NCBI GenBank assembly: GCA_031263125.1
Contig: JAISGL010000077.1
Coordinates: forward strand, 1 to 39,441
Source: Opitutaceae bacterium
GTDB lineage: Bacteria > Verrucomicrobiota > Verrucomicrobiia > Opitutales > Opitutaceae
Length of the DNA: 39,441 nt
Reading direction: 5' to 3'
This document shows positions 1 to 39,441 of the stretch, one piece after another. Below the pieces are notes generated by a model, which made no database searches, had not been told where the DNA came from, and saw only the letters and a list, made by a program, of their open reading frames with translations. The position numbers were made by a program, and so were the translations under genes. How positions within the stretch are numbered: position 1 is the first letter of the stretch; each line of letters begins with the position of its first letter.

Positions 1-5
1 CCGTC

Positions 6-28
6 CACGGGCAAGATGCCCGTGCTAC
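6..28 (-). repeat. REP-like hairpin, family c (GTAG foot)
   Basis: Read on the minus strand this is GTAG followed directly by an 8-bp stem CACGGGCA/TGCCCGTG with loop TCT. The foot is at 25-28. A GTAG foot abutting a short palindrome is the hallmark of REP sequences recognised by RAYT transposases. The assignment is from architecture only; no RAYT gene is in the window. Confidence 0.6.
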
Positions 29-50
29 TCGATCCGGCGGCTTCGCCGTC

Positions 51-73
51 AGCGGGCGGGACGCCCGCTCTAC
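51..73 (-). repeat. REP-like hairpin, family d (GTAG foot)
   Basis: On the minus strand this reads GTAG, then stem AGCGGGCG/CGCCCGCT (8 bp), loop TCC. The foot is at 70-73 and the stem arms at 51-58 and 62-69. It has the same geometry as the other GTAG hairpins here but a different stem sequence. It lies in the same orientation as the family c hairpin 23 nt upstream. Confidence 0.6.
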
Positions 74-130
74 TCCAGAATTGGCGGCATGCCCTGTCCC
101 GTTTTTGAGATGCGCCCCGTCAGTTAGTAT

Positions 131-256
131 CTGATGTTACGCGGACGGCAGATTTCGTAGGGCCTGACCTTGTGTCAGGCCGCAAATTACCAGCGCGGCA
201 TCCCACGCATGCGCGGCCTGACACAAGGTCAGGCCCTACGCACCGCGTCACATCAG
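131..256. mobile_element. TIR-bounded REP pair (BIME-like unit), copy 1
   Basis: Terminal inverted repeats CTGATGTTACGCG (131-143) and CGCGTCACATCAG (244-256) differ at one position. Inside are two family a REP hairpins facing each other, at 157-183 and 213-239: GTAG foot, stem GGCCTGAC/GTCAGGCC, loop CTTGT. The flanks TTAGTAT (124-130) and TTAAATC (257-263) are at best a poor direct repeat, so this may be an old copy. Open frames through it are repeat translations, not genes. Confidence 0.7.
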
Positions 257-609
257 TTAAATCACTTAAATCGATCCAACTCGACCCAAGCCGGGTGGCG
301 CAAACGCCGCGCGAATGCCTTTCCTGGGAGCGCGGGCATCCCTGCCCGCGCGCCGCCCTGCAAACCGGCTCACTTTGGAGGCGAATTGGAAATAACCGCA
401 AAAATCATCCCTTTGGACGATTTACGCCGGGGGCGGTTTTTTGATATTTTCACAATGTGATCCGATGAGCTTCCGCTCTTATGCGAAACCATCACACAAC
501 CTCCACCTCCCAGCCTCCACCTCCCAACCTCGCCTCCCAACCGCCTCCCAACCTCGCCTCCCAGCCTCACCTCCCAACCGCCACCCTCACTTCTCCTCCA
601 ATCCCACCT
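257..609. other. Non-coding leader upstream of the first autotransporter
   Basis: No gene is supported here. A perfect 9-bp palindrome lies at 330-351 (GCGCGGGCA, loop TCCC, TGCCCGCGC); it has neither a GTAG foot nor a T-run. At 506-577 there are six copies of CCTCCCAR with starts spaced 14, 13, 11, 13 and 13 nt apart. The strand complementary to this C-rich tract has repeated GGGAGG runs that could form a G-quadruplex. An ATG at 481 is in frame with the downstream gene, but it would put 43 Pro/Ser/Gln-rich residues before a normal signal peptide. No promoter could be assigned with confidence. Confidence 0.5.
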
Positions 610-3600
610 ATGACAACACTACGCCTGCCTTTGTCCAAGACCGCCCGTCTGACTGCCCTGTTACTGTTCTGCTGCTGCACCCTGCCCGTGGCCCATGCCT
701 TCGAGTGGGTCATTTCACCCACGGGTTCGACCGCGCTGCCCGTCGGAGGCAACACAACCGCAGGCTCCAATTTGATAAAAGACGGTGACATCATCACCCT
801 GTACACGGACCCGACCAGCGGCGGACCGACAGGCCCCGCCGCCCTCGGCAATGCGCTGATCACCTACCAGGACAACGGCGCCCTCACCCCATTCCCCCCG
901 AGCTTCACGATACGCTCGGGCGCCGGCCCCGACGATCCCGATTGGGACGGCACTTGGTACACCATCACCCATAAAAAATCACCGGCGCCGACTAACTTGA
1001 CCAGGGCCATTTCCACCTTCTCCGGCAATTCCACCATTACCCTCGTCAACGTCATTTTTGCCGAAAACATCACGGCAAACGGCTCCGGCGCGGCGATCTT
1101 TTTCGCGGCGGGCAACGCGCAACTCACCGACATGACGACCCTCACCGGCACGGCGATTTTCAGGGGCAACGGCGGCAGCAACAGCGCCATGCTTGGCGGC
1201 GCCATCCACAACGCCGCGGGCCATTTCACGCTTTCCGGCTCGTTCATCTTCGACAGCAACTTCTCCGGGCGCGGTGGCGCGATCAACACCGCCGCCAACG
1301 CCGGCAACGATTACATCCGGGGCGACATCCTGTTTGTATCGAACACCACGCAAACCCTCGGAGGCGCGTTCAACTTCACACAGTATCTGGCGACCTCCAC
1401 GGCTTTTTTTGACGGCAATATCCGGTTCATCGGCAACATGGCCAACAACGGCGGCGCCTTTGCCTCCAACATCGACGCAAACGCCAGCGCGTCCGCCGCG
1501 TGGGTGGTTTTTTCGGGCACGACCCTGTTCAAGGACAATGAGGCCACGGCAAACGGCGGCGCCATCCAGCAAGGCGCCCAGGGTCTGGTCATCGGTGGCA
1601 ACACCACCTTTGACGGCAACAAGGCCGGCGGCCTCGGCGGGGCCATCTACCAGTTCAACAACAAAAGCGGCGTGCAGGTTGCGGGCGGCGCCTTCGTCAC
1701 CCTCGACGCCACGACCGGCGACATTCTTTTCCAAAACAATCTCCATAACACGGCCATGTCCCCCGACGAACACAACGCCATGGTGCTCTATTCCGGAAAC
1801 GCCTATGTGGACGGCGGCACGACGACCGTCACGCTCAATGCCACCGGCGGCAACGTCATCTATTTCCACGACCCCATCGCCGTCTCCGACACGAACGACT
1901 ACGGCGCGCAGCAAGCCTACGTCAACGTCACGCAGACCGGCGACGGCACCGTTTTGTTTGACACCTACCAAAGCGTCATCACCCACACGACCACCCTTCA
2001 ATCGGGCACTTTCCTCCTCACCAACCGCGCCGTCTACGGCGCCTCCAACGACAAAGGCTGGTTCCAAATCGAGGACGGCGCCACGGTTGCCGGAAACGGC
2101 ACGGTGCAGGCCGGTGTCATCGGCTTCGCCGACGGCGCGCGCGTCAACGTGACCGCCGGCGGCACCCTCTCGCTCCTCGCGACCACATTCACCGGCACGG
2201 GTCTGCGCATTTCAGGCCACGGCACGATTGACGGCGCCGGCGGGCCGCCCATCCCCGCCTCGCTGGTAAGCGTCGGCTCCACCGTCTCGGAAATCCCCGG
2301 CGCGTCCGTCGGCGCCAACACCGCGCAAACACTCACCTTCGCCGCCTCGGCGCCCCTCGCGCTCGAAACCGGCGGCACCCTCGCCTTCGACATGTTTGGC
2401 GGCACAACGTCCGATCATCTTTATGCCGACGCGCTCACTTTCACCTCCGGCTCCGCCTTCATCAACCTCACCGGCATGTCGGGCACCTACAACATTCTCA
2501 CCACGCTCAGCTCCACCTTTGCCCCGGGCGATTTCACCATCCTCATCAACGGCTACATCCCCACCCAGCGTTATGCCGCCACCCCCACGATCACACCCTT
2601 CGACGTCGCGGGCAGCGAACTCAGCGTCGAATACGCGACAAAAAACATCAACATCGCCTGGACGGGCGCCGCGCAGGGCGGCATCTGGAGAAACGTGCAA
2701 ACCAGCGACTCCAACTGGACGGACAACGACGCCATCGCCCCCGAGCTGTTCTTCCTGGACGGCGACGGCGTCCTCTTCGACGACACCGCGGCATCCAGGG
2801 ATGTCTCCATCGATGCCGCCGGCGTGGTGGCGACATCGATGACCGTGGCCATCACCACCGGCAACAACTACACCTTTGCGGGATCGGGCGGCATCCGCAT
2901 CAGCAGCACCTTTGCCTTTGCCGGCACGGACGTGACACCCACCGGCAAACTCACCAAAAGCGGCGACGGCGCGCTCAACTTCACCAACACCGGCACGAAC
3001 ACCTTTGAGGACGGCATCGGGATTTCCGGCGGCGCCATCGGCTTCACCCGCGCCGCCCAGCTCGGCGACGGCGGCAACGGCATCCACTTCACCGGTGACG
3101 CCACGCTCCGCGCCAACGCCGCCGGCATCACCCTCGCAAACACCCTCGACGTCGACGCCGGAAAAACCGCCACGCTCGACACCGCCGCAAACACGCTCAC
3201 CTATGCCGGCATCTTCAATCTCAACAACACCGGCACTCTCGCCAAGACAGGCGCCGGCACACTCCGCCTCACCGCCGACAACTCCGCCAGCACCGGCGGG
3301 ACAGTCGTCAGGCAAGGCACGCTCACGCTCGACGGCGCCGATGCCAAAATCGGCGGCAACATCGACATCGCCGCCGGCGCGACCCTCGCGGGCAGCGGCT
3401 CGGCGACTGGCACGGTCAACGCCGGCCCCGGCGCATTCATCGCGCCCGGCGCCTCCAGCCTCACGACGCCCGTCACGCTCAACCTCAACAACCTCAACCT
3501 CGATTCCTCCATCCTGAGCTTCAACCTCTTCTCCACCGGCTCCAACGACACCATCAACCTCGCCGGCGCCCTCACGCTGGCCGGTACCAACAAAATCAAC

Positions 3601-6600
3601 ATCAGCCTGTTCCAGGCCGGCGTCTACAACCTCGGCAACCTCGACGCGCTCGCCGGCGTGGAAGTCACCATTGCGGGCATCGCCCAGGTCGCCGGCGCCC
3701 GCCAGACTGCCGCCGTCGTTGCCGATGGCGGCAACCTCCTGCTCCAAACCGGCGCGGACATATCGCGCGTCCTTCGCTGGACAGGCGCGACCAGCGGCAC
3801 ATGGATTTCATCCGACTCCAACTGGACCGACGGCGGCCCGACCACGCTTTACGCCGGAGGCGACCGCGTCATTTTTGACGACACCGCCCCCGCCGCCTCC
3901 CCGCACGACATCGACATCGCCGGCACCGGCCTGATGGTTTCCGACATGTTTGTGCAAGGCACATCCAGTTACTCTTTCTCCGGCGCCGGCATCACCGCCG
4001 ATCCCGCCAGCATCATATCGGGAGCAGTCATCACCACCGGCTCCGGCAGACTTATAAAGGAAGGCAGCGGCACGCTCGCCTTCACCAACGCCGCCAACAA
4101 TTTCCTCGGCGGCATCGAAATCGACGGCGGCGCGATTACCTTCACGGACGTCGCCCAGCTCGGCGGCGGCGACATCCTCTTCGGCGGCGACGCCGCGCTC
4201 GTCTCGCTCACCGGCGCGCAAACGCTCGCCAGCAACATCACGGTCGCCGCGGGCAAGACCGGCGTCATCGACGCCGGCGCAGGCGATATCGCGCTCTCCG
4301 GTTTGCTCGCCGCCGCCGGCGGATCGGGCACGCTCGCCAAACTCGGATCGGGCATGCTCGCGCTCGCAGCGGACAACACCGCCGGCGCGGAAAATCTCGT
4401 GCTCAATATCGCCGAAGGTTCCCTCCTGCTTGACAACGTCACATTCGCCGGCGCGGTTGACCTTGGCGAAAACACGACGTTCATCGGCGCCGGCGACGCC
4501 GGCACAGTCGGCGCGATGCGCGCGGCCGCCGGTTCCACGGTGCAGGTCAACGCCGGCGAATTGAATATCGGCAGTCTCCAGCTCGCCGGCGGTTCCACGC
4601 TCATCCGATCAGACACCGGGGCAGGCGTGCTTTCCAGCGCGGCCACGCTCGACGGTCTCGTTTCCGCCAGCATCACCGGCGGCACACTCGCGTTCAACGG
4701 CTCTATCAACGGCGCGGGCGGCTTCCTCAAGACCGGCGACGGCGAATTGCAGCTCTCCGGCGCCGCCGCGCTCGGCAACACCGGCGTCACGCAAATCGAC
4801 CAGGGCGCCGTGCGCATCACCGGCATATCCGGCGTCACCGCCCCCACCATTACCGAAAGTGACACCATTCCCGGCATCAACATCGCCGGCACCGTTTCGC
4901 AAAATATCATGCTCAACGGCGGCGACCTCATCTTGTCTTCCGGCACGGGTGCTGACGAGGCCACCGCCAACAACTGGTCCGGCCTGCGCCTCATCCAGGG
5001 CGCCGACTCCGCCGCGAGCACGATATCCGGCGGCAACGAAATCATCCACGTGGGCAGCGGCACGCAGGAGTACGCCATTCTCCAAGGCATCCACGTCGCC
5101 GTGAACGCCGGCAACGACACCGCCGTCCTGGGCAACACCGCCAACAATTTCACCGGCATCGTCCGCGTCGACAGCGGCACGCTCCAGGTCACCGACACCC
5201 TGCAACTCGGCGCGTTCGGCGCCGCGACCACCGCCAAGGTCGCCCTCAACGGCGGCGCGCTCCAGATCAGCGGCACCATCAACACCACCCGCGCCATCGA
5301 GCTTCGCGCCGACGCCACCGTGACGGTTGACGACGACGCAAACTCCCAGTGGAGCGCCATCACCAAACCCGCGGCCTACCCCGCGGCCAGCTTCACCAAG
5401 GCCGGCTCCGGCACGCTCACCATCGCCGGCAACAATCAGGCCACCGGCATGACCGTCGCCGAAGGCCGCTATGTCGCGTTTACGGGCAACAGCGTGAACA
5501 CGAGCGCCACGGTCAGCGTCAGCAGCGGCGCGACATTCGAGTTCAGCGCCACCACCACCGCGAACGGCGGCACGATGGGCTACGTCGGAGGCCAGCTCTT
5601 CGCGAACTCCAGCGCAGGCACGGTGAGCGCCCCCGTTGTTGGCAGCGGCACGTTGGAAATCACCAGGGGCAGACTCGTCTTCACCTCGCCCAACACGACC
5701 ATTGCAAACATCAACATCACGGGCACGGACTCAGCCGTGGTTATCAACAACAACCGCCCCGTGGCCGACTTCTCCCCCAACGGCGCGATCACCGTTGACC
5801 AAGGCGCCCTGATTCTCGCCTCGACCGGCCACAACATCGGCAACGTCGTGCTCAAGGACGGCGCCTCGCTCTCCTTCCTGATGCAGGGCACGCTGGTGGC
5901 GGCGCAGGTGACGGAGACCGGCACCATCCCCGCCTACTTCACGACCAACGGCCAGGGCTTCAAGACCGCCACGCTCGCCTCGCTCACCGCCACGGGCACC
6001 GACGGCAACCTCAACTTCAACACCAACCTCGCCTTGGGCCGCGCCGATCATCTCACGGTCAGCGCCCCGGTTTCGGGCGACTTTGTCATCGGCGTCAACA
6101 ACCACGGCGTCCTCCCCGAAACATATGCCGCGCCCCTCACGCTCCTCACCGCGCCTGACGCCAGCGACGCCACCTTCCACACGCCTCCCGACATTGATGT
6201 CGGCCTCTATAAATATGCCGTCACCACGCAAACCGGCGACGGCAAAATCGGCATTGTTGTCACCGGCACCGGAGCCATGAGCAACTCCGCCTCGCTCATC
6301 AACACCATGGCGGGCGCGCTCCCCCTCAGCTGGTTCGCCGAACTCAACAGCGTCACGCAGCGCATGGGCGAGCTGCACATGGAAACCCGCATCGACGAAG
6401 CCGGTCTCGCCACGTGGGTGCGCGGTTATGGACAGGCGTTGGAGTTCAACCGCAAAGTCAACGGCACGCCGTTCGACGAACGCCAGTTCGCCGTCGAGGG
6501 CGGCGCCGACTACAAATTCGGAGGCACGCCGCACAACATCTACGCCGGCGTTTTCTTCGGCTACGGCGAAAGCGAGCGCGACTATAACGTCGCCGGCGAG

Positions 6601-7218
6601 GGCCGCAACGAAAGCGTCTTTGGCGGCCTCTACGAAACCGTCAGCACAAAAAACGGCTGGTACCTCGACGGCGTGATCAAGCTCAACGGCTTCAAGAACA
6701 CGTTCACCGCCGTCTCCCCGACGGGCGAAACCATGACGGGCGAATACCACAACTGGGCGGCCGGCGGCTCGCTCGAATTTGGCAAATACTGCGACGTCGG
6801 CTTCGGCTGGTATCTCGAACCGCAAATCCAGGGCGCGATCACCGCCATCATGGATTCGCATTACGTGACCAGCAGCGGCATGCAGGTCGAGCTTCGCTCC
6901 GGCACCACCACGCAAGGCCGCGTCGGTTTTATGTTCGGACGCATCTTCCAAACCGGCGCCAACGGTCTCCTCCACGTTTATATCAAAGGCCACGCCGTGG
7001 CGCAGTGGACAACCAACGGCCAGATTTACGTCGTCACCCCGCACGGCGAGCACAAGCGTTACACGCCCACAATCAAGGGCGACCGCCTCGAAGTCGGCGC
7101 GGGCATCGCATGGCGCGCCTCCCGGCGCATGCAATATTTCTTCGATTTTGAAACCGCCGACGCCGATTATTATATAAAACCCTGGGGCGTGAATTTCGGC
7201 ATCCGTTGCAGTTGGTAA
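610..7218 (+). CDS. Giant autotransporter/adhesin with Pmp-like repeats and C-terminal beta-barrel
   Basis: Predicted surface protein of 2202 residues (type V secretion). Start chosen at ATG 610 because it opens directly on a Sec signal peptide (MTTLRLPLSKTARLTALLLF, ending near VAHA). Residues about 180-345 contain repeated GGA[IF] and FxxN motifs (GGAIHN, FDSN, GGAINT, FIGN, GGAF, FKDN, GGAIQQ, FDGN, GGAIYQ), the pattern of chlamydial polymorphic membrane proteins. The middle is a long passenger of autotransporter-associated beta-strand repeats (KxGxGTLxL types) with two W-x-G...SNW modules at about residues 680 and 1055. Residues about 1900-2202 form the barrel, beginning near WFAELNSVTQRMGELHM and ending in Trp rather than the usual Phe. 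It heads a co-directional cluster with TBDRs, sulfatase and galM. A role as substrate or cell adhesin is inferred; the ligand is unknown. Confidence 0.85.
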   Translation: MTTLRLPLSKTARLTALLLFCCCTLPVAHAFEWVISPTGSTALPVGGNTTAGSNLIKDGDIITLYTDPTSGGPTGPAALGNALITYQDNGALTPFPPSFTIRSGAGPDDPDWDGTWYTITHKKSPAPTNLTRAISTFSGNSTITLVNVIFAENITANGSGAAIFFAAGNAQLTDMTTLTGTAIFRGNGGSNSAMLGGAIHNAAGHFTLSGSFIFDSNFSGRGGAINTAANAGNDYIRGDILFVSNTTQTLGGAFNFTQYLATSTAFFDGNIRFIGNMANNGGAFASNIDANASASAAWVVFSGTTLFKDNEATANGGAIQQGAQGLVIGGNTTFDGNKAGGLGGAIYQFNNKSGVQVAGGAFVTLDATTGDILFQNNLHNTAMSPDEHNAMVLYSGNAYVDGGTTTVTLNATGGNVIYFHDPIAVSDTNDYGAQQAYVNVTQTGDGTVLFDTYQSVITHTTTLQSGTFLLTNRAVYGASNDKGWFQIEDGATVAGNGTVQAGVIGFADGARVNVTAGGTLSLLATTFTGTGLRISGHGTIDGAGGPPIPASLVSVGSTVSEIPGASVGANTAQTLTFAASAPLALETGGTLAFDMFGGTTSDHLYADALTFTSGSAFINLTGMSGTYNILTTLSSTFAPGDFTILINGYIPTQRYAATPTITPFDVAGSELSVEYATKNINIAWTGAAQGGIWRNVQTSDSNWTDNDAIAPELFFLDGDGVLFDDTAASRDVSIDAAGVVATSMTVAITTGNNYTFAGSGGIRISSTFAFAGTDVTPTGKLTKSGDGALNFTNTGTNTFEDGIGISGGAIGFTRAAQLGDGGNGIHFTGDATLRANAAGITLANTLDVDAGKTATLDTAANTLTYAGIFNLNNTGTLAKTGAGTLRLTADNSASTGGTVVRQGTLTLDGADAKIGGNIDIAAGATLAGSGSATGTVNAGPGAFIAPGASSLTTPVTLNLNNLNLDSSILSFNLFSTGSNDTINLAGALTLAGTNKINISLFQAGVYNLGNLDALAGVEVTIAGIAQVAGARQTAAVVADGGNLLLQTGADISRVLRWTGATSGTWISSDSNWTDGGPTTLYAGGDRVIFDDTAPAASPHDIDIAGTGLMVSDMFVQGTSSYSFSGAGITADPASIISGAVITTGSGRLIKEGSGTLAFTNAANNFLGGIEIDGGAITFTDVAQLGGGDILFGGDAALVSLTGAQTLASNITVAAGKTGVIDAGAGDIALSGLLAAAGGSGTLAKLGSGMLALAADNTAGAENLVLNIAEGSLLLDNVTFAGAVDLGENTTFIGAGDAGTVGAMRAAAGSTVQVNAGELNIGSLQLAGGSTLIRSDTGAGVLSSAATLDGLVSASITGGTLAFNGSINGAGGFLKTGDGELQLSGAAALGNTGVTQIDQGAVRITGISGVTAPTITESDTIPGINIAGTVSQNIMLNGGDLILSSGTGADEATANNWSGLRLIQGADSAASTISGGNEIIHVGSGTQEYAILQGIHVAVNAGNDTAVLGNTANNFTGIVRVDSGTLQVTDTLQLGAFGAATTAKVALNGGALQISGTINTTRAIELRADATVTVDDDANSQWSAITKPAAYPAASFTKAGSGTLTIAGNNQATGMTVAEGRYVAFTGNSVNTSATVSVSSGATFEFSATTTANGGTMGYVGGQLFANSSAGTVSAPVVGSGTLEITRGRLVFTSPNTTIANINITGTDSAVVINNNRPVADFSPNGAITVDQGALILASTGHNIGNVVLKDGASLSFLMQGTLVAAQVTETGTIPAYFTTNGQGFKTATLASLTATGTDGNLNFNTNLALGRADHLTVSAPVSGDFVIGVNNHGVLPETYAAPLTLLTAPDASDATFHTPPDIDVGLYKYAVTTQTGDGKIGIVVTGTGAMSNSASLINTMAGALPLSWFAELNSVTQRMGELHMETRIDEAGLATWVRGYGQALEFNRKVNGTPFDERQFAVEGGADYKFGGTPHNIYAGVFFGYGESERDYNVAGEGRNESVFGGLYETVSTKNGWYLDGVIKLNGFKNTFTAVSPTGETMTGEYHNWAAGGSLEFGKYCDVGFGWYLEPQIQGAITAIMDSHYVTSSGMQVELRSGTTTQGRVGFMFGRIFQTGANGLLHVYIKGHAVAQWTTNGQIYVVTPHGEHKRYTPTIKGDRLEVGAGIAWRASRRMQYFFDFETADADYYIKPWGVNFGIRCSW

Positions 7219-7336
7219 ACCGCCCCCAAGGCCAGCGCATATTCCCGTCACACTTAGCACTTAGCCCGTTAGCCCGGCAACCCTTCCCATGTGTCCCTGC
7301 ATCGACAAAATCCCATGCCGCGTAACTGACGCAGCT

Positions 7337-7471
7337 GTAGGGCCTGACCTTGTGTCAGGCCGCAAATTACCTGTGAGCCTCTTGCGCGAGCGCGGCCTGA
7401 CACAAGGTCAGGCCCTACGGCGGCACGCATGGCGGCGGGGGCACGTAGGGCGCGACCTTGTGTCGCGCCGC
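7337..7471. repeat. REP cluster, copy 2, overlapping the start of the first TonB receptor
   Basis: Three hairpins: family a at 7337-7363 (+), family a inverted at 7392-7418, and family b at 7445-7471 (+), the last with GTAG, stem GGCGCGAC/GTCGCGCC and loop CTTGT. A degenerate left terminus (GCGTAACTGACGC) lies near 7320-7333. No right terminus is visible: the unit runs straight into the coding sequence. The preferred GTG start at 7460 lies at the loop/stem junction of the family b hairpin. Confidence 0.75.
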
Positions 7472-10400
7472 GCATGGCTCCTGTTGACCGGCATGATCAT
7501 AAGCGGCGTCCTTGGCGCACAGGCCGTCGCTCCCGTTTCATTGGAGGAAACCGGTGATTCATCCCCGCCGGTGAAGGTGGAAACGTCAGCCCGGTCAGCT
7601 CCCGCGAAACCCGCCGAAAAAGTGGACGACGAAATCGTCGAACTCTCCCCATTCGTTGTGCAGGCGGGTGATGACGACGGCTACCAGGCCGCCAACACCA
7701 CCAGCGGCAGCCGCCTGAACACCTCCCTCAAGGACACCCCCGCGTCCATCTCGCCCTTCACCGAGGAGTTTCTCAGCGACGTCGGCGCGACCTCCGTCGA
7801 GGACATGCTCGCCTACACGGGAAACTCTGAAGGCGAATTTGAGGACGGCTCCGGCTTCAACGACTCGGCCTCCCGCTGGGCCAACACCACCAGCGGCCGC
7901 TTCCGCATACGCGGCATGAGCGGAAGCTCCTCGCGCGATTTCGTCAACAGCTCCATCCCCAACGACACCTACAACATTGATCGCGCCGAGGTGGCCAGCG
8001 GCCCCAATTCCATCCTCTTCGGCCTGGGGTCGCAGGGCGGCACCGTCCTCCTCTCATCAAAACGCGCCAACACGAGACGAAACACCTTTCGCGTCAAAAA
8101 CATCATGGGCACCTGGGACGGCTTCAGCACCTTGCCCTACGAACGCCTCGAAGCCGACGCAAACCTCGTGCTCATTCCCAGGAAACTCGCGTTCCGCCTG
8201 ATGGCGCTTTATCAAAACTCGGGCAGTTGGATGCGCTATTGGGTCAACGATCAAAAACGCATCTCCCCGGCGCTGACCATAAAACCCTCCAAAAACACCA
8301 CCATCCATCTCAACTACGAGCGCGGTGTTGTCGACGGCAGCACGCGTTTGAACTGGCCCGCCTACGATTCCGTCTCCGGCTGGCTCGCCGCAGGCCGCCC
8401 CCTCGTCAGCAGCCTGACCGCGCCCGTGCTCGGCGCCGCCCCCGCCGGCATGGTCCTGCTCGCTCCGGATAACAACAACGTTGACCACTACGTCTTTAAC
8501 GAAAACGACGGCACCGTTAATAATTACCGCCAGGCCTATGCGGGCGCCAGCCTTCATCCGGACTCAAATAATACAGTCCTCGCATCGCCCTCGCTCCTGT
8601 CCTACCGCGTCAGCACGCTCGGGCCGGGATCGCAGCGCAACCAGACCTTTGAAAGCTGGTCCGCCATCGTCGATCAGCGCGTCGGCGCCTTTGACTTCGA
8701 ACTCGGTTATTATCATAATCACAACGACTCGCAGGTTCTCACGGCCAGCGGCGCCGACGGACGCAGCAGCGGCCTCACCGCCGATCCCAATGTTTATATA
8801 TCAATGCCGGTCTGGAGTTCGCCATCCGATAAAGTCCCCAATCCCCGCGCCGGCCAGCTCTACATGGAGGAACAATGGTACAAAAACACCTTTGATGATA
8901 CAAACAACGTCATCCGCCTCACCATATCCAGTGATATCCAACCCGGCAAAGCGTGGGGACGCCACCGCCTGATGGGCCTTGTCGAACACGCGAAGAACGA
9001 AAGCGTCTTTATACAAAAAAATGAAATCTGGGCCGACGACAATAATGTTGTCATCAACTATAATCCCAACAGCCCCACGCCCGAAGGCAACCAGAACAGC
9101 GTCTGGCGCCGCCGCTACATCACCGAGGGCGATTTCAACACGTATTACGCGGGCGACGGACGCATCCCGACCCCTACCTTCGTCGCGGGCGACAAAACCT
9201 ACCACGGCACTTTTGTCACCCGCAAAAACGCCAGCTATCACACCACGCAGGAGACCAGCTCCTACGCGCTGGCCATCCAAAGTTACTGGTTCAAAAACAG
9301 GCTGATCACCACCCTCGGCGCGCGCATCGACAACCTCAAATTCACCAACGAAAAACAAGCCCGCATCCTCGATCCGAACGACCCGCGAATACTCAGCGGC
9401 GACAAAGTGCTCGGCGAAATGGCATTTTCCGGCGAATATAAAAAAGACAAGTACAAACCCTCCACCTATGCGGCCGGCGCGGTTTGGCACCTCTCGAAAC
9501 ATTTTTCCCTGTTCGGCAATTACAGCACCAACATCGGCCCTCCGCGCTTTGACCGCAACGTGCTGCCCTATGGCGACATCGCGCAGGCCCCCAAGGGCAA
9601 AACGACGGAGGAGGGCATCCTCGTTGACTTCCTCGGCAACGACAAAATCTTCCTCCGCATCACCCGCTTCGACACCCGCCAGCTGGGCGACAACCCCATC
9701 ATCCCGGGCAGCACTGATGCCATAAACTCCGCCCCGCTCGGCAACACGGATGTCATAACCATAAGCACCGCCCTGCATGACGCCGGCCTCATCACCGACG
9801 AACAATATCAATGGGAAGCCGTCGATTTTTCGTTCAATTCAGCCTGCCTGAACACCTATACAAAAGGCTGGGAATTCAGCCTCATCGCCAATCCCACAAA
9901 AAGAATAACATTCTCCGCGGCGGCCTCCTATAGCGATCGCAACCGCTACGACGTATTCTCGGAAGGCTTTGCCTACTTCGGTCAAAAGTTCCCGGAATGG
10001 TTTGCCCTTGCCAATGCGATGCCGGAAAGCGAACAAAAACAAACACTCCTCGACCTCCTCAATGATGAGAAGGTCATTGTTGATGGAAAACTCCAGAGTA
10101 TCGTTAATAATAACAGCGGCCAGATGGGGTCGCGCATGTGGAAAGTCGTTATAAACACCCGCTACAGGTTTCCGGACAACTTCCTGAAAGGCTTCGCCAT
10201 CGGTGGCGCCATGCGTTATCAAAGCGGCCCCGTCATCGCTTGGAACAACACAACGAAGCAAAAGACCATCGGCCAGCAAACGCTCTTCTTCGATGCCTTC
10301 ATAACCTACAGGCGCAAGATTCTGCGCGGAAAGTCCGGCATGACCATTCAGCTCAACATCAGGAATCTGACCAACAGCGACACCGTGACCATGGGCCGGC

Positions 10401-10489
10401 TCGCCTCCGGGGCCGACGACGGAGACACCCACCGCGTTTATCTCAACGAACCCCGCAATATCCGGCTCACCACCACCTTCGATTTTTAA
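7460..10489 (+). CDS. TonB-dependent outer membrane receptor (1)
   Basis: Outer-membrane beta-barrel importer, 1009 residues from GTG 7460. That start gives MSRRAWLLLTGMIISGVLGA, a textbook signal peptide. The in-frame ATG at 7289 would add 57 residues translated from repeats, and ATG 7493 would leave no charged n-region. TonB box IVELSPFVV at residues 59-67, followed by a plug (about 75-200) containing NTTSGSRLNT, RFRIRGM and VASGPNSILFGLGSQGG, then the barrel ending in TTTFDF. It is homologous along its length to the next gene, so the pair is a tandem duplication. The start codon, and probably the first codons, come from a REP hairpin. A hairpin over the start could also limit translation. 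Substrate unknown; glycan oligosaccharide is inferred from the neighbours. Confidence 0.88.
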   Translation: MSRRAWLLLTGMIISGVLGAQAVAPVSLEETGDSSPPVKVETSARSAPAKPAEKVDDEIVELSPFVVQAGDDDGYQAANTTSGSRLNTSLKDTPASISPFTEEFLSDVGATSVEDMLAYTGNSEGEFEDGSGFNDSASRWANTTSGRFRIRGMSGSSSRDFVNSSIPNDTYNIDRAEVASGPNSILFGLGSQGGTVLLSSKRANTRRNTFRVKNIMGTWDGFSTLPYERLEADANLVLIPRKLAFRLMALYQNSGSWMRYWVNDQKRISPALTIKPSKNTTIHLNYERGVVDGSTRLNWPAYDSVSGWLAAGRPLVSSLTAPVLGAAPAGMVLLAPDNNNVDHYVFNENDGTVNNYRQAYAGASLHPDSNNTVLASPSLLSYRVSTLGPGSQRNQTFESWSAIVDQRVGAFDFELGYYHNHNDSQVLTASGADGRSSGLTADPNVYISMPVWSSPSDKVPNPRAGQLYMEEQWYKNTFDDTNNVIRLTISSDIQPGKAWGRHRLMGLVEHAKNESVFIQKNEIWADDNNVVINYNPNSPTPEGNQNSVWRRRYITEGDFNTYYAGDGRIPTPTFVAGDKTYHGTFVTRKNASYHTTQETSSYALAIQSYWFKNRLITTLGARIDNLKFTNEKQARILDPNDPRILSGDKVLGEMAFSGEYKKDKYKPSTYAAGAVWHLSKHFSLFGNYSTNIGPPRFDRNVLPYGDIAQAPKGKTTEEGILVDFLGNDKIFLRITRFDTRQLGDNPIIPGSTDAINSAPLGNTDVITISTALHDAGLITDEQYQWEAVDFSFNSACLNTYTKGWEFSLIANPTKRITFSAAASYSDRNRYDVFSEGFAYFGQKFPEWFALANAMPESEQKQTLLDLLNDEKVIVDGKLQSIVNNNSGQMGSRMWKVVINTRYRFPDNFLKGFAIGGAMRYQSGPVIAWNNTTKQKTIGQQTLFFDAFITYRRKILRGKSGMTIQLNIRNLTNSDTVTMGRLASGADDGDTHRVYLNEPRNIRLTTTFDF

Positions 10490-10528
10490 TAAATATGGTC
10501 AGGGTAAACTTCAGCAACATCCCCTCAC

Positions 10529-13500
10529 ATGCAAACCACACACCCGCACAATAAAAAATGGATACTGTTTCCAGGCGCACTGCTGCTTTCAGCCGCGCTT
10601 GTCGCCCAGCAAGTCGCTCAACCTTCGCTCGAGGACGCGGCCGCTCCACCCGCGCCCCCGATAAAGGTCGAAACCACACCCCGCCCGGCGCTCCCGGCCA
10701 CATCCGGGACGGACGACGATGACATTGTCGAGATGTCCGTCTTCGAGGTGAACGCCGGGAAGGACGACGGCTACTCCGCCGCCAACTCAACCAGCGGCTC
10801 CCGTGTCAACACACCTCTCAGGGACCTCGCCGCCTCCATCTCCGCCTTCACGCCGGAATTTCTGGATGACATCGCCGCCAGCACCATCGACGACATCCTC
10901 AGCTACGCCGGCAACGTCGAGCTTGAATTTGAGGATGCCACCAACGGCTTTAACAACAACGAAACCCGCCGGGCCGGCAACAACAACGAACGCTTCCGTG
11001 TCCGCGGCATCGCCGCCGCCGTGCTGGTTGACGGCGTCAAGACCGCCGTTCCCATTGATGCATATAACATGGGCCGCGTTGAAATTGCCAGCGGCGCCAA
11101 TTCCATCCTTTTCGGCATTGGCGCCCAGGGCGGCGTCGTCACCTGGGCCACCAATCGCGCCAACGCGCGTCGCAACAGGCTCATCATAAGAAACACCATC
11201 GGCACTTGGAGCAGCCCCGCCGTTGACGGCATCCCCAACGAACGTCTTCTGCTGGACTATAATGTCGTCCTCATTTCCAAAAAAATGGCCTTTCGCCTCA
11301 ATGGCCTCTATCAAAACAACGGAAGCTGGCGCTACCGCCAGTTCAACGACGACAAACGCCTCGCCCCCTCCTTCATGGTGAAACCTTTCAAAAACACCAC
11401 CATCCACCTCAGCTATGAAAGCGGACGCCTCCAAAACGCCACCTCACGCTCCTTCAACAGCTACGACGGCTACTCTGCCTGGGATGCGGCCGGGCGCCCC
11501 GTAATGGACGGCTTTGGTTCAGCCTATGCCGTCCCCGGCACCTCCCAGATCAACTCCGGCGGCAACAACCCCAATTATATTTACGTGGACAACAACAGTA
11601 CAATCTATGATTTCCGCCAGGCCTACCAGGCCGTGCAGAGTGGGTCCGGCGACGTCGCTCTCGATCCCGGCATCTCCTCCTTTTATTACAGCACCGTCGG
11701 GCCTGGCGGCGTGCGCGACCAGAAATTCCACGACTACTCGTTCATCATCGAGCAGACCATCGGCAAGTTCAACTTGCAGCTTCAATACACCCACAACCAA
11801 AACGACTCCAGCGCCGTGGCCCCCGGCAATATCCGCTCTGTAATAAAGGGCGACCCCAATCTCTATCTCTCCTCCGTCAACTGGGCCACTGCCACCGGCG
11901 CCACCCTGACCAACCCTTATGCCGGCCAGCTCTACATGCAAGCCAACTGGAACCGCAACGTCAGATTTGAGAAAAACGACGCCCTCATCCTCACCGGCGA
12001 ATACACACTCAACCTCAAAAAATACGGACGTCACCGCATCATCGGCCTCCTCCAATATGCAAAAAACGAACTCAGCAGAAACATCTATGACGAAATCCTC
12101 GTCGACGACAACCAGGTTGCCATCAACAATCCCACCGATCCCCTCAATTCGTATAACAATCTCATCCGCCGCAACTATCTCAACGAGGGGGATTTCACCA
12201 CCTACTACGACGGCGCCTACTCTGGCCCCGTCTCCGGGATTGTCATAGGCGACAAAACCTACCACAGCGCCTGGGTCTCGGAAGACTCGGTCGAGGCTCA
12301 TACAAAAGCATCAATCAAATCATACATGCTCGCCGTCCAAAGTTACTTGTTCCGCGGCAGGCTCGCCACCACCATCGGGGCGCGCATCGACGAAGTCTCC
12401 TTCAAGATGGAACAACCCGGCATAATCGACAACCCCAACGATCCCCGCATCCTCGACAAAAGCCGCGTCCTCTACGACACCTGCCTCGACGGCACCTATG
12501 GTCCCTCCTACAGCATGCAACCCTTCACCTTCAGCGCCGGCGCCGTCTATCACACGCCTTTGTTCTCCGACCGCTTTTCACTCACCGCCAACTACAGTAC
12601 AAACCGCGGCATGCCCTATCTCGACAGCCGCACCGTCCTGCCCACGGGCGGGATTCCCCCGCTCACCGAAGGCAGGACCTTCGACTACGGCATCAGGGCC
12701 GACATTTTTGGCAACAACAAGCTCGTCGCCAGGCTCGTGCGATTCGACACCCAGCAGATGGGTGACGCCACCATCACCCCCAATGGCATCGGCAACGCCA
12801 GCAACGACGCCCTCGGCAGCACCAATCTCTATCGTATCTATGACGCCATGTTTTTCCTCTATCCCACCAGCCTCAATGGCGGCACCAAGCAGGCCAACTG
12901 GGGCAAGGCTCCGGCAGGCGGCTGGCTCCCCGGCACCGGCCCCGGCATGGGTCCCATGCCCGCCGGCATGTATGCCGTCGTTCCCGCATCCGGCAGGTAT
13001 CCCTACGGCACACCGCCCCAATATAATGCCGCCATGGTTGACGTGCAATCACGGGGCTTTGAATTTTCGCTCGCGGGCAGACCTGGCAAAAACATGGAAA
13101 TCCGCTGGGAGTTTTCATACTCCGACCGCAACCGCGAAAAGATATTCCAGGAGATAATCGATTATTATAGCGCCAGCATCGCCGCATGGATGGACATGGC
13201 GGACCCCGCCAAAAACGGAGGCACCACCTATCATGTCACAACCGACACGGCGGGAACCACGCAGGTGACGCTTCAGGATTTTATATGGGATCAATTATAC
13301 GGCCAGCCGCAGCTGAACGGCGACTGCCTCTACGGCGGCACCACCAGTGTCAGGAAAGGTCTCTCCAACAACCTCTACAACCAAACAGGCCGCCTCGGCG
13401 CCCGCCCGTGGAAAACCAACCTTTCCATTCGTTATAATTTTCCCAGAAACACTTTCCTGAAGGGCTTCACCGTGTGGGCCGCCGTGCGTTATCAATCCCC

Positions 13501-13846
13501 CAACTATTATCCATCCGCCGACAATGTGAATCCCAACAATGCGGATGGCTCGCTTCTTCTCACCGATGTGCCCCCGCAAACTGATACTCAGTTTGCTTTT
13601 GACCCCGATGCCTATTACGGCAGGGATATGAGCAAAGGCGCCGCGAATACCTATGTTGACGGCATGATACGCTACACACGCAAAATATTCAAAGGTCGCG
13701 CAACCATGAGCATCCAGCTTAATGTTGCAAATATCTTCGATGCAAACAATGCGGGCGTGGGCCGCCGCAATGCCGACGGCACATTAGCCCGCACCTATAC
13801 AATCACTCCCCGGCAGTTCCGCCTTACCACGACCTTCGATTTCTGA
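10529..13846 (+). CDS. TonB-dependent outer membrane receptor (2)
   Basis: Outer-membrane TonB-energised importer of 1105 residues. ATG 10529 gives a signal peptide with the n-region MQTTHPHNKKW and a hydrophobic core up to about residue 27. TonB box-like IVEMSVFEV at 66-74, then a plug with NSTSGSRVNT, RFRVRGI and IASGANSILFGIGAQGG, and a C-terminal barrel ending TTTFDF. These landmarks match the preceding gene one for one, so they are tandem paralogues. It starts 39 nt after its neighbour's stop and is presumably co-transcribed. No SusD-like lipoprotein follows, unlike in Bacteroidota. The ATG has no evident Shine-Dalgarno sequence. Confidence 0.9.
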   Translation: MQTTHPHNKKWILFPGALLLSAALVAQQVAQPSLEDAAAPPAPPIKVETTPRPALPATSGTDDDDIVEMSVFEVNAGKDDGYSAANSTSGSRVNTPLRDLAASISAFTPEFLDDIAASTIDDILSYAGNVELEFEDATNGFNNNETRRAGNNNERFRVRGIAAAVLVDGVKTAVPIDAYNMGRVEIASGANSILFGIGAQGGVVTWATNRANARRNRLIIRNTIGTWSSPAVDGIPNERLLLDYNVVLISKKMAFRLNGLYQNNGSWRYRQFNDDKRLAPSFMVKPFKNTTIHLSYESGRLQNATSRSFNSYDGYSAWDAAGRPVMDGFGSAYAVPGTSQINSGGNNPNYIYVDNNSTIYDFRQAYQAVQSGSGDVALDPGISSFYYSTVGPGGVRDQKFHDYSFIIEQTIGKFNLQLQYTHNQNDSSAVAPGNIRSVIKGDPNLYLSSVNWATATGATLTNPYAGQLYMQANWNRNVRFEKNDALILTGEYTLNLKKYGRHRIIGLLQYAKNELSRNIYDEILVDDNQVAINNPTDPLNSYNNLIRRNYLNEGDFTTYYDGAYSGPVSGIVIGDKTYHSAWVSEDSVEAHTKASIKSYMLAVQSYLFRGRLATTIGARIDEVSFKMEQPGIIDNPNDPRILDKSRVLYDTCLDGTYGPSYSMQPFTFSAGAVYHTPLFSDRFSLTANYSTNRGMPYLDSRTVLPTGGIPPLTEGRTFDYGIRADIFGNNKLVARLVRFDTQQMGDATITPNGIGNASNDALGSTNLYRIYDAMFFLYPTSLNGGTKQANWGKAPAGGWLPGTGPGMGPMPAGMYAVVPASGRYPYGTPPQYNAAMVDVQSRGFEFSLAGRPGKNMEIRWEFSYSDRNREKIFQEIIDYYSASIAAWMDMADPAKNGGTTYHVTTDTAGTTQVTLQDFIWDQLYGQPQLNGDCLYGGTTSVRKGLSNNLYNQTGRLGARPWKTNLSIRYNFPRNTFLKGFTVWAAVRYQSPNYYPSADNVNPNNADGSLLLTDVPPQTDTQFAFDPDAYYGRDMSKGAANTYVDGMIRYTRKIFKGRATMSIQLNVANIFDANNAGVGRRNADGTLARTYTITPRQFRLTTTFDF

Positions 13847-13911
13847 TACATCCGCTTCCAAAACAATCCGCCACGCACCCGCCTCACACGCCACACACCG
13901 ACGCTCACACC

Positions 13912-15348
13912 ATGAAGTTTCCATTCCTCCTCACCGGCGCCGCCGCCTGCCTGCCCGTTGCGACTCTCCACGCCGCCACCGCTCCCGCCACCGCCAGTCC
14001 AAACAATACAAAGCCCCCCAACCTCGTCCTCATCATCGCCGACGATTGCACCCGGCATGACACCGAACTCTACGGCGGGCAGGCCAGGACGCCCAACATG
14101 ATGCGCCTCGCCCGCGAGGGCATGACCTTCTCGAAATGTTATCAAGCCGCCCCCGTTTGCTCTCCCACGCGGCACGCCCTCATGACGGCCAAATATCCCG
14201 TGAAAACCGGCGCGTATCCAAACCACACCTTTGTCAAAAAAGGCATCACCAGTTGGGCGAAATGGTTTCAGGATGCCGGCTGGCGCGCGGGTCTTTCCGG
14301 GAAAAAACATGTCAATCCGGTCAGTACTTTCTGCTTCGAACACGTCATGCCCAAAAACATCGCCAGGGACGACCAGAAAGAGCGCAATCCCGACTTCGGC
14401 GCCGTGGATGTTTTTCTCCGCGATTGCGTGAAAAAAAACGAATCCTTCGGCCTCTTCATTTGTTCCACCGAACCGCATTCGCCGTGGAACAAAGGCGACG
14501 CGTCAAAATATCCCCCCGCCCGGCTCAAGCTGCCCCCGATTTTTGTGGATACGCCCAAAACCCGCGACGCCTATTCGCGATACCTCGCCGAAATCACCTA
14601 CTTCGACGCGCAGGTCGGCGAAATGCTCGCGCTCCTCGACAAACACAAACTCGCCGGCAACACATTGGTCATCGTCCTCACCGAGCAAGGGAACGGCTTC
14701 CCTTTCGCGAAATGGACTTGTTACGATGCCGGCGTTGGCAGCGGCTGCGTCATCCGCTGGCCCGGCCATGTCAAACCCGGAAGCGCCACCGACGCGCTTG
14801 TTGAATATGTCGACATGATTCCGACATTCTGCGATGCCGCCGGTATCAAGACGCCGGACGACCTCGACGGGCGCTCGTTCCTGCCGCTGCTCGAAGGCAA
14901 AACGGACAAACACAAGGATTATGTCTTTTCGATACAAACATCGCGCGGCATCTTTGCCGGTCCCGACTATTATGGCATCCGCACGGTGCGCGACGAACGT
15001 TATCGTTATATACTCAACCTCACGCCCAAGGCGACTTTCAAAAACACAGCGATAAAAACCCCTTGGTACAAGGAATGGACAGCCGCCGCGCGCGCGGGCG
15101 ACGCACATGCCGGGCAGCTCACAAAACGCTACCAGCACCGCCCCGCCGAGGAACTCTACGATTGTGAAAAAGACCCCTGGAACACGCACAACCTCATTGA
15201 CGATCCCGCGCTCAAGGAGCGGACGGCAAACCTGCGCAAGCAACTCGCCGCATGGATGAAAGACCAGGGCGACAAAGGCCAGGCCACCGAAATGGCGGCA
15301 ACGCGGCATCTCTGGAAAAATGCCGGCGGCAACGGCGGCGAAGATTGA
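13912..15348 (+). CDS. Secreted type I sulfatase (formylglycine-dependent)
   Basis: Predicted periplasmic sulfuric-ester hydrolase, 478 residues, with a Sec signal peptide (MKFPFLLTGAAACLPVATLH, ending near HAA). The alkaline-phosphatase-fold N-terminus has the metal-binding IIADDC pair at D44-D45. The sulfatase signature CSPTR begins at C83, the cysteine (or serine) that is converted to formylglycine in this family. A second metal-site segment reads TEQGNGFPFAKW (E258, Q259, K267), where most sulfatases have DN or DH. The C-terminal RYQHRPAEELYDCEKDPWN is the usual sulfatase tail. It lies 65 nt after the second TBDR, supporting desulfation of imported sugars. Its substrate cannot be read from sequence; the heparan N-sulfatase-like branch is possible. 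No maturase is in the window. Confidence 0.88.
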   Translation: MKFPFLLTGAAACLPVATLHAATAPATASPNNTKPPNLVLIIADDCTRHDTELYGGQARTPNMMRLAREGMTFSKCYQAAPVCSPTRHALMTAKYPVKTGAYPNHTFVKKGITSWAKWFQDAGWRAGLSGKKHVNPVSTFCFEHVMPKNIARDDQKERNPDFGAVDVFLRDCVKKNESFGLFICSTEPHSPWNKGDASKYPPARLKLPPIFVDTPKTRDAYSRYLAEITYFDAQVGEMLALLDKHKLAGNTLVIVLTEQGNGFPFAKWTCYDAGVGSGCVIRWPGHVKPGSATDALVEYVDMIPTFCDAAGIKTPDDLDGRSFLPLLEGKTDKHKDYVFSIQTSRGIFAGPDYYGIRTVRDERYRYILNLTPKATFKNTAIKTPWYKEWTAAARAGDAHAGQLTKRYQHRPAEELYDCEKDPWNTHNLIDDPALKERTANLRKQLAAWMKDQGDKGQATEMAATRHLWKNAGGNGGED

Positions 15349-15357
15349 TATTATTAT

Positions 15358-15640
15358 CTGATGTTACGCGAAAGCCAGTTTTTTGTAGGGCCTGACCTTG
15401 TGTCAGGCCGCGCACGCATGGGAGGCCACGCAGGTAATTCGCGGCCTGACACAAGGTCAGGCCCTACGGCACGCATGGCGGCAGGGGCACGTAGGGCGCG
15501 ACCTTGTGTCGCGCCGCGTATGGCGGCGGGGGCGCGATTGGCGGAAACGTCACGCATGGCGGCAGGCGCTGCGCCAAGGGACGCCTGTGGACGTTCGCGG
15601 CCTGACACAAGGTCAGGCCCTACGCGCCACGTAACATCAG
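15358..15640. mobile_element. TIR-bounded multi-REP unit, copy 3, with 7-bp flanking repeats
   Basis: Termini CTGATGTTACGCG (15358-15370) and CGTAACATCAG (15630-15640). Hairpins: family a at 15385-15411, family a inverted at 15441-15467, family b at 15491-15517, family a inverted at 15597-15623. The unit is flanked by perfect direct repeats TTATTAT at 15351-15357 and 15641-15647, which look like a target-site duplication. It begins 9 nt after the sulfatase stop codon. The frames open through it are not genes. Confidence 0.75.
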
Positions 15641-15655
15641 TTATTATGATGACAA

Positions 15656-16016
15656 CTGATATTACACGGCAGCCAGCTTTAGGTAGGGCGGTCTCGCCGA
15701 GACCGCCGAAGCAAGCCGGAGTCTCGCCGAAGCAAGCCGGAGGCTTGCCAGAAATTAGCCGGTGGTTAAGCGAGGCTTTGCGAGCGACACCACCGGATAT
15801 CATCACAAACAATAACCGCATCCCGGAGGGCTGCCAGAAATCCATGTCACACGCCTCTGGCATCCCTCCGGGATGCGGTGCTTTTTATGTTGGGTTCCGG
15901 TGGTGTCGGTCGCGTTGCGACCTCAACCACCGGCTTATATCTGGCAAGCCTCCGGCTTGCTCCGGCGGTCTCGGCGAGACCGCCCTGCCAAAAAAACCTC
16001 TTCCGCATAACATCAG
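15656..16016. mobile_element. TIR-bounded unit, copy 4, with a different REP family and long nested palindrome
   Basis: Termini CTGATATTACACGG (15656-15669) and CCGCATAACATCAG (16003-16016) match the ends of the other units. The cargo differs: family e hairpins (GTAG, GGCGGTCT/AGACCGCC) at 15683-15707 and, inverted with a GCAG foot, at 15964-15988. Inside these lies a long imperfect inverted repeat (about 15729-15796 against 15897-15963), with a third hairpin nested inside that. Flanks ATGACAA (15649-15655) and ATGATAA (16017-16023) agree at 6 of 7 positions. The unit ends 14 nt before the next start codon. Confidence 0.7.
15816..15878. repeat. Inner hairpin of copy 4
   Basis: The arms at 15816-15838 and 15856-15878 pair almost perfectly (core CCGCATCCCGGAGGG / CCCTCCGGGATGCGG). 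On the + strand TGCTTTTT follows, so it could act as an intrinsic terminator, between the sulfatase and the downstream genes. This is only a possibility, because the sequence looks like repeat cargo. Confidence 0.5.
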
Positions 16017-16030
16017 ATGATAAAACAAAG

Positions 16031-17140
16031 ATGATAAAACAATATTCACACAAAAGCGCCTGTGCAACCGGTCCGCGGCCCGCCCGGAAACTTTGCCGCC
16101 TTGCCGTATATTATGCGGCGCTGTCCTTCTTTGCCATTGCGCTTCCGCTCTGCGCGCAAGACGCCAAAAACAAATCCGGCGGCGCTGGCAATGCCAGGGA
16201 ACTCAAGGCGGCCCAAAAACCCAAGTCCGACACATGGGCCTTCTCGTTTCTCCCCGCCGGACTCCAGCGCAACCCGCAAGTCGATTTTACCATAATCACT
16301 GAAATGACCGCGGACGGCAAAAAACTGTCACCGCCGTCGTTTGAAAACCCGGTGTATTATATTTCGCATTCAGTCGGCCAGCACGACGTGGGCGACAGTT
16401 ACGGCGGGACAAAACCGATCCATTACAAATATCTGGAGGATCAGCTCAACCGCGCCCTTGCCTCCAATGGCTACCGCCTTGCCGGCGCGGAACACCCGGC
16501 CACCCAGGTGCTCTTCATAGCCTGGGGCATGCATAACAGGGTCGTGGCAGCCGAGGACATGGACGACGGCGGCGGCGAGGGCGAGGGCGAAGGTTCCGAT
16601 GATGCCGGTGACGAGCGTCACTATGTTGTGGATTCGGAAGACATACAAAACCTCCTCTCGCGCGCAAAAGTCGTGGGCGGGCAGAAATTCGCGGACGAAT
16701 TTGCCGGCGCGCTTTCCGATCAGCTTGATTGGACCACCAATCTCCGCGCCAAGGGTCCGCTCAGCCGCTTCGCCGAGCGCGATGACCTCACTGAAACGCT
16801 CGTGGAGCAAATTTTCGATGATTGTTATTATCTCCTCGTCACGTCTTTCGAGGTGGAGGCTCTCAAGCGCAACGAGAAAAAAATCCTCTGGACGACAAAA
16901 ATATCAACGACCGCGCGCGGCATTTCCTTCGAGGCGACGATTCCCAACATGATTGAAAACGGCGCCTATTATTTTGGCCGCGAAATGACCGTGCCCGACA
17001 TCGTCAGAAAACGCGCCAGCAAAAAAGGCACGGTTGAAATCGGCGAGGCAACGGTGCAGGAATATTACATGCCCGGCACGGCGATTCCCTCCGGCACGAC
17101 TTCACCCTCGACCAGCGGCTCCTCAGCCGGCAAACCTTGA
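16031..17140 (+). CDS. Exported protein of unknown function
   Basis: Predicted 369-residue exported protein; I do not recognise the family. Start chosen at ATG 16031 because it gives a basic n-region (MIKQYSHKSACATGPRPARK) and a hydrophobic core ending near LPLCAQ. The longer frame upstream runs through the mobile element. A Cys in the LPLCAQ context could suggest a lipoprotein, but the Pro makes a lipobox unlikely. Residues about 174-195 form a Gly/Glu/Asp-rich acidic stretch. The rest resembles a soluble mixed alpha/beta domain, and the C-terminus is Ser/Thr/Pro-rich. It is 23 nt upstream of galM and probably co-transcribed with it. A periplasmic role is inferred. Confidence 0.75.
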   Translation: MIKQYSHKSACATGPRPARKLCRLAVYYAALSFFAIALPLCAQDAKNKSGGAGNARELKAAQKPKSDTWAFSFLPAGLQRNPQVDFTIITEMTADGKKLSPPSFENPVYYISHSVGQHDVGDSYGGTKPIHYKYLEDQLNRALASNGYRLAGAEHPATQVLFIAWGMHNRVVAAEDMDDGGGEGEGEGSDDAGDERHYVVDSEDIQNLLSRAKVVGGQKFADEFAGALSDQLDWTTNLRAKGPLSRFAERDDLTETLVEQIFDDCYYLLVTSFEVEALKRNEKKILWTTKISTTARGISFEATIPNMIENGAYYFGREMTVPDIVRKRASKKGTVEIGEATVQEYYMPGTAIPSGTTSPSTSGSSAGKP

Positions 17141-17163
17141 TAATCCATTGATAAACACATCCC

Positions 17164-18312
17164 ATGAAACATAAATATCGCAACGCCTTCACCGGCGCGC
17201 TCCTCAGCATCACCACCGCGGCCTCACTCGCCGCGGCGCAACCGGTCATTACCATGACATCATTCGGCACACTGCCCGACGGGCGCTCCGCCCAGCTCTA
17301 CACACTCGCCAACTCCCAGGGCGCGAAAGTGTCCATCACCAACTACGGCGGCATCGTCACGCACATCATTGTGCCCGACCGCGAGGGCCGCATGGCCGAC
17401 GTCGCGCTTGGTTACGATATGGTTGAAAAATACGTTGCCGGCTCGCCCTATTTCGGGGCGCTCATCGGACGTTACGGCAATCGCATCGCCGGCGGAAAAT
17501 TCACCCTCGATGGCAAAACCTACACACTCCCCACCAACGATGTTCCGGGCGGTGTCCCCTGTTCGCTCCACGGCGGCAAGACCGGCTTCGACAAAGTCCT
17601 CTGGGACGCCACCCCGCTCCTCGCCAGTGATGCCGCCGGCCTCAAACTCCGCCACCTCAGCAAGGACGGCGAGGAAGGCTACCCCGGCAATCTCGACGTG
17701 ACTGTCACGTATTGGTTTAACAACAAAAACGAACTGCGCATCGAATACAGCGCGACCACCGACAAAGCCACCCCGGTCAACCTCACCAACCACTCCTATT
17801 TCAACCTCGCCGGCGAAGGCGCCGGCACGATTCTTGATCACATCCTTACGCTCAATGCCTCCAATTACACACCGGTTGACAAGGGCCTGATCCCCACCGG
17901 AAAAGTCACTCCCGTGTCAGGCACCCCGTTCGACTTTACCACGCCGCATGCCATCGGGGAGCGCGTGAATACTGTCGATGAGCAACTCAAGTTTGGCGGC
18001 GGTTACGACCACAACTTTGTGCTCGATCGCACAGGCAAGGGACTCGTCAAGGCCGCCGAGGTTTACGAACCCGTATCGGGCCGCGTGATGGAAATCCTCA
18101 CTGAGGAACCCGCGATTCAATTTTATTGTGGCAACTTTCTCGACGGCACGAATGTCGGCAAAAGCAACTGCCCCTACACGTATCGCACCGGCATCGCCCT
18201 GGAGACGCAGCACTCGCCCGACTCGCCAAACCAACCGGCGTTCCCAAGCACAATCCTCCGCCCCGGCCAGCGCTACGAAACCGCAACCCTATATCGCTTC
18301 TCCGCCCGCTAG
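17164..18312 (+). CDS. galM: Aldose 1-epimerase (galactose mutarotase), exported
   Basis: Interconverts alpha and beta anomers of galactose and related aldoses. 382 residues, with a signal peptide (MKHKYRNAFTGALLSITTAA, ending near AAAQ), so a periplasmic form. Family landmarks are visible: ITNYGG, GRYGNRIAGG (R107), SLHGGKTGFDK with H136, NLTNHSYFNLAG with H210 (the likely catalytic acid), the sugar-binding Asp in GGYDHNFV (D282), and the catalytic base Glu in GIALETQHSPDSPNQP (E347). Full length for an exported GalM. Last gene of cluster A, and functionally matched to the alpha-galactosidase at the far end of the window. No clear Shine-Dalgarno before the ATG. Confidence 0.93.
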   Translation: MKHKYRNAFTGALLSITTAASLAAAQPVITMTSFGTLPDGRSAQLYTLANSQGAKVSITNYGGIVTHIIVPDREGRMADVALGYDMVEKYVAGSPYFGALIGRYGNRIAGGKFTLDGKTYTLPTNDVPGGVPCSLHGGKTGFDKVLWDATPLLASDAAGLKLRHLSKDGEEGYPGNLDVTVTYWFNNKNELRIEYSATTDKATPVNLTNHSYFNLAGEGAGTILDHILTLNASNYTPVDKGLIPTGKVTPVSGTPFDFTTPHAIGERVNTVDEQLKFGGGYDHNFVLDRTGKGLVKAAEVYEPVSGRVMEILTEEPAIQFYCGNFLDGTNVGKSNCPYTYRTGIALETQHSPDSPNQPAFPSTILRPGQRYETATLYRFSAR

Positions 18313-18355
18313 AACAGAGAGCACAGCGCGGCGAAGCCGCAACCAAAGGAACAGG

Positions 18356-18594
18356 CCCAAGCCAACAATCCAATTGCCACAAAAAACACAAAAAAAGCCT
18401 CTTCGCATATGACGTCTCCCGTGCGCTTATAAGCGCCGCGAACCGGTTTCCGGCAAAATATGATTTTGCAGGAAAGGAGACCGCAGCACCTATAGGCGCT
18501 CTGTTGATTACCGAAAGCACACAACGCCTTTTTGTCAGGCCACTCGCCAAACCTCGTAGAGTGTTTTTTGTGGCAATTGGTTTGTTGTTTTGGG
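18356..18594. repeat. Long inverted repeat in the convergent spacer, left unit
   Basis: Arms of about 34 nt at 18356-18389 and 18561-18594 are near-perfect reverse complements, sharing CCAATTGCCACAAAAAACAC. The 171 nt between them hold no gene but contain several small palindromes (listed separately). It may be a remnant or non-autonomous element, or a bidirectional transcription stop between the converging clusters. Confidence 0.6.
18423..18469. other. Run of three small palindromes, possible structured RNA
   Basis: GCGCTTATAAGCGC (18423-18436, a perfect 14-bp palindrome), CCGG-TTT-CCGG (18443-18453) and GCAAAA-TATGA-TTTTGC (18453-18469) follow one another with almost no spacer. This could be structured RNA or protein-binding sites; no known family is recognised. 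Confidence 0.3.
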
Positions 18595-18870
18595 TGAGTC
18601 GCGTCATAGGGAAATCATACGCAAAAAAATCAATGCTCAAGGTTAGTAGCACGGATTATCACGGATAAGAAAAAGACTGGTCGAGTGCCTGGTTTTATCC
18701 GTGTAAATCCGTGTAATCCGTGGTTAATTTATTGGTTTGGTTTTTAAACTGTTTTTCAAAGTGCCCTAAAGACGTTTTTCCTTAATTAAAATAACCATAT
18801 TATTATTACTTTATTTCTAAACTTAAAAATTGATTTTTTTGCGTATGCTTTCCCTATGAGCCAACCCAAT
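18591..18870. repeat. Inverted-repeat bounded element, right unit
   Basis: Arms at about 18591-18637 and 18829-18870 are reverse complements with few mismatches; each contains the TCATAGGGAAA and GCAAAAAAATCAA motifs or their complements. The interior is AT-richer than the surroundings and contains the CACGGATTA palindrome. No coding sequence is supported. It looks like a short non-autonomous element or a scar of one. Confidence 0.5.
18650..18724. repeat. CACGGAT-type inverted repeat
   Basis: The left arm (about 18650-18669, GCACGGATTATCACGGATAA) pairs with the right arm (about 18695-18724), which carries three spaced ATCCG units: ATCCGTGT, ATCCGTGT and ATCCGTGG. The right arm has one extra unit, so pairing is imperfect. 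It lies between the two convergent clusters. Confidence 0.5.
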
Positions 18871-18880
18871 CCAAGCCAAC

Positions 18881-18950
18881 TCACCACGGAGAACACCGGA
18901 GACACGGAGTCAAAAGCATTTCTCCGTGTTCTCCGTACCCTCCGTGGTGA
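18881..18950. repeat. CCACGGAG-type inverted repeat
   Basis: Arms 18881-18909 and 18922-18950 (29 nt each, starting TCACCACGGAG and ending CTCCGTGGTGA) are near-perfect reverse complements around a 12-nt loop. I know this type of CACGGAG repeat from spacers of several phyla. It has no coding content. Confidence 0.6.
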
Positions 18951-18958
18951 ATTAATAA

Positions 18959-19090
18959 CTGATGTTACGCAGCGCGGCTCCGTAGGGCCTGACCTTGTGT
19001 CAGGCCGCGAATTACCAGTGTGGCTTCTCACGCATTCGCGGCCTGACACAAGGTCAGGCCCTGCAAAATCCGCTGGTCGCGTAACATCAC
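18959..19090. mobile_element. TIR-bounded REP pair, copy 5, with 7-bp flanking repeats
   Basis: Termini CTGATGTTACGC (18959-18970) and GCGTAACATCAC (19079-19090). Family a hairpins at 18982-19008 and, inverted, at 19038-19064; the second has a GCAG instead of a GTAG foot. Perfect flanking direct repeats TTAATAA at 18952-18958 and 19091-19097 look like a target-site duplication. The unit sits directly beside the CCACGGAG palindrome. The frame open through it is repeat-derived. Confidence 0.75.
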
Positions 19091-19171
19091 TTAATAATCA
19101 TTCCATCTTTGGTTGCGGCTTCACCGCGCCGGAATAGTTGACGTAATCTGGAATTGAGCGGCATGAATTTA

Positions 19172-20425
19172 TCAAGATGCCGGCTCGCCCGGAATCCAGA
19201 ACGTGGTCTGGCAAGTGAGCGGCTCAGGGGTGCCTTCGACGACAAGCTCAATCGTGCTCGAAATGGGATCGGGCAGCGGCACGGGCAAGTCACGCAAAAA
19301 CAGGCGCTCCCCTTTTTGCTCAAACACCACGGGCGCGCCATCGGCGAGCCAGCGCGCGGCAATCACCTTGTTCTTCAATTCAGCCCAGCAAAGTTCGCGC
19401 CCTGTGCTGTTGCGAATATGCAGATAAACAAGGTTCCCGTTCACCGTCACGCGGCCCCAGTTGTTCCAGGTGAAGGGCGAGCGTCCGCAGCCGTGTATCG
19501 CCGCCCCGTTGCGCCGCATCCACGCGCCCGCCTCGCGCAATATGCGCGCCGACTCCTCCGGAATCGTGCCGTCGGGCCGCGGTCCGACATTGAGCAGCAG
19601 GTTGCCGCCACCGGCGGCGGTTTCGCAGAGCATCTTGACGACCTCGCGCGCGGATTTCCAATTCATGTCCCCCGCATGCCAGCCCCAGTTGTCATTGAGC
19701 GTCATGCATGCCTCCCAGCGAATTCCCCATTCTTTGGGTGGGTTGATGGCCTGCTCGGAAATGCGCACATGCCACGGCGCACCGTTGCGCTCGTTAATCA
19801 ACATGCCCGGCTGGAGGCGCAGCATCTCCGCGTTGATTTCCGGCGACGCGAGATCGGATGGGATGCAGCCATCATACCAAAGATAGTCGATTTTTCCGTA
19901 GCCGGTCATCAGCTCGACCAGTTGTTCGCGATAATAAGCGATCATGCGCGCCCGCGCCTCGTTGGACTGCCAGTCGTTCACGCCCGGCCAGTCACGGAAC
20001 CAAGGCCCCGGATAATCGGGATGACGCCAGTCCGCAGGCGAATAATAAAAACCGACCTTCAATCCCGCCGCGCGCGCCGCCTCGACAAACGGCTTGAGCA
20101 AATCGCGTTTCGGCCCGATGCGTCCCGCATGGAAATCGCCCGTTCGCGTCGGCCACAGCGCAAATCCGTCGTGGTGGCGCGTCGTAATGACCATGTATCC
20201 CATGCCCGCCTCCCTGGCGAGCGCCGCCCACGAGGCGGGATTGTAGTTTTCAGCATGGAAATTTTCCGCGTATAATCGCGAGTATTCATCAGCCGGGATG
20301 CGCTCGCGGTTGCGCGCCCACTCGCCGCGAGCGGCAACCGAGTAGGCGCCCCAGTGGATGAACATCCCGTAACGGGAATGATCAAACCAGGAATAATCCG
20401 GTGCAGGTGATTTCTGTTGTTTCAT
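19172..20425 (-). CDS. Alpha-L-fucosidase, GH29
   Basis: Retaining alpha-L-fucosidase of 417 residues from ATG 20425. A TTG at 20440 would add five residues; ATG is preferred. The family landmarks are in order: FDHSRYGMFIHWG near the N-terminus, TTRHHDGFALW with the His pair at 84-85, IDYLWYDG with the expected nucleophile D185, then PKEWGIRWEACMTLNDNWGW and GNLLLNVGPRPDG. A small C-terminal beta-domain starts near residue 330. There is no signal peptide, so it should be cytoplasmic and act on imported fucosides. Last gene of the minus-strand cluster, 26 nt after the esterase stop. It points to a fucose-containing glycan such as mucin, xyloglucan or fucoidan fragments; which one cannot be told from sequence. 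Confidence 0.92.
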   Translation of the reverse strand: MKQQKSPAPDYSWFDHSRYGMFIHWGAYSVAARGEWARNRERIPADEYSRLYAENFHAENYNPASWAALAREAGMGYMVITTRHHDGFALWPTRTGDFHAGRIGPKRDLLKPFVEAARAAGLKVGFYYSPADWRHPDYPGPWFRDWPGVNDWQSNEARARMIAYYREQLVELMTGYGKIDYLWYDGCIPSDLASPEINAEMLRLQPGMLINERNGAPWHVRISEQAINPPKEWGIRWEACMTLNDNWGWHAGDMNWKSAREVVKMLCETAAGGGNLLLNVGPRPDGTIPEESARILREAGAWMRRNGAAIHGCGRSPFTWNNWGRVTVNGNLVYLHIRNSTGRELCWAELKNKVIAARWLADGAPVVFEQKGERLFLRDLPVPLPDPISSTIELVVEGTPEPLTCQTTFWIPGEPAS

Positions 20426-20451
20426 GATATGAAAAATCAAATATTATTATG

Positions 20452-21342
20452 TCAGCGATCGCGCCGTGCGCAAGGCAGCCAGCCGTTGGCGCGCATCCAG
20501 TCCGCGCAACGCGCGGTCCACGTGGCGGCGTTGCCGGCGCCAGTTTTCATTCCGAAACCGTGCGTGCCGTTTTGATACAAATGCATCTCGGCAGGAACGC
20601 CTTCGCGGCGGAGGGCAAGGTAAAAACGGATGCAGTTTTGCACGGACACTATTTTGTCGTCGCTGCCGGAAACAAGAAAGGCGGGCGGGGTGTCCGGGGT
20701 GATATGCTCGTCGGTTGAATAAAAGGCGATAAGCGCGTCGGACGGTTTTTTGCCAAGAAAGTTTTTGCGCGAGCCAAGGTGGCCGATGTCGTCGCGCATC
20801 GAGATGACGGGATAAACCAGCATGGCAAAATCCGGCCGCGCGCTGGTGGCGTCGGGCGGCGCGCCAGTCCTGCCCGCCTTGGTGTTGAAAAGCGTGGCGG
20901 CGCATGACGCGACATGCCCGCCGGCGGAGAACCCGAGCACGCCGATGCGATCCGCGCGCACGCCGAATTTATCCGCGCTGGCGCGGACGGTGCGGATGGC
21001 ACGGAGCACATCCTGAAGCGGCGCCGGCGGGCCGTATTCCTTCATGCGATACTTGAGCACGAAGGCGGACACGCCGATGGAATTGAGCCATGCGGCGACA
21101 TCGCGCCCCTCGTTTTGCATGGAAAGGCGGACATAACCGCCGCCCGGACATACGACGACGGCGGTGCTACCGGCATTGTTTCCCGAGGGATAAAATGCCA
21201 TGGAGGGGTGATGGACAGCCGACGAATACAAAGGCGCGTCCTTGTCGGGCGCGGCGTCGGCGCGAAGGCCGGGCACACCCTCAGGCCAGAGCGGGATGAC
21301 GGTGGGTTGGGCGGCGGCGAGGGCGGTCGAGAGCAGTGGCAT
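20452..21342 (-). CDS. Alpha/beta-hydrolase, acetyl-xylan-esterase-like carbohydrate esterase
   Basis: Predicted serine esterase, 296 residues, of the group often found beside glycoside hydrolases and likely to remove acyl groups from sugars. Landmarks are the oxyanion-hole segment VVVCPGGGY (near residues 62-70), the nucleophile elbow GFSAGG with S139, the acid in SGSDDKIV (D227 or D228) and the catalytic His in NGTHGFG (H260). The only good ATG (21342) begins inside what looks like a signal peptide (MPLLSTALAAAQ), with no basic n-region. The same frame continues upstream for 13 codons (…PRAASLSATA) back to the stop of the preceding autotransporter. Either an unusual start codon is used, the peptide has been truncated, or the enzyme is cytoplasmic. 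It is 26 nt upstream of the fucosidase. Confidence 0.85.
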   Translation of the reverse strand: MPLLSTALAAAQPTVIPLWPEGVPGLRADAAPDKDAPLYSSAVHHPSMAFYPSGNNAGSTAVVVCPGGGYVRLSMQNEGRDVAAWLNSIGVSAFVLKYRMKEYGPPAPLQDVLRAIRTVRASADKFGVRADRIGVLGFSAGGHVASCAATLFNTKAGRTGAPPDATSARPDFAMLVYPVISMRDDIGHLGSRKNFLGKKPSDALIAFYSTDEHITPDTPPAFLVSGSDDKIVSVQNCIRFYLALRREGVPAEMHLYQNGTHGFGMKTGAGNAATWTARCADWMRANGWLPCARRDR

Positions 21343-21381
21343 GGCGGTGGCGGACAGAGAAGCCGCGCGGGGAGGCGGAGT

Positions 21382-23961
21382 TCAGAACTTATATCCGATG
21401 GTTGCGTGGTAGTTGTATTGCGTGTCGAAGCCGGCGTCGCGCTGGGCGGTCGCGCCAAACTGGAAAGTCCACCGGTGGTTGAGCGCGGCGGACATGCCGA
21501 GGGTGGCGCGGACGCCGCTGGCGCTCATCTCCGGCACGACCGCATCGACGGAGTAGCCTTCGAGCGACGTCCGCACTGTGCGCGAGTCGGCCCCGGACAG
21601 CAGGCAAATCCATGCCGCGTCGAGAAACAGATGAAACAGGGAATTTTGGTGATTCTGCGCAAACAAGGCTTTTTCCATACGCAGGCCAAGGCGCGATTGT
21701 ATCAAATCCTCCTGTTGTTTTTCAACGGCCAGAGCCACGGTTGACGGCCCTTTTTCCTCAAAACGATTCATGGTCCAGTTCATCCAATGCATGGCGCCAT
21801 ACGGACGGAATGTGAAACTTCCAACATCGTGTCCATAGGCCAGCCATGCGCCAAGCCCGTTGCGGGAGCCGTCAATATCGGCGTAAACATAATCCGCCTG
21901 CCCCGTCTTTTGAACGGAACGTTTTGCATCGTAACTGTCGGAGCCGAACAGGGCCAGCCCGCCCAGGATGAGTTTTTTGTATTTCCAGGCCCCGAAAATG
22001 CCCACGGTGTAGCTGTTTGCCTTGGTTCTGGAGCCGTCATTGCCGTCAATATAATTGCCGTCACCAACGGTCAGCTCGGCGCCAATCATGAAGTTTTCAC
22101 CAACAGACTTGGAGCCGCCAATTGTATAATAAGAGGTGTCCAGTTTTGCGCTTTCGGTGTCGAGGGTCGCCTCCGTTCTCGAGGCGCTGTATTCATAATT
22201 GGAATACAGGCTGAACATGTCCCTGAAGGGCTGCATGAACGCCAGGCCGACGCGGTTCCCGACGCCCTCGGCCAGCGTGTTCATCCCCGCCACGGCGGCT
22301 TGATATATGGGTGTGTATGCCATTGGCGTGAGCTGGTTCATGGCGTCGGCCAGCAGCACCAGCGAAGCCTCGCGGTCAATGGCATCCTCGTAAAATCCAC
22401 GGCTCGCCTTGCCGTTCATCACGCCGATCAGCGGACTGGATGACCCGGGGTCGTCCGAATCAACCAAAGAGACCAGATAATCGAGATAACCAGCCACTTT
22501 CATCTGCCCCGCCGAAAGTCCCTCCACTTCGGAAAACGGAAGCTGCACCATTCTTACGCTCATGGTCTTTCTGTCCGCGGACAGGGTGACTGGATTCCCG
22601 GAATCGGCGGGCGCCAAGGTCAGCGACTCGGGAATCAATACTTTGCTTTTTGCAAACGTGCCGGAGATGACCGCATCCGAGGTCAGGAATTTATAATCGC
22701 CGGCGACGATGGAACCGTCCGCCACCCAGAGGCGCAGAATCGGCTCGATTCCCGACGTCCCGCTCCCGCCAATGACCGCCGATCCGCTCACGTGGATATG
22801 GTCATAGGCGCCGTTTTTTCCTATATCTATCCACATGGTGGTGGTGCCGGTGTCCCGCATCTCGAAATTGCCGTCCACAGTCAGCGTGCCGACATCGGGG
22901 CTGTTCCTGCCGGCGCCGCCGGTCACGGTGCCCAGTTCCACGATCAACGACCCCGTCCGCCCATGCCCGGCAAGGATGGCATTGGCGCCGGCGACACGCG
23001 TGTCACCAATGTTACTGTCCATCACCATGACGCCATTGGCCACTTGAGACATGATAATGTTGCGGGTGGCGTTCCTGGCATCGGATACCGTGCCCGTGAC
23101 AAGAAATCCGTTGTCATCCAGAAGATTGTTATTTCGCAAGTCCGTTTCGTACTCACCATAACCGAAATAATTCTGGCCGGATATAATCAATGTTCCAGGG
23201 TCGGACTTGATCAATATTCCGCCATCGGCAGCCTCCATGCTACCGGCAATTTCGGCGACGCTGACCGCCCGCGCACTATAATTGTCACCGATTCGCAAGG
23301 GGTTTCGCCCCAGCTTGATGGTGGTCCCGGCAGCAGCTTGCAACATGCTCACGGCAGCCTGCGCCCGCCGGGGCGCGGACGTGCCCGAGCCGTCGGAATC
23401 CACCCATATGCGCTCTGAAATGTCGAAAACCGCATTGTCAGTCAGCCGCACATGAACGACATCGCCATTATAGCGACTGAAATCATTTCCGCCCAGCGTG
23501 CCGGAGCTGATCATGCTAAATTTCAACACACCGTTTTCACCGATGTTAAAGATGACCTGCGGCAGATCGTCTATATTAATGCCGGAAGTGGGGACGCCGC
23601 CGCTATGCAAATACCACATGGCCGTGGGACCGGTGAAATCCATGGTAGCCGTTCCGGTATCGACGCCCCGGATGTTCACGATGGCGCCATTGGCCCTGTC
23701 ATTCAGGTCGAAGTGGTGCGCCTGAAATGTCCCGGTCATGTCTGTGAGGTCGAAAGTGATTGGATGCAGCCCCGGCTTGATATTGATGTAAGTATTTGCG
23801 TCGGGCACGGCTCCGGTGAACCAGTTGGCGGGGTCGTCCCAGCGGTTGTTCCCGCCCGCTCCAGTCCAAATGTTTTCCGTGACATATGTTATCTGCCCGG
23901 ACAAGGGCGGGATGTTTGCAAGACAGAACAAGGCAAAAAACAGGGGAATGTAAGTTTTCAT
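21382..23961 (-). CDS. Autotransporter with beta-strand-repeat passenger
   Basis: Predicted outer-membrane autotransporter, 859 residues from ATG 23961 (signal peptide MKTYIPLFFALFCLANIPPL, ending near SGQ). A TTG at 23985 overlaps the upstream stop as TTGA and would add eight residues; it could couple translation but is less likely. The mature protein opens with a W-x-G...RWDDPANW module (about residues 30-50), continues as a beta-helical passenger, and ends in a barrel from about 560 to 859 with terminal Phe (YHATIGYKF). No catalytic motif is visible. It lies between a sister autotransporter and the esterase, with gaps of 20 and 39 nt. Function beyond surface display is unknown. Confidence 0.82.
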   Translation of the reverse strand: MKTYIPLFFALFCLANIPPLSGQITYVTENIWTGAGGNNRWDDPANWFTGAVPDANTYINIKPGLHPITFDLTDMTGTFQAHHFDLNDRANGAIVNIRGVDTGTATMDFTGPTAMWYLHSGGVPTSGINIDDLPQVIFNIGENGVLKFSMISSGTLGGNDFSRYNGDVVHVRLTDNAVFDISERIWVDSDGSGTSAPRRAQAAVSMLQAAAGTTIKLGRNPLRIGDNYSARAVSVAEIAGSMEAADGGILIKSDPGTLIISGQNYFGYGEYETDLRNNNLLDDNGFLVTGTVSDARNATRNIIMSQVANGVMVMDSNIGDTRVAGANAILAGHGRTGSLIVELGTVTGGAGRNSPDVGTLTVDGNFEMRDTGTTTMWIDIGKNGAYDHIHVSGSAVIGGSGTSGIEPILRLWVADGSIVAGDYKFLTSDAVISGTFAKSKVLIPESLTLAPADSGNPVTLSADRKTMSVRMVQLPFSEVEGLSAGQMKVAGYLDYLVSLVDSDDPGSSSPLIGVMNGKASRGFYEDAIDREASLVLLADAMNQLTPMAYTPIYQAAVAGMNTLAEGVGNRVGLAFMQPFRDMFSLYSNYEYSASRTEATLDTESAKLDTSYYTIGGSKSVGENFMIGAELTVGDGNYIDGNDGSRTKANSYTVGIFGAWKYKKLILGGLALFGSDSYDAKRSVQKTGQADYVYADIDGSRNGLGAWLAYGHDVGSFTFRPYGAMHWMNWTMNRFEEKGPSTVALAVEKQQEDLIQSRLGLRMEKALFAQNHQNSLFHLFLDAAWICLLSGADSRTVRTSLEGYSVDAVVPEMSASGVRATLGMSAALNHRWTFQFGATAQRDAGFDTQYNYHATIGYKF

Positions 23962-23981
23962 AATATGCTTTTTATTAAATA

Positions 23982-26666
23982 TCAAAAACGGATGGAAAGC
24001 CCCGCGTAACCGCTGACGTTGTCCACGCCATGCAGGCCGTCCTCCTTGCCCGCGCTCAGGTAGAGGGTGAGCCTGCCGGGCAGGTCGATCTCGAAGGCGG
24101 CCCGCAGCACGTAACCGTTGCCATCATTGGTCAAATCCAGCGCATAGTCGCGTCCGTTCAATCTGGCATGGACGGTTCGCTCCGCGTCCCCCATTTCAAA
24201 CTGCCAGCCGGCGTTGAGCACTGTGCGACAGGACAATTTCCACATGTCAAACGGATATATAAACCGAATGCCCGCCTTCCCGACCAGCGAGACCTCGCGC
24301 TGGTCACCCACGCTCATGGGCAGGCTGGCGCCGGTCTCGGCGTATCCATCGGCAGCCCACTTCACATACAGCAAACCGGCATAAGGGCGCAGGGCGCCGC
24401 CGATGACATCCTCGAAACCGTAGCTGACATTCAACGCGCCGCCAAGCCGCGTGCCAGAGCTTGTTGAGCGCACCCAGTCGCCCGCGCCGGCGAGCGCGAC
24501 GCTGCGTGTCGATTGATAGTCATCGGCGCCGTAAAACGCCATCGCCTTGAGTTCCCATTTCCCTCCGCGCCAATCCATATGAACGCCAAAGGTGTCACCT
24601 TTGATTTTGCCCTCACTGCCGAGCGGATCGAGGTCGGAACTGGTTTCGTCCCTCGTATAAAAGACGGTGGCCGATAGGTTGCTTGTGGCATAAAAATCCA
24701 CGCCGCCGAGAAAACGAATCATGCCGCCGGCCCAGCTCTCCGCGCCATCGGTTGCGGACATGTCCATATCGAGCGCGGATACCCCGGCAAAAATGGCGAA
24801 ACGATGCCGCGCGTCATCAGGCGGCCAGACCACCCGCTCCTCCAGCCGTTGGGCCAGGTCGCCCGCGCCGATCACCGCGTTGGTAAACCAATAGCGGTCC
24901 GCCAGCGGCGTCAACTGGGCGATTGCGCGGTTCAACTGGCCCAGCCCGGTGGCGGCGTTGAGCGTGCCGACGACGCCGTCCGCCCCGGCATTGCCAATCA
25001 ATGCGTCCAACACCGGAGCCATTCTTTTGGAAACCTCCGACAGCCCCTGGATGCCGGTGAAAGGAAGCTGTGTCATAACCACGTCGACATGCCGGCTGGA
25101 AACCCGCACATCGCAGTCAAGCGACAGCAGACCGGGCTTTGACACATCAAAAAATTCCCCCACGACGCCACCATCCGCCTCAATGATACGATAGGTTCCG
25201 GAAAGCAACACCGAGCCGGGCGTGGGTGACAGTTGCAAATGCCCGTCGAGCGCGACCACGCCGCCCGCCTTTATCACATCATGGCTTTCCAGACTCTTTA
25301 TATCCACGAGGGTCCATGCTTCCGTCGATGCCATGATAAAATTGGTTCCGATACGCAGCTCGCCAACCGCGCCGCCCGTGGCACCGGCGGAGACATAGCC
25401 ACGGGTGTTGACCAGGCTTCCGGAAACAGTCCAGTAACCCTGCGGCCTGCCCGTTGAGTCGCCGCCAAACGATGTCACCCGGTTTCCCGCCATGCCAACC
25501 GAGCCAGCCACCTTTCCATATATATAAAGCGCGCCCTCCTGGACAATGGTGTTGCCAATATAGGTGTTTTCCCCGCCGAGATAGAGAGTGCCCAGCCCGT
25601 ATTTTTGCAATGTTTGCGTGCCCGTCACCGTGCCCGTGACCCCGGCGATTATGTCAGAATCAATCCGCATGTCATAGCGCGTGCCCTGGCCGTTTGTAAA
25701 GGCGCCCACAATTATGTTGGGCGACCCTCCGGGCAGCAGGATTTGAGAGCCTTTGACACCGTCCACTTTATAAAAGTAGCAGTGCGTCGTGTCCACCAAC
25801 TCGCTCATGTCGAACACGGCGGAGGAATCGGTCAGGTTTATCATCGAGTTCACATTGCCCCAATTCTGCCGGTATCCCTGCTCCCACTGGTCTATTCTGT
25901 CCCTGCCCACCACGCTGTTGGCGCCAGATGTGGGGCAACTGTATTTCAAAGTCGCGTTTTTCCCGATATTTATAAGCAACGGCGGCATTCCGGTCGGGCC
26001 GCGGGGATTGGAAGATCCGGTGAACTCCGGGGCCACGGACGAGGTGCCGTCGTTGTCGGTGTTCCAGCGCACGATCCCCATGCCATTTATGTCGAGCGTG
26101 TAGCGACCGCTGTCGTTGCCGCTCAAATCCAGTGCGTAGCCATCAATATACTGGATGTGGTCTATGTTTTGATAAAAATCACCGGAACCGGACCAGGCGA
26201 GCTGGAGGTGGACGCGCTCGTATTTATTTCCGCCATACCATTCCACCTTGGTGGGGTCCAGCGTGTCGGGAATGGCATAGCCGCCCGATTGGGTCTTGTA
26301 GGGCAGAACCAGCACCGTGCCGGGGATGAAATCAGGCGAACCTGGAGGCGGCGGGCCGGCCAGCGTGCCCGAGACATAATAACCCGTGCCCGAATATCCG
26401 GTGCCGTAAGTCCTCGCGCCCTCCGGGTCGTTGGGCACCGTGCCCGTGCTCCATGCCGCGGCATCGAGCAGGTTGGTGGTGGAGCCGGTCCAGCGCGCCT
26501 CGATAAAGAGCCGTGTCGTGCCATCGCTGTAATACGGTTTGTTGGGATCGCGGAGATTGCCGCCATACGAGTTGGGCGCCGGTATCTGCGCGTGCAGCGA
26601 CGCCGCCAGAACCATGCACCCTGCGAGGACGGCGCGGGCGCAAAAAATCTTGAAAGGGTTTGTCAT
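23982..26666 (-). CDS. Autotransporter with beta-strand-repeat passenger (sister of the next gene)
   Basis: Predicted autotransporter, 894 residues from ATG 26666. This start gives a good signal peptide (MTNPFKIFCARAVLAGCMVL, ending near LHAQ); ATG 26732 would add 22 polar residues. The N-terminal module is ARWTGSTTNLLDAAAW. Residues about 345-385 contain a clear autotransporter-associated beta-strand repeat (QKYGLGTLYLGGENTYIGNT). The barrel spans about 600-894 and ends GLSIRF. Its passenger and barrel layout resembles the adjacent autotransporter, so the pair may be an old duplication. Their stop and start regions are 20 nt apart. It follows the TBDR of the same strand by 82 nt. Confidence 0.82.
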   Translation of the reverse strand: MTNPFKIFCARAVLAGCMVLAASLHAQIPAPNSYGGNLRDPNKPYYSDGTTRLFIEARWTGSTTNLLDAAAWSTGTVPNDPEGARTYGTGYSGTGYYVSGTLAGPPPPGSPDFIPGTVLVLPYKTQSGGYAIPDTLDPTKVEWYGGNKYERVHLQLAWSGSGDFYQNIDHIQYIDGYALDLSGNDSGRYTLDINGMGIVRWNTDNDGTSSVAPEFTGSSNPRGPTGMPPLLINIGKNATLKYSCPTSGANSVVGRDRIDQWEQGYRQNWGNVNSMINLTDSSAVFDMSELVDTTHCYFYKVDGVKGSQILLPGGSPNIIVGAFTNGQGTRYDMRIDSDIIAGVTGTVTGTQTLQKYGLGTLYLGGENTYIGNTIVQEGALYIYGKVAGSVGMAGNRVTSFGGDSTGRPQGYWTVSGSLVNTRGYVSAGATGGAVGELRIGTNFIMASTEAWTLVDIKSLESHDVIKAGGVVALDGHLQLSPTPGSVLLSGTYRIIEADGGVVGEFFDVSKPGLLSLDCDVRVSSRHVDVVMTQLPFTGIQGLSEVSKRMAPVLDALIGNAGADGVVGTLNAATGLGQLNRAIAQLTPLADRYWFTNAVIGAGDLAQRLEERVVWPPDDARHRFAIFAGVSALDMDMSATDGAESWAGGMIRFLGGVDFYATSNLSATVFYTRDETSSDLDPLGSEGKIKGDTFGVHMDWRGGKWELKAMAFYGADDYQSTRSVALAGAGDWVRSTSSGTRLGGALNVSYGFEDVIGGALRPYAGLLYVKWAADGYAETGASLPMSVGDQREVSLVGKAGIRFIYPFDMWKLSCRTVLNAGWQFEMGDAERTVHARLNGRDYALDLTNDGNGYVLRAAFEIDLPGRLTLYLSAGKEDGLHGVDNVSGYAGLSIRF

Positions 26667-26748
26667 GCGCAGGCGGGTTTGAAACCCTGTGTCGCGGAAT
26701 GTGTTTTGACCGTGTGTTTTCATAAATGCCATGCCTTCTGTCTTATGG

Positions 26749-29700
26749 TTAAAACCTGCCCCTCAGCCCGATTGCTATGTTGGAAAGCCCTCTGTGGTAT
26801 TCGCGCATCACATTGGAATAATTCCAACGCCGCACCGCGGCCTCGCTCGTGAGATTGCGCCAGTCAAAATACAGTGTCCACACCCGGGAGAACGCGCAGG
26901 ATGCCCCAATGTCAAACTGGAGCGTCTCGTCCCATTTGTAGAAGGAATAGGGTATTGTGGTCGGCCTGTTTGTATTCTGCCCCCAATAATACATCTCGTT
27001 TATATAGTTGCCGCGCCAGTTGCATTTCACCTGCCATGAGAAGCGGCGTCCGGAATAGGCGATCATGGCGTTGGCCGTGTCGCGGGGCGAGCCGTAGTTC
27101 TTTGTCTCCAGCCATGTGCCCGGCGAATTTAACTGGGTGCGCTTGCTCTCGTTGTAGGTGTAATTGCAGACCAGGCGCAGGTTTTTAAACAGCCAGGGCA
27201 GATAATGCAAACGCTGTGAGAATGAAAACTCGAACCCCTGGATTTTCACATGGGTCGCGTTTATATTTTGATACACGGTGTAATTTTCATACATGCCGTC
27301 GAACCCGTTGTCCATGCCGGCGCCGACCACGTATTGAATGTTTTCGATGCGGTTTTTCTGGTCCTTGTAAAACCCGGCCAGGGAAATTACGCCATTTTTT
27401 ATATAATATTCGATGCTCAGATCACAGTTGCGCCCGGCCTGTGGAATGAGGTCGGGATTGGATATTCGTATGCTCCGCCCCTGATGGTCAACCGCCGAGG
27501 CCGCGATCATGTTTTCCACGGACGGACGCCCGATGTCGTTGGTGATGCTTCCGCGCAGGATGAAGTTTTTCAAAGGCTCGTATTTCAAATGCAGGCTGGG
27601 CAGCCAGTTGTCATAGGATTTCGAGACGGACCGCGGCTGCCAGCGCCCGAAGGCGCGTTCGGCCGCGTCGGGTTCATAGGAGGGATCACTGCTGGAACCC
27701 TGCTCGGCCATCCTTATATAACCGTGGCTCTCGCCGTCCGTCCGTTCCCAGCGGGCGCCGGCGAGGACGGTCAGGCTGGCCAGCTTCCATGTGCCCATGA
27801 AGTAGGCGGCGGTGACCTCCTCCTTGAAGGACCTGCTGTTTTGCATCACCGCCTGCGCGTTGTTGGCGTGCTGGCCCCAGAACATGTCCGGATTGGATTG
27901 GAAAACATCCCACACCGCGTCCGGGCTTGCCCAGGCGATTTCCGGCAGACGGTCGCCGTAAAAAAATTCAGACGAGGTTCGGTTGCGGTCCAGATAGCTG
28001 CCCAGGCGCGGGTCGTCCGGCGTGCCCAGCAATTTGTCGGCGCCGGTCATGTCATATCTGTAATCCGGGCGCTCGTATGCGCTTTCGCGCACATTATGGG
28101 CCGCGCCTGACTGGAGCTGGAGCGGGAAGCGGAAGAGCAGGCTCTTTTTGGCGTCGATTTTTCCGCCATAGCGCTTGTCGTCCACGGATTGCGGCTGATA
28201 GCCCAAGGTGAGGGAATTCCAGCTGTCGAGGTCCGCCGGATCGGCGCCGGAAATGATTTTCAGGTTCGCGCCGTCGCCCCCGCTTGCAAGGATATTATCA
28301 ACCACGAATTTCACGCGCGAGGCGGCATTCTCGGAGTTGTCGGCCAGATAATAATCCACCCGCTTTGCATCACGATCACTGGTCGATTTGCTATAATAGA
28401 TATCATAGTTAAGCGAAAGGCCGCTCCAATTGTGTTTCACGCCCGGGTTTATCCTGAAATTTTTCTGCTCAAATCGAAACAAGCCGACAGACGCGTTTAT
28501 ATTCACGCCCTGCGCCTCCGACGCCTCCATCCTGTCCATGTTGGTGCCGGGGAGGATGGCGCCCGCATTTGCGATCAACCGGCGGTAGCCTCCGTCGGAT
28601 TGCTTTTGCCTGTCCCAGCCAAACACGAGATAGGCGCTGGTATAGGGCGACACCTTGTAATCCATCGTGAGCGCCGCCCGCACTGAATCATAAATGGCGT
28701 CCTCATCCTGCCATCGGTAGCTTGTGGCGGGCACGGGGACATCGGAAAGGTCCGGCTGCCCCCAAGGCAGTTCGCTTTGCACGGCCGCATACCCCGCATA
28801 CAGACGGGGGCCATACCGGGCGCTTCGATTCGCTCCAAGCGTGAGCGAGATGCCGACCGGATGGGGTGTATTCTGAAAAAATGCCTCGGAATAGCTGAAT
28901 GTCGCCCCCGGATAGAACTCACGCGTGCGCTCGGGATTGCTGTGCAGGCGGCTGCCGAAACCCCAGTAGCCCTCGATAAAATTCAACTGCGTGTCGAGCG
29001 TGAGCCGCCTGCCTTTTTGCTGAAACGCGCTCCTGGTGGTGAAATTGACCAGCCCGCCCAGCGTGTTTCCGGGATGCGCGGGCGTGGATGCCTTGAAAAT
29101 TTCCAGGCTCTCAATATTATCCACATTAAAACCCTTCAGGGCGAATGAGCGGGAGGCCGCGCCGATGGACGAGGCGCTGCTGGCCTCGTTGCCGTTCAAT
29201 GTCACCAGCGCGGACTGGTCGCCCATCGCGCCGCGGATTTTGATGCCGGTCAGCTCGCCGGGCGCGCCCTCGCCCTCAACCGCCGCGCTGGAGTCGAACA
29301 CCATGACACCCGGCAGTTGCTTGAGCAACTCGCCGACGTTGCCATCCTGGATGTTCCCAAAGCTGTCGGCGGCGAGGACGTAGCGGCTGTCCACGGCCAT
29401 TTTTTGCTCCTGAATCGCCTGCGCCTGGCCTTCGCGATCGGAGGAAACGACGAAGGTTTCGAGGTGATACACATCGGAGGTCATCTCGATGTCGCGCGTC
29501 ACGGTTTTGCCCGGTTCGACCTGCACGGGAACACGCATTATATCAAGACCCGTATATTCAAATATAAGCGAATATGAACCCGGCTGGAGATTACGAACCG
29601 CATAATTGCCATCCTGGTCGGTGACTGTCCGGATTGGCGTGTCCACCACGGTGACGGAGACGTTGATGAGGTATTTTTTCGTGGCCTTGTTGGTAATCCG

Positions 29701-29838
29701 GCCCGTGATGGCGCCGGGGTCCTGCCGCGCCGGTTCCTGCGCGACGGCAAAGGCGGAAATCACTGTGAGTGCCGCGAGGAAACAGAGCAGCCGCGCGCAA
29801 GAATTGAACACAGGGAATATTTTTTGGGCGAAGTTCAT
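26749..29838 (-). CDS. TonB-dependent receptor with N-terminal carboxypeptidase-regulatory-like domain
   Basis: Outer-membrane TonB-dependent importer, 1029 residues from ATG 29838 (signal peptide MNFAQKIFPVFNSCARLLCF, cleavage near FAVAQ). ATG 29862, eight codons upstream, is also possible. Residues about 42-121 are a beta-sandwich domain of the carboxypeptidase-regulatory type (GAITGRITN…DQDGNYAVRNLQPGSY). Next come a TonB box-like LETFVVS (126-132) and a plug with LLKQLPGVMV, IKIRGAMGD and STPAHPGNTLGGLVNF. The barrel ends in GLRGRF. It belongs to a different TBDR subgroup from the two receptors of the other cluster, closer to the Caulobacter-type sugar receptors. No SusD partner is present. 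It lies between a giant autotransporter and two smaller ones, which suggests surface capture coupled to import. Confidence 0.9.
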   Translation of the reverse strand: MNFAQKIFPVFNSCARLLCFLAALTVISAFAVAQEPARQDPGAITGRITNKATKKYLINVSVTVVDTPIRTVTDQDGNYAVRNLQPGSYSLIFEYTGLDIMRVPVQVEPGKTVTRDIEMTSDVYHLETFVVSSDREGQAQAIQEQKMAVDSRYVLAADSFGNIQDGNVGELLKQLPGVMVFDSSAAVEGEGAPGELTGIKIRGAMGDQSALVTLNGNEASSASSIGAASRSFALKGFNVDNIESLEIFKASTPAHPGNTLGGLVNFTTRSAFQQKGRRLTLDTQLNFIEGYWGFGSRLHSNPERTREFYPGATFSYSEAFFQNTPHPVGISLTLGANRSARYGPRLYAGYAAVQSELPWGQPDLSDVPVPATSYRWQDEDAIYDSVRAALTMDYKVSPYTSAYLVFGWDRQKQSDGGYRRLIANAGAILPGTNMDRMEASEAQGVNINASVGLFRFEQKNFRINPGVKHNWSGLSLNYDIYYSKSTSDRDAKRVDYYLADNSENAASRVKFVVDNILASGGDGANLKIISGADPADLDSWNSLTLGYQPQSVDDKRYGGKIDAKKSLLFRFPLQLQSGAAHNVRESAYERPDYRYDMTGADKLLGTPDDPRLGSYLDRNRTSSEFFYGDRLPEIAWASPDAVWDVFQSNPDMFWGQHANNAQAVMQNSRSFKEEVTAAYFMGTWKLASLTVLAGARWERTDGESHGYIRMAEQGSSSDPSYEPDAAERAFGRWQPRSVSKSYDNWLPSLHLKYEPLKNFILRGSITNDIGRPSVENMIAASAVDHQGRSIRISNPDLIPQAGRNCDLSIEYYIKNGVISLAGFYKDQKNRIENIQYVVGAGMDNGFDGMYENYTVYQNINATHVKIQGFEFSFSQRLHYLPWLFKNLRLVCNYTYNESKRTQLNSPGTWLETKNYGSPRDTANAMIAYSGRRFSWQVKCNWRGNYINEMYYWGQNTNRPTTIPYSFYKWDETLQFDIGASCAFSRVWTLYFDWRNLTSEAAVRRWNYSNVMREYHRGLSNIAIGLRGRF

Positions 29839-29896
29839 GACAGGGTCGGAGTTTTTATACATAAAAAGATTGGTTCCGGTCGAATCGGGGAGTGCG

Positions 29897-32800
29897 TCAC
29901 CAGTGCCAGGCGACACCGAGGTTGATGCCGTGGCTTTCCATTTTGCCGCCAAAGTGGGAACTGGCGTCGGCCCAGGCATCGAAGCGGTCGCGGATGCGCA
30001 GTGTCACGCCGACGGAAAGGATGCCGGAACCGCCGCCAAAGTTGTCATCGAAATCGTAACGGTTGCGCAGGTATCTTCTGGTTTCGTCGGTATATTGCAT
30101 GACAATCACGTTATTCCTGCCCTCGAGTTCCCGCACGAAGCTGGCGCGAACATAAGGGCTGACACGGACGCCGTTTTTCAGGGCAATTTGTTTTGAAATC
30201 TGGCCGCCCACACGCGCGCGGAAGGACGCGATTGTATTCACCTTGAAGAGGCGGAAGCCCGGATCGAGGGTTTCGTCCACGCTGGTGCGGTGCCATGTCA
30301 ATTGCACCTGCGGCTCAACGTTCCAGCCGGAGCGGGTCTTGATTTCATAGCCATACATGGCGGACACGCCAAAGCCATTTGCGTCCATGTCGAAATCCGC
30401 CACGCCGGGCAGCGATACCGTGTGCGTGCTGGTATGGGCGCGCAGGAGCACATCGACATACCAAGCCGGGGCGGGGCGCATGGTGAGATAAGCGCCGCAG
30501 CCCGTGACGCCGGTGCGGGTTCTGCCGCCGGGCATGTCCATGTCGGTGTTCATATAATCGGCAAAAAGGCCGGCGGCGTAGCGTTTGCTTTCGCCTGTGT
30601 AATCGAATCCGGCCTGCACACCCTGCGTGTTGGTCCTGGCGCCATCATAAAGCGGCTCGCTGATTTCGTCACGCCGGTAAATGCCGTTGAGCCAGACATC
30701 GAAGCCCTGGCGCGCCGCGTTTCCGCTTGCGAGGCGCATCGAGCCGAGACGCTGGCCGAGTGCGTCGAACGCGGCCTGCGTGCTGACGAGCACGGCGGCG
30801 TCGATGCCGACCACGCCGGGGATGAGTGGCGAAAGCGGGCTGCGTGTCAGGACATAGTCGTTTTCGATTTTTTCAACCGCCCAGCCGTAAACATCGGTGA
30901 TGTGCCCGCCGTCAATGACGATGTCGAAATCAGACGTGTTGCCGAGACCGCTTATGAGTATCGCCTGCCCGGAGCCGGCCGTCACGGTCGGGGCGACGTC
31001 GATGAGCCGGAGATTGAGCGTGCCCCCGCCGGTGATATCGCCGGCGACGGCGAGCAGGTCGGAGCGATTCACGAGGCCGAGACGCGAGTTCACATCCGCC
31101 GTGAGGAGAATGGAGCCGTTGTTGTCGAGGCCGGCCACCGATTGCCGGGTGCCGCGCATGTCGAGGATCGCGCCGGTGGAAATCGAATGCGCGGAGTTTG
31201 CGCCGAGGATATTGTCCGAGCCGACCTTGAGCGTGCCGGCGACGATACGCGTCGCGCCAGTGAGCGCGCTGACCGCGGTCATCGTGAGAATGCCCGCACC
31301 GCGTTTCTCAAACGCGCCCGCGCCCGAGATGATGCCGGTGTATTGGCCGTCGGTCTCCTGGGCAAAAACAACGGCGCCAGCGGCGGCGGTTGCGATGTCG
31401 TTGCGCAGGCTGCGCGTGTTTCCCTGGAGCGTGCCTTCGGCGACGGCGAACGTGAGCGCGGCGTCATTGCTTCCGGTAAGGACAAGCGTGCCGGCGCCGG
31501 TTTTTGAGAAGACGCGCGAGGAGCCGGTGATGACGCCGCCCCACGTGACGGTGGCGCTGGCGACGACGCCAATGCCGCCATCGGCCCGGAGTTCGATCTC
31601 GCGGGTGCTGGAATAGCCGTCGGTGGTGATTTCGAGATTGGCGCCAGCGCCTTCAAAACGGATTTCGCGATTGAGCGAGGCGAGGCCGAGCTGGCTGTCG
31701 GACGAAACGCGGAGCGTGCCACTCCGGAGCACGGTGGCGCCGGCGTAGCCGTTGGAGCCGGTCATGGTCGCGAAGCCCGCGACTCCGGCATCCACGACAA
31801 CAAAAAGCCCGGCGCCGGAGCCGGCAGCGCCGATGCCGCCGAGGGCATCACCGGCGCGCAGCGTGATTTTGTCGTTGCCGCCGATGACGCCGCCGAGGGA
31901 GCCGGTGATGGTCAGCCCGGTCCAATCGTTGGCGCCGGCGCTGTCATCGGGATCGAATCCGGTGGCGTCGGAAAGGTCGAGCCAGCCACCGTTGATGATG
32001 AAAGCATGGTTAAGCGCGGGAATGTCGGCTGCGGCGAAGTCGCGCAACGCCACGTAGCCGGCGTCGATGCGCGTGGTGGCGGCGGCGGCGAGAAGCCCCG
32101 TGCCGGAAGTCGCTCCGGAATAGGCAAGCCCGCCGCCGCCGAGTTTCACCAAGGTGCCGGAGCCGGTGAGCGCGCCGCCGAAAGTGACGGTGTTCGCGCC
32201 GGTGTCGAGCGCGCCGGCTGCGCCGGGCGCGAGGTTGATTGTGTGCGCAATCTCCATCGCGGCGTTTGCGCGAAGCGTGCCCGAGCCGGTGAGGTTGACC
32301 GCGGCGCCGGACGTGTTGATTTGCGCGGTGTTGCTGAAGGCGAGCACGCCCCCGGAAAGGTCGATTCCGCCGGTGAAATTATTGGCAACGTTGTCGAGCA
32401 CGAGCGCACCCGCGCCGGCCTTGACGAGCTTGGATTCGGGGTTGCCGATGAACGTGCCGGTTATGAGGCTCGCGTCCATCGTGATGGCTTCGCCGGTGAA
32501 GGCGAGCGTGCCGGTGTTGTCGACGACGAGATCGGAAACATAGGCGGTCGAGTCAATCGCGACGGTGGTGTTTCCCGACGTGGCGAAGCGGACTGTGTCG
32601 CCATCCTGGAAGTTTTGCTCGCCACTGATGTCACCGTTGTAGCCCACCCAGTTGGACAACGCGGGATTCCAGTTAAAAGTCCCCGATGCGCCGGTCCACT
32701 GCATGTAGCGCGAATCGTCCATGCCGTAATACAGGAACAGAGTGCCGCCCGTGGCGGCGAGGTCGTAGCGGGCGCGCAGCGCGGTGTTCACGGCGACATC

Positions 32801-35800
32801 GTTGATCAGGATATTTTTTATCCCGGCAAGACCGGCGGCCTGCCCGAGAAAATAGGTGCCGGAAGCAAGCGAACCGTAGTGCAGGCTAACGATATTGGTG
32901 TTGGTGTCAGCCGAGATAACGCCGCCGACGTTGAGCGTGTCGTTCGAGCCGGGGCCGAAAATACGGAAGTTCACACGCGCGCCGCCGGTGAGCGTGAGAT
33001 TGCCGCCGATGAAGAGCACGCCCGCGCCGCCGCTCTCGCCGGCATCGCCCGTGCCCGCGCGAAGCACGCCGCCGTCGCCGACGGTGACATTGCCGGCAAA
33101 TGAGCCGTTGCCTCCGGCGAGCGCGCCATTGGCGATGGTGATCGCGCCGCCGAGTTTCGCGGAATCCGCCAGAAGGAGTTTGCCGGCGCTGACATTGAAC
33201 GCGCCCGCGTAGCCGCTGTTGTCCGTGGCACGGAGAATGAGCGAACCCGGACCGGTTTTCGCGAGGGCCGAGACCGTGTTTCCGCTGGTGATCGCGCCGG
33301 TGTATTCGAGCGTGTGACCCTGTGTGTCGATGACGCCGGCGGCGCTCACAGCGACCGCGATGGCGCTGGCGAGCGTGCCGGATGCGCCGAGGATATCCGC
33401 GTCGACGCGAAGCGTGCCGGAGCCGGTGAAAGTGATGGCAGTGCCGGTGGTGACGAGTTGCGAGGCGTTGTTGAACGAGACAATGCCGGCATCGATGTCG
33501 AGACCACCGGTGAAGTCGTTGCCGGCATTGGCGAACGTGAGCGTGCCCGCGCCAGCCTTGACGAGTTTGCCTTGCGAGGCGATGGAGCCGGAAGCGTCGA
33601 TGGACGTATCAACAAAAACATAACCGGTCGCGCCCGCGATATCGGACGAGCTTGCCCTGGTCGCAATCATGCCGCCCGTGAATGTATGCACACTGGCGGC
33701 GTCGGCGACGTTCACCGTGATGTCGCTGGTAACAACGCCCGCCGCCGCGACGTTGACCGTGCCGGAGGCCGCTGGATTAAATACCACAAAGTCACCCGCG
33801 CGGAAAATGATTTCCGCGGGCAGTGCGCTGGCTGGCTCGGACCAGTTGGCGACCTGTGTGTCCCAGAGCAATGGTGCGCCGGCGTCGCCGCCTGCCCACC
33901 GCATCATGAGGCTGCGGACGGCGGGTGTGAGGACGATGTCGTTGCCGGAGACAGCGAGCGAGGGTGAGGCGCGATTGGTGAGGGCGCGTCCGCCGAGCGT
34001 GAAGGAGAAGTTGCCAAGATTGGCGCCTGTGAGATCGCCCGCGGTGATGATGGTGTATTGGAGCGCCGTGCCGAAGTTGGACAGGTCGATGACGCTGGCG
34101 GAGTTTGAGGCAAACGCGTCGGTCACGGAGAACGCATCGTGGGTGCCCGCCGCGCCGTTGCTGCCGCGCAAGTCGAACAGCAGGCTGCCGCCGCCAAGTG
34201 TCAGGTCACCGGCGATCGTGCCCGACGAGACGGCCAGCGTCCGACCAGTGGCGCGGGTGAGATTGCCGGCAAGCACGGACTGATTGGCGATGACGACGGC
34301 GAGGCTGGAGTTGATGTCACCCGCGAGCGTGCCGCCAAGGACCGAAGTCGTGCCGGTGTGCGAAACTGCGCCGGAAAGCGTGAGCGCGCCCGCGCCGGTC
34401 TTGGCAAAGCCGCCTGCGCCGGAGATGTCGCCGGAGAGCGTGGCGGTGTAATTCCCGGTGTCCATGACCGTCTGCGCATAAGGCGTATTAAAACTGACTG
34501 CGTTGCCGACATTCAACGCATCCGCGGAAAAGCCCACGCGCGTCGTGCCTGTTGGCTGAATATAAAATGTGCCGCTGCCGAGAGCGGTATTTGCTCCGAT
34601 GACAAGTGAGCCTTCCTGCAAAATCACGCCTCCAAAAGTATTGGCGCCGGCAAGCTCCAGCGTGCCGGCACCCTGTTTCCAAAGACTGCCCAAGCCACCG
34701 ATGGCGCCGGCAATCGTCACAGTCCTGGCGTCGGCAATGCCTGCATAAACCGCACCGATAATTGTGGCATTGCCTCCCGTCACATCGAGAATGCCATCGC
34801 CGGTGACAGTGCTGGTGCCCACAAGATAAAGTGAACCCGTGAAAGCGAGTGTCTGCGACTGGCCGCTGGTGTTGTCCAAGCCGATTTGCAAGACGCTGCC
34901 TGCATCCATCCTGACATTTTTGTTGACCCCGGTTTTGACGGCGACGGCGCCCTGACCGCCGAATGTCGCGTCGGCGTCGACGTTGATCAAACCGCCCAGC
35001 ATGGCGTCGCTGTTGCCGAGCAGCAGCTTGCCGCCGAGCACGTTCACGGTGCCGGTGTAAGTGGAGTTGTCGGCGTTGAGGATAATTGTGCCCTGCTCCC
35101 CGCCGGCATTGACTTCAACCCGAACCGTGGCGATGCCGCTGGAGATGTTGTCCTTCGAGACATCCGAGGCGCTGCCAACGGTCATCGTCGCGCCGGCGTT
35201 CGCGCTCAAGCCCAGATAACCACCGGCCGTGAGCATGTGGGCGAAGCCGCCGGTGCCGCTGCCGGTGGCGTTGCCGGAGTGCGTGATGTCGCGCGTGGCG
35301 AGCAGGCGCACGGTGCCGGTCTCCCTGAGATGCATGGCGCCGCCGAGCAAGACCGCGTAGTTGTCGGTGAACGTGACATCGGTCAGGTCCATCACGGCGG
35401 GGCTGTTGTTATTCCCTGCCCAGATGGCGCCACCGGAAGTGCCGGCAGAATTGCTTATAAAAAGCGTATTATTGATGCTGGCTCTGACAGTCGCCTCGAT
35501 CCATATCGCCCCGCCTTGGGCTTGCGCGTAGTTTTCGCTGAACGTGCCGCTGTTTATTATGGAGAGGGTGCCGCCGCGCATGTAGATGCCGCCACCCTGC
35601 CCGTTGGCTCCCTGGATGGTTTTGTTTTTATCAAATACGACATTGTTAAAACTGATGACGGCGTCGGCGTAGTTGCAAATCGCGCCGCCGGTATTGCCGG
35701 TGCTCATGGTGGCGTTGTTGCGAAACACCACCGTGCCGTCGCCGGTGAACGAGAGCGTGACGACGCTGGCGCCGCTGTTCTTCGTGCGTATCACGCCGCC

Positions 35801-36052
35801 GCGATAACTATTACCGTCGGCGTCCGAGGAAAACATGTTTTCAAAGGTATAAGTCATGCCGTCCTCGATCTCGCGCAGGTATTGCGCGCCGGGGTTTATG
35901 CTCAAGCGCGTGCCCGTGGTGACCGACTCGGATATGGTTGCCGAATCCACGACGTTGGCGGCGATGATCTGCGTGGGCGACCTCACCTGCCCGCACAGCG
36001 GGCCGGCAATGCCAAGGGTGAATGCGAATGCGGACAGAAGTTTTGCGTTCAT
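29897..36052 (-). CDS. Giant autotransporter/adhesin with Pmp-like repeats
   Basis: Predicted surface protein of 2051 residues. Start at ATG 36052, which begins a signal peptide (MNAKLLSAFAFTLGIAGPLC, ending near GQ); the frame stays open 480 nt further upstream but without a leader. Residues about 115-240 carry GGA[IM] and FxxN motifs (GGAICN, FDKN, GGGIYM, FSEN, GGAIWI, FISN, GGAIWA, FTDN, GGAMHL), as in chlamydial Pmp proteins. A long beta-strand-repeat passenger follows, with RWAGG and QWTGASGTFNW modules near residues 716 and 1114. The barrel spans about 1750-2051 and ends in Trp (GVAWHW). It matches the 2202-residue autotransporter in domain order and terminal Trp, and it too heads a gene cluster. 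An inverted repeat lies 73-91 nt upstream of the ATG. Confidence 0.85.
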   Translation of the reverse strand: MNAKLLSAFAFTLGIAGPLCGQVRSPTQIIAANVVDSATISESVTTGTRLSINPGAQYLREIEDGMTYTFENMFSSDADGNSYRGGVIRTKNSGASVVTLSFTGDGTVVFRNNATMSTGNTGGAICNYADAVISFNNVVFDKNKTIQGANGQGGGIYMRGGTLSIINSGTFSENYAQAQGGAIWIEATVRASINNTLFISNSAGTSGGAIWAGNNNSPAVMDLTDVTFTDNYAVLLGGAMHLRETGTVRLLATRDITHSGNATGSGTGGFAHMLTAGGYLGLSANAGATMTVGSASDVSKDNISSGIATVRVEVNAGGEQGTIILNADNSTYTGTVNVLGGKLLLGNSDAMLGGLINVDADATFGGQGAVAVKTGVNKNVRMDAGSVLQIGLDNTSGQSQTLAFTGSLYLVGTSTVTGDGILDVTGGNATIIGAVYAGIADARTVTIAGAIGGLGSLWKQGAGTLELAGANTFGGVILQEGSLVIGANTALGSGTFYIQPTGTTRVGFSADALNVGNAVSFNTPYAQTVMDTGNYTATLSGDISGAGGFAKTGAGALTLSGAVSHTGTTSVLGGTLAGDINSSLAVVIANQSVLAGNLTRATGRTLAVSSGTIAGDLTLGGGSLLFDLRGSNGAAGTHDAFSVTDAFASNSASVIDLSNFGTALQYTIITAGDLTGANLGNFSFTLGGRALTNRASPSLAVSGNDIVLTPAVRSLMMRWAGGDAGAPLLWDTQVANWSEPASALPAEIIFRAGDFVVFNPAASGTVNVAAAGVVTSDITVNVADAASVHTFTGGMIATRASSSDIAGATGYVFVDTSIDASGSIASQGKLVKAGAGTLTFANAGNDFTGGLDIDAGIVSFNNASQLVTTGTAITFTGSGTLRVDADILGASGTLASAIAVAVSAAGVIDTQGHTLEYTGAITSGNTVSALAKTGPGSLILRATDNSGYAGAFNVSAGKLLLADSAKLGGAITIANGALAGGNGSFAGNVTVGDGGVLRAGTGDAGESGGAGVLFIGGNLTLTGGARVNFRIFGPGSNDTLNVGGVISADTNTNIVSLHYGSLASGTYFLGQAAGLAGIKNILINDVAVNTALRARYDLAATGGTLFLYYGMDDSRYMQWTGASGTFNWNPALSNWVGYNGDISGEQNFQDGDTVRFATSGNTTVAIDSTAYVSDLVVDNTGTLAFTGEAITMDASLITGTFIGNPESKLVKAGAGALVLDNVANNFTGGIDLSGGVLAFSNTAQINTSGAAVNLTGSGTLRANAAMEIAHTINLAPGAAGALDTGANTVTFGGALTGSGTLVKLGGGGLAYSGATSGTGLLAAAATTRIDAGYVALRDFAAADIPALNHAFIINGGWLDLSDATGFDPDDSAGANDWTGLTITGSLGGVIGGNDKITLRAGDALGGIGAAGSGAGLFVVVDAGVAGFATMTGSNGYAGATVLRSGTLRVSSDSQLGLASLNREIRFEGAGANLEITTDGYSSTREIELRADGGIGVVASATVTWGGVITGSSRVFSKTGAGTLVLTGSNDAALTFAVAEGTLQGNTRSLRNDIATAAAGAVVFAQETDGQYTGIISGAGAFEKRGAGILTMTAVSALTGATRIVAGTLKVGSDNILGANSAHSISTGAILDMRGTRQSVAGLDNNGSILLTADVNSRLGLVNRSDLLAVAGDITGGGTLNLRLIDVAPTVTAGSGQAILISGLGNTSDFDIVIDGGHITDVYGWAVEKIENDYVLTRSPLSPLIPGVVGIDAAVLVSTQAAFDALGQRLGSMRLASGNAARQGFDVWLNGIYRRDEISEPLYDGARTNTQGVQAGFDYTGESKRYAAGLFADYMNTDMDMPGGRTRTGVTGCGAYLTMRPAPAWYVDVLLRAHTSTHTVSLPGVADFDMDANGFGVSAMYGYEIKTRSGWNVEPQVQLTWHRTSVDETLDPGFRLFKVNTIASFRARVGGQISKQIALKNGVRVSPYVRASFVRELEGRNNVIVMQYTDETRRYLRNRYDFDDNFGGGSGILSVGVTLRIRDRFDAWADASSHFGGKMESHGINLGVAWHW

Positions 36053-36576
36053 AAAAGCGGTTTGGGACGAAATCGGTTCAGGGAATGATGGTTTGGAAAA
36101 GGAGATGTCCACGACGCGCCCATTCCGTCCGGGGAACGGACGGCTGACAAACACTGGCGCCATGAGGAAGAGGGGCAAATCATCGGGGAGATGGAAATGT
36201 GGAAAATGTAGTGACGTGTGAACGAAGCACCATTTCTCATACATCGGAAAGCCACACACTTTGAACACACATACCGCCGGGCCGCTCACCGCCGCCGCGC
36301 CGGGCCGCCAATGGAACACAAAGCATACTGGAATCCGCTGCTTGCCCTCCCGCCCATTCCCGCCGGCAATGGCGCGGTCCTTTGCCCTCGCCAAAACAGA
36401 ATGATGCCAAAACACGCCCATCCCGCACTGCATGCGATTATGCCGATTATCAATGAAATCATCGCGCCCGGGCGTTTCCCCGAAAATACGGGCATCCAAA
36501 ACGCAATCGCGCCATTGCCCCGGACAAGCCAATAAATGTGCCCGCCGCCCGCCCTGATTTTAATCATTCATCCGAC
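36053..36576. other. Divergent intergenic region between the autotransporter operon and the alpha-galactosidase
   Basis: 524 nt that must hold promoters for both directions. No gene is supported: the frames open here are upstream extensions or shadows of the flanking genes. One compact inverted repeat (36125-36143) is visible. No convincing -35/-10 pair could be assigned on either strand. Confidence 0.5.
36125..36143. promoter_or_regulatory. Inverted repeat, possible operator or leader hairpin
   Basis: Perfect 7-bp arms CCGTCCG and CGGACGG around GGGAA, 73-91 nt upstream of the giant autotransporter start. Position and symmetry fit a regulator site or a 5' leader hairpin. Chance occurrence in GC-rich DNA is not excluded. 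Confidence 0.3.
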
Positions 36577-38793
36577 ATGCCCGCCTCCCTCATTCACATC
36601 ACCGGCTCCCAGCCGCTCTTCTTCCTCCAATCCGCCGCGTCAAGCTACGTGATGGGCGTCCATCCGCAAGGCACGCTCTGTCATCTCCATTGGGGGCCGA
36701 AAGTCTCCGACACCGCGCATGACGACTTTGCCGCTTTGCTTGATATTCCCCAACGTCCCTTCAGCACCGCCGTTCTTAATGCCGAAGGCAAACACGTCCC
36801 GCTCGATATTCTCCCCTGCGAATATCCGACGGCCAACACCGGCGACTTCGCCCCGCCCGCGATCGACATCGAGCACGCCGACGGCACGCGCGGTTTCCGA
36901 CTCGCCTACGAAAGCCACCGCGTCATCCCCGGAAAACCCTCCCTGCCCGGCCTGCCGGCAACCTACGTGGAAAACGACAACGAAGCCGCCACGCTCGAAA
37001 TCACCCTCCGCGACACGCCCTCAAATATCGCCGTCATCCTTCGATACACCGTCTTCGCAAACCATGACGCCATCGCCCGTTCCGTCCGCATCACAAACGC
37101 CGGCACGCAGTCCGCCACGCTCCGGCGCGCACTCAGTGCCGCGATCGATTTCCCCGATGCATCCGCGCATTCCCTCGACATGATTCATCTCCCCGGTTCA
37201 TGGGCGCGCGAACGCTGGCTCGAACGCCAGCCGCTTCACTCCGGCGAACAATGGATCGCCAGCCGCCGGGGCGTAAGCAGCCACCAGCACAATCCCTTCT
37301 TCGCGCTTGCATCCTCCGGTGCCGGCGAGGATCACGGCGAGGTTTTCGGATTCAGCCTTGTTTACAGCGGCAACCATGTCGGCGGCATTGATGTTGACCA
37401 ATATGCGCGCCCGCGCGCCCTCACTGGCATTCACCCCGACGGTTTCGCGTGGCGCCTCGCCCCGGGCGAAACTTTTCATGCGCCCGAGGCCGTCCTCGTT
37501 TACTCCTCGCGCGGCCTCGGCGGACTTTCACGCACCTATCACCGCCTTTACCGCGAACGTCTCGTGCGCGGCCCGTGGCGCGATCGCGAGCGCCCCGTTC
37601 TTATCAACAACTGGGAGGCCACCTATTTCGAATTCACCGAGGACAAACTCGTCGCCATCGCCGCCGGTGCAGCCAAAATTGGGTGCGAGCTTTTCGTGCT
37701 CGACGACGGCTGGTTCGGCCACCGCACCGCCCCCGACCGTGCCCTCGGAGATTGGACAACCAACACCGGCAAACTTCCCAATGGCCTCCTCTCCCTCGTC
37801 AAACGCATCAATGACCACGGCCTTTCCTTCGGCCTCTGGTTCGAACCGGAGATGGTTTCCGTCAAAAGCACGCTCTATGAAACCCATCCCGACTGGTGTT
37901 TGCATTTCCCCGGTCGCCCGCGCACCGAAAGCCGGTCACAACTCGTTCTCGACTTCTCCCGCCCCGAGGTCGTGGACAACATCTTCGCGCAAATGGAGGC
38001 GGTCATTTCCTCCGCGCCCATCCGTTACATCAAATGGGACATGAACCGGCACCTTGCCGAAATTGCCTCGGCTGCGCTTCCCCCGGAGCGCCAGGGCGAA
38101 ACCGCGCACCGCCACATCCTCGGTGTCTATGCCCTGCTTGAACGTCTTCTTGCGCGCTTTCCCGACCTGCTCATCGAAGGCTGCTCCGGTGGAGGCGGAC
38201 GCTTCGATCCCGGCATGCTCCACTACACCCCGCAAATCTGGACCAGCGACAACTCCGACGCCATCTCCCGCCTCCGCATCCAGCATGGCACCTCTCTTGT
38301 CTACCCGCCCTGCACGATGGGCGCGCACGTCTCCGCCGTTCCCAATCACCAAGTCCGTCGCACCACGACCCTGCGCACGCGCTGCCACGTCGCGCTCGCG
38401 GGCGTCTTCGGGTTTGAACTCGATCCCAATACGCTCGGCGAAGCCGATCTCGCCGAGGTCGCCGCCCTCACCGCCCTCGCCAGGAAAACCCGCCATCTCG
38501 TCCGTCACGGTGACCTCCACCGCCTCGCCGATCCATTTGCCTCCGACGAAGCCGCGTGGATGCTCGTGCTTCCCGATGGCAGCGAAGCCCTCGTCACGCA
38601 CGTCGTCACGGTCATTCACGCCAACCGGCCCGGCAAACGCCTCCGGCTCCGCGGCCTCACGCCCGACACTTCCTATCGCAACGAACTCAATCCTGCCGAA
38701 CAATGGCGCGGCGATTTCCTGCTCAATGTCGGCCTGCCCGTGAAATACGAGGCGGACTTTGGCAGTGTCCTCTGGTACCTGCGTCGTGTCTGA
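36577..38793 (+). CDS. Alpha-galactosidase, GH36
   Basis: Retaining alpha-galactosidase acting on terminal alpha-1,6 (and other alpha-linked) galactose, 738 residues from ATG 36577. A GTG at 36538 would add 13 residues. Family layout: N-terminal beta-sandwich (about 1-310), TIM barrel with NNWEATYFEF, LDDGWFGHR and GLWFEPEMV, then the catalytic segments IKWDMNR (nucleophile D488) and WTSDNSDA (acid/base D558), and a C-terminal beta-domain ending near VLWYLRRV. Length and residue spacing fit the tetrameric bacterial GH36 enzymes. No signal peptide, so cytoplasmic. It is divergent from the autotransporter operon. Together with the fucosidase and galM it suggests a glycan containing galactose and fucose. 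Confidence 0.94.
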   Translation: MPASLIHITGSQPLFFLQSAASSYVMGVHPQGTLCHLHWGPKVSDTAHDDFAALLDIPQRPFSTAVLNAEGKHVPLDILPCEYPTANTGDFAPPAIDIEHADGTRGFRLAYESHRVIPGKPSLPGLPATYVENDNEAATLEITLRDTPSNIAVILRYTVFANHDAIARSVRITNAGTQSATLRRALSAAIDFPDASAHSLDMIHLPGSWARERWLERQPLHSGEQWIASRRGVSSHQHNPFFALASSGAGEDHGEVFGFSLVYSGNHVGGIDVDQYARPRALTGIHPDGFAWRLAPGETFHAPEAVLVYSSRGLGGLSRTYHRLYRERLVRGPWRDRERPVLINNWEATYFEFTEDKLVAIAAGAAKIGCELFVLDDGWFGHRTAPDRALGDWTTNTGKLPNGLLSLVKRINDHGLSFGLWFEPEMVSVKSTLYETHPDWCLHFPGRPRTESRSQLVLDFSRPEVVDNIFAQMEAVISSAPIRYIKWDMNRHLAEIASAALPPERQGETAHRHILGVYALLERLLARFPDLLIEGCSGGGGRFDPGMLHYTPQIWTSDNSDAISRLRIQHGTSLVYPPCTMGAHVSAVPNHQVRRTTTLRTRCHVALAGVFGFELDPNTLGEADLAEVAALTALARKTRHLVRHGDLHRLADPFASDEAAWMLVLPDGSEALVTHVVTVIHANRPGKRLRLRGLTPDTSYRNELNPAEQWRGDFLLNVGLPVKYEADFGSVLWYLRRV

Positions 38794-39079
38794 CCGGTGG
38801 TTATCGTAGCCTTGAATGCCTGGACCTGATCTGCACGCGCAACCAGTCGGAAAACACTCTCTGGTTGTTACGTGCAACATTGGCGTCGTGTGCGCCAAGG
38901 AAAGATTGGTGCCTCTTGCGGGATGAGAGACCCCGTCGGGCAAGGTATGGTCAACCGCCCCACGCCTGTCCGATTAAGAAGAGATGTTAGATTCATAACA
39001 TGTTTATAATTAAGCTATTATGAAATAAAACCCATGTGATCGATTTGATTTTTTTCGAGCGTTTTGACGGGCTATCACC
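38794..39079. other. Spacer between alpha-galactosidase and transposase remnant
   Basis: No gene is supported. An imperfect inverted repeat with arms 38833-38846 and 38861-38875 (core CAACCAG / CTGGTTG) lies about 40 nt after the galactosidase stop. It could form a terminator hairpin but lacks a T-run. The DNA becomes AT-rich from about 38980, which probably marks the boundary of the insertion sequence; no terminal repeat could be defined. Confidence 0.4.
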
Positions 39080-39441
39080 ATGAATCCCGGCAAAACCATC
39101 CTCTCTCAAATTCTTGATGGTCTCGATCCCAAGGAATTCCGATGTTGCGCATCGTAACATCCCACTCTCAGGCAAACGCACGCCCTGTCGGCTTATGATC
39201 ATTTTGCAGCAATGATATTCGCGCAACTGACCTATCGCGAGAGCTTGCGCGACATCGAGGCGTGCTTGAACGCCCGGCGCAGTTTACTTTATCATTCGGG
39301 CTTTCGCGGCAATATAACACGCACCAATCTGGCTTACGCCAACGAGCATCGTCCGGCGCAACTCTTCGCCAGTGTGGCCGCGCTTCTGATGCGTCGCGCA
39401 CGCAAACTTTACGCCGGCCTCAAGGATGTGCTTGATCTCGA
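39080..39441 (+). pseudogene. IS4-family transposase N-terminus (DUF4372-type), interrupted by a stop codon
   Basis: From ATG 39080 the frame reads MNPGKTILSQILDGLDPKEF, then hits TAA at 39155-39157. The same frame continues as SAYDHFAAMIFAQLTYRESL, then RDIEACLNARRSLLYHSGF and ANEHR, which is the conserved N-terminal domain of many IS4-type transposases. The spacing from the EF motif to SAYDHF is about what I expect for the family, so the lesion looks like a substitution, not a frameshift. The window ends before the DDE catalytic domain. The element is probably inactive unless the stop is read through. Confidence 0.8.

Follow-up and report, generated by a model that had tools for sequence, protein, structure and literature searches.

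The window analyzed here, meaning the whole stretch of 39,441 nt, comes from a draft Opitutaceae genome (489 contigs, 65.8% completeness). On its forward strand it carries an autotransporter gene (481-7218; PF03797, 1.9e-33; TIGR01414, 9.2e-52), directly followed by the open frame of a TonB-dependent receptor (7289-10489; PF07715 Plug domain, 1.5e-7) that encodes 1066 amino acids when read from its first ATG, and an intact tandem receptor paralogue comes next at 10529. At four loci (L061, L062, L063 and positions 481-10489 of the window) a TonB-receptor gene follows one of autotransporter type, making this a repeated gene pair. Three REP copies lie within the first 63 codons of the receptor frame counted from ATG 7289; beyond these, 1003 codons stay open and are conserved relative to the paralogues. 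The original prediction, which took the receptor's 5′ end to be supplied by a repeat, proposed comparison with orthologues lacking that repeat, and such N-termini do exist: those of the homologues and of the paralogues are repeat-free, and no REP was present within 900 nt of the start in any homologue examined. An insert-free allele or strain was not found among the genome-collection and same-genus searches, where a scan of the collection with the single receptor protein gave no match, a profile scan returned only 37-42% homologues, and the same-genus genomes held no receptor match at E<=1e-80.

The repeat block occupies positions 7337-7477 of the forward strand (141 nt, or 47 codons). Copy 1 (7337-7361, + strand, an exact pattern match) reads GTAG GGCCTGAC CTTGT GTCAGGCC; copy 2 (7394-7418, - strand), recognized by pattern match and folding, is inverted and pairs with copy 1 through arms at 7331-7363 and 7392-7424; copy 3 (7445-7469, + strand, a pattern match) has the sequence GTAGGGCGCGACCTTGTGTCGCGCC and carries the GGCGCGAC stem variant. 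All three match GTAGGGNNNGACCTTGTGTCNNNCC exactly, and the pattern occurs 11 times in the window versus 0 expected from 100 shuffles. Copies 1 and 2 form a 33-nt inverted repeat with 94% complementary arms, and the pair stands out energetically (7333-7425, -70.7 kcal/mol, z -10.0), whereas the hairpin of copy 3 alone, an 8-bp stem (7449-7456/7462-7469) with its loop at 7457-7461, has an energy ordinary for a GC-rich stretch (z 0.18). Repression of initiation by this last hairpin, as had been suggested, is possible, but the stronger structure is the inverted pair, which lies between 7289 and 7460. Rfam models produced only microRNA and sRNA matches in the region, all below gathering scores; we rejected these identities, as the scores reflect palindromes only.

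From 7339 to 7478 the block can be aligned end to end with locus L082 on contig C468 at 89%, and in the flanks of the 20 genomic copies with the GGCGCGAC variant, several run on past the hairpin as GCGCATGGC. The repeat sequence thus extends to 7477/7478, beyond 7471, and includes the Trp codon. Given this shared tail and the C468 alignment, the residues M-S-R-R-A-W are wholly repeat-derived and the receptor's own sequence begins with CTC at 7478. We had considered the Trp of RRAW, compared with KKW in a paralogue, as a trace of the native n-region and rejected it, because its TGG belongs to the repeat tail. On the left, (G)TAACTGATGTTACGCAGC precedes many REP copies in the genome and the window's version is cut down to GTAACTGACGCAGCT; to judge from these motifs, the unit probably starts near 7319. 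Its left edge (7319-7336, + strand) is a degraded form of ..GTAACTGATGTTACGCAGC.., and where exactly it lies is uncertain. This places the left boundary of the block to within about 18 nt and its right boundary to within 1 nt. Only one of the three frames is open through the insert, that of the receptor, and positions 7289 and 7478 are in phase. By our own estimate (one-third of frames times one-third of lengths), an open insert with in-phase flanks would arise by chance in about 1/9 of insertions, a figure that mildly favours translation through the insert; the same odds of an open insert without selection also count against a model in which the old start is retained.

Beyond the block, the native hydrophobic core and c-region LLLTGMIISGVLGAQA (7478-7525, + strand) aligns with the signal peptides of paralogues and homologues, with a predicted cleavage after AQA. 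Ahead of it, positions 7289-7318 (+ strand) encode MCPCIDKIPC and show no repeat match. With the insert taken out, the flanks read MCPCIDKIPC-LLLTGMIISGVLGAQA (also written MCPCIDKIPC-LLLTGMIISGVLGAQAVAP) and again align with signal peptides of the homologues and of the paralogues, for instance MFSKQTHGKIKLLVIHAALVFSTALFAQ in a paralogue. The in-frame starts near the 5′ end are ATG 7289, GTG 7352, GTG 7373, TTG 7382, GTG 7460, TTG 7484 and ATG 7493. The original prediction favoured GTG 7460 (7460-7462, + strand), and much of its description was accurate: the codon is in the receptor frame and inside the REP hairpin (7445-7469), it is the only one of the starts listed to give a signal peptide of normal length (an n-region of 6 amino acids with charge +2, then LLLTGMIISGV), and its first residues are read from the repeat before the hydrophobic core follows.

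Start contexts point elsewhere. An SD-like motif preceded just 1 of 61 unambiguous ATG starts collected from 641 kb of the 3.9 Mb genome; their leaders are G-poor and C-rich, often with CC right before the ATG, and most homologues from other Opitutaceae have the same leader type. Some other Verrucomicrobia have been described as SD-scarce (PMC10783764). Scored against 58 clear starts, after exclusion of the window's own starts, the C-rich, SD-less leader of ATG 7289 reached a PWM score of 0.99 (14th percentile of the 58), whereas GTG 7460 scored -5.85, which is background-like (the mean of all ATGs is -5.45), and its leader has no SD-type or C-rich stretch and contains 5 G in 14 nt. To unfold the initiation region takes 9.7 kcal/mol at 7289 versus 27.1 at 7460; the median cost for the 58 clear starts is 4.3 kcal/mol, and none of them exceeds 14.3. 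ATG 7289 lies 70 nt past the autotransporter stop and GTG 7460 lies 241 nt past it; the stop-to-ATG gaps of the three paralogous autotransporter-receptor pairs in the same genome are 41, 77 and 143 nt. The claim that the insertion removed the original start was accordingly not borne out: ATG 7289 shares the receptor's open frame, is placed as in the paralogues, which start equivalently, and has the leader of a real start, while GTG 7460 looks like background and is costly to open. Loss of the original start is thus improbable, and ATG 7289 is probably that start, kept in front of the repeat.

We favour, with somewhat better than even confidence, an in-frame REP insertion that separated the native n-region from the hydrophobic core and left the original start in place. 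A composite GTAG-REP unit, comprising the inverted pair and the third REP, would have entered the signal-peptide segment between ATG 7289/MCPCIDKIPC and the native core LLLTG... (from 7478), sparing the old start, and the insert would have been in frame and open through chance or selection. Translation from ATG 7289 would then set some 47-53 repeat-encoded residues ahead of the hydrophobic core, and GTG 7460 within the repeat would serve as a weak secondary start at best. We infer the insertion event, the use of ATG 7289 and a reduced or altered export or expression. Because a hydrophobic core preceded by 63 residues is abnormal for a Sec signal peptide, export of the form begun at 7289 may be impaired; the same abnormality counts against a retained start, as do the zero net charge of MCPCIDKIPC, the 10 codons of supposed native sequence left at 7289, which are too few for a homology test, the low coding score from 7265 to about 7440, and the below-average quality of ATG 7289, with only 7% of real starts harder to open.

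It is unlikely, in our assessment, that the repeat instead replaced the old 5′ end, making GTG 7460 the present start and MSRRAW-LLLTGMIISGVLGAQA the product. The idea that an inserted repeat was adopted as a new 5′ end stands as far as a repeat cluster does lie at the 5′ end of a receptor whose homologues and paralogues are repeat-free, and the normal-length signal peptide with its +2 n-region, available from no other in-frame start, speaks for it; the new start itself does not fit, given the poor context and 27 kcal/mol opening cost of GTG 7460 and the presence upstream of an ATG that is in the same frame and has a normal leader. A possible parallel in the same genome is a GH106 alpha-L-rhamnosidase gene on contig C67 (L106:4347-7217, - strand) that seemingly starts at a repeat edge: its ATG abuts a REP unit, and the protein begins ATGCTGATCGCGCTC right at the edge of that unit. 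Homologues sharing 74-77% identity start with MTRRIPGKFIGVLAAAIACLL (one of them at 77%) or MTRRIPGSFIGALAAVIGCLL, and a same-genus one at 77% starts with MKPTAAILFICLFAIAFL; their signal peptides are longer, with n-regions that are charged or normal, and by comparison the C67 gene seems to have lost its n-region. Since its start is also hard to open (14.8 kcal/mol), the gene may represent a second damaged signal peptide and not one that was adopted. We regard it as distinctly improbable that REP units repeatedly enter and rewrite the signal-peptide n-regions of exported proteins in this lineage, giving them a new start or n-region, a reading with two cases behind it, the receptor and the C67 gene.

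The insert might also have largely inactivated the receptor, with the inverted REP pair blocking translation or directing mRNA processing, the signal peptide failing, and the paralogue at 10529 carrying on. The -70.7 kcal/mol hairpin comes only about 40 nt past ATG 7289, no available start is free of a handicap in length or structure, and the tandem paralogue is intact; against this, the remaining 1003 codons are open and conserved, so any decay would be recent, and we hold such an outcome to be rather improbable. There is very little chance that two contig pieces were wrongly joined at a repeat, a concern raised by the presence of about 580-680 REP copies in a draft of 489 contigs that is 65.8% complete, for the joined neighbours form the same gene pair at three other loci and the composite and its best copy are distinct sequences (89%).

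Genome-wide, the REP is a dispersed, high-copy element, with 579 copies carrying the GTAG head (291+288) and 681 when the GTAG is not required, and with 0 copies in three same-genus genomes. The GTAG adjoins a palindrome with an 8-bp stem, within the 6-9 bp range, and a 5-nt loop. In the 641 kb of the 3.9 Mb genome surveyed for flanks, coding sequence lay on both sides of 0 of the 57 REP clusters with enough flank, versus about half of random points, which marks the family as mostly extragenic; the window cluster is one of five among the 57 that have coding sequence nearby on one flank, and a position such as that in the receptor is thus uncommon. A habitual placement of these REPs inside genes was rejected on the same count. 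Elsewhere, where long open frames overlap REPs, the coding signal mostly starts well past the repeat.

A useful reference is Opitutus terrae, which we take to belong to the same bacterial family as the source genome. This species has the most intragenic GTAG repeats, and GTAG REPs inside ORFs are found more at the NH2 end than at the COOH end, with the caution that many N-terminal REPs may be extragenic and the starts mis-called (Di Nocera et al. 2013, PMC3733652). The receptor copies resemble the GTAG-tagged families in their GTAG head, short palindrome, inverted dimers and high copy number (PMC3733652); unlike those families, they match no named one, and as a group of three they interrupt a signal peptide. 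REPs at N-terminal coding regions have already been described, and the receptor case is not new in kind. It does offer a clean test case for REP insertions at protein N-termini: the repeat is specific to the lineage, the upstream start was probably retained, and the same genome contains paralogues free of the repeat. True use of the n-region encoded by the repeat would mean that a mobile repeat had remodelled a protein-export signal. It also carries a caution for SD-less genomes, where a plausible signal peptide may indicate the wrong start.

The Rickettsia palindromic elements, palindromic repeats that sit in frame in protein genes and contribute repeat-encoded residues (review PMC10969869), are similar in being in-frame palindromic insertions in a protein gene, with the repeat residues here predicted from the frame. 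Those elements are often in genes and encode a conserved peptide, and a translated repeat in many unrelated genes was not seen among the 57 clusters of this genome. For REPIN/RAYT systems, few Y1 transposase copies are expected. Like such systems (PMC3116915), the genome combines an inverted REP pair with Y1 transposases; unlike them, it has 42 Y1_Tnp matches (RAYT/IS200-like, about 350 aa, for example L088 and L089), and a REP of this family was nearby at only 1 of the 10 loci inspected. The NF047646 model scored 60 bits, below its cut-off of 80.

Further inverted REP pairs belonging to this family occur in the window at 157-239, 15385-15623 and 18982-19064. The group at 15385-15623 also has the +, -, + order, with the GGCGCGAC variant third and a fourth REP after it. 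Many REP pairs across the genome are bracketed by a second palindrome, GCGTAACATCAG...CTGATGTTACGC, as on the minus strand of L106 near 8100; the REP dimer may be only part of the mobile unit.

Follow-up and report, generated by a model that had tools for sequence, protein, structure and literature searches.

The stretch of DNA analyzed here (the window) is 39,441 nt long and corresponds to positions 1-39,441 of the forward strand of contig JAISGL010000077.1, from an Opitutaceae bacterium (assembly GCA_031263125.1). It contains four short units that share their ends, but whose interiors hold different REP sequences. The locus therefore raises the question of what defines such units and what moves them. 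The explanation that we consider very likely is that the units are MITEs defined only by their ends, that they are driven by a transposase of the IS701_2 type, and that host REPs are their exchangeable cargo. The ends, the duplications, the empty sites, the exchange of cargo between genomes, an IS with identical ends and one composite element are shown below. Transposition in trans is inferred, and we have no transposition data.

Units in the window and in its genome

The features of the window, including terminal inverted repeats (TIRs) and target duplications (TSDs), are as follows.

131..256, unstranded: MITE unit 1, 126 bp; TIRs at 131-142 and 245-256; the cargo is an inverted pair of REP family A
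157..183, + strand: hairpin of REP family A, GTAGGGCCTGACCTTGTGTCAGGCCGC, carried by unit 1; inverted partner at about 213-239
7337..7480, unstranded: free REP copies from families A and B that lack these TIRs (for comparison)
13912-15348: sulfatase ORF (PF00884) upstream of unit 2
15351..15357, unstranded: TSD TTATTAT, left copy; starts 2 bp past the sulfatase stop codon
15358..15640, unstranded: MITE unit 2, 283 bp; the cargo is REPs of families A and B
15641..15647, unstranded: TSD TTATTAT, right copy; perfect match to the left copy
15649..15655, unstranded: left flank of unit 3, ATGACAA; 6/7 identical to the right flank
15656..16016, unstranded: MITE unit 3, 361 bp; diverged TIRs
15683..15708, + strand: hairpin of REP family C, carried by unit 3; its inverted partner lies at about 15963-15993
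16017..16023, unstranded: right flank of unit 3, ATGATAA
18952..18958, unstranded: TSD TTAATAA, left copy
18959..19090, unstranded: MITE unit 4, 132 bp; the cargo is an inverted pair of REP family A
19091..19097, unstranded: TSD TTAATAA, right copy; perfect match to the left copy

A preliminary description of the window, made from the sequence alone, had proposed these four units and a TIR shared among them. The coordinates proved right to the base, and the shared TIR holds with one correction, namely that the ends are not all identical. The ends CTGATGTTACGC/GCGTAACATCAG are common to the four units with 0-2 mismatches per end. In units 1, 2 and 4 the left end is exactly CTGATGTTACGC, and the right ends (CTGATGTGACGC, CTGATGTTACGT and GTGATGTTACGC) have one mismatch each; in unit 3, the left end deviates at two positions and the right end at one. 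Matches to the ends with at most two mismatches occur 10 times in the window versus 2.5 expected, with a maximum of 8 across 100 shuffles. Two perfect 7-bp flanking repeats (TTATTAT; TTAATAA) and one with 6 of 7 positions identical (ATGACAA/ATGATAA) had also been claimed, and these were confirmed. Unit 1 lacks a clean TSD (its flanks are TTAGTAT/TTAAATC) and folds as a single long hairpin (z -12). The cargo of unit 3 is an inverted pair of REP family C (GGTAGGGCGGTCTCGCCGAGACCGCC) that encloses other palindromes, and this unit has numerous homologous copies elsewhere in the genome. The insertion point of unit 4 is the edge of a different dispersed repeat.

The genome of the window (G000) is an Opitutaceae bin of 3.92 Mb in 489 contigs that is 66% complete. 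Contigs of this fragmented bin frequently break at these repeats.

When at most one mismatch is allowed, G000 contains 550 forward and 556 reverse ends (roughly 1,100), compared with 1 and 5 matches to a reversed-pattern control. Three other species of the genus (the sister species) have 8-13 ends each, which does not exceed their own controls and is background only. These counts bear on the possibility that we are dealing with chance resemblance or with an artefact of repeat assembly. In favor of this possibility, the bin is divided into 489 contigs, and breaks at these repeats are frequent. Against it, the control gave 6 matches versus 1,106, and the TIR structure recurs in G007, G048 and Hymenobacter, whose genomes are near-complete and consist of a single chromosome. 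We regard this explanation as virtually ruled out. A limitation of our preferred explanation is that its TIR, TSD and IS evidence is drawn partly from metagenome bins.

Pairing of ends into units and tests of their flanks were performed on a sample of 61 G000 contigs (537 kb), not on the whole genome. This sample yielded 67 units, which are noncoding and range from 49 to 426 bp, with a mode at 126 bp; 30 of the 67 measure 125-127 bp. From one TIR to the other, the modal order is spacer, REP hairpin GTAGGGCCTGACCTTGTGTCAGGCCGC, middle and inverted REP, and modal units fold into a single extended hairpin (z -12 to -13). In the short forms (71-88 bp), a lone hairpin is common. The base that follows the end CTGATGTTACGC is mostly A or G.

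Exact flanking repeats of 7-10 bp were found in 28 of the 66 sampled units for which both flanks are available, whereas about 0.9 units with repeats of at least 7 bp are expected on shuffled flanks. The exact repeats are 7 bp long in 20 units and 8 bp in 6 units, and lengths of 9, 10 and 14 bp occur once each. The target consensus in these flanks is T-T-A-N-T-A-A, which is symmetrical. About 55% of the 66 units have no exact TSD; decay or recombination could account for them.

Unfilled sites were identified among paralogues. At positions 7631-7917 of contig L038, an element interrupts a second family A element midway and is flanked by the duplication TTGGTAA; 54 paralogue matches span the unfilled junction, the best of which is 96% identical over 80 bp. 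Unit 4 of the window has an unfilled paralogue in contig L067. Intergenic DNA of the sister species does not align with that of G000, and the empty sites described here are paralogous.

One locus shows how new cargo can be picked up. At positions 7425-7795 of contig L041, a 371-bp stretch made up of two MITEs with 119 bp in between is flanked by the 8-bp duplication TTACGTAA. Neither MITE in this composite has a duplication of its own, and the intervening 119 bp are a copy of another dispersed repeat. The outer flanks, joined by a single TTACGTAA, have ungapped matches in L125 (72/77, 94%), L087 (94% over 72) and L082 (91% over 65). Given the duplication around the composite and these three unfilled sites, the composite moved by its outer ends and took the intervening DNA with it. 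This is one instance of cargo gain through joint use of the outer ends of neighboring MITEs. It is conceivable that this route is general, but this is an inference, and its frequency has not been established. A further candidate in L201 (187 bp around a 138-bp unit) was not counted as a second composite, as its flank is rich in TTAAGTT.

Cargo and ends across genomes

Among 200 Opitutaceae genomes, the exact end is enriched in just six, with 715 occurrences in G000, 626 in G078, 91 in G100, 41 in G054, 34 in G007 and 19 in G048; the remaining genomes have 0-2. In the enriched genomes, the ends and the 7-bp duplications are unchanged (for example, TTATCAT, TTTGTAA, TTACCAG and TTATTAA), but the hairpins differ, such as GTGGCGCGGGCGTCTCGCCCGC in G007 and GTACCGCAGACTTCCAAGTCTGC in G078.

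Named genomes were also scanned for the end pair at a spacing of 109-139 bp, and at least 99 stretches were recovered. The hosts are Thiotrichales, Methylococcaceae, Parabeggiatoa, Chloroflexi, Chitinophagaceae, Hymenobacter, Saprospiraceae, Cyclobacteriaceae, Elusimicrobia, Latescibacterota, Calditrichaceae, a cyanobacterium, a deltaproteobacterium and Opitutaceae bins. The viral_contigs set gave no matches. In 99 distinct units from other genomes, including those of other phyla, exact duplications of 7 bp flank 41 and those of 8 bp flank 17 (58 in total), compared with 1.2, 0.25 and 1.45, respectively, on shuffled flanks. The TTA-N-TAA target is also found in units of other genomes.

The cargo hairpins are GTAG-tagged palindromes, often in inverted pairs, and so meet the criterion for GTAG REPs, although the cargo of some hosts has no GTAG. 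Cyclobacteriaceae units carry CGTCATTGCGAGG-type REPs, Elusimicrobia units carry related CATTGCGAG repeats, and Methylococcaceae units carry GTAGGGCGGCCTTCAGGCCGCC. Thus, the REP cargo is exchangeable: it varies among Opitutaceae genera and at least 10 other bacterial groups, while the ends, the 7-8-bp duplications and the target remain constant.

REPs were also counted outside the ends. In 336 kb of G000 that were not selected for these elements, 52 family A hairpins lie inside TIR pairs, 13 lie beside a lone TIR and 11 are free. Families H and I are mostly free in the same DNA (11/17 and 13/19). Of 22 CGTC pairs in the Cyclobacteriaceae genome G205, 17 are free and 5 adjoin a TIR, for which the chance expectation is 0.07% per pair. 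The Elusimicrobia genome G209 has 423 half-sites versus 45 ends, and REP family C is also present in the sister species G001, where TIR counts equal background. We therefore reject the view of the ends as a REP extension, as well as the view of the REPs as merely decayed MITEs. The dispersed palindromes of the host exist independently of the ends.

These data bear on two rival explanations. According to the first, the units are REP/BIME elements moved by RAYT (a Y1, HUH enzyme), and their TIR-like ends are an extension of the REP. Consistent with this view, there are 42 matches to Y1_Tnp in G000, the majority of which are RAYT-like, and the cargo hairpins carry the GTAG tag. However, 7-8-bp duplications are found throughout, and enzymes of the IS200/IS605 type make no target duplications. 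Moreover, the same ends enclose unrelated cargo in many groups, some of it without GTAG, and they also enclose a DDE transposase gene (see below). We consider this explanation highly improbable as a whole, and it is already refuted with respect to the ends.

The second rival holds that these are ordinary MITEs with the remains of the IS as their interior, and that free REPs are decayed MITEs that have lost their ends, as in the view taken of QMITE2. The distribution of family A, which is mostly within or beside TIRs, favors this idea, and short copies of QMITE2 have been interpreted as truncated MITEs (PMC5896051). The predominance of free REPs in families H and I and among the CGTC pairs of G205, and the occurrence of family C in G001 without TIR enrichment, argue against it, as does the fact that, in the genomes compared, MITE interiors have nothing in common with the IS beyond 12-13 bp. 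We find this rival improbable and retain the reading in which independent host REPs are carried between transposon ends.

Autonomous ISs with the same ends

Autonomous partners were sought as end pairs 1 kb apart in named genomes. Hymenobacter siberiensis has an IS of 1,083 bp with both ends, an 8-bp TSD (TTACGTAG) and a transposase of 343 aa; a second copy (1,136 bp) is frameshifted and has the TSD TTATATA. The Hymenobacter transposase matches DDE_5 (Pfam) and the NCBIfam model transpos_IS701_2 (287.6 bits; cut-off, 250). A 1,107-bp IS in Latescibacterota (L312) has both ends exact, and its transposase scores 340.7 bits against the same cut-off of 250. In the Opitutaceae genome G078, a 5' half with TIR (L299) and a 3' half with TIR (L314) lie on contigs that overlap by 119 bp, which gives a reading frame of 357 aa, and G100 has the 3' end of an IS with its TIR. 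A 1,836-bp TIR pair on contig C11 of G078 is IS-like by distance, but was rejected because its flanks do not match.

Among the transposases associated with CTGATG-TTACGC ends, most identities are 37-60%, and identity to a sister branch within the same NCBIfam model is 25-31%. In this sister branch, the ends are TAGGACTTACGCA (TAGGAC-TTACGCA) and the duplications are apparently 5 bp long. The two branches have the inner half of the end in common but not the outer half, which is what recognition of the end by the enzyme would predict. Across the genomes compared, MITE interiors and ISs have nothing in common beyond the terminal 12-13 bp; therefore, the interior is free to change.

G000 itself has transposase fragments that are 64%, 74% and 89% identical to the G078 protein, one of which contains four stops and another of which lies beside a MITE insertion. 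There is also a weak match to the transposase N-terminus near a TIR at a contig edge. No intact IS701_2 transposase was found in G000, of which only 66% is available, nor was a clear transposase of this type found in G204, G209 or G210, which have many copies. Long TIR pairs with TSDs in G000, and those near singletons in G007 and G048, revealed no IS. Multi-copy ORFs in 649 kb consisted only of RAYT-like ORFs and one group each that we take to be IS4-like, ISAs1-like and IS1182-like; all of these names rest on our reading of the ORF sequences.

A further rival can be assessed on this basis, namely that another DDE transposase compatible with the ends (for example, of an IS4 or ISPepr1-like group, whose ends likewise start with CT and whose duplications are 7-8 bp) drives the bloom in G000. 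In its favor, ISPepr1 ends begin with YT, its duplications are 7-8 bp and it favors AT-rich targets (PMC2266710), and no intact IS701_2 gene was seen in the available part of G000. However, none of the PF01609 transposase loci inspected in G000 has these ends as its own termini, and an IS4-type copy bounded by them was likewise not among these loci. The autonomous copies that we recovered with these ends are all IS701_2, and the G000 fragments match this type at 64-89%. We see very little likelihood in this rival and continue to regard an IS701_2 transposase as the likely mover of the units.

With an autonomous transposon that has the same ends, the units meet the criteria for MITEs: they are short and noncoding, have TIRs and TSDs, occur in many copies and have unfilled sites. 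Only their movement in trans is inferred.

The preliminary description had called for a genome-wide scan for the ends, a tabulation of flanking 7-mers, empty sites and a full-length IS. The scan yielded some 1,100 ends, the flanks gave consistent 7-8-bp duplications over many copies, the empty sites found are paralogous, and full-length ISs that encode an IS701-type DDE transposase were found in other genomes. Its claim that the cargo differs while the ends stay the same held both within G000 and across genomes. It would have been refuted by a lack of consistent flanking repeats or by ends that extend one REP family, and neither is the case. Of the origins it had offered, movement of REPs by a DDE transposase is supported as a description of how they are carried, with action in trans remaining an inference.

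Proposed mechanism and known systems

In the mechanism that we propose, the units would be nonautonomous DDE transposons (MITEs) defined solely by their 12-13-bp ends. A transposase of the IS701 family (NCBIfam transpos_IS701_2) would most likely cut and insert them in trans, with insertion at TTA-N-TAA-like sites giving rise to the 7-8-bp duplication. The interior would be filled mostly with the dispersed palindromes of each host (GTAG- or CGTC-type REPs, usually as an inverted pair). One way in which cargo may be gained is that the outer ends of two neighboring elements are used jointly, such that the intervening DNA moves.

A bolder reading is possible, though rather unlikely, in which IS701_2-type ends are a general vehicle that spreads REPs across bacteria, including CGTC REPs, which would lack a transposase of their own. 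As part of the same reading, a REP might be favored as cargo because its hairpin unites the short ends or because it ends transcription and so protects the host; such a benefit is inferred.

We found no mention of IS701 or of cargo capture in a 2024 review of prokaryotic MITEs (PMC10969869). The end sequence is absent from the open-access literature searched, except for one unrelated match; ISfinder and closed-access papers were outside that search.

As a rule, MITEs are confined to particular hosts and look like shrunken versions of a single IS, whereas here one 12-13-bp end pair spans at least 10 groups (Opitutaceae, Methylococcaceae, Thiotrichales, Chloroflexi, Bacteroidota, Elusimicrobia, Latescibacterota, Calditrichaceae, Cyanobacteria and Deltaproteobacteria). 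The family is suited to asking how little transposon end a transposase needs, and its composite and empty sites illustrate the pick-up of new cargo. MITEs with host palindromes inside would be one route by which palindromic repeats spread. GTAG and CGTC REPs, RAYTs and TIR-flanked tyrosine transposases have been described, and CGTC REPs were reported without a dedicated transposase (PMC3733652). Carriage inside the ends of a DDE transposon is one testable route for the movement of CGTC REPs, which that work leaves open.

The closest precedent, by analogy, is QMITE2 of Coxiella burnetii, a MITE of 150-190 bp with TIRs, 7-11-bp direct repeats and a GTAG REP inside (PMC5896051), small versions of which resemble bare REPs. 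Its TIR sequence is not given in the text of that paper, and identity of the ends was not assessed. QMITE2 involves one species and one REP, with no autonomous partner named; the elements studied here have exchangeable cargo, and their REPs exist independently. The autonomous partners resemble the IS701 family in scoring above the transpos_IS701_2 cut-off. However, IS701 proper makes 4-bp duplications (PMC2266710), whereas these partners duplicate 8 bp (TTACGTAG) and 7 bp (TTATATA). They therefore form at best a subgroup covered by the NCBIfam name and do not belong to IS701 sensu stricto. Within the IS4 family, subgroups are known that have CT ends and 7-9-bp duplications (PMC2266710). As in REPs, BIMEs and REPINs, the cargo consists of GTAG- or CGTC-type REPs in inverted pairs (PMC3733652, PMC3116915), but REPs have neither TIR nor TSD and are thought to be moved by RAYTs, whereas our units are bounded by TIRs and flanked by 7-8-bp TSDs. 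Finally, mobile insertion cassettes (MICs, of the IS231 type) and Pack-MITEs likewise consist of transposon ends with unrelated, exchangeable cargo. Their cargo is genes, whereas here short host palindromes are carried between ends of only about 12 bp.

Genes of the window and dispersed repeats

Besides a very large autotransporter gene, the window carries genes for TonB-dependent receptors, for a sulfatase and for an aldose 1-epimerase, and a gene of the GH36 alpha-galactosidase type.

Window 481-7218: the autotransporter gene, whose 2,245-aa product includes PATR and pertactin domains

A separate dispersed repeat of ~110 bp, which contains the hairpin TTCCGAACGGTTGC...GCAACCGTTCGGAA, often adjoins TIR elements (the MITEs with common 12-base ends).

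Occurrences of the ~110-bp repeat, by DNA stretch
L041, 7551-7669
L049, 6679-6788
L052, 3653-3752
L079

The MITE at window 18959-19090 is adjoined by CACCACGGAGAACACCGGAGACACGGAG...CTCCGTGTTCTCCGTACCCTCCGTGGTG (window 18860-18958), a distinct dispersed inverted repeat that is also present in L067.

Sister insertion sequences and a multi-end array

A sister IS group that matches the same NCBIfam model (transpos_IS701_2) has the ends TAGGACTTACGCA and occurs in Hymenobacter (L298 and L313) and Latescibacterota (L297). Two of its copies, identical and 1,065 bp long, have the 5-bp flanks CTATC and GACTT.

In a gammaproteobacterial bin (L200, 728-1019), one right end is common to three left ends spaced 80 bp; this array resembles a unit growing in tandem.

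RAYT-like genes and their associated MITE

RAYTs are usually present in one or few copies. The genome containing the window (G000) far exceeds this norm: a RAYT-like Y1 transposase gene, long at ~340 aa, occurs in it ~40 times (for example, in L092, L093, L095, L098 and L100). The hairpin CTGGCAACTTACGCCAG lies downstream of RAYT-like genes, and in three stretches a TIR element follows it at an identical position.

TIR element behind hairpin CTGGCAACTTACGCCAG
L043, 9673
L093, 622
L119, 1468

Because this position is the same in all three, the MITE and the RAYT-like gene appear to have been duplicated together. Long inverted repeats (AGGGACTCGGCCATAAATAAATT... in L093) flank some of the G000 gene copies, which are similar in this respect to the TIR-associated tyrosine transposases (PMC3733652).
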